Positions 1 through 64,000 of a stretch of DNA of 64,000 bases are shown piece after piece. The notes below the pieces were generated by a model, which did not search any database, had not been told where the DNA came from, and saw nothing but the letters and a program-made list of their open reading frames with translations. The stretch's first letter is position 1. Each line of letters opens with the position of its first letter. Source of the stretch: Algoriphagus sp. TR-M9 (lineage in GTDB: Bacteria > Bacteroidota > Bacteroidia > Cytophagales > Cyclobacteriaceae); NCBI RefSeq assembly GCF_027594545.1, contig NZ_CP115160.1, positions 3,357,001 through 3,421,000 on the forward strand. Reading direction: 5' to 3'. The position numbers and the translations under genes were made by a program.

Positions 1-702
1 ATTCAATCTACCAGACTTCGCTTTCTTCATGGTGATCAAAATCACACCATCACGAGCACGGGAACCGTAAAGAGCTGATGCATTTGCACCTTTCAAAACG
101 TTGATAGACTGAACGTTATCCATGTTAATGGTAGCAGGATCTGCGGTAGGAATACCATCCACTACATATAATGGAGAGTTTGAACCGAAGCCTCTTACAC
201 CACGGATACGAACAGCAGCTTCACCGAACTTAGCTCCAGAACCAGAGATAACCTGTACACCCGATACTTTACCGGCAAGCGCCTCGTTCAAGTTTGTTTC
301 TCTAGCTACACGTAGATTGTCAGCGCCGACTTCCTGAGTTGCATAACCCAAAGTCTTTTTCTCACGCTCTACGTTCAAAGCCGTTACTACCACTTCGTTC
401 AGTTGGGTTACATCTTCTGCCAACTCAGCGTCAATGGTTGATTGATTTCCAATCTGAATCTCTGTTGAGGTCATGCCTACAAAAGAGAATACCAAAACTC
501 CTCCTGTACTTGGTACAGACAATTGATACTTACCGTCGATGTCGGTAATCGTTCCGTTCTGAGTTCCTTTCAAGATTACACTTACGCCTGGCAGGGTGGT
601 TCCGTCCGTTGCAGACGTAACCGTACCTTCTATTGTACGGTTTTGGGCCCAAGCCAATCCTGTAAGAACCATCAAGAAAGAAAATAGTAAAATTTTCTTC
701 AT
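1..702 (-). CDS. SusC/RagA-type TonB-dependent outer-membrane receptor, N-terminal part
   Basis: This is the first 234 codons of an outer-membrane TonB-dependent receptor; the frame stays open to the left edge, so the beta-barrel lies outside the window. The start at 702 gives a signal peptide (MKKILLFSFLMVLTGLAWAQ). Next comes a carboxypeptidase-D regulatory-like domain (about residues 22-100, with TLPGVSVILKGTQNGTITDI), then the plug domain with SusC-type sequence (NEVVVTALNVEREKKTLGYA, later YVVDGIPTADPAT and NVLKGANASALYGSRARDGV). SusC proteins import glycans or other oligomers together with a SusD lipoprotein. The partner and substrate cannot be told from here. A strong promoter match lies about 70 bp upstream. 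Confidence 0.93.
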   Translation of the reverse strand, partial: MKKILLFSFLMVLTGLAWAQNRTIEGTVTSATDGTTLPGVSVILKGTQNGTITDIDGKYQLSVPSTGGVLVFSFVGMTSTEIQIGNQSTIDAELAEDVTQLNEVVVTALNVEREKKTLGYATQEVGADNLRVARETNLNEALAGKVSGVQVISGSGAKFGEAAVRIRGVRGFGSNSPLYVVDGIPTADPATINMDNVQSINVLKGANASALYGSRARDGVILITMKKAKSGRLN

Positions 703-771
703 AAAGGTTTTGTTTAATTTGGTGTGATTAAATGATTAAGTGAAACGTTAATGTTTCATAATCGTACAGGG

Positions 772-802
772 CAAATATATATATTTTCATAAAGCGGACA
801 AA
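772..802 (-). promoter_or_regulatory. Bacteroidota-type promoter of the SusC-like gene, with overlapping palindrome
   Basis: On the minus strand a TTTG (complement of 799-802), a 19-bp spacer and TATATTTG (complement of 772-779) match the Bacteroidota sigma-ABfr consensus TTG-N19-TAnnTTTG. This predicts a leader of about 65 nt before the ATG at 702. A perfect inverted repeat GGACAAA-T-TTTGTCC (796-810) covers the -33 element and could be an operator. The rest of 703-1124 is very AT-rich and holds no gene that I can support. Confidence 0.7.
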
Positions 803-1124
803 TTTTGTCCAATGCTTCAAAACCCCTCTATTTGGTAAAAAGAACAATTCACAGACAGATATCTAAAGAAATCAACCCTATTACCTCTAATTTTTTCAAT
901 AAAAACCAAAATCTCTTCAAAATTATAAACTGATTCCCAAAAATTCAGATTTTTCATCTAAACAAGATTTGTTGCATTATTCAATAAAATTTCCAATTAT
1001 TTTTTCCGTGCCAAAAATTCCCCACCCCGCACAATTATTTACATTAACATAACATTCTACATACAATATAATTTATTCATTATATTTTATTATTTTGAAA
1101 CTATAGTCACATCATACTAAAACC

Positions 1125-1247
1125 ATGAAATCGAGCATGTCGGAAGCGACACACAGGGGGATAATTATCTCCCAGGCGAGATTCCATCCCGTTTCCTTCG
1201 TCACGGGACAGGTTATGGCCTTTAAAAGACAAATTATAATCATATGA
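1125..1247 (+). CDS. Leader peptide A, 40 aa, stop overlaps next ATG
   Basis: This small frame begins MKSSMSEATHRG and ends GQVMAFKRQIIII. Its TGA (1245-1247) overlaps the ATG (1244-1246) that opens copy B, an ATGA arrangement typical of translational coupling. The copy at 9553-9675 encodes the same peptide with two substitutions. No known domain is recognised. Expression is inferred from conserved frame and stop position, not shown. Confidence 0.55.
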   Translation: MKSSMSEATHRGIIISQARFHPVSFVTGQVMAFKRQIIII

Positions 1248-1358
1248 AATCAAGCATGACCCGAAGCGACACACAGAGGGATGATTATAATTCATGCGAA
1301 GATTCCATCCCGAGGTATCGGGACAGGTATTGACCTTAAAAAAAATTATAAACACATG
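1125..1358 (+). repeat. Leader-peptide repeat, two tandem copies (A and B)
   Basis: Copy A runs from the ATG at 1125 to the ATG at 1244. Copy B starts at that ATG and runs to the ATG at 1356, the start of the next gene. Copy A is nearly identical to the copy at 9553 (three differences in about 120 nt). Copy A can fold as hairpins at 1138-1151 (TGTCG-GAAG-CGACA), 1156-1173 (a near palindrome), 1187-1208 (TCCCGT/ACGGGA) and a short one at 1210-1221. In copy B the third stem reads TCCCGA-GGTA-TCGGGA (1308-1323), so both arms changed together, and the fourth reads AGGT-ATTG-ACCT (1325-1336). The segment CGA(A)GATTCCATCCCG is shared. Confidence 0.85.
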
Positions 1359-1359
1359 A
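1294..1359 (+). CDS. Leader peptide B, 21 aa, retains the tail of the leader family
   Basis: In copy B a one-base insertion near its 5' end breaks the MKSSM frame, which stops at 1333. The tail frame survives with its own ATG at 1294: MRRFHPEVSGQVLTLKKIIN, then T and TGA. This parallels RFHPVSFVTGQVMAFKRQII of copies A and C. The TGA (1357-1359) overlaps the ATG at 1356 of the downstream gene. Keeping the tail frame and the overlapping stop despite indels suggests selection on translation into the next start codon. Confidence 0.45.
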   Translation: MRRFHPEVSGQVLTLKKIINT

Positions 1360-1772
1360 AAAAGCCCATCAAAACTTGCTCACAATTGCTTGAGGACTAT
1401 AGTCTGGCCTTGGAAGACCTAACAGTCTACTCCCAACGATCCAAAAACACCAAATTATCCGAATCACAATCCAGGGAATTGATCAGCAGCTTTGAAAAAA
1501 CCCACGAGCTGGCGCTCTCCATTTTTACGGCTTTCTTCAAACCTTACAAAAAAGAACCATTCTCCGGATCCAGAGATCTTACCGTCGAAGCTTTTCATGC
1601 AGACCTGATAGACGACGGTCAAGCCTGGCTGGAAATGATCATCGATAGGATCAAGTACAACCCGCTCTACGAAATTGACACCCAAGAAAAGTTTCTGGAA
1701 AACATCAATAAGAAATATGTGAGATTACTTCAGCGGTTTGAGGACACCATGGCGAAAAAATTGGACACCTAG
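1356..1772 (+). CDS. HI0074-type nucleotidyltransferase substrate-binding (HEPN-like) protein, orphan
   Basis: This 138-residue, mostly helical protein resembles the substrate-binding partner of minimal nucleotidyltransferases (HI0074 / HEPN family). The recognisable stretch is GSRDLTVEAFHADLIDDGQA followed by WLEMIIDRIKYNPLYEIDTQ, corresponding to the family's SPRxVxREAF...DGExWLxMLxDRNxTSHxYDE. The usual DRNxxSHxY motif, which holds the HEPN Arg...His pair, reads DRIKYNPLYEID here, so the His is lost. Family members normally sit beside a MNT-type nucleotidyltransferase (HI0073), and none is visible. An in-frame ATG exists at 1281, but it lies inside repeat copy B, so I place the start at 1356, exactly where the leader ends. 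Confidence 0.75.
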   Translation: MKKPIKTCSQLLEDYSLALEDLTVYSQRSKNTKLSESQSRELISSFEKTHELALSIFTAFFKPYKKEPFSGSRDLTVEAFHADLIDDGQAWLEMIIDRIKYNPLYEIDTQEKFLENINKKYVRLLQRFEDTMAKKLDT

Positions 1773-1810
1773 TTCCAAACCCCGCAAATCTAATAGAGTG
1801 CTACACCTTA

Positions 1811-3232
1811 TTAATAAGAGCGCATTTTGAATTTCTTCTTCAGCTCTTGGACAGCATTTCGAAAACTACTATCCGTCTCCATGAGATCATTGACCATGGT
1901 TACAGCATGAATTACCGTGGAATGGTCTCTCCCCCCAAAGTGATAGCCTATGGATTTCAATGAATGGTTTGTAAACTCCTTACAGAAGTACATTGCTACC
2001 TGACGGGCCGTTACAATTTCCTTTTTACGGGTTTTTGCTTTCAAATCATCCAGCTTGATCCCATAATATTCTGAAACGGTTTTCTGGATAAAATCCACTC
2101 CTACCTCTGTCTCAATATCCTTGATGATATTTTTCATCACGGTTTTGGCCAGTTCCAGACTGATTTCCACACGGCTCAGAGATGCATGGGCAATCAGAGA
2201 TATCAAAATCCCTTCCAGCTCTCGCACATTGGTATCTACCGTATAGGCCAGGTATTCCACTACGTCATCCGGAATCACAATCCCCTCAGATTGCATTTTG
2301 CGTCTGATAATCGCAACCCTTGTCTCAAAATCCGGCATCTGCAAATCAGCAGTCAACCCCCATTTGAATCGGGAAAGCAAACGCTCCTCAAGACCTTTCA
2401 AATCACGTGGAGGACAATCAGAGGTCATAATAATCTGCTTCTTACTTTGATGCAGGTGATTGAAAATATGAAAGAACATCTCTTGTGTTCTGTCTTTTCC
2501 TGCCAAAAATTGAATATCATCGATGATCAGCACATCTACTTGCATGTAAAAATTGGTAAAACTCTTCACATTACCATCTTTGATGGAATCCATGAACTGG
2601 TTTACAAATTTTTCCGAAGACACATATAATACAAACTTCTCCTCTGGACCATTTTTGATCTCATTGCCTATAGCCTGCACCAGGTGAGTTTTGCCCAGCC
2701 CCACTCCTCCATATACCATCAAAGGATTGAAAGAAGTAATACCGGGCTTGGTAGCTACCGCAAATCCAGCAGACCTCGCCAGTCGGTTACAATCACCTTC
2801 TATATAGGTGGTAAATGTGTATGTGGGATTCAGATTACTATTGGTCAAAGCCTCCGCGTCTAGAGATTTCATCTCAAAGGGCGTCTTGTCCGGCTCTGCA
2901 GGTGGTGCAGCAGCTTTCTTTGCACCTGAATTATTCTGTGGATAAGAAACCACATAGGGTTGATTGGCAGAATTGCCACGATCCACTACTACTGCATACT
3001 CCAGCCTTCCTCCATGCCCTAGGGTAGTTTTGATGGCCAGTTTCAATTCCTGCACATAATTATCCTCTAGCCATTCGTAAAAAAACTGACTTGGAACCTG
3101 AATGGTCAACGAAGTACCTTCCAGTTTCACAGGATTGATAGGCTTAAACCAAGTTGAAAAGCTCTGCTCATTGACGTGCTGTTCTATAACACGTAAACAT
3201 TCATTCCAAACGGCGCTAGCTTCTGAACTCAT
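1811..3232 (-). CDS. dnaA: Chromosomal replication initiator protein DnaA
   Basis: This 473-residue protein is the ATP-dependent initiator that binds DnaA boxes, opens oriC and loads the replicative helicase. Domain I (about 1-85) begins MSSEASAVWNECLRVIEQHV, then comes a short linker. The AAA+ domain carries Walker A GGVGLGKTH (about 175-183) and Walker B VLIIDDIQFL (about 235-245). The C-terminal DNA-binding domain ends with the signature GGRDHSTVIHAV (about 437-448). Length and start fit the family. No dnaN, recF or DnaA-box cluster lies beside it, so this need not be the origin. Confidence 0.98.
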   Translation of the reverse strand: MSSEASAVWNECLRVIEQHVNEQSFSTWFKPINPVKLEGTSLTIQVPSQFFYEWLEDNYVQELKLAIKTTLGHGGRLEYAVVVDRGNSANQPYVVSYPQNNSGAKKAAAPPAEPDKTPFEMKSLDAEALTNSNLNPTYTFTTYIEGDCNRLARSAGFAVATKPGITSFNPLMVYGGVGLGKTHLVQAIGNEIKNGPEEKFVLYVSSEKFVNQFMDSIKDGNVKSFTNFYMQVDVLIIDDIQFLAGKDRTQEMFFHIFNHLHQSKKQIIMTSDCPPRDLKGLEERLLSRFKWGLTADLQMPDFETRVAIIRRKMQSEGIVIPDDVVEYLAYTVDTNVRELEGILISLIAHASLSRVEISLELAKTVMKNIIKDIETEVGVDFIQKTVSEYYGIKLDDLKAKTRKKEIVTARQVAMYFCKEFTNHSLKSIGYHFGGRDHSTVIHAVTMVNDLMETDSSFRNAVQELKKKFKMRSY

Positions 3233-3585
3233 TAGAGAAGATTTCTGAAAAACAAATACCTCGCGGTAGGTGCAAGGGTGTCAAATTTGAGCAAAATTAA
3301 CTTAAATAAAAAATGGATTCTGACTTGAAAAAATGATTTTTTGGACTTCTCCAGAATGTTTATGGTATTAGTTCTTCTTGCCACGCAGCGAATCAATATT
3401 TTAAGATCAGAGACTCAGAATTATATCAAATTTAATTTTAAGCGCTTAAACTCTTTGGTTCAATTTCGCTTCATGATTTGAGATTAATTATTTCTCAAGC
3501 ATTTCCTTATTTTTGATAATGGTGCAAATCACATCACTTACTTAATGGTGAGGAAGAGCTAGTCTCTTAAAACTAAAACCCAACT
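3233..3585. other. Divergent intergenic region between dnaA and mutA
   Basis: These 353 bases hold no gene I can support. They must carry the promoters for dnaA (left) and mutA (right). A TATTTTTG at 3508-3515 resembles a Bacteroidota -7 element for mutA, but no TTG sits 19 bp upstream. An inverted repeat TTGAGA...TCTCAA lies at about 3477-3497. No DnaA-box cluster was seen. Confidence 0.4.
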
Positions 3586-4992
3586 ATGACTAACAAAGAA
3601 TTCTACCCGTTCCCACCCAGCAGCAAGGAAGAATGGACCCAAAAAGCGGAAAAGGACCTGAAGGAAAAGGATTTCCAGCAAACTTTAGTCAAGAGACTTT
3701 GGAGTCAAATCCAAGTGGAGCCCTTCTACACCCAAAGTGACTTGGCCACACCTGGAGTTTCCTGTTCCTTTCACCCGGATTCTAACCTTCCGGGAATGTC
3801 ACCTCGAATCTGGGCAAACTTAATTTCTGTTTTTCCTGGAGATACTGTCAAAAACAACCAAATCATATTAGATGCTTTGCAGCATGGAGCTGATGGCCTT
3901 ATCCTGCATTTGAACGGTGAGGAGGACCTCAATCAGTTGATGAAGGCAGTACACACTGAATTTATAGAAACGAATTTTTTACCAGCGGGAGAGCCAGAGC
4001 AGGTTTTCCGCCAAATTCAAGACTGGCTTGAATCTCTTCACCTCAAACCCAGTATGCTGACCGGTTCTATGATTTGGTCTCCCTGCGATGAATTGTTCAG
4101 ATCAGGAGAGAATTTTGAATTAGCCATAAATAAAGCTGCCAAACTGGTAGATGACTTTAAAGATTTTAGAGGATTTCGTCCCATGACCATCAATCTGGCC
4201 CGATACGCAAACGCCGGAGCCACAGGTATCCAAGAACTGGTATATGGCTTGGGAGAAGTGGTAGAATTAATTGATCATTTGGCAAAAAAAGCAGTTTCTC
4301 CTCGACAGGTATTTGAAAAAATAGCACTGCACACGGCCATTGGAGATCCTCATTTTGCAGAGATCGCTAAGGTCAAAGCTTTGCGCAAGCTACTGGTAGG
4401 GCTAGCTGTCAATTATGGAGTGCACATTGATCCTGAAGATATCCACATCATAACCTCCACCAGCACTTGGAGCAAATCTTTGTTGGATAAAAACACAAAC
4501 CTGATCCGCCAAACCTATGAAGCTATGGCAGGTATTCTGGGTGGTGGAAATTCACTTTGGGTGAAACCCGCCGCAGGAAAAGATGCTTCTGTACTGGAAA
4601 ATAGGGTTGCGAGAAATGTTTCTTCAATCCTCAAAGAAGAAAGCTACCTGGACAAAGTAATGGATCCGGCAGCTGGATCATTTTACTTGGAAAAACTTCA
4701 GGAGGAAATCGTAAATTTAGTGATAAAAGGACTGCAAGAATTGGAAGAAAATGGAGGTTGGCTAACAAACTTCGAAGACCGTAGCCTGCAAGCAGCTGTC
4801 AGAAATTCCAGAGAAAGCGCACAAAAGAAAATTCTATCAGATGACACTATTAAAGTAGGGGTTAATAAATACCTCGCCAAAGACAGTTTGGAAAACCACT
4901 TAGAATTTGACCCCATTGTCGAAAAGGACTTCGAACTACTCCCAAGCCGAGCAACCTACTTTGTGGAACAAAAAACCCTGAGCAACGCATGA
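3586..4992 (+). CDS. mutA: Methylmalonyl-CoA mutase small (beta) subunit
   Basis: This is the 468-residue non-catalytic subunit of adenosylcobalamin-dependent methylmalonyl-CoA mutase, which interconverts succinyl-CoA and (R)-methylmalonyl-CoA. The sequence follows the TIM-barrel part of the mutase family (e.g. [20 protein letters not shown], then [16 protein letters not shown] and [14 protein letters not shown]). It stops before a B12-binding domain, as small subunits in Bacteroidota do. It overlaps mutB by 4 nt (ATGA at 4989-4992), so the two are surely co-translated. The B12 uptake locus farther right would supply the cofactor. Confidence 0.93.
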
Positions 4993-7112
4993 GACCAGAT
5001 TTGAAAAATTGGAAATCCGCAGAAATTCAAGCCTCACCTACTGAAGAAAGCACAAACTGGGAAGCTCCAGAGCAGATTTCCATTCCATCTATTTTCAACG
5101 GTGAGCAAACTGCTAAGCTTTCGCATGTGAATTTTGCGGCCGGAATCCCACCTTATCTACGAGGACCTTACAGCACCATGTATAGTATGCGGCCTTGGAC
5201 CATCCGTCAGTATGCGGGATTTTCTACCGCAGAAGAATCCAATGCTTTTTACCGAAAAAACTTGGCCGGAGGCCAAAAGGGTCTTTCAGTCGCCTTCGAC
5301 CTTGCCACCCACAGAGGCTATGATTCTGATCATCCGCGAGTGGTTGGTGACGTTGGTAAAGCTGGAGTGGCTATAGATTCGGTGGAAGATATGAAACTAC
5401 TTTTTGACCAAATCCCTTTGGATCAAATGTCAGTTTCCATGACCATGAATGGGGCGGTGATCCCGATTATGGCATTTTACATCGTGGCAGCTGAAGAGCA
5501 GGGAGTAAAACCTGAGCAACTTAGCGGCACGATCCAGAATGATATTCTGAAGGAGTTTATGGTGCGAAACACCTATATATACCCTCCTCAACCATCGATG
5601 CGCATTATCGCTGACATTTTCAAGTTTACCTCAGATCACATGCCGAAATTCAATTCCATTTCCATCTCTGGCTATCACATGCAGGAGGCTGGAGCTACGG
5701 CAGATATTGAGTTGGCTTACACGCTTGCTGATGGGTTAGAATATTTAAGAACCGGGGTAAAAGCCGGTTTGGACATAGATAATTTCGCTCCCCGCCTATC
5801 CTTCTTCTGGGGAATTGGGATGAATTACTTTATGGAAATCGCGAAGATGCGGGCAGGCCGCTTGCTTTGGGCAAAAATCGTCCAACAGTTCAATCCAAAA
5901 TCCGATAAATCTTTAGCCCTTCGTACACACTCCCAGACTTCGGGCTGGTCGCTTACCGAGCAGGATCCTTTTAATAATGTGACCCGAACAGCAGTAGAAG
6001 CTCTTGCTGCCGTGATGGGCGGTACCCAGTCGCTTCATACGAATTCACTGGACGAAGCCATCGCTTTACCCACAGACTTTTCAGCCAGAATCGCCAGAAA
6101 TACGCAATTAGTACTCCAAGAAGAAACGGCCATCACTGATGTTGTTGACCCTTGGGGAGGTTCACATTATGTGGAGTTTCTAACGGATCAATTGGTGCAG
6201 CGTGCATGGACTTTGATCGAAGAAGTGGAAGAATTGGGAGGAATGGCCAAAGCAATAGAAGCCGGGCTGCCGAAACTTAGAATTGAAGAAGCTGCCGCAA
6301 AAAAGCAAGCCAGAATCGATAGCGGAAAGGATGTGATCGTAGGCGTGAATCGCTACCAAATCGAAGAGGATTCAGAAATCGAAGTTCGTGATGTGGATAA
6401 TCAGGCAGTGCGCGAATCCCAACTACCCAGACTGAAAAAATTAAAGGAATCCAGGAATCAGCAGGAAGTTGATAAAAGCCTGGAAAAACTAACTCAGGTA
6501 GCAAAATCAGGCGAAGGAAATCTACTCGAGCTTGCAGTGGATGCAGCGAGGAAAAGAGCTACTTTAGGAGAAATCTCAGATGCAATGGAGTTGGCTTTTG
6601 GCCGTCACCAAGCTCAAACCAAATCAATCACTGGAGTTTATGCAGCAGAAGTGAAAAATCAAGACTCATTTAAGAAAGCAATTGCGCTATCGGACGAATT
6701 TGCGGAACTGGAAGGACGACGACCTAGAATCATGGTAGCCAAAATGGGACAGGACGGGCATGACCGGGGTGCTAAAATCATTGCGACCGGATTTGCAGAT
6801 ATGGGTTTTGACGTGGACATCGGTCCTCTTTTCCAGACCCCGGAAGAAGTGGCGCAGCAGGCCATCGAAAACGATGTACATATAGTCGGCGCATCCTCTT
6901 TGGCCGCAGGCCATAAAACCTTGGTCCCGCAATTAATTAGTGAATTGAAAAAATTAGGAAGACCCGACATTATGGTAGTGGCTGGTGGGGTAATTCCTTC
7001 AAAGGATTATCAGTACCTTAAGGATGCTGGAGTATTTGCCGTTTTCGGTCCGGGAACAGTCCTTTCTGAAGCAGCAATAGAAATTCTGGAAAAGTTGATT
7101 GAGGAAGACTAA
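4989..7112 (+). CDS. mutB: Methylmalonyl-CoA mutase large (alpha) subunit, cobalamin-binding
   Basis: This 707-residue catalytic subunit has an N-terminal substrate-binding TIM barrel (start of family signature: [20 protein letters not shown]) and a C-terminal B12-binding domain from about residue 575. The lower-axial ligand motif DxHxxG is present as DGHDRG near residue 590, followed by the SxL (GASSLAAGH) and GG (VVAGGVIPS) motifs. All residues expected for base-off/His-on cobalamin binding are there. It works with MutA in propionate and succinate metabolism. No meaB or epimerase gene follows. Confidence 0.97.
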
Positions 7113-7123
7113 AGACTAAGATC

Positions 7124-7585
7124 CTATCTCGAAAAAAATCTGGAATCAAAATCAAAGGGTTCTGTTGAGGTGATTTCCACCTGGTAAAACTGCCTGTGGG
7201 CTGGGTTGATTAAGAAATTAAAGTCCCCCTGCACCACCACTGAAGGGACTTTAAAAATCAGATAGTCGTTTTCTGAGAGGAATTTATCACCGATCTCCTG
7301 AGTAGAATGTGAATGCGGAATGGATTTCCAATCCTTCGGCAAATCTGAAACCACAATTTCCTTCATCGCTATAGTATCAGGGATTGTAATTTCCACTAAT
7401 TCATAATCGGTCGGAACATTACCCAGAGGCGTATGCACAGCGATTTCTGCGGTGCAAAGTGCCCGGGATTGGCTGGTGTAAAGAATTGCTTTCCCCTTGC
7501 TGTTCCATCTACCCCCCGCCAATTCCGCACCTTTTGCAGACAAATCGAAAGCATACTTGCTTTTGGAAAGTCGGTAAATTTTCAT
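7124..7585 (-). CDS. RES-domain toxin (NAD+-degrading type)
   Basis: This 153-residue protein matches the RES family, toxins that deplete cellular NAD+. Family marks seen are the N-terminal MKIYRLSKSKYA, then GGRWNSKGKAILYTSQSRAL (Arg, Tyr and Ser positions) and CTAEIAVH with the conserved Glu, and a C-terminal NFLINPAHRQFYQV. The start overlaps the upstream antitoxin stop by 4 nt (7582-7585), the usual antitoxin-first RES/Xre order. The activity is inferred from the family. Confidence 0.9.
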   Translation of the reverse strand: MKIYRLSKSKYAFDLSAKGAELAGGRWNSKGKAILYTSQSRALCTAEIAVHTPLGNVPTDYELVEITIPDTIAMKEIVVSDLPKDWKSIPHSHSTQEIGDKFLSENDYLIFKVPSVVVQGDFNFLINPAHRQFYQVEITSTEPFDFDSRFFSR

Positions 7586-8010
7586 GCTAAGACTCCATAC
7601 TCGATTCTAGTCAGCTCGTCTTTTAGGAGATTAATCCCAAAGCTGCTATCCAAGAAAGACTTTGGAAGTAAACCACCCAAAGCAATACAAGGGGTCTCCA
7701 TCCAAGATTGGAACTTTGACTTCTTCCCAAACACCTCCACACCTCTCTTTTGAAGTAAGGCTATTTCGACTATCTTTTCTGACTGCAAGGAATCGAACGA
7801 CTTTTGCTCCTTTTGGTAGCGCTGCATCGTGCGCTCAGAAATATGTAGATAATCTGCCCATTCCTCATTCGTAAATGCACTCTTGGAGGCAAACTTCTCA
7901 AAATCATCAAACGAAATACCTCGCCTCACGAGACTGATTACATCATTTATAAACTTGTCGTCTGTAGTATTATAAGCTACTTCTGGATCGAAAATGGTAA
8001 ATTGAGTCAT
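7582..8010 (-). CDS. Xre/MbcA/ParS-type antitoxin of the RES module
   Basis: This protein of about 142 residues neutralises the RES toxin and likely represses its own promoter. It has a helix-turn-helix-like middle part (FTNEEWADYLHISERTMQRY) and the C-terminal toxin-binding MbcA/ParS domain (GGLLPKSFLDSSFGINLLKD and an R/E-rich end). The frame is open up to 8064, but I prefer the internal ATG at 8010 (MTQFTIFDPEVAY), which fits family length; 8064 or 8043 remain possible. It ends inside the toxin start. Confidence 0.85.
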   Translation of the reverse strand: MTQFTIFDPEVAYNTTDDKFINDVISLVRRGISFDDFEKFASKSAFTNEEWADYLHISERTMQRYQKEQKSFDSLQSEKIVEIALLQKRGVEVFGKKSKFQSWMETPCIALGGLLPKSFLDSSFGINLLKDELTRIEYGVLA

Positions 8011-8106
8011 GATGAATGCTTTAGGACCGAATACAACTGTCATAAAATTAACGACATTTGTCAAAGTTTGTTTAAATTTCTCACTTTTTTTTAATAAATC
8101 ACTCCT

Positions 8107-9456
8107 ATGTCATTAAGGTACTCTTCAGCATTACTTCTCTCAGTGCTAATCGCCTGTAGTTCTCCTGAGAGGGAGGAAAATCCTAAAGAAATACTCGCAC
8201 TCCAAATGGAAGAGCATCTCAAAACCGAAGTCCTGGATAAATGGTACCCACAAGCAATGGATACCCTAGACGGTGGTTTTTATAGCAATTTCTCCTACGA
8301 TTTCAAGCTAGAGGAAAAGCAGGAAAAAATGATTGTCACTCAATCCCGGCACGTATGGACAAATGCAAAAGCTTCACTTAAGTATCCCAAGGTCGAATAC
8401 TATAAAACTGGTGCAAAACACGGTTTTAAGTTTCTAAAGGATAAAATGTGGGATTATGAATACGGAGGATTCCATTGGCTGGTGGACAAGCAAGGAAAGC
8501 AAATCGGCAATCCTATGAAAACAGCCTATGGAAATGCTTTTGGGATCTATGCATTAGCGGCATATTACGGCGCAAGTGAAGATGAATCTGCTTTGGCCCT
8601 GGCAAAAGAAGCCTTCCTATGGCTGGACAAGCATGCTCACGATTCGATCAACGGAGGATATTTTCAGCATTTGGCACCGGACGGCACGCCCATTTTGCGA
8701 CCTGAGGATACCCCATCCACATCCGATCTAGGCTATAAAGACCAGAACAGTTCCATTCATATACTGGAGGCTTTCACCGAGTTATATCAAGTTTGGCCAG
8801 ACCCAAAAGTAAAGGATAGGCTGGAAGAAATGCTGCTTTTGATCCGGGACCAAATCGTGACGGACAAGGGTTATCTGACGCTATTCCTATATCCAGACTG
8901 GCAACCGGTGAGTTTCAAAGATTCTACAGAAGAAGTAATTACCCGGCATCATTTGCTCGACCATGTTTCTTTTGGCCATGATGTAGAAACAGGTTTTTTG
9001 ATGATAGAGGCCTCTGAAACGCTCGGCTGGGAAAACGACAGCACCACACATAGAATCGCAAAAAAGATGATAGACCATGCCCTAGAAAATGGCTGGGATG
9101 AAAGTGTAGGCGGCTTTTATGACGAAGGTTATTATTTCCAAGACGGTTACCGGGTAACCCATGACACCAAAAACTGGTGGGCGCAAGCTGAAGGAATGAA
9201 CGCACTATTATTGATGGCTGAGCTTTACCCAAATGATCCTCACAATTATTATGAGAAGTTTGAAAAACTCTGGGATTACACGGACACTTACTTGATAGAC
9301 CATGAAAATGGGGATTGGTATCCAGGAGGACTGGACAAGCAACCAGAACTAAAAACAGTAGGAAAAGGGAATATCTGGAAAGGAATTTATCACCACTATA
9401 GATCTTTGGATCATTGCATAGACAGACTGCGGGAGATGAGTCAAAAATCGGAATAA
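8107..9456 (+). CDS. Lipoprotein of the N-acylglucosamine 2-epimerase (AGE) superfamily
   Basis: This 449-residue protein has an N-terminal lipobox (SVLIAC, Cys about 17), so it should be membrane-anchored outside the cytoplasm. The rest follows the alpha6/alpha6-barrel AGE fold, with repeats such as GGFYSNFSYDF, GNAFGIYALAAYYGAS, LLDHVSFGHDVETGFLMIEA and NWWAQAEGMNALLLM; the His residues in RHHLLDHVSFGH and near the C-terminus (HHYRSLDH) fit the catalytic pattern. AGE enzymes epimerise or isomerise mannose, cellobiose or amino sugars, but most are cytoplasmic. An exported lipoprotein version suggests work on an oligosaccharide in the periplasm. The substrate is unknown. Confidence 0.8.
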   Translation: MSLRYSSALLLSVLIACSSPEREENPKEILALQMEEHLKTEVLDKWYPQAMDTLDGGFYSNFSYDFKLEEKQEKMIVTQSRHVWTNAKASLKYPKVEYYKTGAKHGFKFLKDKMWDYEYGGFHWLVDKQGKQIGNPMKTAYGNAFGIYALAAYYGASEDESALALAKEAFLWLDKHAHDSINGGYFQHLAPDGTPILRPEDTPSTSDLGYKDQNSSIHILEAFTELYQVWPDPKVKDRLEEMLLLIRDQIVTDKGYLTLFLYPDWQPVSFKDSTEEVITRHHLLDHVSFGHDVETGFLMIEASETLGWENDSTTHRIAKKMIDHALENGWDESVGGFYDEGYYFQDGYRVTHDTKNWWAQAEGMNALLLMAELYPNDPHNYYEKFEKLWDYTDTYLIDHENGDWYPGGLDKQPELKTVGKGNIWKGIYHHYRSLDHCIDRLREMSQKSE

Positions 9457-9552
9457 TAATAGCAGTGCACTCCATTCCCCTCCAAGGGGTAAACCGCATG
9501 ATTCAGCAAACATTATCTCTTGGCCGTTTCATTTTAACTACTTTCAAGAGTC

Positions 9553-9675
9553 ATGAAATCGAGCATGTCGGAAGCGACACACAGAGGGATGATTATCTCC
9601 CAGACGAGATTCCATCCCGTTTCCTTCGTCACGGGACAGGTTATGGCCTTTAAAAGACAAATTATAATCATATGA
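9553..9675 (+). repeat. Leader-peptide repeat, copy C
   Basis: This is the third copy of the element seen at 1125-1358, with three base differences from copy A over its whole length. It starts with ATGAAATCGAGCATG and ends in ATATGA, where the gene at 9672 begins. All hairpins of copy A are possible, including TGTCG-GAAG-CGACA and TCCCGT/ACGGGA. Homology to copy A fades abruptly just upstream of the ATG (shared only ...CATGAAATCG), so the mobile or duplicated unit begins at the peptide start. Confidence 0.85.
9553..9675 (+). CDS. Leader peptide C, 40 aa, stop overlaps the DUF389 gene start
   Basis: The frame begins MKSSMSEATHRGM and ends VMAFKRQIIII, with TGA at 9673-9675 overlapping the ATG at 9672 of the DUF389 gene. 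Compared with copy A there are two amino-acid changes (I to M, A to T) and one silent change. Confidence 0.5.
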   Translation: MKSSMSEATHRGMIISQTRFHPVSFVTGQVMAFKRQIIII

Positions 9676-11579
9676 AAAAAATCACTTTTGTATATGATCC
9701 GGAAATAAAACCTGAAAAACTCGATGAGTTGCTTGAAAGGATGGATCCCAGGCCTGACAAAAAGCTTTCTTTGGATGAGTTATCTGTGGAGAATCTCAAT
9801 CAAGAGGAATGGCTGGCCTGCTCGCTGTCAGACAATCAGCTTCGTAAGCTACTCGATCAGACAAAAGACAAAGAACTAAATGTAGCCCTTCTGCCCCATC
9901 CTGAGATGGAACAGGCAAGAAAGGGGTTTGGCATACATACCAGTTTTGAAACCGCCTGGCAGGAAATCCAAGAAGCCGAGAAAATCCCCGAAACCGATTT
10001 GATGCAGGTTGACGAACACTTGACCTTTAACTCCTTAGTAGTCGGCACTTCTCTAAGCATTCTTTATTCCAATGGAGCCGATAATTTCTGGGAAGGAGTC
10101 AAAACTAGATTTTCCCAACTAATCAAACTTTTCCGAAGGGTAAAACTAAAACCCTATACCATCACTTATAAAAATGGAAAGGAGAAAAGCAAAATAGAAA
10201 TAGCTGCGATGGGGATTTTAGCAGTGGCGCACTGCGAAAGTAACTTGATTTTTCGTCGTGTCATAGAACAATCCGGTCTGGACGATGGCAGAATCCATCT
10301 GTTGATTTTGGCTCCAAAAAGCCTTTTCTCTTTGATCCAATTTGGATTACAGAACCTCTTTTTCCCTATCAAAGGTGGAACCCTTCCCAAGTTTGTGGGA
10401 TATATTTCTACAAGTGAAGTATGCCTTAGTTCTTCCGAGCGCATTCAATTTGCGGTGGATGGGGAAGAAAAAGAAGCCAAAGAATTAAAAATCTCGCTGG
10501 TAGAAGAGAAAATTAAAATACTACCCGGAGCAAGACTCCAGGAAAAAGAACCAAGTGAAGGTCCAAAATCCATCAATGTAGCGGCTCTTCCTACAGGCCG
10601 ATTGAAGGAGGAATTACTTCACTCCTATTTGCCATGGGTTCGCCATGCCACAGCGGAAGAATTCAAAGACCTTTTCACACTATTACGGACAAATTCGCAG
10701 ACTTCCTCCACCTATTTGGTGCTGATGGCGCTCTCAACTATGATTGCGACTTTCGGGCTTTTTGGGGATTCTGCACCTGTAGTGATAGGCGCGATGATTT
10801 TGGCTCCCCTGATGGGACCGATTATATCCTTGGCTATGGGCATGCTTCGCCAAGATAGCTTGCTGATCAAAAACAGCTTGATTACAATCTTCTGGGGTGT
10901 GATCGTAGGATTGTTTTTCTCGATTCTAATTTCACTGATTACGCCTTTAGAAGTGCTGAATGATCAGATACTTGCCAGAATCCGCCCGAACCTGCTTGAC
11001 CTGGGAATTGCAATAGCATCCGGAATAGCCGGAGCCTATGCCTACTCCAAGGAAGAAATCTCCAAAACTTTGGCAGGAGTGGCGATTTCCGTTGCGCTGG
11101 TTCCCCCTTTGGCTGTGGCGGGAATAGGAATCGGGTGGATGGACCAGGAAGTATTTGGTGGCGCCATGCTTTTGCTCGGCACCAACCTAGCCGGCATCAC
11201 CATGGCAGCAGCTTTGACTTTTCTGCTCCTTGGATTCAGCCCGTTCAGATTGGCAAAAAGAGGGCTTTTTATCAGTATGGGAATCCTTATTGCGATTGCT
11301 TTGCCCCTAGGATTAAGCTTTAGCAAAATGGTGAAAGAAAACTCGATAATCCAAGATCTCAGCGGCAAGGAAATCCCACATGGACTACTCAGGGAAGTGA
11401 AAGTAGTGCAGATGGAACCACTGAAACTTTCAGTGACTATACTTTCTGAAAATGCCCTGGATGAGAATGATTTCAGAGCGATCAAAGCTGAAATTGAGGA
11501 AAAGATCGGCAGGCCAGCATCCATTGAATTGACTCTGGGCGTACAATTGGGTGCCCCTATCACCAAAGCTAAGGAGTGA
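9672..11579 (+). CDS. DUF389 (TIGR00341-type) membrane protein with N-terminal lipid-kinase-like domain
   Basis: This 635-residue protein has two parts. Residues about 105-290 resemble the C-terminal half of diacylglycerol/sphingosine-kinase-like proteins (YegS family), including QFAVDGEEKEA and VEEKIKILPG, but without the N-terminal nucleotide-binding half. From about 320 the DUF389 domain begins, with hydrophobic helices and the typical run SAPVVIGAMILAPLMGPIIS. A soluble C-terminal tail follows. The function of DUF389 proteins is not established. The start at 9672 coincides with the end of leader copy C. The 3' end overlaps the convergent PP-loop gene by 11 nt. Confidence 0.82.
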   Translation: MKKITFVYDPEIKPEKLDELLERMDPRPDKKLSLDELSVENLNQEEWLACSLSDNQLRKLLDQTKDKELNVALLPHPEMEQARKGFGIHTSFETAWQEIQEAEKIPETDLMQVDEHLTFNSLVVGTSLSILYSNGADNFWEGVKTRFSQLIKLFRRVKLKPYTITYKNGKEKSKIEIAAMGILAVAHCESNLIFRRVIEQSGLDDGRIHLLILAPKSLFSLIQFGLQNLFFPIKGGTLPKFVGYISTSEVCLSSSERIQFAVDGEEKEAKELKISLVEEKIKILPGARLQEKEPSEGPKSINVAALPTGRLKEELLHSYLPWVRHATAEEFKDLFTLLRTNSQTSSTYLVLMALSTMIATFGLFGDSAPVVIGAMILAPLMGPIISLAMGMLRQDSLLIKNSLITIFWGVIVGLFFSILISLITPLEVLNDQILARIRPNLLDLGIAIASGIAGAYAYSKEEISKTLAGVAISVALVPPLAVAGIGIGWMDQEVFGGAMLLLGTNLAGITMAAALTFLLLGFSPFRLAKRGLFISMGILIAIALPLGLSFSKMVKENSIIQDLSGKEIPHGLLREVKVVQMEPLKLSVTILSENALDENDFRAIKAEIEEKIGRPASIELTLGVQLGAPITKAKE

Positions 11580-12312
11580 GTGGGATCAGATCACAGAACC
11601 AAAATCCGTACTGGGCAGGATCTTGTTTCTTATCAGAAAAGCACTGATCAGAATCATCTGCTGTCTTCGGAGCTTCGTACTTTCTCAGTACTTTTTCTCC
11701 AAGCTCAAATTCAATAGGTCTGCTGAAAATGGGCCCATCGAACACGAAAGTATGGAACTCCCCATTTTCCCCACAGGGATCCACATTAGCAGGAAGATCA
11801 TTTAAAAAACCCTCATCGATCACTCTCCCAACAAAGCTATTATCCAAAAATTGCTCATTGACGCAAGTGGTAATTGTCTTGAATCCTAAATCTAAAAACT
11901 CCCGAATCAGTTTATCTGTAGGTTGCTTCCAGAGCGGAAAAACACCGGTCAAATCTAACTCTGCCAGTTTATTCTCACGGTAAGTTCTCAGATCTTCCAG
12001 AAATATATCCCCGAAGATTGATGCTGCGACCCCTTGCCTTTTCAACTCCGAAAGTGTTTCTCGCATCGTCTGCTCATACACTTCCATCGAGGGCATATCC
12101 GGAACCTGCATTTTAACCAGGGGAATATCCATGCTTTTTGCCTGCAATTCCAGCAATTCAGACCGGACGCCGTGCATGGATATGCGCTGATATTTCTCAC
12201 TGATACTGGTGAGCAAGCATGCAATTTCAAATTCCTGAGATTGCTGTAGTTTATACAAAGTAAGTGCGGAATCCTTTCCTCCGCTCCAATTGAGAAGTGC
12301 TTTTTGGCTCAT
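11569..12312 (-). CDS. Dph6-type PP-loop ATPase (diphthine--ammonia ligase family)
   Basis: This protein of about 247 residues belongs to the adenine-nucleotide alpha-hydrolase/PP-loop family related to diphthamide synthase Dph6. The N-terminus has the ATP-binding PP-loop SGGKDSALTLYKLQ. Conserved later parts are MHGVRSELLELQA, FGDIFLEDLRTYREN and NVDPCGENGEFHTFVFDGP. Bacteria lack diphthamide, so the bacterial substrate is unknown. I chose the ATG at 12312 (MSQKALLNWSGGKDS) over 12345 because the PP-loop should lie close to the N-terminus. Confidence 0.88.
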   Translation of the reverse strand: MSQKALLNWSGGKDSALTLYKLQQSQEFEIACLLTSISEKYQRISMHGVRSELLELQAKSMDIPLVKMQVPDMPSMEVYEQTMRETLSELKRQGVAASIFGDIFLEDLRTYRENKLAELDLTGVFPLWKQPTDKLIREFLDLGFKTITTCVNEQFLDNSFVGRVIDEGFLNDLPANVDPCGENGEFHTFVFDGPIFSRPIEFELGEKVLRKYEAPKTADDSDQCFSDKKQDPAQYGFWFCDLIPLTP

Positions 12313-12403
12313 GATAGTCTTCAGATAAATGTCAAAAATATTCAAAGCTAGCTAAAAGAATACTGCTGCGGCAGAACTTGAGCTCATTTGTTTCTAAAAG
12401 CAA

Positions 12404-12441
12404 AAAGCCTATCTCAGCAGGTCACTGCTAAAATAGGCTTT
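12404..12441. terminator. Hairpin terminator, probably bidirectional
   Basis: AAAGCCTAT...ATAGGCTTT forms a 9-bp stem with an inner CAG/CTG pairing, downstream of the gene ending at 12462 (minus strand). A-rich and T-rich flanks on both sides would allow use in either direction. Confidence 0.6.
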
Positions 12442-12461
12442 AAAGACATGCTAGCTCTGGA

Positions 12462-12812
12462 TTATTCCTCTACCCGTGTGAGCTTCATTTCTCCTCTTTG
12501 AGAGACCACTTTCAGCTCGTCCGTGGACACAACTTCACCTTTATGGGATACCGTCATATCTTGGATAGCAAAATCATAACTGAATTTACTTCCATCTACT
12601 TTGCCGTTTTCCAAAGGGATCTCTCCCATTTGAGATGCTATAGTTCCGGTTAAAGCTCCATTTTCAACTTTATAGTTGAAGGTCAATTCCATCTCCCCTT
12701 GCGGTCCAGAGAGGGTAGTTTTCCATTTTCCGGTAATGTCACTTTGCGCATAAGCGGTCATGCTTGCTATTACTAAGAAAAAGCAGAGCATTGATAATTT
12801 TTTGAAAATCAT
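12462..12812 (-). CDS. Small secreted protein, lipocalin-like, unknown function
   Basis: This is a predicted exported protein of about 116 residues. The ATG at 12812 gives MIFKKLSMLCFFLVIASMTA, then YAQ, a clean signal peptide; an ATG at 12818 is equally possible, while 12887 would add an unlikely extension. The mature part starts SDITGKWKTTLSGPQGEMEL and alternates beta-strand-like segments (LTGTIASQMGEIPLENGKVD). It resembles small Bacteroidota proteins of a calycin-like type, but I cannot name a function. It stands alone with its own terminator. Confidence 0.7.
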   Translation of the reverse strand: MIFKKLSMLCFFLVIASMTAYAQSDITGKWKTTLSGPQGEMELTFNYKVENGALTGTIASQMGEIPLENGKVDGSKFSYDFAIQDMTVSHKGEVVSTDELKVVSQRGEMKLTRVEE

Positions 12813-13209
12813 AATCATTAAGGGTTTAGGTTTAAATGAGTTTAAGAAAATTGTACTTAAGAATGCTAAGATATTTTTAGTTATCAATATCGAAACAACT
12901 TCAAAAAATAGTTATTTATCTGACAATTAGCAAAATATAAGAACGGATGAGTAAGTACGGATGCTGAATTCTAGAAGATTTTGAATATTTGAGTAGCTCT
13001 GTATGGTCACTTCATCAAAGCTTTGACGATCATCCAACACTAAAACGGACGGTTTAACGCATATCTATAGGTCCACTTATCCTTACTCTAAAAATACAGA
13101 AATACACGCATGGCATTATGAATAAGCAGGTCAGTAACTGAAACCAAAGTACAGTTTCCCTCCTGCTGTTCAAGCAAAAACCGAAGGCTACTTCCTGATT
13201 CCATGAAAT
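12813..13209. other. Intergenic region without recognisable gene
   Basis: Nothing supportable is seen between the two small secreted proteins. A 67-codon frame on the minus strand (13088-13291) mostly overlaps the next gene out of frame and shows no signal peptide or homology. Confidence 0.4.
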
Positions 13210-13656
13210 TCAATTCCCCGCAGGCAACATATTCCGTATCGCGGAGATTTTCCATTGCTCTGTCTCCGTCACTACCAAAAATGTGCTCCACATTTTCCGT
13301 ACCGTTCCTGAGGAATTTTTGATTTCATAGTGAGCATCTACAATCGCCACATCTGGGTTCAGAAAGCGTATAGACTCCAATTTCAGGCTTCGCTCGCCCG
13401 GGTTTTCAGCAGAACTTTCCATCATTCCTTTCACAGCCTCGTCTATTCCTTTTCGCCAAACTCCAGAGGAAACCAATTGATCCACATCTTCTACCAGTAT
13501 TTCCCTTAGTAAAACCGTATCATTCGTTTCCCTAGCCTGGGAATAAGAACTGATCAAATCCATGATTTCCCGGGATTCACCTTTGGTATTCAAAGGGTTT
13601 TGAGAGAAAGCTGAGGAGCTGATAAGGAGTAAGAAAAGGATGCTGAGGGATTTCAT
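13210..13656 (-). CDS. Secreted SnoaL/DUF4440-like (NTF2-fold) protein
   Basis: This 148-residue protein has a signal peptide (MKSLSILFLLLISSSAFSQ). The mature part fits the NTF2-like fold of DUF4440: a helix with ISSYSQARETNDTVLLREIL, then VEDVDQLVSSGVWRKG, and beta strands VAIVDAHYEI and TFLVVTETEQWKISAIRNML. Such proteins bind small molecules or act as accessory subunits, and the specific role is unknown. It ends in LPAGN with no downstream partner. Confidence 0.8.
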   Translation of the reverse strand: MKSLSILFLLLISSSAFSQNPLNTKGESREIMDLISSYSQARETNDTVLLREILVEDVDQLVSSGVWRKGIDEAVKGMMESSAENPGERSLKLESIRFLNPDVAIVDAHYEIKNSSGTVRKMWSTFLVVTETEQWKISAIRNMLPAGN

Positions 13657-13768
13657 GGCAATTCAGTTTGACGTAATTTACGCTTTTTCTAAACGACAAA
13701 ACAAGTCCAGTTTCTAGTGATGCAGAACAACTGTGCCCTTTGTGTAACCTCCGCTAACTTTGTGGTTT

Positions 13769-13802
13769 AAAAAAAAACAAAGCCACCCATTCCTGAGTGG
13801 CT
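13769..13802 (-). terminator. Rho-independent terminator of the MarR-FNR-ferredoxin group
   Basis: On the minus strand AGCCACTCAGGAATGGGTGGCT forms a stem (13781-13802) followed by a T-rich tract (complement of 13769-13780). It lies about 60 bp after the ferredoxin stop. Confidence 0.85.
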
Positions 13803-13865
13803 GTAATATTTAATTCGAAAGTCCAGCCTTCTGGTAAAGCAGAACAGCCCGGAAGTTGAAATCGC

Positions 13866-14186
13866 TTACTGATCTTCTCCTCTGAGTTTGATAATTGACC
13901 CTTCTAGAATATCTCCTATCCGGATTTGACAAGCCAGCCTGGACGTAGGGTAATACTCTGGCAAGTTCTCCAATTGGTCCAATTCTATATCAGTGGCCTC
14001 GCCCAGCTCATCTTTTCCCTCCAGCACTTCCACATGACAGGTAGCACAAAGGGCCATACCCCCACAAGTGGCTAAAACCGGATATTCTGAAGCTTTTAGT
14101 ATCTCCATTAGGCTAAAGCCCATATCATCAGGAGCTTCGATTTCTTGACGGTTACCGTCGTGATCTTCTACAGTGAAATTTACCAT
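13866..14186 (-). CDS. 2Fe-2S ferredoxin, adrenodoxin type
   Basis: This 106-residue ferredoxin carries one [2Fe-2S] cluster. The ligand pattern C-x5-C-x2-C is visible in ATCGGMALCATCHVEVLEG, with the fourth Cys in RLACQIRI. It follows the ferredoxin reductase gene by 15 nt, so the pair likely forms a short NADPH-driven electron chain. The electron acceptor is not apparent from the neighbours. Confidence 0.93.
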   Translation of the reverse strand: MVNFTVEDHDGNRQEIEAPDDMGFSLMEILKASEYPVLATCGGMALCATCHVEVLEGKDELGEATDIELDQLENLPEYYPTSRLACQIRIGDILEGSIIKLRGEDQ

Positions 14187-14201
14187 GCCGCAAAAATAAG
14201 A

Positions 14202-15206
14202 TTAAAATGAATTTACACCATTAACAGTCGTGTATTTGAAGCTCAACTTCTGATCTGGATACACATATTTAAAGGCGGAATGCATCATAATCGCTGCTTC
14301 ATGAAATCCACAAAGTATCAATTTCAGCTTTCCTGGGTAGGTATTGATATCACCTATAGCGTAGATTCGCTCCACTCCTGTAGAGTAATCACGCGTATCT
14401 ACTTCGATCGCATTTTTATCAATACTCAAGCCCCAATCTGCGATGGGACCCAGTTTTGGGCTCAAACCAAAAAGAGGGATCAGGTAATCTGTTTCAATCA
14501 CATGCTCAACTTTGGACTTATCCATAAAAGTGACTGAATCCAATTTGCCATTGCCGCTCAATTGCTTCAGGTTAGCAGACAGAATCAGGTCTATTTTACC
14601 ATTATTTGCCAAATCAAAAACCTTCGCTGCAGAGTCTGGAGCGCCTCGGAAGGTCTCATTTCTGTGTACCAAGGTCACCTTTTTGGCAACTTTTGAAAGG
14701 AAAATGGTCCAGTCAAGAGCGGAATCACCACCACCTGCCAGCACTACATTTTTGTCACGGAACTTCTCTGGGTCTTTCACCATATAAGTCACGCCATTTC
14801 CCTCATAGAGCTCTAGGTTTTCAATCGCAGGTTTTCTAGGTTCGAAACAACCTAATCCGCCGGCAATAATAACCACCTGCGCATGAACCTTAGTCTTGTC
14901 GCTGGTAGTGACTATAAAAGAGCCATCCTCCTGCTTATCCAGATGATCTACTCGCTCACCTAAAGTAAAAGTAGGAGAGAAAGGTTTGGCCTGCTCCATC
15001 AGGTTATCCACCAAATCCTGGGCATTCACTTCAGGATAGCCCGGAATATCGTAAATCGGCTTCTGAGGATAGATCTCCGAAAGCTGACCACCCACCTGAG
15101 GCAGGGCATCAATTAGATGACAACGCATTTTCAGCAAACCAGCTTCGAAAACTGCAAATAGGCCCACAGGGCCGGCTCCGATAATACAAAGGTCTGTATG
15201 GATCAT
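14202..15206 (-). CDS. Ferredoxin--NADP+ reductase, thioredoxin-reductase-like type
   Basis: This 334-residue flavoprotein has an N-terminal FAD-binding motif (CIIGAGPVGLFAVFEAGLL) and an internal NAD(P)-binding motif (NVVLAGGGDSALDW). It lacks the CxxC redox pair of thioredoxin reductase, which with length and sequence (LPQVGGQLSEIYPQKPIYDI) marks the FNR type found in Bacillus and Bacteroidota. The C-terminal part has IYAIGDINTYPGKLKLI, the second FAD contact. The adjacent ferredoxin is the obvious partner. Confidence 0.92.
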   Translation of the reverse strand: MIHTDLCIIGAGPVGLFAVFEAGLLKMRCHLIDALPQVGGQLSEIYPQKPIYDIPGYPEVNAQDLVDNLMEQAKPFSPTFTLGERVDHLDKQEDGSFIVTTSDKTKVHAQVVIIAGGLGCFEPRKPAIENLELYEGNGVTYMVKDPEKFRDKNVVLAGGGDSALDWTIFLSKVAKKVTLVHRNETFRGAPDSAAKVFDLANNGKIDLILSANLKQLSGNGKLDSVTFMDKSKVEHVIETDYLIPLFGLSPKLGPIADWGLSIDKNAIEVDTRDYSTGVERIYAIGDINTYPGKLKLILCGFHEAAIMMHSAFKYVYPDQKLSFKYTTVNGVNSF

Positions 15207-15258
15207 GATGTATAAAATTTGGGGTGCTTCCCCGGTTAAAAGTTTCCTTTTTTATTAT

Positions 15259-15708
15259 TTATTGATCAAGAGATTCCCCGTTGAGATTTTGATAAATCGT
15301 GTTGAGAATCCGCTTAAACTCTTCGAAATCATGGGGACTCAAATTTTCCCAGGCTTTCTCTCTAATCTGATGAATCTCAGGACGTAAGGCAGTGACTTTT
15401 TCCACACCTGTATCCGTCAAATGCAACTGAAAACTCCTTCTGTCCTGCGGATGGGGCACTCGCTCCACATATCCTTTTTTGCATAGCAAATCAATAATAC
15501 GGGTAAGCGTAGGATGATCTTTGAATACCAAATTTGCCAACTCCGTCTGACTCAACAAATCATTTTCAGAAAGGTTTTTCAGCACTAACCATTGATCCAC
15601 CGTCACATCAAAATCCCCAGACTTAAACTGCTGCTGAGCATATTGCTTCACTTTACGGGCCGTTCGGTCCAATAGAAATGAATATTTAGAATACTGCTCT
15701 TGTGTCAT
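15259..15708 (-). CDS. MarR-family transcriptional regulator
   Basis: This winged-helix regulator of about 149 residues has a helix pair ENDLLSQTELANLVFKDHPT, recognition helix LTRIIDLLCKKGYVER and wing HPQDRRSFQLHLTD. I prefer the ATG at 15708 (MTQEQYSKYSFLLDR); the frame is open to 15753. It lies directly upstream of the FNR gene on the same strand and may control it, perhaps in response to redox-active or phenolic compounds as in other MarR proteins. That role is inference. Confidence 0.88.
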   Translation of the reverse strand: MTQEQYSKYSFLLDRTARKVKQYAQQQFKSGDFDVTVDQWLVLKNLSENDLLSQTELANLVFKDHPTLTRIIDLLCKKGYVERVPHPQDRRSFQLHLTDTGVEKVTALRPEIHQIREKAWENLSPHDFEEFKRILNTIYQNLNGESLDQ

Positions 15709-15827
15709 ACCAATAGTTAGTGTGACAAATATATGAAAAATCTGGCTGGACAATACTATTCTCTATAATTTTTATGGGGTTTGTAGGTTTTAGGCAAAAA
15801 TTTATCCTTCGAGCTCAAAAGAAAGTC

Positions 15828-16793
15828 TCAGAGCTTAGCCTCAATAAACTCCTCAATCCTACTATAAACTAACCCCTTATAACTTAATGAAAATGGATTT
15901 TCACTGACTTCAATCACCTCATCCAACTCCTTGAAACCGGCTTTTTCAAGCGCTTTCGAGACCCAAGAAACCAAGTCTTCTGGACCTGAAATATCAAGTT
16001 TCCGCTTTTGATTTTCTAATTCAATCCTTCCCTTTTCCACAGAAAAATGGAATTTCTTTCCCGGAAGCAATTGATTGATTTGCCCGGAAATCACCAGATC
16101 CTCCGGCAACCCTGAAATCAACGGAGTGCCGCAATTCAGCAACCAAAACCTATCAGCAGTTTCCAAAGCGATTTCCAAATCATGGGTCACCACGAGGATG
16201 GACTTTCCTTGAGTCTTTGCGATTTCCCGGAGCAAATGCATAATCTCGTAGCGATTTACCAAATCCAGATGAGCAGTAGGCTCATCCAAGACCATCACTT
16301 TCCCATCCTGAGCCAGCGCCCTTGCGATCAACGCTTTTTGTCGCTGACCGTCGCTGATTTCAGAAAGTCGTTCATCTCGTAAATACTCGATTTTTGTAGC
16401 CAAAAGTGCATTTCGAACCACTTCCTTATCCTTTTCCTCCAGCTTTCCTGTCCATCCTGTATGGGGAATTCTACCCATAGCTACCAATTGCACTACGGTC
16501 ATATTTCCCGGCAAAAATGGCTCAGTCAAAACCACTGAAAGTTCCTTTGCTAATTCCTCATTTGAATACTCAGAAATGGTTTTTTTATGGAGCAAAACTT
16601 CACCTCGGAAGGGCTTCAATTGACCTAAAACAGCCTTCACAAGGGTTGATTTCCCGACACCATTTGGTCCCAGCAAACAGGTCATTTCGCCGGAAAAGAG
16701 CTCAAATTCCAATCCATTTAGAATTTCCTTTTTCATATTGCCTTTGGAGTATCCAAGGCTAAGATTTCTACCGATGATTGATGCTTTTCTCAT
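15828..16793 (-). CDS. btuD: ABC transporter ATPase, FecE/BtuD type (probable vitamin B12 uptake)
   Basis: This 321-residue ATPase powers the FecCD/BtuC-type permease encoded 2 nt upstream. Walker A is GPNGVGKST (about 42-50), the signature is ISDGQRQKALIARALA and Walker B is VMVLDEPTAHLD. About 60 residues beyond the usual end (GRIELENQKRKLDISGPEDL onward) form a C-terminal extension often seen in Bacteroidota members. The B12 assignment rests on the nearby cobalamin riboswitch and btuB; iron-siderophore transport is the alternative. Confidence 0.88.
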   Translation of the reverse strand: MRKASIIGRNLSLGYSKGNMKKEILNGLEFELFSGEMTCLLGPNGVGKSTLVKAVLGQLKPFRGEVLLHKKTISEYSNEELAKELSVVLTEPFLPGNMTVVQLVAMGRIPHTGWTGKLEEKDKEVVRNALLATKIEYLRDERLSEISDGQRQKALIARALAQDGKVMVLDEPTAHLDLVNRYEIMHLLREIAKTQGKSILVVTHDLEIALETADRFWLLNCGTPLISGLPEDLVISGQINQLLPGKKFHFSVEKGRIELENQKRKLDISGPEDLVSWVSKALEKAGFKELDEVIEVSENPFSLSYKGLVYSRIEEFIEAKL

Positions 16794-16795
16794 GG

Positions 16796-17827
16796 CTAGA
16801 ATTCTTTACTGAAGTTTTTGCGAAGCACCAAACCGATCACTATCGGAGCTCCAACAAGTGATGTAATTGCATTAATGGGTAAGGTCTGTGCAGATCCAGG
16901 AAGCTGACCTACGGCATCACATAGAAGCAACAAACTTGCTCCTACCAAGGCTGAAGCTGGAAACAGGATTCTATGGTCAGAGGTTTTCCAGACAATTCTA
17001 GCCAAATGTGGCACCGCAATTCCTATAAAAGCAATCGGCCCACAAAATGCAGTAACACTTCCAGCCAACAATCCTGTACTGAGAATCATCAACCAACGCA
17101 GACGTTCAGGATTGACCCCCATGCTTTTGGCATAACTCTCGCCCAGTAGCATTCCATTATAGGATTTGACTGAGGCGATCACGGGTACGATTCCGATGAC
17201 ATTCACCAAACCAAGAACCCAAACCTGGCCCCAAACCAATCCGCCTAGACTTCCCATGGACCAAATGGTAAAAAGCTTCAATGCTTCCGCTCCTGAAAAA
17301 TAAGAAAGAACAGATATCACAGCCGAAACCGCAGAACCAAACATCAGCCCGACGATCAAAAGCGTCATGCTGTCTTTCACTTTCCAAGCTACCAAACTCA
17401 CGGTCAGCAATACCAAACTAGCACCCAACGTCCCTGCAATGGCGATAGCCCAAGGATTAATCGCCCCACCAAAAGCAGCTAGTCCAAAAGCAGAACCAGC
17501 AAGCATCAAAATCGCCACCCCAAGCCCCGCGCCTGAACTAATCCCCAATACAAACGGTCCTGCTAATGGATTCCTGAAAAAAGTCTGCATCTGCAAACCA
17601 CTGATGCTGAGTCCTATTCCTGCCAAAATAGCGACCAAAGCTTTTGGGATTCTGTAGTTCAAAATAATCTGTTCCCGTGACGCTTTTGTCCATTCTCCAG
17701 TGAAAATTCCTGAAAGAATTTCGTTCGGTGAAATAGACACGGATCCCAAACTGACATTCAGCAGAAAACTGAAAAGCAGCAGAACCAACGCGGCCGAGAG
17801 AAGAAGAAATGGACTATTTTTTTGCAT
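16796..17827 (-). CDS. btuC: ABC transporter permease, FecCD/BtuC family
   Basis: This 343-residue inner-membrane protein has about ten hydrophobic helices and the FecCD family pattern (IPKALVAILAGIGLSISGLQ, GPIAFIGIAVPHLARI, LPINAITSLVGAPIVIGLVL). The ATG at 17827 is chosen because it begins MQKNSPFLLLSAALVLLLFS; an upstream ATG at 17854 adds nine residues. It overlaps the substrate-binding protein gene by 14 nt, so the three genes form one operon. Confidence 0.9.
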   Translation of the reverse strand: MQKNSPFLLLSAALVLLLFSFLLNVSLGSVSISPNEILSGIFTGEWTKASREQIILNYRIPKALVAILAGIGLSISGLQMQTFFRNPLAGPFVLGISSGAGLGVAILMLAGSAFGLAAFGGAINPWAIAIAGTLGASLVLLTVSLVAWKVKDSMTLLIVGLMFGSAVSAVISVLSYFSGAEALKLFTIWSMGSLGGLVWGQVWVLGLVNVIGIVPVIASVKSYNGMLLGESYAKSMGVNPERLRWLMILSTGLLAGSVTAFCGPIAFIGIAVPHLARIVWKTSDHRILFPASALVGASLLLLCDAVGQLPGSAQTLPINAITSLVGAPIVIGLVLRKNFSKEF

Positions 17828-18974
17828 GGAGTTGTTGATAAAAATACAACTCATACGCTGGAAGTAAATCAGGATGAAGGATTTTGATCAAATCTTTTAG
17901 AATCAAATCCGGTCGCATGTAGCCCAACTCAAAATACTCCAACCCTCCTTCTCTACCTCGCTTTTGGGTGTATGAAAACACATTTCCTGATTTGAAGGCC
18001 TTAAATGCCTTATAGCGAGTCTCTGCATTCCCCATAGTTTCTAAATCCAGAAAATCAGCGGATCCTATCCAAAAATCAGCTTCCAATGCATTTTCAAGCA
18101 CATATTCATAGTTCAGTTGCGCAGAACCAGTTCCTTTTTGATCGGAGAAAATATAGTCGCCACCAGCATTTTGTAGGATCTTCGCCCCCCAACTTTCACT
18201 TCCCGGGGCATACCAAATATCCTGATAAAGCACCCCGCTCAGCACAGTAGGCCGAAGTGAATCAACAATCGAATCACTCAATTTCTCAGCTTCCAAATAG
18301 TCATTTTCCACCTGCTCAAAAGCTAGTTTCGATTCCTCATATTTCCCTAAAAGCACCCCTGTAAACTTAATCCATTCCGCTCTTCCTAGCGGATGTTGCT
18401 CCACATATTCTCCATTAATTACTGCGGGAATCTCAGCCTGTGCCAGCAAATCCAAGTACTTCAGATCATCTCCCAGCGTAGAAATCATGATCCAATCCGG
18501 AGCCAAATCGATCACCATTTCTGTATTTGCCGAAGGCCCTGAACCCAAGTCAGTAACATTCCCAGCATCAATATGTTGCCATGTTTTTTCCGATGAAATC
18601 AGGTCCAGATTCGGAAATCCAATCAACTTTTTCGTTTCATCCAGCATATCCAAATGTGGGATTTGAGTAGTCGAAGTCAGGATGACTTTTTCTACCGGGA
18701 GCTGAATGATTGCATCGAAATTCCCGGTTGGTTTTTCAGCATTTTCTTCCAAAACCAAATAGGAAAAAATTCTATCTGCACCCGTCCATGGCTGAGTCAC
18801 TTCTACCTTCCAAAAGTTTTCTCCCTTAGAAATAGTAAAGCCAGATGCATAGCTTATGACTAATTTTTCTAGCGTATTTTCACCCTTGCCCACTTTCTCA
18901 TTGCACCCTGAAAAAGAAAGGATTACGAACAAAAACAGTAAAGAAAAAAAGAAACTAATTCGATGGTTTTTCAC
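17814..18974 (-). CDS. btuF: ABC transporter substrate-binding lipoprotein, probable B12 binder (BtuF-like)
   Basis: This protein of about 386 residues is the periplasmic binding component. I place the start at a GTG (18972-18974), giving KNHRISFFFSLLFLFVILSF after Met, then SGC, a proper lipobox. The frame is open to 19355, but that would run antisense through the riboswitch and put the lipobox at residue 149. Binding-protein motifs are LLAQAEIPAVINGEYVEQHP and IDLAPDWIMISTLGDDLKYL. It divides the locus from the riboswitch-controlled btuB gene. Confidence 0.87.
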   Translation of the reverse strand: MKNHRISFFFSLLFLFVILSFSGCNEKVGKGENTLEKLVISYASGFTISKGENFWKVEVTQPWTGADRIFSYLVLEENAEKPTGNFDAIIQLPVEKVILTSTTQIPHLDMLDETKKLIGFPNLDLISSEKTWQHIDAGNVTDLGSGPSANTEMVIDLAPDWIMISTLGDDLKYLDLLAQAEIPAVINGEYVEQHPLGRAEWIKFTGVLLGKYEESKLAFEQVENDYLEAEKLSDSIVDSLRPTVLSGVLYQDIWYAPGSESWGAKILQNAGGDYIFSDQKGTGSAQLNYEYVLENALEADFWIGSADFLDLETMGNAETRYKAFKAFKSGNVFSYTQKRGREGGLEYFELGYMRPDLILKDLIKILHPDLLPAYELYFYQQLHAKK

Positions 18975-19072
18975 AGATTTTATTGGAATAATTGAAGCCC
19001 AAAATAAGCTCGGGAATTCGCCACTTCCAAAATTTGTCTCTAAACAGATTTTTTTTCTAAGCTTTCCCGATC

Positions 19073-19080
19073 TACTTTTG
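19073..19080 (+). promoter_or_regulatory. Promoter -7 element for the riboswitch-btuB transcript
   Basis: TACTTTTG matches the Bacteroidota -7 consensus TAnnTTTG and lies about 8-10 bp before the expected 5' end of the riboswitch. No clear TTG is seen 19 bp upstream, where the sequence is a T-run. Confidence 0.55.
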
Positions 19081-19084
19081 CAGC

Positions 19085-19275
19085 CGAAATAGGTTCCCAA
19101 ACTCGCAACTGAGCTCTTGGGATTAAAAGGGAATTTGGTGTAAAACCAAAGCTGTCCCCGCAACTGTAAACCGAGCGGATTTTTCCGCAGATTTGTCAAC
19201 CATGCCATTGTTCCGAAACCAATTCGGGATGAGAAGGCGGCAAATTTAGGTGAGCCAGGAGACCTGCCCGTTTCT
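19085..19275 (+). promoter_or_regulatory. Cobalamin riboswitch
   Basis: Conserved cobalamin aptamer parts are in order: GGGAATTTGGTGTAAAACC, then AAAGCTGTCCCCGCAACTGTAA, a variable arm, and the 3' B12 box TGAGCCAGGAGACCTGCC. It binds adenosyl- or other cobalamins and turns off the downstream uptake genes. It faces btuB on the plus strand. Between the aptamer and the coding start, GCGAC...GTCGC (about 19303-19327) could be part of the expression platform. Confidence 0.95.
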
Positions 19276-19398
19276 GTTGATTCTGTGCTTTCGGAGGAAA
19301 AGCGACGAAGAATGTACCCGAGTCGCATTTTGCGGTTCCGATCCTTTCTTCCCATTTCTCTTCAAGCCCGAATCGGATTTAAACTAATTCGATCAGGC

Positions 19399-21258
19399 AT
19401 GACTTTGCTCTTGTGGGTTTACTCTTTTGTGGGCTTTAGCCCGATCAGTCAGGATACGATTCCTCTGGCTGAGGTGGAAGTCTATGCGCCGGCTTTGGAT
19501 AGATTTGCCCAAGGGCAAAAAGTTATCAGCTGGTCAAAAAAGGATTTGCAGGACTTCCAGGGAAGATCTCTTGGAAATATTTTGCAAGAGCAATCACCGG
19601 TTTTCGTGAGGCAATACGGAGCAGGAATGATCGCTTCCCCATCTTTTCGCGGTACTTCAGCAGGTCATACTGCAGTTTTTTGGAACGGCTTACCCATCAA
19701 CAGTCCCTCACTCGGGCAAAGTGACTTATCCATTCTACCTATTTCCGCCATCGATCAAGTGAGTTTGCAGTTCGGCAATGCAGGAGCACTTTTCGGAAAT
19801 GAAGCCATTGGAGGTTCTGTTCATTTAGGCACCGAAACCGAATTTGCCAAGGGGTTTCAGGCTAGAATTTCTCAGCAGTTCGGAAGCTTTGGTTTGTTTA
19901 ATTCTTCAGCTTTTGCAGGATTTTCTACCTCTAACTTCAGTAGCAAAACGAAAATTTACAGGGAGTTTGCCAAAAACAATTTTCCCTACAAAGACTTGGG
20001 ACAATTTGGTACGCCGGAAGTAAAAGAAGATCATGCGCAGTTTGAGCAAATCGGTCTTGCACAGGATCTGGCTTGGAATCTGAATGAAAACAACCAATTG
20101 AAAACAGCTTTCTGGTGGAATAAAACCAACCGGGAAGTTCAGCCTGTCATCGGCTCAAACACTGAAGATGAACAGGAAGATCAAGCTTTCCGCGCTGTAA
20201 TAGATTATTTCCATTTTGAAGAAAAATCGGTCTGGAATCTGAAAACGGGTTTTGTAAGAAATGAGCAACTGTTCAATGCGAGTCAAAACAACAGCACACA
20301 ATACTTTATGGCTGGTGATTGGGATCAGGAAATTTCCACCAAATGGACTTCAAAATTTGGCACCAGATATACGCTGACCAAAGGTGATCTCAGCACCTAC
20401 CAAGCTGAGGATAATCGAATTGAGTTGTATCAAAGCACAAATTTCTCCCCTTCTGAAAAGCTCTCATTTGCGTTAAATCTTAGGCAATTGGTTTATGATG
20501 GCACTTTTGCTCCCTTTACTCCCAACCTTGGAATGGATTGGAGCTTTTGGAACAGAAACTCGCAGTCCTTACAACTTAAAACTTCCTTCGGGAAAGGCTT
20601 TAAAGTCCCGACGCTGAATGATAGATTCTGGAATCCCGGAGGCAATCCAGACCTACTTCCCGAAGAAAGCCTAAGCGGAGAAATCGGCCTGACTTGGAAC
20701 AAAACAGGAAATCTTAACTGGAAACAAAGCTTGACTTATTACAAAATGTCTGTGGATAACTGGATAATCTGGCTGCCAAAAGGAAGTTTCTGGACTCCGG
20801 AAAATATCAAAAAGGTCAGTAATGAAGGTGTAGAATATCAAGGAAGTTTGGATGGAACTGTTGGGACTTGGAATTGGGATCTAAATATATCCTATACCTT
20901 CTCCAAAGCAGTAACCACCAAAGGAACGGACGAAAATGACCAATCGGTAGGCAAGCAATTGCCTTACTCTCCACAGCATCAGGCTAACGCAAAACTCAGA
21001 GTAGAGATGCAGGACTTTTCGGCCTTTGCGAGCACATTTTACGTGGGAGAACGATCAGTTACGGCGGATAACCCGCGCCTGATGCCATCTTATCAGCTTT
21101 TCAATTTGGGACTTGGCTACAGCGGAATTCAGCTGGGCAAAGTCCGTTTTCCACTCAGTTTTCAAATCAACAATATTCTCGACACCGACTATCAGGTGCT
21201 CTACTTGAGAGCCATGCCAGGAAGATCTTTTCAATTTAACTTATCCATACTATTATGA
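19399..21258 (+). CDS. btuB: TonB-dependent vitamin B12 receptor (BtuB-like)
   Basis: This outer-membrane receptor has about 619 residues. The ATG at 19399 gives a short hydrophobic leader (MTLLLWVYSFVGFSPISQ); ATGs at 19285 and 19312 are in frame but add charged residues before it. The plug domain starts DTIPLAEVEVYAPALDRFAQ (TonB-box region), with plug motif FRGTSAGHTAVFWNGLPINS and GALFGNEAIGGSV. The barrel ends with an aromatic-rich strand (MPGRSFQFNLSILL). It lacks the CarboxypepD domain of SusC proteins. The riboswitch upstream supports cobalamin or cobinamide as cargo. It overlaps the next gene by 4 nt. Confidence 0.92.
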   Translation: MTLLLWVYSFVGFSPISQDTIPLAEVEVYAPALDRFAQGQKVISWSKKDLQDFQGRSLGNILQEQSPVFVRQYGAGMIASPSFRGTSAGHTAVFWNGLPINSPSLGQSDLSILPISAIDQVSLQFGNAGALFGNEAIGGSVHLGTETEFAKGFQARISQQFGSFGLFNSSAFAGFSTSNFSSKTKIYREFAKNNFPYKDLGQFGTPEVKEDHAQFEQIGLAQDLAWNLNENNQLKTAFWWNKTNREVQPVIGSNTEDEQEDQAFRAVIDYFHFEEKSVWNLKTGFVRNEQLFNASQNNSTQYFMAGDWDQEISTKWTSKFGTRYTLTKGDLSTYQAEDNRIELYQSTNFSPSEKLSFALNLRQLVYDGTFAPFTPNLGMDWSFWNRNSQSLQLKTSFGKGFKVPTLNDRFWNPGGNPDLLPEESLSGEIGLTWNKTGNLNWKQSLTYYKMSVDNWIIWLPKGSFWTPENIKKVSNEGVEYQGSLDGTVGTWNWDLNISYTFSKAVTTKGTDENDQSVGKQLPYSPQHQANAKLRVEMQDFSAFASTFYVGERSVTADNPRLMPSYQLFNLGLGYSGIQLGKVRFPLSFQINNILDTDYQVLYLRAMPGRSFQFNLSILL

Positions 21259-22304
21259 ACTTAAAACAATTTCTCTGGGCTTCAGCCTTGATTTCTATCT
21301 CTTTTGCCTGCTCCGACAGTGGAGATGAAAAGCCATTAGGCAAGTATGAATCCGGCATATTGATCATGAATGAGGGGAACTTCGGTACCAATGACGGAGA
21401 AGTCTATCACCTCAACCCAAACACGAAAGAACTGCTTCCAAACATTTTTGAAGCAGAAAATGCACGCCCATTTGCAGGTTTGTTGGAAGACATGGTGCTG
21501 GAAGCCGACAGATTGTATTTGGTGGCAAATACCGGTAAAGTGGAGATCGTCAATCCGGGGGATTTCAAAAGTTCAGGTGCTGTGGTAGCCGATCTGGACC
21601 AGCCGAGATCTCTGGCTGTAAATGGCAATAAGCTTTTCATCAGCGATTATGGCCCTTATGACGCTAATTACGGCACTCCAGATTCTTATGTAGCAGTGGT
21701 AAATGGTCTAGACGGCGGAGTAGTTTCCAAGAAAATCGAAGTTTCAAACAAACCTGAAGACCTTTTCGCTCATGGCAATTACATCATTGTAGCTGGTTCT
21801 GAAGAAAACAAAATCGAAATTATCGATGCCACTCAGGAAGCTGTAGTTACGACCCTTGACCTGGAAGCTTCACCTCGGCAATTCTATGCTGAAGACGGGA
21901 TTCTTTGGGTATATGCAGTGGCAGCCGATGAGGTGATTTTCTATACTGTAAATCTGAGCAGCCTAACTCTAGGCACTACTTACACCGTACCAGTGGCCAA
22001 TGCTACTAGCAGAATCGCTTTCGATGGCGACGATGAAATGTATGTGTTGACTAGCTCAGGGTGGCCAGATTACAATGATGCCGTGCTGAGTATTGACATA
22101 GAAGGAAACGCTGCGACTGTTACGGAATTAATGACAGGATCAGGGTTCTATGGCATTGGTTACGACCATAACTTGGATCAGATTTACGTCTCTAATTCAA
22201 ATGGCTTCCAAGGAAACGGCATCGTAACTGTTCTTTCTGAAACTGGTTCTGTAATCAGAACTTTTGAGGCAGGTAGAGGGCCATCCGGGTTCTTGGTTTA
22301 CTGA
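21255..22304 (+). CDS. Surface beta-propeller lipoprotein, BtuG-like
   Basis: This 349-residue lipoprotein (lipobox SISFAC) contains repeated YncE/NHL-like blades such as NKLFISDYGPYDANYG, NYIIVAGSEENKIEIID and QIYVSNSNGFQGNGIVTVL, consistent with a seven-bladed propeller. In Bacteroides, BtuG is a propeller lipoprotein that captures cobalamin on the cell surface and hands it to BtuB. The same gene order, the ATGA overlap with btuB and the shared riboswitch make this the likely role. Direct B12 binding is inferred. Confidence 0.82.
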   Translation: MNLKQFLWASALISISFACSDSGDEKPLGKYESGILIMNEGNFGTNDGEVYHLNPNTKELLPNIFEAENARPFAGLLEDMVLEADRLYLVANTGKVEIVNPGDFKSSGAVVADLDQPRSLAVNGNKLFISDYGPYDANYGTPDSYVAVVNGLDGGVVSKKIEVSNKPEDLFAHGNYIIVAGSEENKIEIIDATQEAVVTTLDLEASPRQFYAEDGILWVYAVAADEVIFYTVNLSSLTLGTTYTVPVANATSRIAFDGDDEMYVLTSSGWPDYNDAVLSIDIEGNAATVTELMTGSGFYGIGYDHNLDQIYVSNSNGFQGNGIVTVLSETGSVIRTFEAGRGPSGFLVY

Positions 22305-22344
22305 GTCAAAGTCCTATCCGTGTAGTAAAGAAGACTTTTAATCG

Positions 22345-22458
22345 GGCTGTCTCAAAAGTATGCATGTCACATTTAGCGAAGTCGAAATGTAGCCTAATTT
22401 ACAGAAATCGGCCTTCGACTCCCCTCAATCAGACTCGTAGAAGCCTTTTGAGACAGCC
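22345..22458. repeat. Hairpin element with 14-bp perfect terminal inverted repeats
   Basis: GGCTGTCTCAAAAG (22345-22358) is repeated in inverse as CTTTTGAGACAGCC (22445-22458), with an inner AGTCGAA/TTCGACT pair. The 114-bp unit lies between two convergent genes. It could be a long terminator stem or a small non-autonomous transposable element (MITE-like). Confidence 0.75.
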
Positions 22459-22489
22459 TCGTTTTATTATTCTTTAACTTCAATCGCTT

Positions 22490-23785
22490 TTACACTCCAA
22501 ATACTCTTGGAAGCCAAAGAGTAATCTCAGGGAAAAGCATAATCAGGATCAAGGCCAAAACCATGGCAGCATAAAATGGCAACATGGGTTTTAAGATTTT
22601 TTGAATAGAAGTATTCGCTACGCCCACACCAATAAATAGAATAGATCCTACAGGCGGAGTACAAAGTCCAATACAAAGATTCAAAACCATCATAATTCCA
22701 AAATGCACAGGATCCACTCCCAAAGCAGTCACCACTGGCAAAAAGATAGGGGTAAATATCAAGACTGCCGGGGTCATGTCCATAAAGATCCCTACAAAGA
22801 GCAGCAGCAAATTGATCATAATCAAGATCACAAAGATATTATCACTGAGCCCCAATAATGCATTGGAGATATTTTGAGGGATTTCTTCACTGGACATCAC
22901 CCATGACATGGCCATGGAAGTCGCAATCAGGAGCATTACCACTGCGGTGGTTTCCGCTGACTTAAGCAAAACTGCAGGAAGATCTTTAACCTTCAGCTCT
23001 CTGTAGATAAGCGACAATACCAGAGAATAAACTACTGCAATAGCAGAGGCTTCAGTAGCTGTAAATACTCCACCAATTATTCCCCCTATAACCACAATCA
23101 GCAAAAACAAACTAGGGACAGCGCTCCAGAAGGTTTTCAAAATGGTCTTTAAATTAGATCCCTCTCCTGCTGGAAGCTTGTGAATCTTCACCATAATAGC
23201 CGCCGTAATCATCAACAGCCCTCCCACCAGCAATCCCGGCAGATATCCGGCAACAAATAGTGCTGCCACTGATACACCTCCTGAAGCCAGGGAGTACACT
23301 ATAAGTACATTAGAAGGAGGTATCACCAAACCAGTGGTGGAGGAGGTGATGTTTACCGCAGCTCCCAATTCCTTGGGATAGCCTTCTTTTTCCATTCTTT
23401 TACCCAAAATCCCCCCCATAGAAGAAGCCGCTGCTACTGCAGATCCAGCAATAGCTCCCATCAGCATGGCTGCAATGATATTTACGTGAAGTAAGCCCCC
23501 ACGCATTCTTCCGGTCAGAGATTTGGCAAATTCTATCAATCGATTGGCGATACCACCTCTGTTCATTAACTCTCCCGCCAAAATAAAAAACGGAATAGCG
23601 AGCAGCGAAAAACTGTCTAACCCTGTACCCATACGCTGGGCAATGGTAGTAATAGCCGGCATAGTCTGCACGGTCACCATCAAGGTCAGCATAGCAGAAA
23701 GCCCCAGGCTCCAGGCCACCGGAACCCCTATACCTAAAAAGAACAAGAATGAAATCACTAATATCAATACGCTTAATACTTCCAT
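22490..23785 (-). CDS. TRAP transporter large permease, DctM type
   Basis: This 431-residue inner-membrane protein is the main permease of a Na+-driven TRAP transporter. It shows the DctM family pattern: IPFFILAGELMNRGGIANRL, GAIAGSAVAAASSMGGILGK, SSTTGLVIPPSNVLIVYSLA and CIGLCTPPVGSILFIGVGVA, with about 12 hydrophobic segments. It is last in a dctP-dctQ-dctM operon, with start and preceding stop overlapping at 23785. Location beside uxaA and a pectin locus suggests galacturonate or an unsaturated uronate as substrate. Confidence 0.93.
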   Translation of the reverse strand: MEVLSVLILVISFLFFLGIGVPVAWSLGLSAMLTLMVTVQTMPAITTIAQRMGTGLDSFSLLAIPFFILAGELMNRGGIANRLIEFAKSLTGRMRGGLLHVNIIAAMLMGAIAGSAVAAASSMGGILGKRMEKEGYPKELGAAVNITSSTTGLVIPPSNVLIVYSLASGGVSVAALFVAGYLPGLLVGGLLMITAAIMVKIHKLPAGEGSNLKTILKTFWSAVPSLFLLIVVIGGIIGGVFTATEASAIAVVYSLVLSLIYRELKVKDLPAVLLKSAETTAVVMLLIATSMAMSWVMSSEEIPQNISNALLGLSDNIFVILIMINLLLLFVGIFMDMTPAVLIFTPIFLPVVTALGVDPVHFGIMMVLNLCIGLCTPPVGSILFIGVGVANTSIQKILKPMLPFYAAMVLALILIMLFPEITLWLPRVFGV

Positions 23786-24273
23786 TATACAGCGGGTTTA
23801 AGAGTTGCCAAAAATTTAATCGCGACGATTTGGTAGTAGATCACTAAAAGCCCACTGAATGGGATGATACCATAGATATATGCCAAAGGGATTTGTAATA
23901 CGGCGGATTTTTGCTCTAAAATAAAAGTCAGGTAGACCAGGTTAGAACCACCAATCACCATAACCACAAGCGCAAAAACCATGACGCAGCAATTGATCAA
24001 AATCATCAGCTTATCCTGGGCTTTTTCATCCAATTTGGTGAGTAGAATATCTATGGCTAAGTGTTCATTTTTGCCAGCCACATAGGCTGCACCTAGCATT
24101 CCTACCCAAATAAGCATATAGCGGGAAAGTTCGTCAGTGAAAGAGCTAGGATCTTGAAATACATAGCGTGAAACGACCTGCCAGGTCACATTGAGCACCA
24201 TAAGTGCCATCAAGAAAATCAGAAGATGTGCGATCCATCTATCCAGACTCAACTTGGATTGGGGTGAAAACAT
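23785..24273 (-). CDS. TRAP transporter small permease, DctQ type
   Basis: This 162-residue membrane protein has four predicted helices and the DctQ pattern (SFTDELSRYMLIWVGMLGAA, YVAGKNEHLAIDIL). It pairs with the DctM subunit in the inner membrane. It overlaps dctM by one base and follows dctP by 22 nt. Confidence 0.92.
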   Translation of the reverse strand: MFSPQSKLSLDRWIAHLLIFLMALMVLNVTWQVVSRYVFQDPSSFTDELSRYMLIWVGMLGAAYVAGKNEHLAIDILLTKLDEKAQDKLMILINCCVMVFALVVMVIGGSNLVYLTFILEQKSAVLQIPLAYIYGIIPFSGLLVIYYQIVAIKFLATLKPAV

Positions 24274-24295
24274 ATCAAATACTTTGGGTTAATGG

Positions 24296-25282
24296 TTATT
24301 TTACTGCTCGAATTTCTTCTACAATCCTATAGATTTCAGGTTGCTGGGTCTTCAAGTCGGTGTACATAGATTCTACCGCAGCACGAAAAGGCTCCTTATC
24401 AGGATACGTGATGGTGACCCCGGCTTTTTCCAGTTCCCGCAATGATTCCGCTGTAGATTCCGCCCAGATTTTATACTCGTATGTAGCAGACTCATCTGCT
24501 GCTTCTTGTAACCACTGCTTCTCCTGCTCACTCAGACTTTCCCAAACTTTGGTACTCACGATCATCACATCCGGCAAGGCAGTATGTTCATCAATGCTAT
24601 AAAACTTACAAACTTCATAGTGCTTGGAGGTGTAGAGACTTGGGGCGTTATTTTCAGCCCCATCTACTATCCCCTGCTGCAAAGCGGTATAAAGCTCACC
24701 AAATGAAACCGGGGTCGGCGATCCTCCCAAGCTTCTCACCATATTAGAAGCTGTATTACTTTCCATCACGCGGATTTTCAATCCAGCCAAATCTTCAGGC
24801 GTCTCCACTGGTTTATCTTTGGTATAAAAACTCCGCTTGCCGGAATCATAGTAGCAGAGCCCTCGAAGCAGGTATTTCTGCGGATCCAATAGTAGCTTTC
24901 GGCCTATTTCACCTTGTAGAACCTTCTTTTGGTGATCATCATCTCTAAAAAGATAAGGCATGCCAAAGACCTGCATGGTCGGGGCAAAGCCCTCCAGAGC
25001 GGCAGAAGAAACCTTAGTCATCCCTAAGCTACCGATCTGCAGCAGCTCCACCAGCTCTCGCTCGCTTCCCAATTGCTGATTGGGATAGATTTTCACGATC
25101 ATCTCTCCTCCGGATTTTTCTTTTACTTTCTCTGCTAGAAAAAGCATGGCCTCATGCACCGGATGGGTTACACCTAGTCCATGGCCGAGTTTGATTATAC
25201 GTTTAGAGCTAGTTCCTTGGCAAGAAGCCAGAAACATCAGAATCACTAGAAAATGAAAAAACTTTTTACAGTTATTTACCAT
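24296..25282 (-). CDS. TRAP transporter solute-binding lipoprotein, DctP type
   Basis: This 328-residue periplasmic binding protein has a lipobox (ILMFLASC) and typical DctP sequence: GGEMIVKIYPNQQLGSEREL, the ligand-binding Arg region GLKIRVMESNTASNMVRSLG and ALQQGIVDGAENNAPSLYTS. DctP proteins bind carboxylates through that Arg, and the family includes many uronate binders. The operon start faces uxaA across a 342-bp regulatory gap. Confidence 0.93.
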   Translation of the reverse strand: MVNNCKKFFHFLVILMFLASCQGTSSKRIIKLGHGLGVTHPVHEAMLFLAEKVKEKSGGEMIVKIYPNQQLGSERELVELLQIGSLGMTKVSSAALEGFAPTMQVFGMPYLFRDDDHQKKVLQGEIGRKLLLDPQKYLLRGLCYYDSGKRSFYTKDKPVETPEDLAGLKIRVMESNTASNMVRSLGGSPTPVSFGELYTALQQGIVDGAENNAPSLYTSKHYEVCKFYSIDEHTALPDVMIVSTKVWESLSEQEKQWLQEAADESATYEYKIWAESTAESLRELEKAGVTITYPDKEPFRAAVESMYTDLKTQQPEIYRIVEEIRAVK

Positions 25283-25351
25283 GGGTCAATTGATAATTTT
25301 TGAAGCTAAAGACAAGTATAAACCTTTCTCGAATAAAATTCAGCCCCATCT

Positions 25352-25367
25352 ACGGAATCGATTCGTT
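25352..25367. promoter_or_regulatory. Possible variant LacI-family operator before the TRAP operon
   Basis: GAATCGATTC is palindromic around the same AATCGATT centre as the other operators, but lacks their outer GC pairs. It lies about 70-85 bp upstream of the dctP start. Confidence 0.35.
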
Positions 25368-25587
25368 AAACCTAGTGCGGTTGCCCAATTTTTTGTTAAA
25401 TTTATACTTTCCATAGCTGAGTAGTTTTTGTTTCCTGTTAACTTGGAAGTAATTACCACTTAGTTGAAGGTGAATATTAAATCTACTTAAGATCAAATTA
25501 GCGTTTAACAGATCCCCGAAAAGCCTCTCTTTCAAGGAGAATTATAATATCGAAGCGCCTTTCGTTTTTTAAAGTAAAATACGTACT

Positions 25588-25607
25588 TTGCGCAATCGAT
25601 TGCGCAA
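25588..25607. promoter_or_regulatory. LacI-family operator before uxaA (perfect 20-bp palindrome)
   Basis: TTGCGCAATCGATTGCGCAA is a perfect palindrome 18 bp before the uxaA ATG. It overlaps a promoter-like TACTTTG (25584-25590), preceded 19 bp upstream by TTTCG. A repressor bound here would block initiation directly. Apart from this operator and the variant at 25352, I see nothing else in 25283-25624. Confidence 0.85.
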
Positions 25608-25624
25608 TATAATCAATAAATTCA

Positions 25625-27271
25625 ATGAACCATAAAACATTACAGATTCATCCAAAGGACAATGTTTTAGTTGCCTTGCAAGACCTTTCCGCAGGAGAAA
25701 TCATACCTTTTTCGGGCAAAGACATCACTTTGCTGAATGACATTCCCGCCAAGCACAAATTTGCAATTTCAGACCTGCCAAAGGATGAAAAAATCTACAT
25801 GTACGGAGGTATAGTAGGCAAATCTCTTTTTGATATTCCTCAAGGTGGCGTGCTCAGCACACAAAACGTCATCCATGAAGCGGAAGATTTTGGCAAAAAA
25901 GCCACAGATTATCACTGGGATGCTCCGGACATCAGCAAATTCAAAGACAGAACCTTCAATGGATTTCATAGACCTGACGGCCAGGTAGGCACCGGCAACT
26001 ACTGGCTGGTAGTGCCTATGGTCTTCTGCGAAAACAGAAATGTGGACATCATCAAAGATGCTTTTGTAGAGGAGCTTGGCTTTAGTAAACCCAATCCATT
26101 CAAAAAAATGGTGAAGGAAATGGCCGCCATGTACAAAAGCGGCAAGAAGGAATCCATTGAAACTGTAGCAGTAGAAACCCTGACTTCTAAGCCACAGGAC
26201 AGGCTTTTCGAAAATATTGACGGAATTAAATTTCTCAACCACCAAGGAGGATGCGGAGGTATCAGACAGGATTCTGAGGCTCTTTGTACCCTGATAGCCG
26301 GCTATGTGAACAACCCCAACGTAGCTGGAGCGACCATACTGAGCCTGGGATGCCAAAATGCCCAGTCCTCTTACATGGAAGAAAAACTGGCTAAAATCAA
26401 CCCGAACTTCAGCAAACCGCTGATCATTCTGGAGCAGCAAAAGGAAGGCACAGAGCAACAGTTACTTTCCCGCGCAATCAAAGAAACATTTGTAGGCATG
26501 GCAGAGGCCAATCTGGAAGTGCGAAAACCTGCCCCGCTTAGCAAACTGACCGTAGGTCTGGAATGCGGTGGTTCAGACGGCTTTTCTGGAATTTCCGCAA
26601 ACCCATCCGTGGGCTATGCTGCAGACCTGCTGGTGGCTTTGGGAGGAAAAGCCATCTTATCCGAATTCCCTGAGCTTTGCGGCGTAGAGCAAGATCTCAT
26701 CAATAGATGTGTGACGGATGAATCTGCGGAGAAATTCTCCAAACTCATGCGGGCCTATGCCGCTTCTGCCGAAGCTGTAGGCTCAGGCTTTGACATGAAC
26801 CCATCACCGGGCAATATCAAAGACGGATTGATCACTGATGCGATGAAGTCTTCCGGCGCGGCCAAAAAAGGGGGCACCTCCCCGGTTACGGATGTGCTGG
26901 ACTATGGAGAATATGTAAAAAACCCAGGGCTTAATTTGCTTTGTACTCCGGGAAATGATGTGGAGAGCACCACTGCAATGGCCGGTTCTGGAGCGAATAT
27001 GATCCTGTTTACCACCGGACTGGGTACACCTACCGGCAATCCTATTGCACCGGTGATCAAAGTGTCTTCTAATCACAAGCTGGCTGAAAAAATGCCAGAC
27101 ATCATTGATATCAATACCGGATATGTGATCTCAGGTGAGAAAACCATTCAGGAAATGGGTGAAGAAATCCTGGATAAAGTAATCAAAATTGCCAGTGGAG
27201 AGGAGCAGTCCAAAGCTATGATCCTAGGCCAGGATGATTTCATTCCTTGGAAAAGAGGCGTATCCCTTTAA
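25625..27271 (+). CDS. uxaA: Altronate dehydratase
   Basis: This 548-residue enzyme converts D-altronate to 2-keto-3-deoxygluconate, the third step of the galacturonate isomerase route. It has an N-terminal SAF-like domain (about 1-90: IHPKDNVLVALQDLSAGEII), the central FHRPDGQVGTGNYWLVVPMV and Cys-rich iron-site regions NHQGGCGGIRQDSEALCTLI, LGCQNAQSS and GLECGGSDGFSGISANPSVG. It is transcribed divergently from the TRAP operon and separately from uxaC-uxaB, but shares their operator motif. Confidence 0.96.
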   Translation: MNHKTLQIHPKDNVLVALQDLSAGEIIPFSGKDITLLNDIPAKHKFAISDLPKDEKIYMYGGIVGKSLFDIPQGGVLSTQNVIHEAEDFGKKATDYHWDAPDISKFKDRTFNGFHRPDGQVGTGNYWLVVPMVFCENRNVDIIKDAFVEELGFSKPNPFKKMVKEMAAMYKSGKKESIETVAVETLTSKPQDRLFENIDGIKFLNHQGGCGGIRQDSEALCTLIAGYVNNPNVAGATILSLGCQNAQSSYMEEKLAKINPNFSKPLIILEQQKEGTEQQLLSRAIKETFVGMAEANLEVRKPAPLSKLTVGLECGGSDGFSGISANPSVGYAADLLVALGGKAILSEFPELCGVEQDLINRCVTDESAEKFSKLMRAYAASAEAVGSGFDMNPSPGNIKDGLITDAMKSSGAAKKGGTSPVTDVLDYGEYVKNPGLNLLCTPGNDVESTTAMAGSGANMILFTTGLGTPTGNPIAPVIKVSSNHKLAEKMPDIIDINTGYVISGEKTIQEMGEEILDKVIKIASGEEQSKAMILGQDDFIPWKRGVSL

Positions 27272-27272
27272 C

Positions 27273-28301
27273 CTAAAGGTCAGCAAAAGGAAAAACTACC
27301 TGCTGCCCTAATTCCGAAGATTTATAAATGGCCCGGATCAGCTCCACTGATTTTCGGGCCGTTTTTGCATCTACCACCACAGCAGCGTCATGGTCCAGGC
27401 TCTTCAGAAATCTCTCCCACTGAGCCAGATGCAGCTTATGTCCTATAGCGCTGGGATCCGATGATCCGGATGCCGAAGCGGCAGCTGACAATTCAGCATT
27501 TTCCTCCCCCATCACATTCCAGGCGATCAGTTTGCCACCTTCTAAAATGGCAGAACCCTTACTCCCAAAAATCTCCAATCGCTCTGGATATCCAGGATAA
27601 AGTGATGTGGCGGCAGTGATATTTCCCAAAGCACCACTTTCGAAATTCACCAAAGCTGCCCCCAGGTCTTCCCCCTCGATCGGATAAAGTGCAGTCTGTA
27701 CCTGCCCAAATACAGTCTTTACCTCTCCCATGGCATCCAAAAGCAAGTCTATGGTGTGTATGCCCTGATTGATCAGCGCACCGCCTCCGTCGCCTTCCAG
27801 CGTTCCTTTCCACTTGCTCGAACTGTAATACTCCGCATTTCTGAACCAATTGATATGTGCATTGCCCATGATCAACTTGCCAAAAACCCCGGAATCAATC
27901 CCCTGCTTTAGCTTCCGGTAATCATCAGAAAATCGGTTTTGGAAAATCACCGCGAGCTTTACCTGCGCATCCTCGCAGGCTCGGACCATTTCATCCACTC
28001 TAGAGAGGGTGATCTCAATAGGCTTTTCCACCATCACGTGTTTACCGGCTTTGGCAGCAGCCAAAGCTGGCTCTAGATGCAAACCACTAGGAGTACAGAT
28101 GCAAACCACTTCCAGACCAGGGATTTCCAGGAATTCCTGCAAATGCACATAGACAGGCACGCCAAATTTCGCTTTGGATTCTTCGATTTTTTCTTTGCTG
28201 TGTATGCAAACTCCTACCAATTCCGCATTTTCGAGTTCGGAAATCACCTTGGCATGTGTAAGCGCAATGGATCCGCCCCCGACAATTCCTATTTTTCTCA
28301 T
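27273..28301 (-). CDS. Gfo/Idh/MocA-family NAD(P)-dependent sugar oxidoreductase
   Basis: This 342-residue protein has an N-terminal Rossmann fold (IGIVGGGSIALTHAKVI), the family motif EKPIEI near residue 95, and a C-terminal alpha/beta domain with the catalytic-region GGGALINQGIHTIDLLLDAM (conserved His). It could oxidise or reduce a pectin-derived sugar or its acid. Its start overlaps the stop of the Ldh-family gene by 4 nt, so the two probably act on the same compound. The substrate is unknown. Confidence 0.88.
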   Translation of the reverse strand: MRKIGIVGGGSIALTHAKVISELENAELVGVCIHSKEKIEESKAKFGVPVYVHLQEFLEIPGLEVVCICTPSGLHLEPALAAAKAGKHVMVEKPIEITLSRVDEMVRACEDAQVKLAVIFQNRFSDDYRKLKQGIDSGVFGKLIMGNAHINWFRNAEYYSSSKWKGTLEGDGGGALINQGIHTIDLLLDAMGEVKTVFGQVQTALYPIEGEDLGAALVNFESGALGNITAATSLYPGYPERLEIFGSKGSAILEGGKLIAWNVMGEENAELSAAASASGSSDPSAIGHKLHLAQWERFLKSLDHDAAVVVDAKTARKSVELIRAIYKSSELGQQVVFPFADL

Positions 28302-29311
28302 GACTCTAGCTCTTTATTGATTTTGTCCCAGATTTCTGCATCTACTGGGATTCCATGTTCTGTGTTTATTCGTCTTGTCCTCAGCACTCCTTCGCCAGGA
28401 TACCTCACTTCTTTTCCTTCAAAAACCGAGGAACTTTTGAGGTCATTTATAATCTCTTCCGCTTTAGCTTCCATCCATTCGTTTAACTCCAGTTTACTTG
28501 GATCAAAGCATAAAAACACCTGAGAAAGCCCAAATTCATCACCACTTTTATCAACTTCATGGGTAGCATCTCCACCTGACAAAATCGCCGCTAGCATATC
28601 CAAAACCAGCGAAAACCCAGCCCCTTTCCAAAGTCCCATCGGCAGTGCCAGTTCATTTTCTATGATTTCGGATGGGTTTTTCGTGAGACTGCCTGCTGAA
28701 TCAAACCCTCCCTCGAACGGCAAGTCCTGCCCTTTATTTTTATACAGTGCCATTTTGCCGTAGGCAAATAAGGACATAGCCATATCCAAAACTACAGGAT
28801 ACTCAGCACGGGGAATCCCGATCACCAGTGGGTTATTTCCCAGCTTAGGTTCACTGCCTCCCCAAGCCGGCATATTGGCTTTGGTATTGGTAAAGCAAAC
28901 CCCTATACATCCCGCTTCTACAGCTTGCCAGCCGAAGTTTCCACCACGCATCCAGTGATTGGTATGGGCAAGAGATACGCATCCTATCCCGAATTCACCT
29001 GCCAGCGAAATTGCTCTCTCCATGGCAAACTTAGCGTTGAGATTTCCTGGCCCATAATTCCCATCCCAGCGCTCAAACATGCTGATTTTGCTTTGAATAG
29101 ATGGTGTTTTTTCAGGTTTCACATGCCCCCTTTTGATAAACTCCAGAAAAAGAGGAAAGCGGTTGACTCCATGAGACCGAACACCATCCAGGTCGGTTTT
29201 TGCGAAAAGTGCCGCACATTGACGCGCTCTTTCTTCGGTAAATCCGTATTTCAGCAAAACCCTAAAAAGCGTGGCCTTCAGTTCTTCAAAGGGAATTTTC
29301 AAATCATTCAT
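28298..29311 (-). CDS. Ldh-family (malate/L-lactate dehydrogenase-type) oxidoreductase
   Basis: This 337-residue protein belongs to the Ldh_2 family (YjmC, YiaK, AllD), which reduces 2-keto acids with NAD(P)H. Visible marks are CAALFAKTDLDGVRSHGVNR, VSLAHTNHWMRGGNFGWQA and PAWGGSEPKLGNNPLVIGIP. In a pectin locus a keto-uronate or keto-deoxy sugar acid is a likely substrate, for example 4-deoxy-5-ketouronate or 2,3-diketogulonate-like compounds. That is inference. It is coupled to the Gfo/Idh gene. Confidence 0.88.
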   Translation of the reverse strand: MNDLKIPFEELKATLFRVLLKYGFTEERARQCAALFAKTDLDGVRSHGVNRFPLFLEFIKRGHVKPEKTPSIQSKISMFERWDGNYGPGNLNAKFAMERAISLAGEFGIGCVSLAHTNHWMRGGNFGWQAVEAGCIGVCFTNTKANMPAWGGSEPKLGNNPLVIGIPRAEYPVVLDMAMSLFAYGKMALYKNKGQDLPFEGGFDSAGSLTKNPSEIIENELALPMGLWKGAGFSLVLDMLAAILSGGDATHEVDKSGDEFGLSQVFLCFDPSKLELNEWMEAKAEEIINDLKSSSVFEGKEVRYPGEGVLRTRRINTEHGIPVDAEIWDKINKELES

Positions 29312-29398
29312 GGCTTTGGAAAAGTTCTTAAAACTGGGAGTCTTCTAAGTTAAAGCCTATGGTGGGATTTCCATGAGCAAATCAACATTTCTAGCCTT

Positions 29399-30727
29399 TT
29401 ATCTCAGCAGACTATTCAGATAGACTTCCACATTCGTGTAGGTTTTAGCCAAGGTGTATTCTTTAGAATCTGAAGGATCTTTGGGGTTCAAATTCATTGC
29501 CACTTCCCACTGGTCTGGCATTCCATCCCTATCCGTATCGAGAGAAACCTCTCCCTTTGGCAAAACAGGCCAACCGCCCACTTGAGTTTGTGAATCGATG
29601 ATTCCTTCACTTCCAAACTGGTTTTGACCAATTTCCACCTCCTTGACGATCCGTAGGTCGACCTCATCTCGAAAAGCACTGGCTCCTACCCTGTTCAATA
29701 CAGCCTTGAAAGCCTCATAGGCTGTCATGGTTACTGCATTAGCAAAATCAAACTCCTTTGCCGCTTCTACCAGGTTTGGATCCACTCCTTGAATTCCCAG
29801 GGAATTGTCTTCCGTCACTTGATCGGATCCTTCCATCACATTGCCGGAGACATAAAAACTGGCATAAGGTTCGTAAGGTTCTACTATTCTATCCCGATTA
29901 GATTTAGTCGCCGGGCCAGGCTTGAAGTAATTGTTCACAATATTGTACTGTCCCTCTTCCCCTGCGTAAGCACTATTTCCTTTCCAATTATAGATTACAT
30001 TGTTTCGGAAATCCACCCATTCCCTAGCAGGTTCCTTATGGTATCGGGCTCCGTTGAACCTGGGGTTTCTGCTATTATGATCGGCTAGAAGGTTATATAG
30101 AAATGAAGCTTTTTTGCCTCCCCATATGCCTCCATACCCATGTTCACCTTTCTCGTGCACGGATTTGTTTAGACTTTCAGATAAAATCGACCACTGTAGG
30201 GTGAAATTCTCATTGTCATAAAAAGACCCGCATTCGTCAGTAGCCCAACTCAGGGAGCAATGGTCAATAATGATGTCCTTATTCCGTATTGAGCTCATCG
30301 CATCATCCTGAACTTTGCTGAGGTCGCCTAGTCGACTACGTATGTAGCGAATGATGATATTATCCGCTTTGATCTTGATCGGGTAACCTTGCAGGGTGAT
30401 ACCGCCACCCGGTGCACTTTGCCCGGCTATGGTCAAATCACCATGGTTGATATCCAAACTGGATTTCAATATAATGTTTCCAGCTACTTCAAAAACTATG
30501 ATTCTAGGCTCCTTCTTTTGGATCCCATCACGAAGGGAGCCCGGACCGTCATCATTGAGGTTCGTAACTATATATATTTCCCCTCCCCGACCACCTGTGG
30601 TGTACTTACCAAACCCCTCTGCAAAGGGAAAAGCCAAAGGTTTCTCTTCATCTGGTAAGCCCACCTCCTGCGCAGCACATGAGTTATACACCAACCAAAT
30701 CAGCACTAGTACATAGGGTAGTTTCAT
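29399..30727 (-). CDS. Secreted PL1-type pectate lyase
   Basis: This 442-residue beta-helix protein cleaves polygalacturonate by beta-elimination. It starts MKLPYVLVLIWLVYNSCAAQ; the VYNSC part could also be a lipobox. Motifs shared with the second lyase at 31290 are GKYTTGGRGGEIYIVTNLND, TIAGQSAPGGGIT, IIDHCSLSWATDE and EHGYGGIWGGKKASFLYNLL. The C-terminus has DTDRDGMPDQWEVAMNLNPK, a calcium-binding-like repeat. It begins exactly where leader copy D ends, unlike the rest of the locus. Confidence 0.92.
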   Translation of the reverse strand: MKLPYVLVLIWLVYNSCAAQEVGLPDEEKPLAFPFAEGFGKYTTGGRGGEIYIVTNLNDDGPGSLRDGIQKKEPRIIVFEVAGNIILKSSLDINHGDLTIAGQSAPGGGITLQGYPIKIKADNIIIRYIRSRLGDLSKVQDDAMSSIRNKDIIIDHCSLSWATDECGSFYDNENFTLQWSILSESLNKSVHEKGEHGYGGIWGGKKASFLYNLLADHNSRNPRFNGARYHKEPAREWVDFRNNVIYNWKGNSAYAGEEGQYNIVNNYFKPGPATKSNRDRIVEPYEPYASFYVSGNVMEGSDQVTEDNSLGIQGVDPNLVEAAKEFDFANAVTMTAYEAFKAVLNRVGASAFRDEVDLRIVKEVEIGQNQFGSEGIIDSQTQVGGWPVLPKGEVSLDTDRDGMPDQWEVAMNLNPKDPSDSKEYTLAKTYTNVEVYLNSLLR

Positions 30728-30819
30728 GTGTTTATAATTTGTTTTTTAATTGTCACATGGAATCTCGCAGCGTTTATAACCATGCTAGTGTGTGTCGCTT
30801 CCGACATGCTCGATTTCAT
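30724..30819 (-). repeat. Leader-peptide repeat, copy D (diverged)
   Basis: On the minus strand the element starts ATGAAATCGAGCATG at 30819 and keeps TGTCG-GAAG-CGACA and the core GCGAGATTCCAT. It has lost the third and fourth hairpins and ends AATTATAAACACATGA at the pectate lyase start, the same end as copy B. Confidence 0.8.
30724..30819 (-). CDS. Leader peptide D, 31 aa, stop overlaps pectate lyase start
   Basis: The frame begins MKSSMSEATHTSM and ends RFHVTIKKQIINT. Its TGA (30726-30724) overlaps the ATG at 30727. Although 27 nt shorter than copies A and C, the frame and overlapping stop are kept, so the length change is a multiple of three. Confidence 0.5.
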   Translation of the reverse strand: MKSSMSEATHTSMVINAARFHVTIKKQIINT

Positions 30820-30900
30820 ATTTTTTCAATTATCATTCTTTATCCTTTGACATGGGAAATGAAAGAGCCTGTCACAGACCAAAGGGAAATCTGGAGATCC

Positions 30901-31284
30901 TTAAATCATCGGAACGGCTCTTTTACAAAGTTGAAGGCAGATCCCCCATGGATCGCGCAGCATCACCAAATGCGAGCCATCCGGCAATACATCATCACTG
31001 ACCGCTGAGGCTCCGGCTGCTATCAATCGCTCTTTATCAGCAGCAGGATCTTCAGAAACCAAAGCCAAGTGAACTGCCAGGGGATGTAAGGATTCAAAAT
31101 CCAAGGTTTCACCTTTGGGATTGGAATAAAGCTCTAGCATCACACTACCACTGTCATCAGCCAAAAAAGTCATATAAGGTGCCTCGGCCATTTTCTTTTT
31201 AACACTCAGTCCTAAGTGCTCCTCATACCAGAGTGAAGTGGCTTTTGCATTGGGCACATTGACGGCAAAATGTTCGAATTTCAT
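30901..31284 (-). CDS. VOC-superfamily (glyoxalase/dioxygenase-like) protein
   Basis: This 127-residue protein has the paired beta-alpha-beta-beta-beta pattern of the vicinal oxygen chelate fold, e.g. MKFEHFAVNVPNAKATSLWY and SHLVMLRDPWGICLQLCKRA. Metal-ligand positions are only partly clear (His5, Glu70 region). It lies 5 nt after the upstream pectate lyase stop, so it is co-transcribed with it. A role in processing a pectin-derived metabolite is possible but unproven. Confidence 0.8.
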   Translation of the reverse strand: MKFEHFAVNVPNAKATSLWYEEHLGLSVKKKMAEAPYMTFLADDSGSVMLELYSNPKGETLDFESLHPLAVHLALVSEDPAADKERLIAAGASAVSDDVLPDGSHLVMLRDPWGICLQLCKRAVPMI

Positions 31285-31289
31285 AAATT

Positions 31290-32783
31290 TTAATTTTTGA
31301 TGGGAAAGTTTTTGATCAGGCTATTTAAATAAATCTCCAGATAAGAGTAAGGTGTACCGGATTTAATTTTAGCAGCATCAGTAGAATCCTGAGGATCTAG
31401 GGAATTTTCATTTTCCCAAGAATCCGGAATCCCATCCAGATCACTATCTGTGACAGGTTCCCCTTCTGCCAATACCGGCCATCCACCTACGTCAGCCTGA
31501 GAATCTATGATGCCATGGGTGCTACCTAAGGAGCCCTCGAAGGAGTAACTGTTTTCCTCCAGATTTTTAATGATACGCAGATCCACTTCATCTCTCAGCC
31601 TGGAGCTTCCCGCGTGTTCCAGGACCAAAGCCAACGCCTCCTCCGCAGTATGCGTGTGCACATTGTCCAAAATATCATGCGGCTGGGTTAGCCTGAGGGC
31701 AGCGATTTCAGCTTCTGGCACTACGCCGTAGCTGGAATGAAACTGGTTGAGTACTCCATACTTCCAATTATCCGAACTGGTCTGTATGCTTCCCTCCACC
31801 ACATTGCCGTCAATGAAAAACTTACCCCATATATCAAAAACCTCAGTTCCTGAATTCTTATTTTTATCAATAGAAACTATTCGATTTCGCTTGCTGCCGG
31901 TCGGCGTAGCCGGCCCCGGCTTGTAGTAGTTGTTGACGAGGTTTACGTTCATTGCCTCCCCTCCATAAGTGCTATTGGAACCCCAATTGTAAATCACATT
32001 ATTCCTGACATCTACCTTGTCCGTCAGGGCAAAGGCTTTTCCAGCTTCTTCGCCAAGTCTTGGATTTCTACTATCGTGATGCGCTAGTAGATTATGGTGA
32101 AAGCTCGCATTTTTCCCACCCCAAATACCTCCATATCCGTGCGATCCTTTTTCATGAACAGAGTTTTTCAGGCTTTCAGAAATGATGCACCATTGCAAAG
32201 TGGTATTTTCATTGGCATAAAAAGTCGCGGTCTCATCTGTGGACCAGCTCATCGAGCAATGATCGATAATAATGTCCTTTTGAAATCTGGCCTCCAAAGC
32301 GTCTCCCTGCTGTTTTGCTTCGTCTCCCATCCTAAAACGCAGGTAGCGGATAATGACATTGCTGGCATTAATCACCACCGGAAAATCCCGTATGGTAATT
32401 CCTCCTCCCGGAGCACTCTGACCTGCAATGGTCAAATCCCCGAAATTAATCAGCAGCCTGGACCTTAACTGAATGGTACCGGCTACATTAAATACGATGG
32501 TTCTTTTGCCGCTTTGACTGACTGCATGTCTCAAAGTACCTACCGAGCCATCATCTGTCAGTTTTGTAACATAATAGACCTTGCCTCCACGTCCTCCGGT
32601 GGCAAACTGTCCAAAACCCTCCGCACCCGGAAAAGCATACACCGGGCCTTCATAGGCTGGGATATTTTCCGCTATAGGATCCTCAGAACCATCAATCACC
32701 GGATCGATTTCGGAATTTGAACAAGAAATAATGCATCCCAGCACTAGGGTAACTATTAGCGTCAGCAGTTTAGTTTTTAGCAT
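31290..32783 (-). CDS. PL1-type pectate lyase, lipoprotein
   Basis: This protein of about 497 residues is a surface or periplasmic lipoprotein: the ATG at 32783 gives MLKTKLLTLIVTLVLGCIIS, then C. It shares the lyase motifs GQFATGGRGGKVYYVTKLTD, TIAGQSAPGGGITI, IIDHCSMSWSTDETATFYAN and HGYGGIWGGKNASFHHNLLA with the lyase at 29399, so the pair are paralogs. The C-terminus has DSDLDGIPDSWENENSLDPQ. A terminator-like hairpin separates it from the upstream surface protein gene. Confidence 0.92.
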   Translation of the reverse strand: MLKTKLLTLIVTLVLGCIISCSNSEIDPVIDGSEDPIAENIPAYEGPVYAFPGAEGFGQFATGGRGGKVYYVTKLTDDGSVGTLRHAVSQSGKRTIVFNVAGTIQLRSRLLINFGDLTIAGQSAPGGGITIRDFPVVINASNVIIRYLRFRMGDEAKQQGDALEARFQKDIIIDHCSMSWSTDETATFYANENTTLQWCIISESLKNSVHEKGSHGYGGIWGGKNASFHHNLLAHHDSRNPRLGEEAGKAFALTDKVDVRNNVIYNWGSNSTYGGEAMNVNLVNNYYKPGPATPTGSKRNRIVSIDKNKNSGTEVFDIWGKFFIDGNVVEGSIQTSSDNWKYGVLNQFHSSYGVVPEAEIAALRLTQPHDILDNVHTHTAEEALALVLEHAGSSRLRDEVDLRIIKNLEENSYSFEGSLGSTHGIIDSQADVGGWPVLAEGEPVTDSDLDGIPDSWENENSLDPQDSTDAAKIKSGTPYSYLEIYLNSLIKNFPIKN

Positions 32784-32804
32784 AGTAAAGTAATAAGTCA
32801 AGAA

Positions 32805-32832
32805 AAAGGTGTGACAAATGCCACACCCTTTT
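32805..32832 (-). terminator. Hairpin between the SusCD-surface protein genes and the lyase genes
   Basis: AAAGGTGTG...CACACCCTTT forms a 9-bp stem with flanking A/T runs, 36 nt after the stop of the upstream gene. It could end or attenuate the susC-susD transcript before the pectate lyases. Confidence 0.65.
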
Positions 32833-32868
32833 AATCAACAATAGTAACCCAATTATCTATCTATTTAA

Positions 32869-34530
32869 TTATAACACTACTCTCCAGCGCTGCGCACCGG
32901 TATCGAACCTACCTGCGAATCCATTGTCCTTGAAGTTGAAATCATTGGTATCTGGATTTACCCATAGATCAGCCTGTCCACCGGAGTAATTTCCGATAGG
33001 AAAACCTGGGATCTCACCGTCGGAGAAGCTAAAGTCCCCTGTACTATAGTTATTCACAATGTTGAAAGTTGTATTTTCCAGTCCCTCCATTCCTCTGATG
33101 GCATAGTTTTCTGATTCACTTTCGTCCCATCCATGCCCGAAGATGCTGTTGGTAATGGAAATGCCATTTTTGACATCGTTATTCCCATCGCCACCTCTGT
33201 ATCTAAAGATCCTATTGCCACTTTTGATGAAATTCCCGAAAGTACAGGAGTCGATAATGATAGATATGGAATTGTTTCTTGAGGTAATTCCATTTTGAAT
33301 CTTGTTGAAAGTGGAATTTTCCAGCAAAATATTATCCACATGAGCAGTCATTTCTTCTTCACTAGGATTGGTGTCGGTGGTCAAAATCCCATAGCTTCCT
33401 ACACTATCTACGAGGGTATTTCGGATTACGAAATTTTCCAGCGCTACCGTGCCTCGTATTCTGAAAATCCCTCTTACAGTTCCTATTTCGCAGTTGTCAA
33501 ATAGAACCTCTCTTACATTCACACCTTCTGTATTTGGGTTGAATACATAATCGCCAGAGTAATCTTCTCCCCGGATTTCTAAGTCTATAAATCGGATATG
33601 ATCGATCTGCGCACCTTCTGCGATATTCCAGTTACCGGTGGTGTACAGCTTTGCTTTTTGCTCTCCAAAACCGTATGCAGCCTGAATGGTAATTGATTTA
33701 TCCAATGGTTCATCAGGCAAATCGTAGGTCACCCCTCTTTTCACCAGGATCAGATCTCCGTCAGCCGCTGCGAGAACAGCATCAGCCACCGCCGAAGGAC
33801 TTTCATTGTCCCGGATATCTATGACACCAGGGGCAGTGGGATCTATGTCAGGCGTTTTGGTGGTGTAATTTACCCATCCCCGAAGCGCATCCTCACTGTA
33901 AATAGCAATCTGATATTCTGTCTCAGGATCTAATCCTTCCACGATTACCTCGGCGTTTTCCTGTTCTTCGCTACTGACTATTTGCTCATCAAATAGCGGA
34001 CTGTTTAATTGTAAGTCATCTGCAGCGAAAACTTTCACTCCGGTAACCGCTGCTCCTGCTTTGGTCCAGGTCACTCTAGCTGCCACATCAGTGACATCAT
34101 ATCTCTCTGGGGTATTCAGAATGGTGGGGAAACGCTGTGTTCTAACATTTCCCAAATCCGCCGCCTTGCTATCATACATGGGGTCGGATGCATGAGCTGT
34201 TGACCTCACTTGATAAAGCGTATTCCAAAAAAGCTCCTCCCCGATAAGGGATTTATTGATCTCTACATAAGCGGTGTCGGTCTCAATCACATATTCCACG
34301 GTATTGAAAGTATCGCGACTGACCTCCAAGGTATAGGAAACGGCACTTTTCATTTTACCCATATCCACCACTATGGTGTTGCCAATGGAATAAAGATCCT
34401 CGTTCAACACAGGCCGAAACAACCTGGTTTGCTCAAACATCTCCTCCTCTTCCTTACAGGCCGTGACTGCCACCACTGTCAAAAGCAGCATGAAAAGTGA
34501 AGCCCTGATATTTATATTTAGAATTTTCAT
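32869..34530 (-). CDS. Surface lipoprotein with fibronectin-like and beta-helix parts (DUF4957/DUF5123 type)
   Basis: This protein of about 553 residues follows SusD and probably binds pectin on the cell surface. The ATG at 34530 gives MKILNINIRASLFMLLLTVV then AVTAC, a lipobox. Residues about 40-230 resemble two fibronectin-type III domains (YQVRSTAHASDPMYDSKAAD, VIVEGLDPETEYQIAIYSED). From about 245 a parallel beta-helix follows, typical of DUF4957 and DUF5123 (ADGDLILVKRGVTYDLPDE, NILLENSTFNKIQNGITSRN). The end NFKDNGFAGRFDTGAQRW fits DUF5123. No lyase active site is apparent. Confidence 0.82.
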   Translation of the reverse strand: MKILNINIRASLFMLLLTVVAVTACKEEEEMFEQTRLFRPVLNEDLYSIGNTIVVDMGKMKSAVSYTLEVSRDTFNTVEYVIETDTAYVEINKSLIGEELFWNTLYQVRSTAHASDPMYDSKAADLGNVRTQRFPTILNTPERYDVTDVAARVTWTKAGAAVTGVKVFAADDLQLNSPLFDEQIVSSEEQENAEVIVEGLDPETEYQIAIYSEDALRGWVNYTTKTPDIDPTAPGVIDIRDNESPSAVADAVLAAADGDLILVKRGVTYDLPDEPLDKSITIQAAYGFGEQKAKLYTTGNWNIAEGAQIDHIRFIDLEIRGEDYSGDYVFNPNTEGVNVREVLFDNCEIGTVRGIFRIRGTVALENFVIRNTLVDSVGSYGILTTDTNPSEEEMTAHVDNILLENSTFNKIQNGITSRNNSISIIIDSCTFGNFIKSGNRIFRYRGGDGNNDVKNGISITNSIFGHGWDESESENYAIRGMEGLENTTFNIVNNYSTGDFSFSDGEIPGFPIGNYSGGQADLWVNPDTNDFNFKDNGFAGRFDTGAQRWRVVL

Positions 34531-34558
34531 CGTTGAATTTTTATTTGTTTCCACCTAC

Positions 34559-36364
34559 TTAAAACCCATAACCGTCGTTAGCCAACACGCCCTGGCTATT
34601 ATTGATAGCCGTGGAAGGAATAGGGAATATGTACCTAACTACTCCCGGATTTGGTCCATTGATGTAGTTTGCCCAATCCTTGGTGATCCATTCTTCATAC
34701 TGTAGTGTCTCATTGTGCATACTCAGTAGAAATGGTACCTGATTCCAGGTATCATCTGGTGGAGCTACGACTTTAGTATTAGGATTAAGGATTACAAACT
34801 GTCCTGATTCATTCACTTTCCAGTACATGTAGTCAGGAAGATCGCCGGTTCCATTGAATGCATCATCCGCCATTTGCTTTAGCCCCTCTACGGTCTCTTC
34901 CATTTTTTCAGAATAATTGCCCCAACGGATCAGCTCGTACTTCCTGATCATCTCTCCGCCAAACTCCCAAGCTCTCTCATCCACAATTGCCTCAAAGAAT
35001 GCCTCTTTGCTAGCTGAGACTTCAGCCACATAGGCATCGACTTTTTCTGACCAAAGATTATCCGCAAATGCCCTTCTTCTGACTCTTTTCAAAGCTTCCT
35101 GCGCATCTGCGGTGGGGCCATTCAGTTCATTCTCTGCTTCCGCAAACATCAAGAGCACGTCTGAATAGCGCATCATTGGCCAGTTGATACCCGTTCCTTT
35201 GGCTGAAGAAGATCCAGGAGGGTTTTCCAGAAAATGTCTACTCCACTTGCCCTGAGCGATATTGGTGCGGTTATTCACAAACTCCTTCTCAAAGTTCGAA
35301 TTGATTTTGTACAGCGCACAGGTCACATCCCTTCTGGTGTCCAAAGTGTCAAATGAAAAATAATAGGTAGGAGGAATCGCCATGTAGTTGTTTCCGGATC
35401 CAAAGCTGTGTGCGGCAGTAGGCCCACCCTCTACGGTAATACCAATATTCCAGGCCACATCTCCATTCCCAAGAGCAAAAGGCACCTCAAAAAGCACATC
35501 TGCATTCACCGGAGAGATAAACTTTGACTGGTTCAAAAACACCTGACGGTAATCTGAAGGAAGCTCTCTGTCCTTCAGCTGCATTAGCTTCTGAGTGTAG
35601 TTTTTAGCGATAAGATAATATTCCAGGTAATCCCCCTCTCTCACCTGAGAAAGGTCAGGCTTGATATAATAACCTCCGCGTTGCAGGGCTATTCTTGCGA
35701 TCATGCCCAAGGTATACTCCCGGGTAACCTGCTCTATTCCAAATGGAGTTTCATCAGCCCACATCATATTAGCTTCCACCTCGATCATTTCGGTGATCAC
35801 GCCTGATAGAATCACATTTCTATCCTCTTTAGGAAGGTTAAATTCATTCCCAGCTTTGGGTGCATCGGTGATGTAGGGCACATCACCAAAATAATAGACC
35901 AAAATGCTATACCAGTAAGCCTTTAATGTCACTGCCTCTCCCAGCAAATGATTCATGGTGCGCGCTTCTACTGGATCTGTAGATTCCAGTTTTCCACTGG
36001 CTTTCAGTCCTTCTATGGCAATGTTTGCATCTCTTATCGCCCGGTAGGCATACGTCCAGACTATCTCCAGATCACGGTTGGTTTCCTGTGCATTCAGGTC
36101 CCAAATCTGGTATCTATCTCCTGAGCTGGTCCAGCCACTCTGATGTTCTATGTCGGTATTTCCAGCCATGTTATTTGACAGCCTAGACCGGAAAGCATCC
36201 TGTCCAAAATGTGAATAAACCGCGTTGACGCCCTTTCTGGCATCGTCCACATTAGAATAAATGTAATTGGTATCAAATGTGGAAATTGATTCTGGATCTA
36301 GGAAATCGCTGCAGGAGAAACTCAGCCCGGCGATTGCCGCTAGTATTATATTTTTGATTTTCAT
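34559..36364 (-). CDS. SusD/RagB-family glycan-binding lipoprotein
   Basis: This 601-residue outer-membrane lipoprotein caps the SusC channel and binds oligosaccharides. I chose the ATG at 36364, which gives MKIKNIILAAIAGLSFSC and a good lipobox; 36388 would overlap SusC. It shows the helical TPR-like N-terminal part (NAVYSHFGQDAFRSRLSNNM, AYRAIRDANIAIEGLKASG) and the SusD C-terminal motif ERAWEFGGEMIRKYELIRWG. Its last leader bases, AATTATAAACAGATGA, resemble the end of the leader repeats. Pectin oligomers are the likely ligand. Confidence 0.95.
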   Translation of the reverse strand: MKIKNIILAAIAGLSFSCSDFLDPESISTFDTNYIYSNVDDARKGVNAVYSHFGQDAFRSRLSNNMAGNTDIEHQSGWTSSGDRYQIWDLNAQETNRDLEIVWTYAYRAIRDANIAIEGLKASGKLESTDPVEARTMNHLLGEAVTLKAYWYSILVYYFGDVPYITDAPKAGNEFNLPKEDRNVILSGVITEMIEVEANMMWADETPFGIEQVTREYTLGMIARIALQRGGYYIKPDLSQVREGDYLEYYLIAKNYTQKLMQLKDRELPSDYRQVFLNQSKFISPVNADVLFEVPFALGNGDVAWNIGITVEGGPTAAHSFGSGNNYMAIPPTYYFSFDTLDTRRDVTCALYKINSNFEKEFVNNRTNIAQGKWSRHFLENPPGSSSAKGTGINWPMMRYSDVLLMFAEAENELNGPTADAQEALKRVRRRAFADNLWSEKVDAYVAEVSASKEAFFEAIVDERAWEFGGEMIRKYELIRWGNYSEKMEETVEGLKQMADDAFNGTGDLPDYMYWKVNESGQFVILNPNTKVVAPPDDTWNQVPFLLSMHNETLQYEEWITKDWANYINGPNPGVVRYIFPIPSTAINNSQGVLANDGYGF

Positions 36365-36384
36365 CTGTTTATAATTCAAGTCTA

Positions 36385-39300
36385 TCAAAATGTAATATTT
36401 AACCCCACCGTGTAAGATCGGCTTCGTGGAAAGGAGGAGTAATCCACTCCCGGAGTCAAGGCAGCATAAGAACTGCTGCGCGAAGTGCTCACCTCAGGAT
36501 CATACCCTGAATAATCTGTCCATAGCTTCAGGTTACTTCCCGTTCCGTAAATTCGCAATTGTGATAGACCAATCTTGGAAATCAGAGGTGTTGGGAAAGA
36601 ATAACCCAGCGTTAGGTTGTTCAATCGGATAAATGAACCGTCTTCCACTGCCCAATCAGAAATCACCGCTCCGGCAATCCCGAAACTACTTGGAGACCAG
36701 ATATTCTTATCTGCATTCATTTCTCCGAGCTGCTGCAAATCGGTAACTACTTCTCCAGCCACTCCAGTGTAAGAACCGTCCACATCAATATAGGTGAAGC
36801 GGTTATCAGAGCTCATGGTGGTCAGCAAATTGCCGTAAGTAACTCTTCTGAACTGGTTGTATTGGATTTTACCGGTGTTGTAGACATCATTCCCAAATTG
36901 ATAATTGAAGAATACCTGCGCGTCAAAACCCTTAAATGTACCTGTAAGACCAAAACCACCCTGGTTTCTTGGAAGGGCGTTGCCTATCACCTTCCGGTCA
37001 TTGGCATCGATCACCCCGTCTTCATTCAAATCCTTCAATTTCATGTAGCCAGGTTTGATATTGGTGTTGCCTACTACAGCCCCAGAACTTGGGATCCCCT
37101 CCTTCAGGGTATAAGTATCTGTCACGGCATCATAAGATTGGAAATCATTGACACTATACATACCATCAGACACATACCCATAGATATCACCTAGCTTGCC
37201 GCCCACCTGCAGGTAGTAGTCATTGATGTTGTTCAAATCTGTACTGGCCCAGTTGGACTGGAAGAAGCGCTCATTGGTTCCGTCTAGTTCTTCAATTTTG
37301 GCTATGTTCACCCCGGTATTGAAGTTCACTGCCAATGAAAAGTCGGACTTATCAATCAAGTACACATTGATCCCCAATTCAAAACCCTTATTGGAAGTAC
37401 TCCCAATATTATCCCACTGGGAGCTAAAACCTGTGTTGGGAGGAATGGCAGACTGCAAAAGAAGATCTCTGGTAGTATTGGAATAAAAATCCAAGCTACC
37501 TGCAATCCGCGCTTGCATCAAAGTAAAATCCAAACCTAGGTTTCTATTGACTGTGGTTTCCCACACCAGATCAGGATTATACAGCACTGAGCTACTCGGT
37601 GTGTAATACACATTGTCCACATTGCCAAATCCCGGACCTCTATTGGTAGAACCCTGGAATAGAAACTGAGTGGCTGTCGCATCTATGCGGTCATTTCCAG
37701 TTTCACCATAGGAAACTCTAAGCTTCAACTCATCTACAAAAGTTGAATTGACCAAGAAATCCTCTTCGGAAAGTTTCCAACCTACAGCCACAGCAGGGAA
37801 AACACCAATGCGGTTTTCTTTGGCAAATTTACTCGAGGCATCTGCCCTCACTGTACCTGTCAAAAGCCATTTCCCATTGAACTGGTAATTCATTCTACCA
37901 AAAGCAGAAATCCTATTGGAATCCGTATTGTCACTGGTTTCCAATCGATCCACTCTACCAAATGTCATATTTGCAAAAAGCTCTTCAGGAGTGATGGAAA
38001 GCCTAAAGTCCTCAGACCTGATCATGGCATATTTTCCACCGGTAGAATATACTTCCTGTCCGATCAAAAAGTCTAATTGATGTTTATCACCCAAGCCATT
38101 CACTTTCCAGTTTACACTGTTCAGCCATCGGTAGGAATCACTTTCCCTATTCGTTTTCACGCCTAGAGGCAAACTTCCTCCGTTATTGAAAGACTCCCCA
38201 GTCAAAGGCCCATAGAACCTCAGATCTTCACGGAAAGTCTTGGACCCGTTGAAGGTCGTTTTAAAATCCAGCCCATTGGTAATGTTCCAAGTAAGCCCCG
38301 CGTTGAATACATAGTCATTGTCAGTGCGCTTTCTCCAGTCCTGCTCAGCTAGCTCTACCGGACTCACCAAGCTCAATAAAAATGATTGAAAATCGTCTTC
38401 TGAGTTCAGCTCAGTAACATCTATATCCAATTCATCAGCAATACCGTTCACTGGTCTGGTCTGCACTGCATCTTTGATATTAATCTGTGCATTACCAGAT
38501 GTGCCGGCGCCGTCTACCACGGTACGGGTAATCCTGGCACCTGCATCAAACATGAGTCTTTTGGAAAGCTCCTGATTCAACTTGAAGTTGATCACATTTC
38601 TATTATACCCGGAATTAAGCATCAAACCCTCATCGGAGTTATTGGTCAAACTGAGCATGACTTTAGTCTTGTCTGTACCTCCAGAGAGGGAAATATTATG
38701 GTACATGGACATCTTAGGATCACCAAACAACTCTTCCTGCCAGTCAGTACCCGGTTTTTGCTGATACAGCTCCAGGTCATCATATACTCCATAGAATCTT
38801 TCAAATCTCCTCAGATCTGCCTCAGATCTCAATTTGGCATATTCATAGTTGACCATTACATATTCATAAGGGTCCAGCACCTCATATCGACGATCTTTGG
38901 GAAGGTTCTTGAACTGAAAAAAGTTATTGTAGGAAACGGAGACTTTACCCGCGGTGGGCGTCTTGGTAGTTACCACGATCACGCCGTTAGAAGCTTGGGC
39001 ACCATATATGGCAGTTGCCGCTGCGTCCTTGAGCACAGATATACTTTCAATATCAGTAGGGGGAATATCTCTGATGCTGCTCACAATAAAACCATCCACC
39101 ACATAAAGAGGGGCATTATCCTGCGTGATGGAACCACCACCCCGGACACGGATTACCACATCAGCATCAGGAGAACCGTCGGTAGTCAATACATTAACAC
39201 CTGGAAGTCGACCTGTGATCGCCTGTGCTGCAGAAGCCACAGGGATTTTTGCAAGCTCCTTGCCAGACATGGAAGCCACGGAGCCCGTAAGGTCGGTCCG

Positions 39301-39654
39301 TTTAACTGTACCATATCCAAAGCTAACCACCTCCACAGTCTCCAGCTGGGACATATCGAGATTCAGCACCACATCAATAGATGACCTACCTTCTATTGCA
39401 ACCTCCTGGGCTACCATTCCGATCATCGAAAACACCAAGGTACCATTGGGGTCATTCACTGTAATAGCATAACCACCATCAATGTCAGTAACTGCACCGA
39501 TGGTCGTTCCTTTCAACAAGACTGTGGCTCCGGGGAGCAACTCGCCTTCTTCGCTGCTTACCGTCCCAGTGATTCGCGTCTGCTGGGCTTGTAGTCCCAC
39601 AGCGAACACCGTCATCGACAGCATCATTAACGAAAAGATTCTAGTAAAATTCAT
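36385..39654 (-). CDS. SusC/RagA-type TonB-dependent receptor of the pectin locus
   Basis: This 1089-residue outer-membrane channel has a signal peptide (to about residue 24, GLQAQ), a CarboxypepD-like domain (TGTVSSEEGELLPGATVLLK), the SusC plug signature (VEVVSFGYGTVKRTDLTGSV) and a barrel ending in SRSYTVGLNITF. It imports oligogalacturonides together with the SusD protein encoded 20 nt downstream. Two copies of the locus operator lie upstream. Confidence 0.96.
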   Translation of the reverse strand: MNFTRIFSLMMLSMTVFAVGLQAQQTRITGTVSSEEGELLPGATVLLKGTTIGAVTDIDGGYAITVNDPNGTLVFSMIGMVAQEVAIEGRSSIDVVLNLDMSQLETVEVVSFGYGTVKRTDLTGSVASMSGKELAKIPVASAAQAITGRLPGVNVLTTDGSPDADVVIRVRGGGSITQDNAPLYVVDGFIVSSIRDIPPTDIESISVLKDAAATAIYGAQASNGVIVVTTKTPTAGKVSVSYNNFFQFKNLPKDRRYEVLDPYEYVMVNYEYAKLRSEADLRRFERFYGVYDDLELYQQKPGTDWQEELFGDPKMSMYHNISLSGGTDKTKVMLSLTNNSDEGLMLNSGYNRNVINFKLNQELSKRLMFDAGARITRTVVDGAGTSGNAQINIKDAVQTRPVNGIADELDIDVTELNSEDDFQSFLLSLVSPVELAEQDWRKRTDNDYVFNAGLTWNITNGLDFKTTFNGSKTFREDLRFYGPLTGESFNNGGSLPLGVKTNRESDSYRWLNSVNWKVNGLGDKHQLDFLIGQEVYSTGGKYAMIRSEDFRLSITPEELFANMTFGRVDRLETSDNTDSNRISAFGRMNYQFNGKWLLTGTVRADASSKFAKENRIGVFPAVAVGWKLSEEDFLVNSTFVDELKLRVSYGETGNDRIDATATQFLFQGSTNRGPGFGNVDNVYYTPSSSVLYNPDLVWETTVNRNLGLDFTLMQARIAGSLDFYSNTTRDLLLQSAIPPNTGFSSQWDNIGSTSNKGFELGINVYLIDKSDFSLAVNFNTGVNIAKIEELDGTNERFFQSNWASTDLNNINDYYLQVGGKLGDIYGYVSDGMYSVNDFQSYDAVTDTYTLKEGIPSSGAVVGNTNIKPGYMKLKDLNEDGVIDANDRKVIGNALPRNQGGFGLTGTFKGFDAQVFFNYQFGNDVYNTGKIQYNQFRRVTYGNLLTTMSSDNRFTYIDVDGSYTGVAGEVVTDLQQLGEMNADKNIWSPSSFGIAGAVISDWAVEDGSFIRLNNLTLGYSFPTPLISKIGLSQLRIYGTGSNLKLWTDYSGYDPEVSTSRSSSYAALTPGVDYSSFPRSRSYTVGLNITF

Positions 39655-39843
39655 TTCAAGTTTTAAGGGATTATTGTTTAATGTTTCGGGAAAACTCTTG
39701 GTAATAATTGAGCAAGAAAAATTCTGCTTGTATTCAGCAGACTGCTCTCAGGCCAAACACTGGAGGAGACATAATGCGAGGAAATTCCATATCGTATTGC
39801 GGGTTTATTGTTAAGAATGCTTCAAACTTGCAGTATCATTTGA

Positions 39844-39855
39844 GCAATCGATTGC
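39844..39855. promoter_or_regulatory. LacI-family operator upstream of the SusC gene
   Basis: GCAATCGATTGC is a perfect palindrome 190 bp before the SusC start. On the minus strand it continues TATTATGCAATCGATTGCTC, nearly the same as the site at 50589. Confidence 0.8.
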
Positions 39856-40009
39856 ATAATAATTAAATAAAATTAATTTCTCAAAAGGAATTTTAAAAAA
39901 ATCCATAAATCAAAATTATTAATAGATAAATCAGCTATTTGCCAAATATTAAACAAGTTAAAACCACAGTAAGCAGTCTCTTTTTTACATTACTAAAAGG
40001 ATAATTAGC

Positions 40010-40021
40010 GCAATCGATTAC
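40010..40021. promoter_or_regulatory. Second LacI-family operator upstream of the SusC gene
   Basis: GCAATCGATTAC lies 166 bp from the site at 39844 and just after the end of the CE8/esterase gene. The pair could support looping. Between the two sites and the SusC ATG (39655-40033) only AT-rich sequence is seen. Confidence 0.7.
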
Positions 40022-40033
40022 ATCAAAAAAGCG

Positions 40034-41941
40034 CTACTTTTGGAGAATTTTAAGTAAAAAATCATCTATATGTGCAAGGGTCTTTTCAAACCATACATCA
40101 TACAACCAAAAAGGATGAGGGCTCTCAGGAAAAGTATGTACTTCTGAATAAATCCCTTTTTCGTTTAATAGCGCAATCAACTCATCTCTCCCAGCATGAA
40201 ATCTAGGGTATTGACTTTGGATAAAAAGTATAGGTTTGTATGCAGGACTCTTGAGATACAAAGGTGATGCTGCATCCCAGACTTCCGGCTTTTGCGCGTA
40301 GGTACCACCCAGCCATTCCGATGCCACCTGCCCTTCCGCAGACTCAGGATGACGAAAAGCCAACACTCCGTCCATATCCACAATTGCTTTCACTTCCGAA
40401 CTTGCATTTAATTCTGAATTTCCTTCATACGCTGCTGTATTCGTCATACCTACCAGAGCCGCAATTTGCCCACCCGCTGAACTACCGGAAATAGCCACCT
40501 GAGAAGTATCTATCCCAAATTCATTGGCATGAACTTTCAGCCAACGAACCGCTTCCTTCACGTCGTGAATCGCAGCAGGATATTGCGCCTCCGGCGAAAG
40601 TCTATATTCTACTACAGCCGTCACGTACCCTTTTTCAGCCAAAGCAATTGCCATCGGAATCTGAAGCTCCTTGTCTCCAGATTTCCAACCTCCACCATGA
40701 ATCATCACGATCGCTGGTCGTAAAGTCTCAGCTCTAATAGGTGAGAACACATCCAACTTCAGCTCTCTACTCCCGAGATTTTTATAAACATGCCCTTTAC
40801 TTTCAGTCACTGATTCGCTGGATTTAATTTCTACAGGCTTGATCTGGGGAAAATTCCTTACATCCTTTTTCCAAGCATCTTCCAAATTATAAGAACCCTC
40901 CTTTTGGTATCCGTACCAGCGATTTCCATAAAAGTCCACAGTTTTGGTCTTCCCTTCGAACACCTCATAAATATGATAATCTTTTGCTTGTTCAGCAGTC
41001 AATTGATGCGACCAGCCGACTCTTCTGTCAATGTTTCCACCTGGACCATAGCTTCCAGATTCCGCATAGAAAACTGTTTTCTCAGCATTCTCCCTACTCC
41101 AATTATGCCAGCCTTCAGGGACAATATGATCTCCCATTTCTGTATTGATGAAAACCGTTTTGGCAAAATCCCTCCAAGGTCTTCCCAGATAAACTTTCTT
41201 CACCTCAGAATCAGCAGTAAGCTTACAGTCTTTAAAAACATAGCCATACTCCACCCATTCGGGCGTAGAAGCAGCTGTGATGTAGGAATCTGATTTGGAG
41301 TGGATCACGCAGTTATCAAAAAGCGCAGTCGCTGAACCGAATATAAAATCCGTTGTACCCACGATGTAGCAATTTCTATAGAGTTGGCGGGAGTTTTCAC
41401 CCGAGGCAAACATGGTATCCTGATTACCCAAAAATCTACAGTTTTCGAAAACCAAGCGATCACCTTCGGCATGTAGCGCAACTGCCTGGCCTACATTTCC
41501 GGCTGTGTTTTCTATGGTCAGATTTTTAAAAGTCAGGGAGTTCCCCAGCACTTTCAGCGTATAGGTTTCAAAAGTTCCCATATTGTCTTTCGCTGCAAAA
41601 TCATCGAAAGTGATAATCGTATTTTCAGGATTTTCGCCCTCAAAAGTCACATTCGTCACTGGCCCTAGAATAACCAGCTTCTCTTTATAAACTCCAGGTT
41701 TGATATAAACAGTGAGTGGCTCTGGTAAATAAACCCTTATCGCATCCAAAGCTTCTCCTATTGTTTCGAAGTGCCCCGAACCATCCTGAGCCACAACTAT
41801 ATCATGTTCAATTTTGCCTTTCAGCTTTTCAGAATCAAGTGGTTTGATTTCTACATCGGACACCTGGGCAAAAGAATTACTAACCGCCAAAACCCAAATT
41901 ACCAGATGATAAAATGCTGATTTCCTATAGCTTATCTTCAT
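40034..41941 (-). CDS. Bifunctional secreted pectin methylesterase (CE8) and alpha/beta-hydrolase esterase
   Basis: This 635-residue protein fuses two esterases after a signal peptide (ending NSFAQ). Residues about 45-350 are CE8: GVYKEKL, GQAVALHAEGD, GNQDTMFA, TDFIFGSATALFDN and YLGRPWRDFA, with both catalytic Asp. From about 385 an alpha/beta-hydrolase domain follows, with oxyanion motif MIHGGGWKSGD and nucleophile GSSAGG (Ser about 490), like BD-FAE/HSL-type acetyl or feruloyl esterases. One protein could remove both methyl and acetyl groups from pectin. It is the last gene of the long operon before the SusC promoter. Confidence 0.93.
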   Translation of the reverse strand: MKISYRKSAFYHLVIWVLAVSNSFAQVSDVEIKPLDSEKLKGKIEHDIVVAQDGSGHFETIGEALDAIRVYLPEPLTVYIKPGVYKEKLVILGPVTNVTFEGENPENTIITFDDFAAKDNMGTFETYTLKVLGNSLTFKNLTIENTAGNVGQAVALHAEGDRLVFENCRFLGNQDTMFASGENSRQLYRNCYIVGTTDFIFGSATALFDNCVIHSKSDSYITAASTPEWVEYGYVFKDCKLTADSEVKKVYLGRPWRDFAKTVFINTEMGDHIVPEGWHNWSRENAEKTVFYAESGSYGPGGNIDRRVGWSHQLTAEQAKDYHIYEVFEGKTKTVDFYGNRWYGYQKEGSYNLEDAWKKDVRNFPQIKPVEIKSSESVTESKGHVYKNLGSRELKLDVFSPIRAETLRPAIVMIHGGGWKSGDKELQIPMAIALAEKGYVTAVVEYRLSPEAQYPAAIHDVKEAVRWLKVHANEFGIDTSQVAISGSSAGGQIAALVGMTNTAAYEGNSELNASSEVKAIVDMDGVLAFRHPESAEGQVASEWLGGTYAQKPEVWDAASPLYLKSPAYKPILFIQSQYPRFHAGRDELIALLNEKGIYSEVHTFPESPHPFWLYDVWFEKTLAHIDDFLLKILQK

Positions 41942-42041
41942 TTTATTTGCCTTAACTATTCGACTTATTTATTTCTTGGCTCTTGGTTCTTTACTCTTGA
42001 TTCTATTGTCTTGATACTAACTACTTGCTACTTAATATTTG

Positions 42042-42833
42042 CTACTTGATACTTCCAGCCAGCTCCTTCAACCCTTCCAACACCAACTCAGCCACAGCTT
42101 TTGCTCCCGCAGGCTGGAAATGCGTATTGTCTTTTTGACCTTCTGGATAGGCTTCATACAGACCCGGTCCAAAGTTCATAAAGTAATTATCAGTTACAAA
42201 TTCCTGCCCTTTTTCAGAGAAAAAATCCATCGAACGCTGGTTCAAATCTATCATCAAAGCACCCAATTCCTCCGCAACTTCTTTGGCTGCTGAATCATAT
42301 TCCCCGTGCACATTTTGCAAATGCCCATCTTCCCAAGGGTAATTTCTTGCTACCGGAGTCAGTACTATTGGAGTCGCCCCTTTCTCTCGGGTTTGAGTGA
42401 CAAAAAGCCGAATGTACTCCTTGTATCCTTCCACAGTCACGTAGCGCTCAGTCTTTTCAACAGCCGCATCATTGTGGCCAAATTGCATGATCACCAAATC
42501 ACCTGCTTCCAACTCTTTATAAACGGCCGACCATCGACCTTCTTCGAAAAATGTACGTGTACTTCTTCCTCCACGGGCTCTATCGTCCACAATCACTGAG
42601 TCAGCATTTACCAAACCTTGCAAAGATTTGAGATTCTCTTTATTCATAAAAGGCTGAAAAACCTGTCCCCAACCCATCAGCGGGTAGCGATCTTTCATAT
42701 AGTCTTCTCCTTCATAAAGCGAGTAATCCGCCATCGTAGAGTCTCCGATAAGGTAGATTTTTTTGATATTTTCTTTTGGTGAAAAAGCGGAGAACGCAAT
42801 AATCAGAAGTAGTATAGACAGGTGTATTTTCAT
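42042..42833 (-). CDS. Rhamnogalacturonan acetylesterase-like SGNH hydrolase (CE12)
   Basis: This 263-residue exported esterase has a signal peptide (MKIHLSILLLIIAFSAF), the nucleophile block IGDSTMADYS, GGRSTRTFFEEGRW, oxyanion block MQFGHNDAA and the catalytic DNTHFQPAG near the C-terminus. CE12 enzymes deacetylate rhamnogalacturonan or homogalacturonan. It is paralogous to the next gene upstream, from which a repeat-bearing gap of 82 bp separates it. Confidence 0.92.
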   Translation of the reverse strand: MKIHLSILLLIIAFSAFSPKENIKKIYLIGDSTMADYSLYEGEDYMKDRYPLMGWGQVFQPFMNKENLKSLQGLVNADSVIVDDRARGGRSTRTFFEEGRWSAVYKELEAGDLVIMQFGHNDAAVEKTERYVTVEGYKEYIRLFVTQTREKGATPIVLTPVARNYPWEDGHLQNVHGEYDSAAKEVAEELGALMIDLNQRSMDFFSEKGQEFVTDNYFMNFGPGLYEAYPEGQKDNTHFQPAGAKAVAELVLEGLKELAGSIK

Positions 42834-42865
42834 GATTCAATTTTAATGTCCACAGACGACGGTCA

Positions 42866-42908
42866 ACAGTCCACTGCAGGGAACCGTGGTCCGTGGACAG
42901 TGGACTGT
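42866..42908. repeat. Intergenic inverted repeat (GTGGAC-rich)
   Basis: ACAGTCCACTG (42866-42876) pairs with CAGTGGACTGT (42898-42908), embedded in a stretch of GTCCGTGG/GTCCAC-like words from about 42848 to 42914. A similar-style element lies at 56914-56973. Confidence 0.7.
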
Positions 42909-42915
42909 CGACTGT

Positions 42916-43674
42916 TTAATCCTTCAGAAACTTCACCAAATCAGGCAGTTCCCTTCTCAATTCTTCCACTGCAAGATCACTTACTTTGAAAGCGCCAGTT
43001 GGGGAAAGATGGGTGTTGTCTTCTCTCCCTTCTGGAAATTGGGAATAATCACCCGGACGATAATGAAGGAATAATTCCTTGGATTTTTCCACTCCAAACT
43101 GCTCCAGAACCTCAATGGTCTTCTTATGCAAATCAAAAAGAGGAACTTCCATTTCGGCTGCAACTTCTCTTACCACCTCAGAATATCTTCCATGCGTATC
43201 GGTCAGCACTCCATTTTCATCAAAGCTCCTTCTGGAAATCGGAGTAGCCAAGACAGCCTTTCCTCCTTTTTTCCTGATCTCATTCACGTACCTGACCAGG
43301 TTGTCTCTATAAGTTGAATCTGCAAAAGCATAGCGATCTTCTGAATTGATTTTCTGATCATTGTGACCAAACTCAACTATGACATAATCTCCAGGTTTGA
43401 TCCGCGCCATCACTACATCCCAGCGCCCTTCGGCTCGAAAACTTTTGGTGCTTCTGCCATTCATTGCATGGTTTTCAAAGCGGATTCCTTCTTTGAAGTA
43501 TAATGGAAAAACCTGTCCCCAGCCTTTCTCAGGATTGCTTCCAGTATAAGGTTTGTCGGCCATGGTCGAGTCCCCGACCATAAAAAAGGTGATCTCCCTT
43601 TCTCCCTTATCACTTCCAAATAGTGCCGCATAGAACAGAGAAAATGTTGAAAATAGAATCAAAAAGGCCCTCAT
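42916..43674 (-). CDS. Second CE12-type SGNH acetylesterase
   Basis: This 252-residue exported esterase has motifs VGDSTMADKPYTGSNPEKGW, NGRSTKSFRAEGRW, EFGHNDQK and DNTHLSPTGA, the full SGNH catalytic set. It shares the fold and active site with the esterase at 42042 but differs widely in sequence, so the two probably act on different acetyl positions or polymers. The stop precedes the gap repeat, and the start lies one base after the GH28 stop. Confidence 0.92.
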   Translation of the reverse strand: MRAFLILFSTFSLFYAALFGSDKGEREITFFMVGDSTMADKPYTGSNPEKGWGQVFPLYFKEGIRFENHAMNGRSTKSFRAEGRWDVVMARIKPGDYVIVEFGHNDQKINSEDRYAFADSTYRDNLVRYVNEIRKKGGKAVLATPISRRSFDENGVLTDTHGRYSEVVREVAAEMEVPLFDLHKKTIEVLEQFGVEKSKELFLHYRPGDYSQFPEGREDNTHLSPTGAFKVSDLAVEELRRELPDLVKFLKD

Positions 43675-43675
43675 C

Positions 43676-45349
43676 TTATTTCAGTTTTACTGCAGTTGGT
43701 GAAAGTCCGTTTCCTTTTGAAATTTGATCAGCACTCTTGAAATCCGCTTGATCAAATTCTACTTTATCGGAGGTTCCTAGTACTCGGACAGCAGCTTTTC
43801 CATTATCCTCAAACGTAAATCCACTCACCTTCACTCCCTGACTATTGTAGATCGTCAATGGCACTTCATCCGTTCCCAACACTCTTACATTGATCAATTC
43901 CAAGCCAGAAGCATCGATAGCAGTAATTCCTTTTTTCGCTTGTAAAACCGCATTCTCCAATCGCACATTTTCCAGCTTCATCTCTGGTAACCCCATAAAA
44001 AACGCTGCAATTTCTGAATCAGTCACTGTGATGTTTTTCATGCTGATATTTCTGAAAACAGGCGTTTCTTCAGTCACAGGCACTAGGTTTTCCTGCCTTG
44101 CCTCATCATCTGCACTTTGGTCTTCCTCGATCACAGGACTATTCCCCGTATAAAACATATTAAAACCAATCGCCTCAGTAGGAATGCCTACCATATCAAT
44201 GTCCGAAATCCAGATATTCTCCACTACTCCACCCCGGCCTCTTGTACTCTTGAAGCGAAGACCAATGTCAGTTCCGATAAATGTACAGGCAGAAACATGG
44301 ATATTTCTCACCCCGCTGGACATTTCACTTCCCACAGTTACTCCACCGTGACCATGATACACGATATTGTTCTTGATGATCACATTTTCCGTAGGAATGG
44401 CTCTATCTCTACCATCCTTATCCTTTCCGGATTTGATGCAGATCGCATCATCTCCCACATCGAAAGTATTGTTATAGATCAATGCATTTTTGCAAGACTC
44501 CAAATCCAAACCATCACCATTCTGAGAAAACCATGGATTTCTCACATTCAGATTTCGTATGATCACATCTTCACTCATCAGGGGATGGATATTCCAGGCA
44601 GGAGAGTTTTGAAAAGTCGGCCCGTCGAATAAAACCACCTTACTTTCCCTGATGCTTACCATCACAGGGCGAAGGAAATCCTTCATTTTTTGCAATTCAT
44701 TGCGGTCCGTAACATCCGGCACATTGAAACTAGAACTTGCTTTATATCCATCCAAAAAAGATTGGGAAGGAAACCAGTTTGTCCCTTCTACTATTCCGCC
44801 ACTTTTCACCAGGTTTTTCCACTGCGATTCGGTCATTTTACCCTTCTTCACTGCTCTCCAGACCTCACCACTTCCATCGATGGTTCCTTTCCCGGTGATG
44901 GCGATATTTTCTACTTGATAGGCATTGATTGGTGATAGGCAACGAACAGTATTTAGCCCTTCGAAACTTGTCTCTACCAAAGGGTAATCATCCTTATCCT
45001 TGCTGAAAATAATCAATGCTCCGTCTTCCAAATGAAGATTCACATTGCTCAAAAGCGTGATCGGACCAGTGTACCAAACTCCCCTCGGCACCAACACCTT
45101 TCCTCCACCAGCTTGATTGACCGCCTCGATGGCTGATTTAAAAGCTTCGGAATTTTTCGTCAGACCATCTCCAATAGCTCCAAAAGCTGTAATACTTTTT
45201 TCAAAATCAGGAAAGCTCGCTTCCTTCACTTTTGGCATATCAAATTCCACCCCATCATAGATGGTTTCTAGCGTTTGCTGCGCATAAATTGGAAATGCAC
45301 TTGCAAAAAGCATAAATAGAAATGCTAGTCTTATTAATTTGGTTTTCAT
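43676..45349 (-). CDS. Polygalacturonase (GH28)
   Basis: This protein of about 557 residues is a secreted beta-helix hydrolase of polygalacturonate. The ATG at 45349 gives MKTKLIRLAFLFMLFASAFP and the YAQ cleavage site; 45364 is an alternative. Catalytic blocks are NGDGLDLESC, GDDAICIKSGKDKDG and HGHGGVTVGSEMSSG, which hold the three Asp and the His. The long insertion ESQWKNLVKSGGIVEGTNWF is common in Bacteroidota members that attack decorated or exo-type substrates. Confidence 0.94.
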   Translation of the reverse strand: MKTKLIRLAFLFMLFASAFPIYAQQTLETIYDGVEFDMPKVKEASFPDFEKSITAFGAIGDGLTKNSEAFKSAIEAVNQAGGGKVLVPRGVWYTGPITLLSNVNLHLEDGALIIFSKDKDDYPLVETSFEGLNTVRCLSPINAYQVENIAITGKGTIDGSGEVWRAVKKGKMTESQWKNLVKSGGIVEGTNWFPSQSFLDGYKASSSFNVPDVTDRNELQKMKDFLRPVMVSIRESKVVLFDGPTFQNSPAWNIHPLMSEDVIIRNLNVRNPWFSQNGDGLDLESCKNALIYNNTFDVGDDAICIKSGKDKDGRDRAIPTENVIIKNNIVYHGHGGVTVGSEMSSGVRNIHVSACTFIGTDIGLRFKSTRGRGGVVENIWISDIDMVGIPTEAIGFNMFYTGNSPVIEEDQSADDEARQENLVPVTEETPVFRNISMKNITVTDSEIAAFFMGLPEMKLENVRLENAVLQAKKGITAIDASGLELINVRVLGTDEVPLTIYNSQGVKVSGFTFEDNGKAAVRVLGTSDKVEFDQADFKSADQISKGNGLSPTAVKLK

Positions 45350-45370
45350 ATTTCGGGTATTCATGGTGTC

Positions 45371-46996
45371 TTATTTATTAAATCTAAACCAATCCACATC
45401 GGCAAACCCGCTGTCATTGGTTTTGGTATTTCTGATGGCAAAAAGCCCAACTTTGGCTCCTATCCACTTGCCAGGAACTGCAGTAAAGATCTCTTCTATT
45501 TCTTTGAAATTCTTTCCGTCATTGGAGTAAGAAAAAGTGCAAACACCACCTTTTTCCACTTTTACACGAAGTTGAATCGAGTTAGTGTCCAGCTTCGCTA
45601 GTTCCTTCTTTACTTCCGGATTGCCATTTTCCGCATCGATGCAGGTGACATAGTTTAGAGAAATACCATCGTCTGTACTTTCTAACGAAAGGTACGCATA
45701 ACTCATTCCCATCACGATCAGCCCGACTTGCTCATTTTGCAGTTTGGGATTTAGGTAAAACTCTAGAGAAGTGGTCGTTGTAAATTCCTCCGCAGGAAAT
45801 TTCTGAAGTAATAAATTAGGGACTTCCCACAAGTTTTTGGCGTCTTCTGGAAGCTGTGCTGTGAAGAGTCTTAGCTTACTTTTAGCTGGATTGGCAAAAG
45901 CCCAAGTTGCCCCTGGGTTTGCCTGCCATTGCCATTGTAAACCGATATCACCCCCATCAAATTCATCTGAATCCGCAGGAGTTGAGATCGCTTGGTTAGC
46001 TGTGACGCTTGGTTTTTTGTATTTCAAAACCGGCTGCCCAGTGCCATCTCCATCCGGATCTTCGCCCATGGTTGGCCAGTCATTTTTCCAACTCATCGGC
46101 TGCAAATGCGTAATCCTTCCATAAGCCTCCACATCCTGAAAATGCACAAACCAGTCCTCTCCAGACTCAGTAGCTATCCAAGCACCTTGATGCGGACCAT
46201 TAATAGGCGTATCGCCTTGAGCCAGAGAAATATACTCTTCATAAGGCCCATAAGGACTTTTTGATCTCAAAATCAACTGCCAACCTTTGGACACCCCACC
46301 TGCTGGAGCGAAAATATAATAGTAGCCGTTTCGCTTATAGAACTTTGTTCCTTCCACTGTAGGATGCGCATCGTGACCATCGAATACTAGTTTGCCGGCT
46401 CCGGTCGTTTTGGTTCCTTCCCAGTTCATAGGTTTCACCACCAACACACTTTTAATTCCTGCTCGACTTCCAGCAAAGGCATGAGATAAATAGGCCTTGC
46501 CATCTTCATCCCAAAGCGGACAAGGATCGATTAATCCTTTTCCTGCTTCTACTAAAACAGGTTCTTCCCATTGACCCAGCGGATCCTTGGCTTTCACCAT
46601 ATAAATCCCAAAGTCCGGATCTCCCCAATAGATATAAAATTCACCTTCGTGGTATCGGATTGCCGGAGCCCAAACACCATTTCCGTGTTGGGGCTTTGCG
46701 AAGTGATCAAGCGGAACCTGCCTTTCAAGCGCATAATTCACCAAAGACCAATTCACCAAATCCTTAGAATGCAAAATCGGCAGGCCTGGAACGGCATTAA
46801 AACTGGAAGCCGTCATGTAAAAATCCTCGCCTACTCTTACTACATCAGGATCAGAATAATCCGCATGTAAAATGGGATTGATGTAAGTCCCGTCTCCTTG
46901 ATCGGCAACCCAGACGTTGGAAACCACATTTTGCTGCGCAAAAACTGAACTTGCAGCAGCGAACATTACACAAAAGCTATAAATTATTTTTTTCAC
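45371..46996 (-). CDS. Secreted GH43 glycosidase with C-terminal beta-sandwich domain
   Basis: This 541-residue enzyme has a signal peptide (ending SVFAQ) and a five-bladed propeller: ADYSDPDVVRVGEDFYMTAS (base Asp), LIDPCPLWDEDGKAYLSHAF and VEGTKFYKRNGYYYIFAPAG (acid Glu region). Residues about 325-541 form a DUF1349-like or GH43 C-terminal domain. Related proteins act as arabinofuranosidases, xylosidases or galactosidases on pectin side chains; the exact activity is unclear. Confidence 0.9.
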   Translation of the reverse strand: MKKIIYSFCVMFAAASSVFAQQNVVSNVWVADQGDGTYINPILHADYSDPDVVRVGEDFYMTASSFNAVPGLPILHSKDLVNWSLVNYALERQVPLDHFAKPQHGNGVWAPAIRYHEGEFYIYWGDPDFGIYMVKAKDPLGQWEEPVLVEAGKGLIDPCPLWDEDGKAYLSHAFAGSRAGIKSVLVVKPMNWEGTKTTGAGKLVFDGHDAHPTVEGTKFYKRNGYYYIFAPAGGVSKGWQLILRSKSPYGPYEEYISLAQGDTPINGPHQGAWIATESGEDWFVHFQDVEAYGRITHLQPMSWKNDWPTMGEDPDGDGTGQPVLKYKKPSVTANQAISTPADSDEFDGGDIGLQWQWQANPGATWAFANPAKSKLRLFTAQLPEDAKNLWEVPNLLLQKFPAEEFTTTTSLEFYLNPKLQNEQVGLIVMGMSYAYLSLESTDDGISLNYVTCIDAENGNPEVKKELAKLDTNSIQLRVKVEKGGVCTFSYSNDGKNFKEIEEIFTAVPGKWIGAKVGLFAIRNTKTNDSGFADVDWFRFNK

Positions 46997-47007
46997 TAAC
47001 TCTCTTG

Positions 47008-47982
47008 TTATTGATTACTTCTATTCTTTGGATTCCAGCCATCTTCACCTGACAGGACTGACTCCACCGTGTATTTTGCAGCTTCCTCTTCAGTCAATTG
47101 GTGTGACCAGGTCACCCGCTGAGCAGCATTAGCTCCTGGGCCTTTCGATCCATACTCTGCATAGAAGGCAGTTTTTTCAGCATTTGGTTTACTCCAATTA
47201 TGCCAGCCTTCCGGTTTGATGTGAGCTCCCAATTCTGTATTGATGAAAACCGTCTGAGCATAATCACGCCAAGGTCTTCCTAAGTAAGCCGAGGCATTTT
47301 CACCTTCTCCAGTCAGTTTGCAATCGATAAAAACAAAGCCAAATTCGGTTTCTTTTTCCGTGGAAGCAGCAGTCACATAGCTTCCTCCTTTTTTGGAGAA
47401 AATCTCACAATTCTCGAAAACTGCAGTGGACCAACCGAAGATAAAATCAACTGTTCCTTCGATGTAGCAATCCTTATAATACTGTCTGCTACGATCTCCA
47501 TGCGGATAAAGTGTATCCTGATATCCTAGAAATCGGCATTTTTCAAACATGACTTTATCTCCATCCACACGCACCGCTACTGCCTGTCCCACAGGTCCTG
47601 AGGAATTCTCAAATGTGATGTTTTTGGCATAAAAACCATCTCCGAAAACGAAGAAGCTGCTGGATCCAGTCGTTCCCATTTCCTCACCAAATTTGTTCTT
47701 CTTTTGAGCAAAGTCATCGTACGTCACCAAAGTTGTTTCAGCATCCTCCCCGATCAGAGAAATATTGGTTTTGGATGCTGCCAGCACCAACTTCTCTTTA
47801 TAAGTACCAGGCTTGAGAAGGATTTTGGTTTGATTTTTCCGAAAATCCGGGACTGCATCAAAAGCCGCCTGAATGGTCTGAAAGTCACCTGAACCATCAG
47901 AAGCCACCACAAAATCAAATTCCTGAGCGAAAAGAAATCCGCTTAGAAAAAAGGCCAAAATATATAGAATCGATTTTTTCAT
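47008..47982 (-). CDS. Secreted pectin methylesterase (CE8)
   Basis: This 324-residue enzyme removes methyl esters from homogalacturonan so that lyases and GH28 can act. A signal peptide ends GFLFAQ. The CE8 motifs are GTYKEKL, GQAVAVR, GYQDTLYPHGD, DFIFGWSTAVFEN and YLGRPWRDYA. It resembles the N-terminal half of the fused enzyme at 40034, so the locus holds two methylesterases. It follows the GH105 gene by 2 nt. Confidence 0.95.
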   Translation of the reverse strand: MKKSILYILAFFLSGFLFAQEFDFVVASDGSGDFQTIQAAFDAVPDFRKNQTKILLKPGTYKEKLVLAASKTNISLIGEDAETTLVTYDDFAQKKNKFGEEMGTTGSSSFFVFGDGFYAKNITFENSSGPVGQAVAVRVDGDKVMFEKCRFLGYQDTLYPHGDRSRQYYKDCYIEGTVDFIFGWSTAVFENCEIFSKKGGSYVTAASTEKETEFGFVFIDCKLTGEGENASAYLGRPWRDYAQTVFINTELGAHIKPEGWHNWSKPNAEKTAFYAEYGSKGPGANAAQRVTWSHQLTEEEAAKYTVESVLSGEDGWNPKNRSNQ

Positions 47983-47984
47983 GA

Positions 47985-49202
47985 TTAGTCACCGAGTTTC
48001 TCGTATTGCAAAGAGGCTAGAATGAAAGGCCCAACGCCTTTTGGATCGTTTACCCGGATTTCCTCACCTACGTAATATTCAAAAGAGCCATCTCGATAAG
48101 GATTTCCCCCTAAGCCAGCCACTCCGCAGACATTCGTCAAGCTGATCCCGCCATCGGCATCTTCTCGGACAAACTCCGCAAGCATTCCTTCGTAGGCTTT
48201 TTTGCCAGCAGCCAGATCTTCCTGATCCAAATAGCCTTTTTCAGAACCTTTCAAGAGAAAATAAGTAAACATTCCCGAAGCCGAGGATTCCAAGTAATTC
48301 CCTTCGCGGGTTCCCTGATCCACCACTTGATACCAAACACCCTCTGGAGTTTGATAGCGCTGAATTCCTTTGGCTAGCTTTTGGGCAATCGCGATAATGT
48401 CACTTCTTTTTGGGTGATCTTCAGGAAGAAAATCCAGCACATCGACCAGCGCCATGGCAAACCAGCCTATGCTTCTGCCCCAATAATTCGTGGAAAGTCC
48501 AGTTTCTGGATCAGCCCATTTCTGCTCCTTGCTTTCGTCATAGGCATGGTGGTACAAACCAGTTTCTTCGCTGTACCCATATTTATCCATGATCAGGATC
48601 TGATTTGCCACATCATCAAAAAGTGCTGGCTCGTCGAAAGTGGCCGCGTATTGAGCTAAAAATGGGGAGCCCATGTAGATTCCGTCCAGCCACATCTGGT
48701 GAGGATAAACTTTTTTATGCCAAAAACCACCTTCGGAGTTTCTCGGATGATTTCTCATCTGATCTCGTAGCTCCTCTATGGCCAATTTGTATTTTTCCTC
48801 ACCGGATTTTTCGTAAAGGTTGATCAGGAATTTACCTCCATTTACTCTATCGATGTTAAAATCGCTCTTTTTATAAGTCAGGATATTTCCCGCACTGTCC
48901 ACCATAAAGTCCGCAAACTTCTTGGTGTAATCGTAAAATCTTTGCTCACCTTTTTGCTTCCAAACCGCCTGCATGGAAGACATGATCAGGCCATGGGTAT
49001 ATTCCCATTTTGGTTTTTTGTTGAAATCTAGAGTCCAGCCTTCTGGGTTTCGAGCGATTTCGGAGTCTGCCATCCAGATGGAATAGTCTTTTTTGGGAGA
49101 GATTTCTACTTCTGTGCTTTCAGTAGATTTTTCGGCAGAGCAGCTAAGCAAAAGAGCACCAGAAAAGAGTGCTAACGAAGTGTATTTGAATAATTTAAGC
49201 AT
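47985..49202 (-). CDS. GH105 unsaturated rhamnogalacturonyl/galacturonyl hydrolase, lipoprotein
   Basis: This 405-residue lipoprotein (lipobox SGALLLSC) splits unsaturated uronic acid from the ends of lyase products, giving 5-keto-4-deoxyuronate for KduI. It shows GH105 marks: DRVNGGKFLINLYEKSG, the catalytic-Asp block YPHQMWLDGIYMGSPFLAQY, STNYWGRSIGWFAMALVDVL and ESSASGMFTYFLLKG. The lipid anchor suggests the reaction happens in the periplasm or on the surface. Confidence 0.93.
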   Translation of the reverse strand: MLKLFKYTSLALFSGALLLSCSAEKSTESTEVEISPKKDYSIWMADSEIARNPEGWTLDFNKKPKWEYTHGLIMSSMQAVWKQKGEQRFYDYTKKFADFMVDSAGNILTYKKSDFNIDRVNGGKFLINLYEKSGEEKYKLAIEELRDQMRNHPRNSEGGFWHKKVYPHQMWLDGIYMGSPFLAQYAATFDEPALFDDVANQILIMDKYGYSEETGLYHHAYDESKEQKWADPETGLSTNYWGRSIGWFAMALVDVLDFLPEDHPKRSDIIAIAQKLAKGIQRYQTPEGVWYQVVDQGTREGNYLESSASGMFTYFLLKGSEKGYLDQEDLAAGKKAYEGMLAEFVREDADGGISLTNVCGVAGLGGNPYRDGSFEYYVGEEIRVNDPKGVGPFILASLQYEKLGD

Positions 49203-49229
49203 TGCTTATTTTGGGTATTGAATAAATGA

Positions 49230-50516
49230 CTACTTGATACTTATTTCCAGTGGATTGGAAAGCTTAACTATTTCCATCTCTAAGTAATTTTTAAATTCCT
49301 CTTTGGAAGTGATGCCCCCAGGTTCCTGCTCCCAAGCTGCTAAAAAATAGTAGCTCAGCTCCTGATCTCTCGCATCAAAAACCAAAACATGGGAGAGCTC
49401 ATCTTCCGTGATTTCTTTTAGTTTACTGGTAGGATAAATCACCGCTATGCCCAGCTTGTCGCCAGCCAAACTTTGGGATCCGTAAGTCGCGATGTAGCCA
49501 AACTCCAAATCTGAATTACTCTGCATCAATTCTGCTTTGGGGTCTTTAATCAAACCCGTCGCAAAATTCGGAATCTCATTGGAGGAGATTAAATCCATTT
49601 TGGAAAGCCTTGTGCCGGCATGTATAGCTATTTCAGCCCTTAAATCAGTTTTTCCGGAAGGTAGATCCCACCCGTAATAGTTTGTCAAAACTGAGGAATA
49701 AACCGCTCCGTTATTTGTGATCTCAGCATATAAACTATCCGTCACATCCACTCGTCTGGCTTTTCCATTTTCCCAAGTGGCAATACTTCCGAGTCCCAGC
49801 GTCTTGCCCACCTTCAGCACGTCCATACCCCATTCAGCCGGCTCATGATAGGAATCGAAACCATCCTGACCTACATCCTGTAAAACCGGAGATTTTACTT
49901 TTTTGCCAAATACATCAATACCATTTCTCCAATCCAGATAAAATCTATAGCCTACCAGGTCAGACTCCCAGCCCGGTCCCTCGTAGCGGATAAACCAGGA
50001 ATGATCAGTGTGTTCGGCCGGAACATGCAGTGAATCTACATTCTCAAAATACCCACCTATATACTCCCGGTCTTTGAATTCCCCACCAAACTTATGGGAA
50101 AGCTCAGCTTGGGTTCTTTTATTATAGTCTGGTCTTTTACTTGAATCATCTTGGACAATTCTCAGCTCAAGAGTTTCTGAAGGTCCGATAGTTGGCAAAA
50201 CAAAAGCCAAGCCCTTTTCAGGACCTTTTTCATTCCATTGGGAAGGAATTTCATTTTCTCCTAGAAAAATCCTCAACCTGCTCCTTTCTGAAAAATTAAC
50301 CTCGGACAAGACGCTCGGATCCAATACGATTAAGGAATTTTCCCTGGACTGATCCAAATGATTTTTAACCGAAAAATAAATAACATCCTCCGCCTTACCG
50401 GGACTGGAAGAAGCTTGGCCATAACAGGAATATTGCGCAACAGCCAAGGCAATCATGCATGAAACAAGCACAAAAAGACGTTTATTACCGGTAGTTTTTT
50501 TTGGGTTTTCTATCAT
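49230..50516 (-). CDS. DUF4861 secreted protein
   Basis: This 428-residue exported protein has a signal peptide (to about YSCYGQ) and the DUF4861 pattern: HSWFIRYEGPGWESDLVGYR, DWRNGIDVFGKKV and EPAEWGMDVLKVGKTLGLGS. DUF4861 genes often lie in pectin and other uronic-acid loci beside GH105, but I know of no firm activity. The conserved Arg, Trp, Asp and His hint at a carbohydrate-active enzyme. It is first in the operon and faces an operator. Confidence 0.8.
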   Translation of the reverse strand: MIENPKKTTGNKRLFVLVSCMIALAVAQYSCYGQASSSPGKAEDVIYFSVKNHLDQSRENSLIVLDPSVLSEVNFSERSRLRIFLGENEIPSQWNEKGPEKGLAFVLPTIGPSETLELRIVQDDSSKRPDYNKRTQAELSHKFGGEFKDREYIGGYFENVDSLHVPAEHTDHSWFIRYEGPGWESDLVGYRFYLDWRNGIDVFGKKVKSPVLQDVGQDGFDSYHEPAEWGMDVLKVGKTLGLGSIATWENGKARRVDVTDSLYAEITNNGAVYSSVLTNYYGWDLPSGKTDLRAEIAIHAGTRLSKMDLISSNEIPNFATGLIKDPKAELMQSNSDLEFGYIATYGSQSLAGDKLGIAVIYPTSKLKEITEDELSHVLVFDARDQELSYYFLAAWEQEPGGITSKEEFKNYLEMEIVKLSNPLEISIK

Positions 50517-50588
50517 TAATCAACTTATTTACAGCCAATTACCTCAGATCAATTACAACTCAGAATTGACTGGAATTACCAACATTGA

Positions 50589-50600
50589 GCAATCGATTGC
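50589..50600. promoter_or_regulatory. LacI-family operator before the DUF4861 operon
   Basis: GCAATCGATTGC lies 73 bp upstream of the start at 50516. On the minus strand it reads TATAATATGCAATCGATTGC, so a -7-like TATAATATG abuts the operator. Confidence 0.8.
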
Positions 50601-50763
50601 ATATTATAAATAATCAGGCGAATAAAAAACTTTTTCGTAAAATTACTCTCCCTCGTAGCCTAAAATGACTACTACCTGATAAATAATGCAAATAAAAACT
50701 TGTAAATCGTGAAAATTTCAAAACCTTTATTTTTACTTATTCTTCATTTTAATTGTATATTGC

Positions 50764-50775
50764 GCAAACGATTAC
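50764..50775. promoter_or_regulatory. LacI-family operator before kduI
   Basis: GCAAACGATTAC, a diverged form, lies 10 bp before the kduI ATG. It joins TATATTG (50756-50762), so TATATTGCGCAAACG parallels TACTTTGCGCAATCG before uxaA. Confidence 0.75.
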
Positions 50776-50785
50776 ATAGACCCTT

Positions 50786-51625
50786 ATGAGTATTGCTATA
50801 GAAACACGGTATTCTTCGCATCCAGAAGATTTCAAAAAATACCAAACAACCGAGATTCGTGAGAAATTTTTGCTAGAGCAAATCTTTGTCCCTAACCAAA
50901 TTACAGGCGTGTACACTATGGAAGACCGCCTGATTGTAGGCGGTATAAACCCTGTGGACCGGCCTGTCACTCTCGAACCGGTAGATCAGCTAAAAGCAGA
51001 GTACTTTCTGGAAAGAAGAGAACTCGGAATCATCAATGTGGGCGCCCCTGCTTCCATCACTGTGGATGGTGAAGATTTTAGCCTTTCGCATAAGGAAGCC
51101 TTATATATAGGCAAGGGCGTAAGGGAAGTTATATTTCACCCATCGAAAGAAGGGGAAGCCTTAATTTACTTTAATTCTGCCCCTGCACATGCTGCCTACC
51201 CTACCAAGAAAGTGAGCCAGGACGATGCCGAGGTTGTCACCTTGGGCTCCCTAGAAAACTCCAATCATAGAACCATCTACAAGTTATTGGTAAACTCAGT
51301 GGTACAAACATGCCAGCTGCAAATGGGCATGACAGAACTGAAACCTGGTTCTGTTTGGAACACCATGCCTGCCCACACACATGACCGTAGAATGGAAGCT
51401 TATTTCTATTTTGACTTGGCTGAAGGAAACACTATTTCCCATTATTTAGGGCAGCCGGATGAAACAAGGCATATCTGGATGAAAAACCATCAGGCAGTAT
51501 TATCGCCAGTTTGGTCTATACACAGTGGTGCCGGCACGTCCAATTATACTTTTATCTGGGGAATGGCAGGAGAAAACCTAGACTACGGCGATATGGACGT
51601 AGTGGCCCCTACAGATCTCAAATAA
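50786..51625 (+). CDS. kduI: 5-keto-4-deoxyuronate isomerase
   Basis: This 279-residue cupin enzyme converts 5-keto-4-deoxyuronate (DKI) to 2,5-diketo-3-deoxygluconate (DKII). The zinc-site residues are visible in PAHTHDRRMEAYFYFDLAEG (His, His, Glu) and SIHSGAGTSNYTFIWGMAGE (His). It opens the kduI-kduD-lacI-uxaC-uxaB operon. The product is passed to KduD, encoded 2 nt downstream. Confidence 0.97.
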   Translation: MSIAIETRYSSHPEDFKKYQTTEIREKFLLEQIFVPNQITGVYTMEDRLIVGGINPVDRPVTLEPVDQLKAEYFLERRELGIINVGAPASITVDGEDFSLSHKEALYIGKGVREVIFHPSKEGEALIYFNSAPAHAAYPTKKVSQDDAEVVTLGSLENSNHRTIYKLLVNSVVQTCQLQMGMTELKPGSVWNTMPAHTHDRRMEAYFYFDLAEGNTISHYLGQPDETRHIWMKNHQAVLSPVWSIHSGAGTSNYTFIWGMAGENLDYGDMDVVAPTDLK

Positions 51626-51627
51626 CT

Positions 51628-52416
51628 ATGAAACCAAATTTCGATTTGAAAGGCAAAGTCGCATTGGTGACCGGAGCCACTCATGGTCTGGGTATGGCCA
51701 TGGCTAAAGCACTGGCCCAGCAGGGAGCTACTTTAGCAGTGAATGGGCATACTCCTTCCAAGATGGAACAAGCCATTGCAAGTTATAGCGCCGAGGGTAT
51801 ACAGGCGCACCCCTACCTTTTTGACGTGACTGATGCCAAAGCCGTGGACCAGGCTATAGGCAAAATAGAAAGTGAAATTGGAAACGTAGATATTCTGGTA
51901 AACAATGCCGGAATGATCCAGCGTACATCAGCTTTAGAGATGGATCCTGAGGATTTCCGCAAAATTGTGGACGTAGACCTGATATCTCCATTTATCGTTT
52001 CTCAGCGAGTAGCCAAAACCATGGTAAAAAACGGGAGTGGCAAAATCATCAATATATGCTCCATGATGAGCGAACTTGGGCGAAATACGGTCAGTGCTTA
52101 TGCCGCTGCTAAAGGTGGATTAAAAATGCTCACCCGAAATCTGGCTACTGAATGGGCCAAATATAACATTCAGGTCAATGGAATAGGACCTGGCTACTTT
52201 GCTACCGAGCAGACCGCCCCGATCCGGGTAGATGGACATCCTTTCAATGACTTTATAGTAAACAGAACTCCTGCGGGAAGATGGGGCGATCCGGATGATC
52301 TAGGCGGAGCAGTGGTCTTTCTTGCCAGTCCAGCAAGTAACTTCATCAACGGACAAATCATTTATGTAGATGGTGGTATATTGGCCACAATAGGAAAGCC
52401 AAACGGCGAAAATTAA
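51628..52416 (+). CDS. kduD: 2-keto-3-deoxygluconate dehydrogenase (DKII reductase)
   Basis: This 262-residue short-chain dehydrogenase reduces 2,5-diketo-3-deoxygluconate to KDG. It has the cofactor motif TGATHGLG, the NNAG motif and catalytic YAAAK (SAYAAAKGGLKMLTRNLATE), with a C-terminal FINGQIIYVDGGILATIG. The ATG at 51628 is chosen because it puts the Rossmann fold at the N-terminus; an earlier in-frame ATG overlaps kduI. Confidence 0.95.
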   Translation: MKPNFDLKGKVALVTGATHGLGMAMAKALAQQGATLAVNGHTPSKMEQAIASYSAEGIQAHPYLFDVTDAKAVDQAIGKIESEIGNVDILVNNAGMIQRTSALEMDPEDFRKIVDVDLISPFIVSQRVAKTMVKNGSGKIINICSMMSELGRNTVSAYAAAKGGLKMLTRNLATEWAKYNIQVNGIGPGYFATEQTAPIRVDGHPFNDFIVNRTPAGRWGDPDDLGGAVVFLASPASNFINGQIIYVDGGILATIGKPNGEN

Positions 52417-52453
52417 ATTGCAAGATTAACAACCCATCACTAACCTCTTAGCA

Positions 52454-53470
52454 ATGAAAAAAAACAAAGCAACTATCCATGATATTGCTGAGAAACTTAA
52501 CATCACTGCATCCACAGTATCCAGGGCACTAAATGATAACCCCAGAATCTCTGATGCAACCAAAAAGAAAGTTCTCAAAATCGCAAAGCAGATCAATTAC
52601 CAGCCCAATCACATCGCCTCAGCTTTGCGAAGCGGCAAAAGTCGACTGGTAGGGGTGATTGTCCCCACTGCTAACCGTAATTTCTTTTCATCTGTTATTA
52701 GAGGAATTGAGGACATTGCCAACAACTTGAACTATAAGATTATCATTTCCCAATCTTATGATGAGTTTGAAAAGGAAGTCCAAAACGTAGAGGCGCTGCT
52801 GAATGCCCGAGTGGATGGAGTGATCGCTTCCATTGGCAAAACCACTGAAAACGTGGAGCATTTCCAGAAAATCCTTGAAAAAGGCATCCCCTTGGTGCTT
52901 TTTGACCGAATCAGCAATGAGCTGGAAGTCAGTCAGGTGGTAATCGACGATCATTTGGGCGCTTACCAAACGGTAGACCACCTGATAAAAAGTGGCTGCA
53001 AACGCATCATTCACTTCACCAGTAACCAGCGGATCAACATCTATAAGGAAAGAAAAAGAGGTTACGAGGACGCTTTGGTCGATAATGGAATCGCTGTGGA
53101 TCCTAAGCTGATATTCGACTGCAATATGCAGTTGGAGGGAGGCAGACAGGTGATGCAAGGGATTTTAGACCAAAAAATAAAATTCGACGCGGTTTTTTCC
53201 TCCTCAGATTACTCCATCATGGGAGCCATGCAAGTACTCAAAGAAAAGGGTTTCAAGATCCCCGAAGACATCAAGCTTGCCGGTTTTGGAAATGAGCCAT
53301 TCACCTCCTTTACCGAACCGTCCATCACCACCGTAGATCAAAAAAGTGTCCCCATGGGACAAATCACTGCGGAAACCTTTTTCGAAATTCTAAATTCCGA
53401 TGGCAACAATGTCATGGGTAAGAAAACCATTTTAAAACCAGAACTAATTATCAGGGACTCATCCCTGTAG
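52454..53470 (+). CDS. LacI-family transcriptional regulator of the pectin/uronate locus
   Basis: This 338-residue regulator has an N-terminal helix-turn-helix (ATIHDIAEKLNITASTVSRA) with hinge helix (PNHIASALRSGKS) and a periplasmic-binding-like effector domain (VGVIVPTANRNFFSSVIRGI, SITTVDQKSVPMGQITAETF). It is encoded between kduD and uxaC. Its likely targets are the CpG-centred palindromes at 25588, 39844, 40010, 50589 and 50764. The inducer may be KDG or a related uronate, by analogy with KdgR-type control. Confidence 0.93.
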   Translation: MKKNKATIHDIAEKLNITASTVSRALNDNPRISDATKKKVLKIAKQINYQPNHIASALRSGKSRLVGVIVPTANRNFFSSVIRGIEDIANNLNYKIIISQSYDEFEKEVQNVEALLNARVDGVIASIGKTTENVEHFQKILEKGIPLVLFDRISNELEVSQVVIDDHLGAYQTVDHLIKSGCKRIIHFTSNQRINIYKERKRGYEDALVDNGIAVDPKLIFDCNMQLEGGRQVMQGILDQKIKFDAVFSSSDYSIMGAMQVLKEKGFKIPEDIKLAGFGNEPFTSFTEPSITTVDQKSVPMGQITAETFFEILNSDGNNVMGKKTILKPELIIRDSSL

Positions 53471-53483
53471 ATGAACAACAGAC

Positions 53484-54908
53484 ATGTCCACTTTAACAGC
53501 TCCGAAGACGGATTTCATTTCAGAAGATTTTCTGCTTCAAAATGAATTCGCAAAAAACCTATACCATCAATACGCAGCACATCAGCCTATCATAGATTAC
53601 CATTGCCACCTTTCTCCTAAAGACATCGCTGAAAACCGGCAATTTTCAAATGTCTCTGACGCTTGGCTAGGAGGTGATCACTATAAATGGAGAGCCATGC
53701 GGACTTTAGGAATTGATGAGAAATACATCACTGGAGACTCCCTCCCGGAGCAGAAGTTCCAAAAATGGGGAGAAACCGTGCCTTATACCCTTAGAAATCC
53801 ACTCTATCACTGGACCCATCTCGAACTCAAGCGGTACTTCGGTATAGATGAACTGTTAAGCGGGGAAAACGCTCAGGAAGTCTACGAAAGCTGCACCTAT
53901 CAACTCAGAAAACCAAATTTCACCGCGCAGGGGCTTTTGGGACAGATGAATGTCAAAGTGGTTTGCTCCACAGATGATCCTGCAGATGATCTGAAATACC
54001 ATGCTGCCGCAAAAGGAAACCTAAACGGCTTAGCATTGTATCCGGCGTTTCGCCCGGATAAAGCTTTTGCAGTAGAAAACCCCACTGCATACAAAGCCTA
54101 TCTGGAAACATTGGGAAAAGCTGCCAAGCTAGAAATTAATAGCTATGAAGATTTGCTGTCCGCCCTTCAAGCCAGAGTAGATTTCTTTGATGAAATGGGC
54201 TGCAAACTGTCCGACCATGGCATGGAGAGACTATACTTCTTCCAAACTGACCAGTTTAACGTGGAGACTCTTTTCCAGCGCGTGATCCGTGGCAATGAGC
54301 TCAATCAGACAGAAATAGAGTTTTTCAAATTCAAAACACTGATCCATCTCTGCAAGATGTATCATCAGAAAAACTGGACGCAGCAGTTTCATCTGGGTGC
54401 ACTTCGCAACACCAATGAGCGAATGCTTTCCCAGCTTGGACCGGACACGGGTTTCGATTCGATCGGGGATTTTGAACAGGCAGTACCACTCGCAGGATTT
54501 TTAAACGAACTGGACAAAACCGATCAGCTCGCCAAAACCATTCTCTACAACCTCAATCCCAGAGACAATGAGGTTTTTGCCACCATGACAGGAAACTTCA
54601 ATGATGGATCTACCAAAGGAAAAGTGCAATTTGGCTCTGGCTGGTGGTTTTTGGATCAAAAAGACGGCATGGAAAAACAGCTCAATGCGCTTTCTAATAT
54701 GGGAATGCTCAGTTGCTTCGTAGGAATGCTCACAGATTCCAGAAGCTTTCTCTCTTTTCCCAGGCATGAATATTTCAGAAGAACACTTTGTAACCTGATC
54801 GGCAAAGATGTGGCAAGCGGAGAGCTTCCGGCCGATGAAAAATGGCTTGGCAAAATAGTCTCAGATATCTGCTACCACAATGCAAAGGAGTTTTTTCAGT
54901 TCAACTAA
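53484..54908 (+). CDS. uxaC: Uronate isomerase
   Basis: This 474-residue amidohydrolase-fold enzyme converts D-galacturonate to D-tagaturonate (and glucuronate to fructuronate). Family marks are the N-terminal YHCHLSPKDIAENRQFSNVS with the two metal-site His, TDDPADDLKYH, FHLGALRNTNERMLSQLGPD and GMLTDSRSFLSFPRHEYFRR. It starts 13 nt after lacI and precedes uxaB by 10 nt. Confidence 0.97.
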   Translation: MSTLTAPKTDFISEDFLLQNEFAKNLYHQYAAHQPIIDYHCHLSPKDIAENRQFSNVSDAWLGGDHYKWRAMRTLGIDEKYITGDSLPEQKFQKWGETVPYTLRNPLYHWTHLELKRYFGIDELLSGENAQEVYESCTYQLRKPNFTAQGLLGQMNVKVVCSTDDPADDLKYHAAAKGNLNGLALYPAFRPDKAFAVENPTAYKAYLETLGKAAKLEINSYEDLLSALQARVDFFDEMGCKLSDHGMERLYFFQTDQFNVETLFQRVIRGNELNQTEIEFFKFKTLIHLCKMYHQKNWTQQFHLGALRNTNERMLSQLGPDTGFDSIGDFEQAVPLAGFLNELDKTDQLAKTILYNLNPRDNEVFATMTGNFNDGSTKGKVQFGSGWWFLDQKDGMEKQLNALSNMGMLSCFVGMLTDSRSFLSFPRHEYFRRTLCNLIGKDVASGELPADEKWLGKIVSDICYHNAKEFFQFN

Positions 54909-54918
54909 TCAAATTCAA

Positions 54919-56319
54919 ATGAAATCTCTTACTAAAGACTCATTAAACCTAAAATCCCGTCCCACAAAAGTATTGCAATTTGGAGAAGGCAACTTCCTTC
55001 GGGGCTTTGTAGACTGGATGATCGATCTGGCCAATGAAAAGGGTGTTTTTGATGGAAATGTTCAAATGGTCCAACCTCTAGGCAACGGGCTCATTGATCT
55101 GATCAAAAAACAGGACTCCCTCTATCACGTGCTTTTACAGGGGCTTCAGGAAGGGAAACAAGTAGAGGAAAGTAGGCTTATCACCTGCATAGAAGACATA
55201 CTCAATCCCGCGGATTCCTATGAAGAGTATCTGAGGCTCGGTGAAAATCCAGATATGAGATTTGTGATTTCAAACACTACTGAGGCTGGAATCCAGTTTG
55301 ACGCCAATGACACAGGCTACAGCAACCTCCCCCTTACTTTCCCAGGAAAGTTGTGCGCATTACTCTACAGACGATTTCAGTTTTTTGAGGGTGCTGCTGA
55401 TAAAGGTTTGATTTTTATTCCCTGCGAACTAATCGACAAAAACGGGGAAAACCTCAAAGACTGCATAGATAAATACGCTACACTCTGGAAGCTTCCTATG
55501 GCATTTTCCGATTGGCTAGAGAGCCATTCCATATTCTGTAACACACTAGTGGACAGAATAGTACCTGGATTTCCAAAAGATAAAATCAACGAGATACAGA
55601 AGGAATTGGACTACGAAGACAATTTGGTAGTGATGGCAGAGCCTTTTCACCTTTGGGTAATCGAGGCACCGGATGAGGTGCAGCAGGAATTCCCCCTAGA
55701 TCAAATTGGACTGGAGGTGAAATTTGTCAAAGACCAGACGCCATTCCGGACCAGAAAGGTGAGAATCCTCAACGGTGGACACACATCCATGGTACCATTT
55801 GCCTACCTAAAAGGCCTGAGAACGGTACGGGAATCAGTAGAAGATCCCTTAGTTGGGACTTTCTTGAGGGAGGCCATCTTCGATGAAATCATTCCTACCC
55901 TGGACATGCCTAAGGAAGAACTGGAGAAATTTGCAAATGACGTCTTAGAGCGATTCGCCAATCCATTTATAGTACATGAGTTAAAATCTATTGCCCTGAA
56001 TAGTATCTCAAAATTCAAGGTGAGGGTTTTGCCTTCTTTGCTCGGATATTATGATGTCAATCAAGTTTGGCCTGAAAGGTTAACGACTTCCCTAGCTGCA
56101 CTTCTGGTCTTTTATAGAGGGGAATACAAAGGAGAAACCCTTCCGCTCAACGATTCAGCAGAGGTACTGCAAGCTTGTAAAAAAGCCTGGGAAGAGCCGA
56201 ATCCCGAAAAAACAGTACAGCAACTATTGAGCAATAAAGAATTCTGGGGACAGGATCTTTCTGTATTGCCGGGGCTTACTGAAAAAGTAACTCAGGAAGT
56301 CAATGCTCTTCTGACTTAG
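54919..56319 (+). CDS. uxaB: Tagaturonate reductase (altronate oxidoreductase)
   Basis: This 466-residue mannitol-dehydrogenase-family enzyme reduces D-tagaturonate to D-altronate with NADH. It shows the N-terminal QFGEGNFLRGFVDWMIDLAN and the central catalytic region RTRKVRILNGGHTSMVPFAY (Lys/Asn/His). The ATG at 54919 is chosen; an ATG at 54880 overlaps uxaC. The stop overlaps the convergent peptidase gene by 20 nt. Confidence 0.95.
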   Translation: MKSLTKDSLNLKSRPTKVLQFGEGNFLRGFVDWMIDLANEKGVFDGNVQMVQPLGNGLIDLIKKQDSLYHVLLQGLQEGKQVEESRLITCIEDILNPADSYEEYLRLGENPDMRFVISNTTEAGIQFDANDTGYSNLPLTFPGKLCALLYRRFQFFEGAADKGLIFIPCELIDKNGENLKDCIDKYATLWKLPMAFSDWLESHSIFCNTLVDRIVPGFPKDKINEIQKELDYEDNLVVMAEPFHLWVIEAPDEVQQEFPLDQIGLEVKFVKDQTPFRTRKVRILNGGHTSMVPFAYLKGLRTVRESVEDPLVGTFLREAIFDEIIPTLDMPKEELEKFANDVLERFANPFIVHELKSIALNSISKFKVRVLPSLLGYYDVNQVWPERLTTSLAALLVFYRGEYKGETLPLNDSAEVLQACKKAWEEPNPEKTVQQLLSNKEFWGQDLSVLPGLTEKVTQEVNALLT

Positions 56320-56935
56320 GTATCCATACCCTAGGATCCTGCCGGAGCAGCCTGACCAATACACCATAGAGTTCGGGAGCTTGCCGGAAAAACTCATGGG
56401 GTTTTTCGAAAAAGTGCTCTAAGGCCACAGCAAAAAATTCATGCAAATCCACCGAAGCTCTCTCACCTAACCATGGGAGAGCTTCACCATCTTTATGCTG
56501 CATTTCCATCTGCGCCAGATGTTGGAAGTTTGCCCAGACTTTAGGGTTGAAAAAATCACTTTCTTGATTATTCCTAATCAGGTTTTCCAAATGCAAGGCA
56601 TGTGCTACTTCATGAATACCAAGGTTTCTTCCATCTTGCAAATCATCCATTCCTGCCTGAAATGCAGCCCAGGAAACCACTATAATGCCGTACCTGGGAT
56701 TTACCTCTCCATTGTGATACATTTTACTGATACTGCTGTAGTAGCTGTCCGGATAGATTAGAATCTTGCTAAAATGAGGCAGCCGAAGGTCTTTCCATCC
56801 GAAAGTAACCATCACTATGGTGGCACCGATCAGGATTTTCATTTCAGAAGTGACAATTTTCAGTCCCCCTCTTCCCATAAAAGACTTGGTGGTAAGAATT
56901 ACTTCCAACACCTTGGTCTGTGTCCCACAGACCAC
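56300..56935 (-). pseudogene. 5'-truncated MtfA-type zinc peptidase gene
   Basis: This frame matches the intact gene at 59032 from residue about 58 onward, with the zinc motif HEVAH and FFEKPHEFFRQAPELYGVLV. The first about 57 residues are missing. The apparent start (MVCGTQTKV) lies inside a repeat at 56914-56973, next to the break. Positions 56757-56905 are identical to 59486-59634 except one base, while the rest has diverged clearly. A shortened product could still be made, so pseudogene is a likely but not certain call. Confidence 0.75.
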
Positions 56936-56973
56936 TCACCACTCACTGTCATTCGGTCTGTGAGACACAGACC
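56914..56973. repeat. Twin inverted repeats at the truncation point
   Basis: TGGTCTGTG-TCC-CACAGACCA (56914-56934) and GGTCTGTG-AGA-CACAGACC (56955-56973) are two hairpins about 20 bp apart, just beyond the last homology of the truncated peptidase gene. In style they resemble the 42866 repeat. Confidence 0.75.
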
Positions 56974-57012
56974 ACGGTAAAGATTTAAGGCTTTGTTTTT
57001 ATAAAGAAGAAA

Positions 57013-57036
57013 GGAAAAGCATAACTTGTGCTTTCC
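57013..57036 (-). terminator. Weak hairpin after the GH43 lipoprotein gene
   Basis: On the minus strand GGAAAGCACAAGTTATGCTTTTCC forms a stem just past the stop at 57058, but the following T-tract is interrupted. Confidence 0.45.
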
Positions 57037-57057
57037 CTTTCTATTAATTAGCAATCC

Positions 57058-58197
57058 TTAAAGGGGCATAGCCTGCGGTGTAGTCGTCGGCCCATGGACC
57101 ACCAAAGTGCCGTCAGATTTGATTTCCATTTTATCGAGAAACACAACGCGCTCCTGTCTGGATTCCATGGTACGACCATGATAAACACAATACATGTCTC
57201 CATTATCCATGAAAACAATGTTATTGTGACCAGTACCAGTCACCTCCCCGCCTTTGTGCGTGTTGAGTTCCAAAACAGGATTGTTTTCCGCTTTGGTAAA
57301 AGGACCTAATGGACTCTTGGAAGTTGCATACCCAACAGCATAATTTTCTCCTGCGTAATAGTTGCTCGAATACATCATGTAGTAGATGTCCTCATGTTTG
57401 AAGATCACAGATCCTTCTGTCCATCTTCTATTGATTTCCTGCTTGGTGACCGATCTACTTTCCCACTCAGCTTGGGCATCATCCATTTTCACAGGAGGAC
57501 GCAGGCAAAGCACTGGCTCGCCGATTACTCCCGAGAAATCAGGCTTCAGCTCAACTCCGTACACCCAGCTCTCTTCTATCTCCTCATACCAGCCTTTCTC
57601 TTTCGCCCAGTCTGCTACTTCGCTTTCAACAGGATGCTTATAGCATGCTCTTGAATAATAGAGGTAATATTTCCCATTTTCCCAATAGACATTCGCATCA
57701 ATAATCGGATAGCCAGGATCAAAAACAGGCTTGTCGTACATCTCGGTAAAAGGTCCAGTCGGACTATCTGATTCAGCCACACCAATCATGAAATTCTCCT
57801 CTTCGTTGGTTGGATTGACTTTCCACTGGGCACTGAAAAACATGTAATATTTCCCCTCAATTTTGTAAACTTCCGGCGCCCAGAAGAATTTGCTTGCCCA
57901 GCTGTCTTCCGTGTTGCCCTGATAGACCTGTCCTTCAAATTTCCAATCAACCAGATTAGCTGAGGAATAAGCCGCGAAGCCATCCTTTGCTCCACCACCT
58001 GTTCCGTACATATAGTACTTCCCATCCCCATCATTCAATATAAAGGGATCGCCAAATGCCACAGCCAATGGATTTGCATACGTCTCCTCATCCAACTCAG
58101 GAGATGATTCCTCTAGCTTATTTTCCCTGCTACTACAGGACTCTAAACCTATTAAAACCAGTAATACGACTCCAATATACTTAAGTGAAATTCTCAT
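57058..58197 (-). CDS. GH43-type glycosidase lipoprotein
   Basis: This 379-residue lipoprotein (MRISLKYIGVVLLVLIGLES, then C) has a five-bladed propeller: AVAFGDPFILNDGDGKYYMY (base Asp), WAPEVYKIEGKYYMFFSAQ, YPIIDANVYWENGKYYLYYS and EGSVIFKHEDIYYMMYSSNY (acid Glu). Related proteins are arabinan- or galactan-active. The frame is open to 58284, but those 29 residues (METFFEKTQELF...) come from a peptidase gene remnant, so I place the start at 58197. No locus operator precedes it. Confidence 0.9.
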   Translation of the reverse strand: MRISLKYIGVVLLVLIGLESCSSRENKLEESSPELDEETYANPLAVAFGDPFILNDGDGKYYMYGTGGGAKDGFAAYSSANLVDWKFEGQVYQGNTEDSWASKFFWAPEVYKIEGKYYMFFSAQWKVNPTNEEENFMIGVAESDSPTGPFTEMYDKPVFDPGYPIIDANVYWENGKYYLYYSRACYKHPVESEVADWAKEKGWYEEIEESWVYGVELKPDFSGVIGEPVLCLRPPVKMDDAQAEWESRSVTKQEINRRWTEGSVIFKHEDIYYMMYSSNYYAGENYAVGYATSKSPLGPFTKAENNPVLELNTHKGGEVTGTGHNNIVFMDNGDMYCVYHGRTMESRQERVVFLDKMEIKSDGTLVVHGPTTTPQAMPL

Positions 58198-58253
58198 GTC
58201 TTGACACATTATTACTTTTCTAAACTCCCAAAGTATATTCTTTTGTGAAAAAA

Positions 58254-58405
58254 GTTCTTGGGTTTTTTCAAAGAATGTCTCCAAGGCAACAGCAAATACT
58301 CATAATCTAAAAAAAACTGCTCTTGCTCTGAAAATCTCAGAATTGAAGGATTTACAACCCTCTTTGTAGTAAATCTATTTCTCGGGTTTTAGGGCATGGG
58401 TAACC
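58254..58405 (-). pseudogene. Remnant of a third MtfA-type peptidase gene
   Basis: 58254-58300 aligns with 59121-59170 of the intact gene (e.g. GGTTTTTTCAAAGAATGTCT versus GGGTTTTTCAAAGAAAGTCT), and 58330-58405 aligns with 59270-59343 (shared TTGTAGTAAATCT and GAGGGCATGGGC/TAGGGCATGGGT words). About 60 bp between them is lost and no frame survives. This is the third copy within 3.5 kb. Confidence 0.7.
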
Positions 58406-58435
58406 TTTTGAACATTTTGATTTACAACATCTTTC

Positions 58436-58861
58436 TCAATTTTCATCTCTGGCAAATAGGTATCGCTTTTTCGCCACTTTACCATTAAAAATTGAACTGA
58501 AAATCAAAGAATCCTGATTCACATTCCTTAGAAAATATTTTCTTAGATAAACCCTGTCTATCTCCTTTACAAATATGGTGTCTCCAATTAATTTCCATAT
58601 AGCCCTTCTATGAACTATACTCAAACCATCTATATCAGTATAATACAAAGTATCTCTTTTGAATTCATAAGTAGTACTGTCAAGGGCTAATTGAAATTTT
58701 TGATCAGCTAAAGACTGTGTTTCAAAATCAGCTAATAGGTATCCATCAGAATTTCGGATAGATTCTATTGCTTCAAGTTCTACTATTTTCCATTTCCCTA
58801 AAATCAAATCAGGGTCTGAATTAAATATAGAAACAAAAAAAACATACAGATAAATATACAT
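58436..58861 (-). CDS. Small exported protein, lipocalin-like, unknown function
   Basis: This 141-residue protein begins with a short hydrophobic segment (MYIYLYVFFVSIF) and then LILGKWKIVELEAIESIRNS, an opening seen in many small Bacteroidota calycin-like proteins. Beta-strand segments TYEFKRDTLYYTDIDGLS and RRAIWKLIGDTIFVKEIDRV follow. I do not recognise a family. It lies between the peptidase remnant and the intact peptidase gene; its AT content is higher than that of neighbours. Confidence 0.65.
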   Translation of the reverse strand: MYIYLYVFFVSIFNSDPDLILGKWKIVELEAIESIRNSDGYLLADFETQSLADQKFQLALDSTTYEFKRDTLYYTDIDGLSIVHRRAIWKLIGDTIFVKEIDRVYLRKYFLRNVNQDSLIFSSIFNGKVAKKRYLFARDEN

Positions 58862-59031
58862 AGCAATAAATGGGTTTGCTGTAACTACTAGTTTGTGTGG
58901 TGAATTTAGTGAATATCAGCAAACAACACAAATAACTATTGCCCAGCTACTTATGAAAAACTAATAATTATTTTTCCCAAATTATCTAGATAGGACAATG
59001 CCTTTGTCTTCAGACACACCAATGACTTCAC

Positions 59032-59802
59032 CTATCTGACACTTGCTTGAACCCAAACCCTAGGATCCTGTCGCATTAATCTCACCAATGTCCCATACAG
59101 TTCAGGATTATACTCAAAAAACTCGTGGGGTTTTTCAAAGAAAGTCTCCAATCCTACCGCAAAAAACTCATCATGATCTATTCCACCATTTGACCTGAAA
59201 ACGGTTTGGTCTCCAGCTTTAATCTTTTGGATTTCTTCACTGGCAAGCACTTGAAAAGATCGATAAACCTCGGGGTTGAAGAATTCACATTCGTCGTTGT
59301 AGTAAATCTGATTTTCCAGTTTGAGGGCATGGGCTACTTCATGTATACCTAGATTCACTTCATCCTTCTGGTTTTCCATTCCATTTAAAAAACAATTCCA
59401 AGACATCACTATTATCCCATACCTTGGATTCACTTCACCCCTGTGATACTGTCTGGATATCGTACTGTAATAAGTATCAGGGTAAATTAGAATCTTGCTA
59501 AAATGAGGCAGCCGAAGGTCTTTCCATCCGAAAGTAACCATCACTATGGTGGCTCCGATCAGGATTTTCATTTCAGAAGTGACAATTTTCAGTCCCCCTC
59601 TTCCCATAAAAGACTTGGTGGTAAGAATTACTTCTAGCTTGTCTCTGAATTCCTTTTTATGCTTTTCTGAAAGCCTGGCATAGTACGGAAATTCCTGCTC
59701 AAGAATCTGCATTTCCAGCTTTGTCAGGCGGGTTTTCCCAAACAATATTCGAAGTTCCTCGATCAAACTTGCCAGACTGTTCTTTCTATACAAAGGCATC
59801 AT
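59032..59802 (-). CDS. MtfA-type zinc-dependent peptidase, intact copy
   Basis: This 256-residue protein belongs to the MtfA (Mlc titration factor A) zinc aminopeptidase family. It has the full N-terminal part (LRILFGKTRLTKLEMQILEQ), a hydrophobic segment MKILIGATIVMVTFGW, the zinc site NLGIHEVAHALKLENQI and DHDEFFAVGLETFFEKPHEF with the third-ligand Glu. In E. coli MtfA affects the glucose regulator Mlc; no Mlc partner is apparent here. Two decayed copies lie downstream. Confidence 0.87.
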   Translation of the reverse strand: MMPLYRKNSLASLIEELRILFGKTRLTKLEMQILEQEFPYYARLSEKHKKEFRDKLEVILTTKSFMGRGGLKIVTSEMKILIGATIVMVTFGWKDLRLPHFSKILIYPDTYYSTISRQYHRGEVNPRYGIIVMSWNCFLNGMENQKDEVNLGIHEVAHALKLENQIYYNDECEFFNPEVYRSFQVLASEEIQKIKAGDQTVFRSNGGIDHDEFFAVGLETFFEKPHEFFEYNPELYGTLVRLMRQDPRVWVQASVR

Positions 59803-59813
59803 AGTTTTTGAAT

Positions 59814-59843
59814 AAAAAAGGCAGCTACCAATCAGTAACTGCC
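59814..59843 (-). terminator. Rho-independent terminator after rny
   Basis: On the minus strand GGCAGTTACTGATTGGTAGC plus TGCC forms a stem followed by TTTTTT (complement of 59814-59819). It lies about 95 bp after the rny stop and directly before the peptidase gene. Confidence 0.8.
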
Positions 59844-59938
59844 GTTATTTTAATAGCCTAAATATAGCCAAATACCTGGAGTAGTTAGATGATTCTCACC
59901 CTACATCGGCCTTTTGGTTCTTGTCTTCAAGCCTATTT

Positions 59939-61504
59939 CTATCTCGCGTAATTCACCGCACGCATCTCACGAATAACGGTGATTTTGATTTGTCCCGGAT
60001 ACTGCATTTCCTTCTCGATTTTCTGAGAAATATCAAAGGAAAGGTTTCCTGCAGTGGAGTCATCCACATGATCCGCATCTACCAAGACGCGAAGTTCTCG
60101 CCCAGCCTGCATTGCAAAGCATTTGTTCACACCTTCAAAGCTCAATGCTAGCTCTTCCAGCTCCTTGAGACGCTTAATGTAGCTGTCCATCACTTCCCTT
60201 CTTGCGCCCGGTCTGGCACCAGAAATCGCATCAGAAGCCTGAACTATAGGCGAGATCATGGAGGTCATCTCGATTTCGTCATGGTGAGCTCCTATGGCAT
60301 TGCAGATTTCAGGATGTTCCTTGTATCGCTTAGCCAGCTCCATACCCAGGATAGCGTGAGGAAGTTCCTGCTCCTCGGGCCACACCTTACCAATATCATG
60401 AAGCAAGCCGGCCCGCTTGGCCATCTTGGCATTTAAGCCCATTTCTGCAGCCATGGTAGCTGAGAGTTTTGCCACTTCTCTGGAGTGTTGCAAAAGGTTT
60501 TGACCATACGAAGACCTGAATCTCATACGCCCCACCATTCTGATCAATTCAGGGTGCAGACCATGAATTCCTAGATCTATACAGGTTCTTTCGCCTATCT
60601 CTACGATCTCCTCATCTATGTTTTTCTCGGTTTTGGCCACTACCTCTTCGATTCTGGCCGGGTGGATACGCCCATCCTGCACCAATCTGTGTAGAGATAG
60701 CCTAGCCACTTCCCTTCTTACCGGGTCAAATCCAGAAATGATGATTGCCTCAGGGGTATCATCTACCACGATTTCCACCCCAGTGGCCGCTTCCAGCGCT
60801 CGAATGTTTCTACCTTCTCTACCAATGATTTTCCCTTTGATATCGTCACTGTCGATGTTAAATACAGACACGCAGTTTTCTACCGCATGCTCGGTGGCTG
60901 TACGCTGTATGGTGTCCAGTACAATCTTCTTTGCCTGCTTAGTGGCCGAAAGTTTGGCTTCGTCCAGAATATCCTTGATCTGCGAAGATGCTTTGGATTG
61001 TGCTTCTTCGGTCAGCATGGTTACCAATTGCTCACGGGCTTCTTCACGGGTAAGGTTGGCTACTTTTTCCAGGTCAGCTATTCGCTGGTTGGTCACCCGG
61101 TCTAGCTCCTCCCTTTTCACTTTCATCGCATGCAGCTGCGCATCGAGGTTTTCTTTCTTACTGTCAAGTTCTGCTTCCTTTCGCTTCACTTGCTGCATTT
61201 CTTTAGCTAGCTGCTGCTCGCGCTGCTTGACTTTGTTTTCATTGGTGATGATAATATTCTTTTTATTACTCACCTCTTCGTCAAAATCCGCCTTGAGCTT
61301 AAGGTATTTCTCTTTGGCTTCTAGGATTTTATCCTTTTTGATTGATTCGGCATTGATTTCTGCTTCCCGAAGCATGGATTTCACCTTGTCGCGGGTTTCC
61401 TCCTCCAGTTTAGCGTTTTTATTTTTGATCAATGCGCCGGCAATAGCCGCTCCTGCACCAGTCCCTACCAGGGCTGCGAGGACAATATATAGTATGTCTC
61501 CCAT
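59939..61504 (-). CDS. rny: Ribonuclease Y
   Basis: This 521-residue membrane-anchored endoribonuclease starts mRNA decay. It has an N-terminal helix ([20 protein letters not shown]), a long coiled coil (about 30-200), a KH domain with [20 protein letters not shown] and an HD domain with LLHDIGKV (about 360), then [11 protein letters not shown]. Length fits the family. It follows zapA in what looks like one housekeeping transcript. Confidence 0.97.
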
Positions 61505-61573
61505 AGGTTTTTTTGGATATAATTGAACCGGGGAAGCCTAAAAAAATCTTCTGAATGTGTGGGCAACAATAGG

Positions 61574-61858
61574 TTACAAACTCTTAGAAAGCATAGAATT
61601 GATATGAGAAATCGTGGATTTGATGTGCTCAGAATCCTCTGCGTTTACAGCATTGGTTTCCAGTGACTCCACCATGCAGTCAAAGGCTACCATCGCCAGC
61701 AAATCCTGATTATCATCCAGTCCAAACTCCTCTTTATACTTTCTCAATTTTTCATTAATCAACTTACCCGCATGCCGGATCTTGGCTTCGTCTTCGAGCT
61801 TCACTCGCATAGGGTATTCTCTCGCCCCAATTTTCAAACGTATAGCTAGTGTATCCAT
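61574..61858 (-). CDS. zapA: Cell division protein ZapA
   Basis: This 94-residue protein stabilises FtsZ filaments. It has the ZapA pattern AIRLKIGAREYPMRVKLEDE followed by a helix and a C-terminal coiled coil (LLAMVAFDCMVESLE...). It starts one base after the stop of the coiled-coil gene upstream. Confidence 0.9.
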   Translation of the reverse strand: MDTLAIRLKIGAREYPMRVKLEDEAKIRHAGKLINEKLRKYKEEFGLDDNQDLLAMVAFDCMVESLETNAVNAEDSEHIKSTISHINSMLSKSL

Positions 61859-61859
61859 A

Positions 61860-62144
61860 TCACTCGGATAAGTATGTGATCAAATGGTCGATCTCTTGTA
61901 TATAATTATTGATTAAGTCACTCATTTCAGCAGACTCTTCCGGGCTTACCGGTCGGTTGTCCACAATGTTACTAATTTTAATTTTATTTTTAAAATGTTC
62001 GATTTCCTGCTCTTTTTTACCCAAAGTAAGATTTACTTCAGCTAATTTTTGCTTCAATTGCTGGTTCTCCTCATTCAATTCCAGCAATCTCTGACTAGCA
62101 CTCTGGGCCAGTTTCTCTAATTTTTGCAGTTCCTCTTGAATCAT
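61860..62144 (-). CDS. Small coiled-coil protein between pheT and zapA
   Basis: This 94-residue protein is nearly all heptad repeat (LEKLAQSASQRLLELNEENQ, LKQKLAEVNLTLGKKEQEIE), with a short C-terminal tail SPEESAEMSDLINNYIQEID. Its place beside zapA and size suggest a ZapB-like division partner, but sequence alone cannot show this. Confidence 0.8.
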   Translation of the reverse strand: MIQEELQKLEKLAQSASQRLLELNEENQQLKQKLAEVNLTLGKKEQEIEHFKNKIKISNIVDNRPVSPEESAEMSDLINNYIQEIDHLITYLSE

Positions 62145-62146
62145 TT

Positions 62147-64000
62147 CTATGTTCTTATCAAAGCACCTACCTCTTTCTCAAAGGCTTGAATCAATTTACT
62201 CATAGTTTTGTCAATTACCTTATCCGTCAAAGTTTTTTCCTGATCCTGCAGGTGAAAACTTAAGGCATAGGCTTTTTTGCCAGCTTCGATCTTATCCCCT
62301 TGGTAGACATCAAATACCCCTACCCGCTTCAGTAACTTCCCTCCAGCCTTATTGGCTACAGTTTTCACCTGATCATAGGCTATTTTTTTATCTATTACCA
62401 GCGAAAGATCCCTGCGTACCTCCGGAAATTTCGAAATTTCCTCATACTTTTTCAGACCGGAAGCTTTTTTGCAAAGCAAATCCCAGTTCAACTCGGCATA
62501 GAAAACTTCCTGCCGAACTTCAGCTTGCTTCAGGGCTTTCTCATCTACCAGACCTATAGTCCCCAATTCTTTTTGCCCCAGCATAATTTTCAAGCCATAA
62601 GCAAATGGCGCATGCTCTACCACTGAGATATCACCCGCCTGCACATTCAGTTTTTCCAGAATGCCCTCTACGGTAGCGTAAATATCCGCAAAGGCAAAGG
62701 ATTTAGAGGGCTCCAACCAGCTTTCCGCAGACCTGTTTCCCGTTAGGAATAGTGCCAGCCTCTTCCCTTCAGCATATCCCTCCTCAGTCTTTTGATAAAC
62801 GGTCCCAAACTCAAAGTATTTCAAATCTGTTTGCCGTCTATTGATATTTCTGGCCAAAACCTCCAGCCCCGTGTACAATAAGGTTTGACGCATCACATCC
62901 AAATCCTCACTCAGCTTATTGTAGATCACCACACTATCCTTAGGGTCCAAGAAACCTGATTTCTCAGCATAGGTGGATTTGGTCAGACTATTGGTGATCA
63001 TCTCATAGTATCCCTGGCCCGTCAATAATTCTGTGAGTTTGTACTGAAGTTTATTGAGGTCTTTGACCGGATGCTCGGCGAGGTAACTAGTCTGTAGGTT
63101 TTCGGCAAGTTCTACATTGTGAAAGCCGTAGATCCGCAATATCTCCTCTATGATATCTGCCTCCCGGATCACGTCTACACGGTAAGGCTTAGCTATAGCT
63201 GTGAACCCTTCTTCGGTTTCATTTTCTACTTTAATATCCAAACTCTCCAGAATTGACTTCACCTGAGAAGGCTCAATTTTCTTACCGATCAGCCTGTTGA
63301 CATGTCCGTATTTGACATCTATCACAAAGTCCTGAACCGGCTCAGGATAAATATCAATCAGTTCAGAGCTTACTTTTCCTCCTGCGATTTCCTGAAGAAG
63401 CTTAACCGCCATTTTCAGCGCGTAAACAGGCATATTGGGATCTGTACCTCTTTCGAAGCGGAAAGAAGCATCCGTCTTCAATCCATGAAACTGGCTGCCC
63501 TTTCTCACAATATCAGGAGAGAAATAAGCCGATTCCAGAAATATCGAAGTAGTGCTATCCGTCACGCCTGAGCCCTCGCCTCCAAAAACCCCAGCGATAC
63601 ACAAGCCTCCTTTTGGATCTTTGATCATCAATTCTTCCCCGGATAGCTTTCGCTCTTTTTCGTCCAAGGTGGTGAACTTGCTGTCCTTTGGCAGTTTGCC
63701 TACAATGATTTTTCCTTCGGAAATCTTATCTGCATCAAAAGCATGCAGCGGCTGTCCCAGGTCATGTAAAATGAAATTGGTAATATCTACCACATTATTG
63801 ATGGGCTCCAGATCCAAAGCCTTCAAAAAGTTCTGTAGCCATGCGGGGGAAGGTGCTATTTTCAGGTCTGTAATCACCACTCCTGCATAGCGTGGGCAGT
63901 CTGCGCTATTTTCTACCTCCACCTGTATAGCTGGACCGGCAGCCTCCACCTTCAACTCAGGAGCGGTTTCAATCTCTATATCCTTGCCCAGTAGAGCCTT
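62147..64000 (-). CDS. pheT: Phenylalanyl-tRNA synthetase beta subunit, partial
   Basis: The C-terminal 617 residues of PheT are present; the frame stays open to the right edge, so the N-terminal part with the start of the EMAP/tRNA-binding domain is outside. Seen are the B3/B4 editing domain (NNVVDITNFILHDLGQPLHA), B5 (VKYGHVNRLIGKKIEPSQVK), the catalytic-like core and the C-terminal anticodon-binding FDX-ACB domain (KFPEVRRDLSLVIDKKIAYD). Confidence 0.96.
   Translation of the reverse strand, partial: KALLGKDIEIETAPELKVEAAGPAIQVEVENSADCPRYAGVVITDLKIAPSPAWLQNFLKALDLEPINNVVDITNFILHDLGQPLHAFDADKISEGKIIVGKLPKDSKFTTLDEKERKLSGEELMIKDPKGGLCIAGVFGGEGSGVTDSTTSIFLESAYFSPDIVRKGSQFHGLKTDASFRFERGTDPNMPVYALKMAVKLLQEIAGGKVSSELIDIYPEPVQDFVIDVKYGHVNRLIGKKIEPSQVKSILESLDIKVENETEEGFTAIAKPYRVDVIREADIIEEILRIYGFHNVELAENLQTSYLAEHPVKDLNKLQYKLTELLTGQGYYEMITNSLTKSTYAEKSGFLDPKDSVVIYNKLSEDLDVMRQTLLYTGLEVLARNINRRQTDLKYFEFGTVYQKTEEGYAEGKRLALFLTGNRSAESWLEPSKSFAFADIYATVEGILEKLNVQAGDISVVEHAPFAYGLKIMLGQKELGTIGLVDEKALKQAEVRQEVFYAELNWDLLCKKASGLKKYEEISKFPEVRRDLSLVIDKKIAYDQVKTVANKAGGKLLKRVGVFDVYQGDKIEAGKKAYALSFHLQDQEKTLTDKVIDKTMSKLIQAFEKEVGALIRT

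What the first reader, a model, noticed from the sequence alone, without database searches (positions are those of the whole stretch)
1125..1358. A repeated leader that ends exactly on the start codon of unrelated genes
Four copies of one element (A 1125, B 1244, C 9553, D on the minus strand at 30819) lie before three unrelated genes: an HI0074-like protein, a DUF389 protein and a pectate lyase. Each unit begins with ATGAAATC(G/A)AGCATG and ends at the next gene's ATG. In copies A, C and D the full small frame (MKSSMSEATH...) ends in TGA overlapping that ATG. In copy B only the tail frame remains, with the same overlap. This looks like a portable translation-coupling leader. I know of no described family matching it.
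Basis: partly seen in the sequence, partly recalled or inferred. Interest (0 to 1): 0.88.

Follow-up and report, generated by a model that had tools for sequence, protein, structure and literature searches.

The report
Mobile repeat that supplies start codons
A tiny folded DNA repeat has copied itself many times in a family of aquatic bacteria, landing mostly on the first codon of unrelated genes and leaving them a fresh start codon; what moves it is unknown.

Summary
The four copies are real, and they belong to a high-copy family. 83 copies were examined in this genome. Model R1 matches 86 of 196 genomes of the family, 47 of 84 genera. The core unit is mostly 94-99 nt, runs from ATGAAATCGAGC to CAnATGAAA, and often carries a nested palindrome. 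It is mobile: near-identical copies sit at unrelated loci, and relatives show empty sites, one at 94% flank identity. In the host genome 59 of 71 terminal 3' ends fall on the ATG of an ORF of at least 69 codons, against 59 of 133 sampled start-or-noncoding ATGAAA sites (p = 5.6e-8). One insertion at AAGAAA shows that the right-hand ATGAAA comes with the element. At a start codon the native ATGAAA then becomes the leader's start, and the element gives the gene a new one. The fold, including a hairpin holding that start codon, is supported by covariation. The leader frame is not conserved, so 'coupling leader' is only partly supported. No mobilising enzyme was found; IS200/IS605-like transposition fits the ends but is inferred. 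No Rfam family or paper (ten searches) matched.

The parts
1125..1249 (+). Copy A (125-nt form with nested CCCG..CGGG palindrome); its right-hand ATGAAA (1244-1249) is the left hexamer of copy B
   Evidence: tandem pair confirmed
1244..1361 (+). Copy B (118-nt form, ATGAAATCAAGC variant) ending on the gene's ATGAAA (ATG 1356-1358)
1356..1772 (+). Gene downstream of A/B: NTase_sub_bind (HI0074-like) protein
9553..9677 (+). Copy C (125-nt form) ending on ATG 9672-9674
9672..11579 (+). Gene downstream of C: DUF389 protein, 635 codons
30722..30819 (-). Copy D (98-nt core form) ending on ATG 30727-30725
30793..30807 (-). Hairpin 1 of copy D (ATGTCGGAAGCGACA; TGTCG pairs with CGACA)
   Evidence: fold and covariation
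30725..30759 (-). Start-codon hairpin of copy D: CATGTG (30759-30754) pairs with CACATG (30730-30725, which holds the gene's ATG), A/T-rich loop between
   Evidence: middle pair covaries G-C, C-G, A-T
29399..30727 (-). Gene downstream of D: pectate-lyase-like protein, 442 codons

Best explanation
The unit is a short, non-autonomous, structure-defined mobile element. Shown: it inserts in one orientation at YATGAAA (rarely related hexamers), has a hexamer at each end, and sits mostly on start codons, so the gene keeps an intact ATG-AAA start and the native start is displaced about 90-120 nt upstream, where it opens a short frame. Shown in one clean case: the left hexamer is the target and the right ATGAAA is carried by the element. 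Shown: its fold is maintained by compensatory changes (AATCGAGC/GCGAGATT closing helix, hairpin 1, and a terminal hairpin containing the new start codon). Inferred: a trans-acting single-strand (IS200/IS605-type HUH) transposase recognises the hairpins and cleaves after the two GAAA ends. Inferred: the gene is then translated either directly from the A/T-rich 3' end of the element or by re-initiation after the leader frame. Inferred: start codons dominate because gene-interior hits are purged, start codons are rich in YATGAAA, and the element brings a working start.
For: 83 copies examined in the host genome. Eight copies at 99-100% identity in G166, at different loci. Clean empty sites: the G166 L369 locus in G196 at 94% flank identity; rdgB in G016, an SDR-like gene in G016/G018/G020, and lytR in six relatives, against G000 (gene names recalled). 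At lytR in the filled relatives G016, G018, G020 and G041 the query's ATGAAA aligns in both pieces, i.e. is present twice. L373: left AAGAAA, right ATGAAA, and one frame stays open across the joined flanks, where ATGAAA would have been a stop, so the right hexamer is the element's. Start-codon enrichment 59/71 versus 59/133, p 5.6e-8; against Y-preceded sites only 42/75, p 5.8e-4. Base before the left hexamer is C/T in 60 of 65 rows (56 of 61 without four rows that begin inside the element), versus 42/59 native ATGAAA starts and 33/74 noncoding. Covariation on 99 distinct rows: 108 double-change cells versus 39 in shuffles; the structure slid by 1-3 columns gives at most 9. G262, another family of the order, has paired changes (CATCCG/CGGATG) and a matching one-base deletion on both sides of the closing helix.
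Against: No mobilising enzyme is tied to the element. R1 finds it in 3 of 65 fetched Y1_Tnp loci (L046, L290, L301), out of 155 Y1 matches; at about one copy per 50 kb in the host, some four would be expected in 208 kb by chance. In all three it lies downstream of the Y1 gene, antisense, and does not open a long ORF (16, 51 and 7 codons). G013 has many diverged copies but no Y1_Tnp hit. The expected replication-strand bias was not clear (45 against, 38 with the fork; genes 121/170, p 0.046). GT and AC cells are nearly balanced (17 v 12), so RNA versus ssDNA and the active strand are not settled. The left/right assignment rests on one case, in a frame of about 65 codons that may be a remnant.
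Confidence: 0.8

Rival explanations
1. A portable translation-coupling leader: the native start drives a small frame whose stop overlaps the gene's ATG, and selection for coupling maintains the element.
For: The frame ends in TGA overlapping ATG in 79 of 291 and 7 nt upstream in 57 of 291; seen in A, C and D.
Against: 155 of 291 end elsewhere or have no stop in the stretch read; pN/pS is no lower in the leader frame than in the other two taken together; conserved changes follow base pairing. Coupling may be a by-product of where the element lands.
Confidence: 0.2
2. A cis-regulatory RNA (riboswitch, thermometer or protein-binding leader) in which the guide GATTCCATnTG pairs either with the 5' AUG or with the gene's AUG, making a translational switch spread as a regulon.
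For: Covarying start-codon hairpin in 99 distinct units; the same CAT can pair with either AUG.
Against: Downstream genes are unrelated; arrays of several tandem units; 12 of 71 terminal copies do not open a gene; recent near-identical insertions; no Rfam match.
Confidence: 0.15
3. An ordinary REP/RAYT repeat family whose start-codon association comes only from target choice (YATGAAA) plus purging of gene-interior insertions.
For: High copy number and hairpins; targets native YATGAAA; Y1 transposases present in 10 of 11 element-bearing genomes tested; two of seven recent terminal copies in G166 are not at starts.
Against: Start fraction exceeds that null (59/71 v 42/75 Y-preceded sites, p 5.8e-4); no fixed foot tag; beside Y1 genes no more often than chance.
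Confidence: 0.3
4. Site-specific recombination by a tyrosine recombinase with ATGAAA as the overlap, or RNA-mediated insertion, rather than HUH transposition.
For: Nearly always the same hexamer at both ends and a folded element.
Against: L373: left AAGAAA and right ATGAAA differ at one base, whereas overlap identity is normally needed (recalled). No such enzyme was searched for.
Confidence: 0.2

Closest known systems
REP/REPIN sequences with RAYT (TnpA-REP) transposases
   Same: Short, structured, non-coding, high copy, presumed moved in trans
   Different: About 95 nt with a three-helix fold, a hexamer at each end, sits on start codons, no fixed foot tag, not enriched beside Y1 genes
Non-autonomous IS200/IS605 derivatives (PATE-like; recalled)
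   Same: Subterminal hairpins, target kept at one end, matching cleavage-like site carried at the other, no inverted repeats
   Different: No autonomous parent found; target is the start-codon hexamer; start codon lies inside the terminal hairpin
Rickettsia palindromic elements (RPE)
   Same: Small repeats tolerated at protein-coding genes (review PMC10969869, passages)
   Different: RPEs lie inside frames and are translated in fusion; this element mostly lands before the frame and renews the start
Leader peptides/uORFs and riboswitch leaders
   Same: Short frame or structure immediately before a gene
   Different: Those keep one gene class and a conserved frame or fold; here genes are unrelated, the frame drifts, the unit jumps

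Membership tests
MITE (classical, DDE-derived) | Terminal inverted repeats | tested here: not met
   By eye: 5' end ATGAAATCGAGC versus reverse complement of 3' end TTTCATGTGTTT, only scattered matches (sequence)
MITE (classical, DDE-derived) | Variable target-site duplication | tested here: not met
   The repeat is nearly always ATGAAA; L373 has AAGAAA left, ATGAAA right
IS200/IS605-type element | Subterminal hairpins at both ends | tested here: met
   Hairpin 1 and the terminal hairpin covary
IS200/IS605-type element | Target kept at left, cleavage-site copy carried at right | tested here: met
   One case only, L373; consistent with lytR pieces
IS200/IS605-type element | Linked or cognate Y1 transposase | tested here: inconclusive
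   Element in 3 of 65 fetched Y1 loci, about the chance number; 65 of 155 Y1 matches were fetched; G013 lacks Y1
REP/RAYT | Conserved foot tag (GTAG or CGTC; title and passages of PMC3733652) | tested here: not met
   Hairpin foot varies: GTCG/CGAC, GACG/CGTC, GACT/AGTC
uORF / leader peptide | Conserved in-frame small ORF with synonymous bias | tested here: not met
Rfam families | Covariance-model match | tested here: not met
   only a cobalamin riboswitch in the window; best near a copy 9.9 bits against a 50-bit cut-off
Mobile element in general | Empty and filled sites between relatives | tested here: met

The most novel reading that the evidence does not exclude
A mobile element specialised for start codons: it inserts behind a gene's first ATG-AAA, takes over that start for its own leader, and gives the gene a new ATG inside a hairpin whose guide strand can pair with either AUG, so each insertion may install a small translational switch on an unrelated gene, moved by an orphan single-strand transposase such as the Y---Q--HH IS200-like proteins of Bacteroidetes that generally lack typical terminal structures.
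Probability: 0.22. Interest if true: 0.93.

Novelty: new variant of a known kind. Interest (0 to 1): 0.78.

Why it matters
Insertions at start codons would normally be expected to silence the gene. This family shows a way to land exactly there and leave the gene intact, even before genes that look like gatC, rdgB, mscL and pyrH (names recalled from sequence). It would be a natural portable 5' leader on many genes per genome across a bacterial family, and could mislead gene-start and uORF annotation. It makes testable whether mobile DNA can rewire translation initiation without changing a protein.

Tried and rejected
Y1_Tnp (RAYT) genes as linked mobiliser: not supported. Regex scan of 35 loci: both ends only in L046, single loose hits in L049, L051, L089; of 30 more: both ends in L290 and L301, single loose hits in L281, L303, L309. 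R1 on the same 65: L046, L290, L301. L046 has its own different palindromes nearby.

Autonomous long form: no recent copy with one end only in G166. In 67 named loci of up to 8 kb, lone ends gave 195-303-nt variants and two distant pairs judged chance. The copies in another family's genome (G262) lie among ordinary-looking chromosomal ORFs.

Leader peptide under selection: rejected. Rfam: nothing. Replication-strand bias: first run with the origin wrongly placed at dnaA, repeated after sampled GC skew put the switch elsewhere; weak. RNA versus DNA fold by GT/AC asymmetry: undecided.

Papers: ten searches ran; none listed a matching element. Seen: PMC6006769 sections 18 and 25 and passages; passages of PMC11109978, PMC3733652 and PMC10969869; otherwise listings only.

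Empty sites at k411, k958, gatC and the second rdgB relative (G014) were less clean on the upstream side and are not relied on. One search contains a few misparsed rows (L020 twice; L076 and L277 with the wrong 3' end).

Full report
OBSERVATION. The four copies exist where stated. A and B are a tandem pair sharing one ATGAAA; C and D are single. They precede an NTase_sub_bind/HI0074-like gene, a DUF389 gene and a pectate-lyase-like gene.

FAMILY. BLAST and a covariance model R1 built from 27 core units gave 52 and 91 matches in the host genome; both are lower bounds because only part of the candidates was scored, and one search's list was cut. I examined 83 copies with known flanks. In a draw from the family 86 of 196 genomes and 47 of 84 genera match at E <= 1e-4. 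In an order-wide draw 25 of 291 genomes match at 1e-6, three of them outside the family. One exact pattern found copies in named Algoriphagus, Cyclobacterium, Lunatimonas, Lunatibacter and Pleomorphovibrio records, a Marivirga MAG and a few other MAG records. In 18 stretches of 20 kb of the host R1 found one further copy, so density is uneven.

ANATOMY. Of 291 insertions in a regex set 193 are 94-99 nt; longer ones mostly carry a palindrome at one internal place. Ends: ATGAAATC(G/A)AGC...CAnATGAAA. The fold has a closing helix AATC(GA)GC / GC(GA)GATT, hairpin 1, and a terminal hairpin CATnTG...CAnATG that holds the start codon. On 99 distinct rows 95.4% of cells pair; 8 pairs have changes on both sides (3.6 in shuffles) and 108 cells (39 in shuffles); sliding the structure destroys it. 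That alignment was fitted to the model, which favours it; a MAFFT alignment of 27 rows, from which the structure was taken, gave 26 double-change cells against 9.9, though the number of pairs with such changes (3) did not exceed its shuffles. In G262, of another family of the order, the terminal hairpin reads CATCCG/CGGATG and the closing helix has lost one base on both sides.

MOBILITY. Relatives show empty sites. The G166 copy L369 is absent from G196 at 94% flank identity, where the flank runs into ATGAAATCCCC. Host copies are absent at rdgB in G016, at an SDR-like gene in G016, G018 and G020 (G041 is empty too but reads ATGGAA), and at lytR in six relatives, two of which (L225, L228) read ATGATA/ATGATT rather than ATGAAA. 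At lytR the upstream frame ends in a stop overlapping the ATG, so the element entered an operon junction (read). In four filled relatives the query's ATGAAA aligns in both pieces. G166 has eight near-identical copies: one is in tandem, five of the other seven end on starts, two do not. Two other G166 sites (L370, L372) are also filled in G196.

POLARITY. One of those two, L373, interrupts a short frame (about 65 codons, PIN-like by recall, possibly a remnant) that stays open when the flanks are joined. Its left hexamer is AAGAAA and its right ATGAAA; ATGAAA in the native frame would have been a stop, so the left is the target and the right was carried in. Hence at a start codon the gene's present ATG-AAA is the element's and the native one is now the leader's start. 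This rests on one case.

START CODONS. Terminal copies in the host: 59 of 71 open an ORF of at least 69 codons; the 12 others are listed. Background in 424 kb, by simple ORF calls: 59 native ATGAAA starts, 74 noncoding, 478 gene-interior. Against starts plus noncoding p = 5.6e-8; against Y-preceded ones p = 5.8e-4. The base before the left hexamer is C or T in 60 of 65 rows, 56 of 61 without four rows that begin inside the element. Target choice plus purging of gene-interior hits explains much but not all of the bias. Among recent copies numbers are small: 8 start and 4 non-start among units with at least three identical copies. Arrays of two to at least four units occur.

LEADER FRAME. It ends overlapping the gene's ATG in 79 of 291, and 7 nt before it in 57; pN/pS is 0.85-0.91 there and 0.78-1.05 in the other frames. 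Re-initiation may still happen where the stop is close; that is inference.

MECHANISM. A target hexamer left in place, a matching hexamer carried at the other end, subterminal hairpins and no inverted repeats are what IS200/IS605-type single-strand transposition gives (recalled). Y1 proteins exist in the host; three are IS200-like by NCBIfam and carry the Y---Q--HH signature that PMC6006769 gives to subclass 1.2, described there as generally without typical terminal structures. R1 found the element in 3 of 65 fetched Y1 loci, about what chance gives, each time downstream and antisense. G013 has copies but no Y1 hit. The enzyme is unknown.

NOVELTY. Nothing in Rfam or in the open-licence paper library under ten searches. 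As a small non-autonomous mobile element it is a new variant of a known kind; the start-codon landing and renewal is, as far as searched, undescribed.

Noticed in passing
window 19074-19285 (+): Cobalamin riboswitch aptamer, 109 bits.
   Followed up: no
window 1811-3232 (-): dnaA (three DnaA Pfam domains) lies in a stretch of steadily negative GC skew; in 19 sampled stretches the skew changes sign near 2.0-2.1 Mb and between 4.57 Mb and the contig start, so dnaA does not mark the origin by skew.
   Followed up: partly
L047 (G000:C1 about 4.473-4.476 Mb): An IS200-like Y1 gene is followed by several ORFs with the repeated text KTRRVATIHNPRQS..., i.e. a different repeat array.
   Followed up: no
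L046 1370-2230: GGAACGTCTGGT/TTCC..GGAA palindromes around a Y1 gene, a separate REP-like family.
   Followed up: no
many long copies, e.g. window 1125-1249: Different palindromes (CCCGTTTCCTTCGTCACGGG, TCCCGAA..TTCGGGA, CTGTCCG..CAGGCGGG) sit at nearly the same internal place of the element, as if it is itself a target of other small repeats.
   Followed up: partly
L060, L115, L121, L122: A sister type beginning ATGAAATGCCC with the same 3' end.
   Followed up: no
lytR-type gene in G000, G016, G018, G020, G041: The same start codon is occupied in five species (by two tandem units in at least one, G018): a reused or old site.
   Followed up: partly
L046, L290, L301: The only three copies that R1 found in the 65 fetched Y1 loci all lie downstream and antisense and open no long ORF; three cases, no more than chance in number.
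   Followed up: partly
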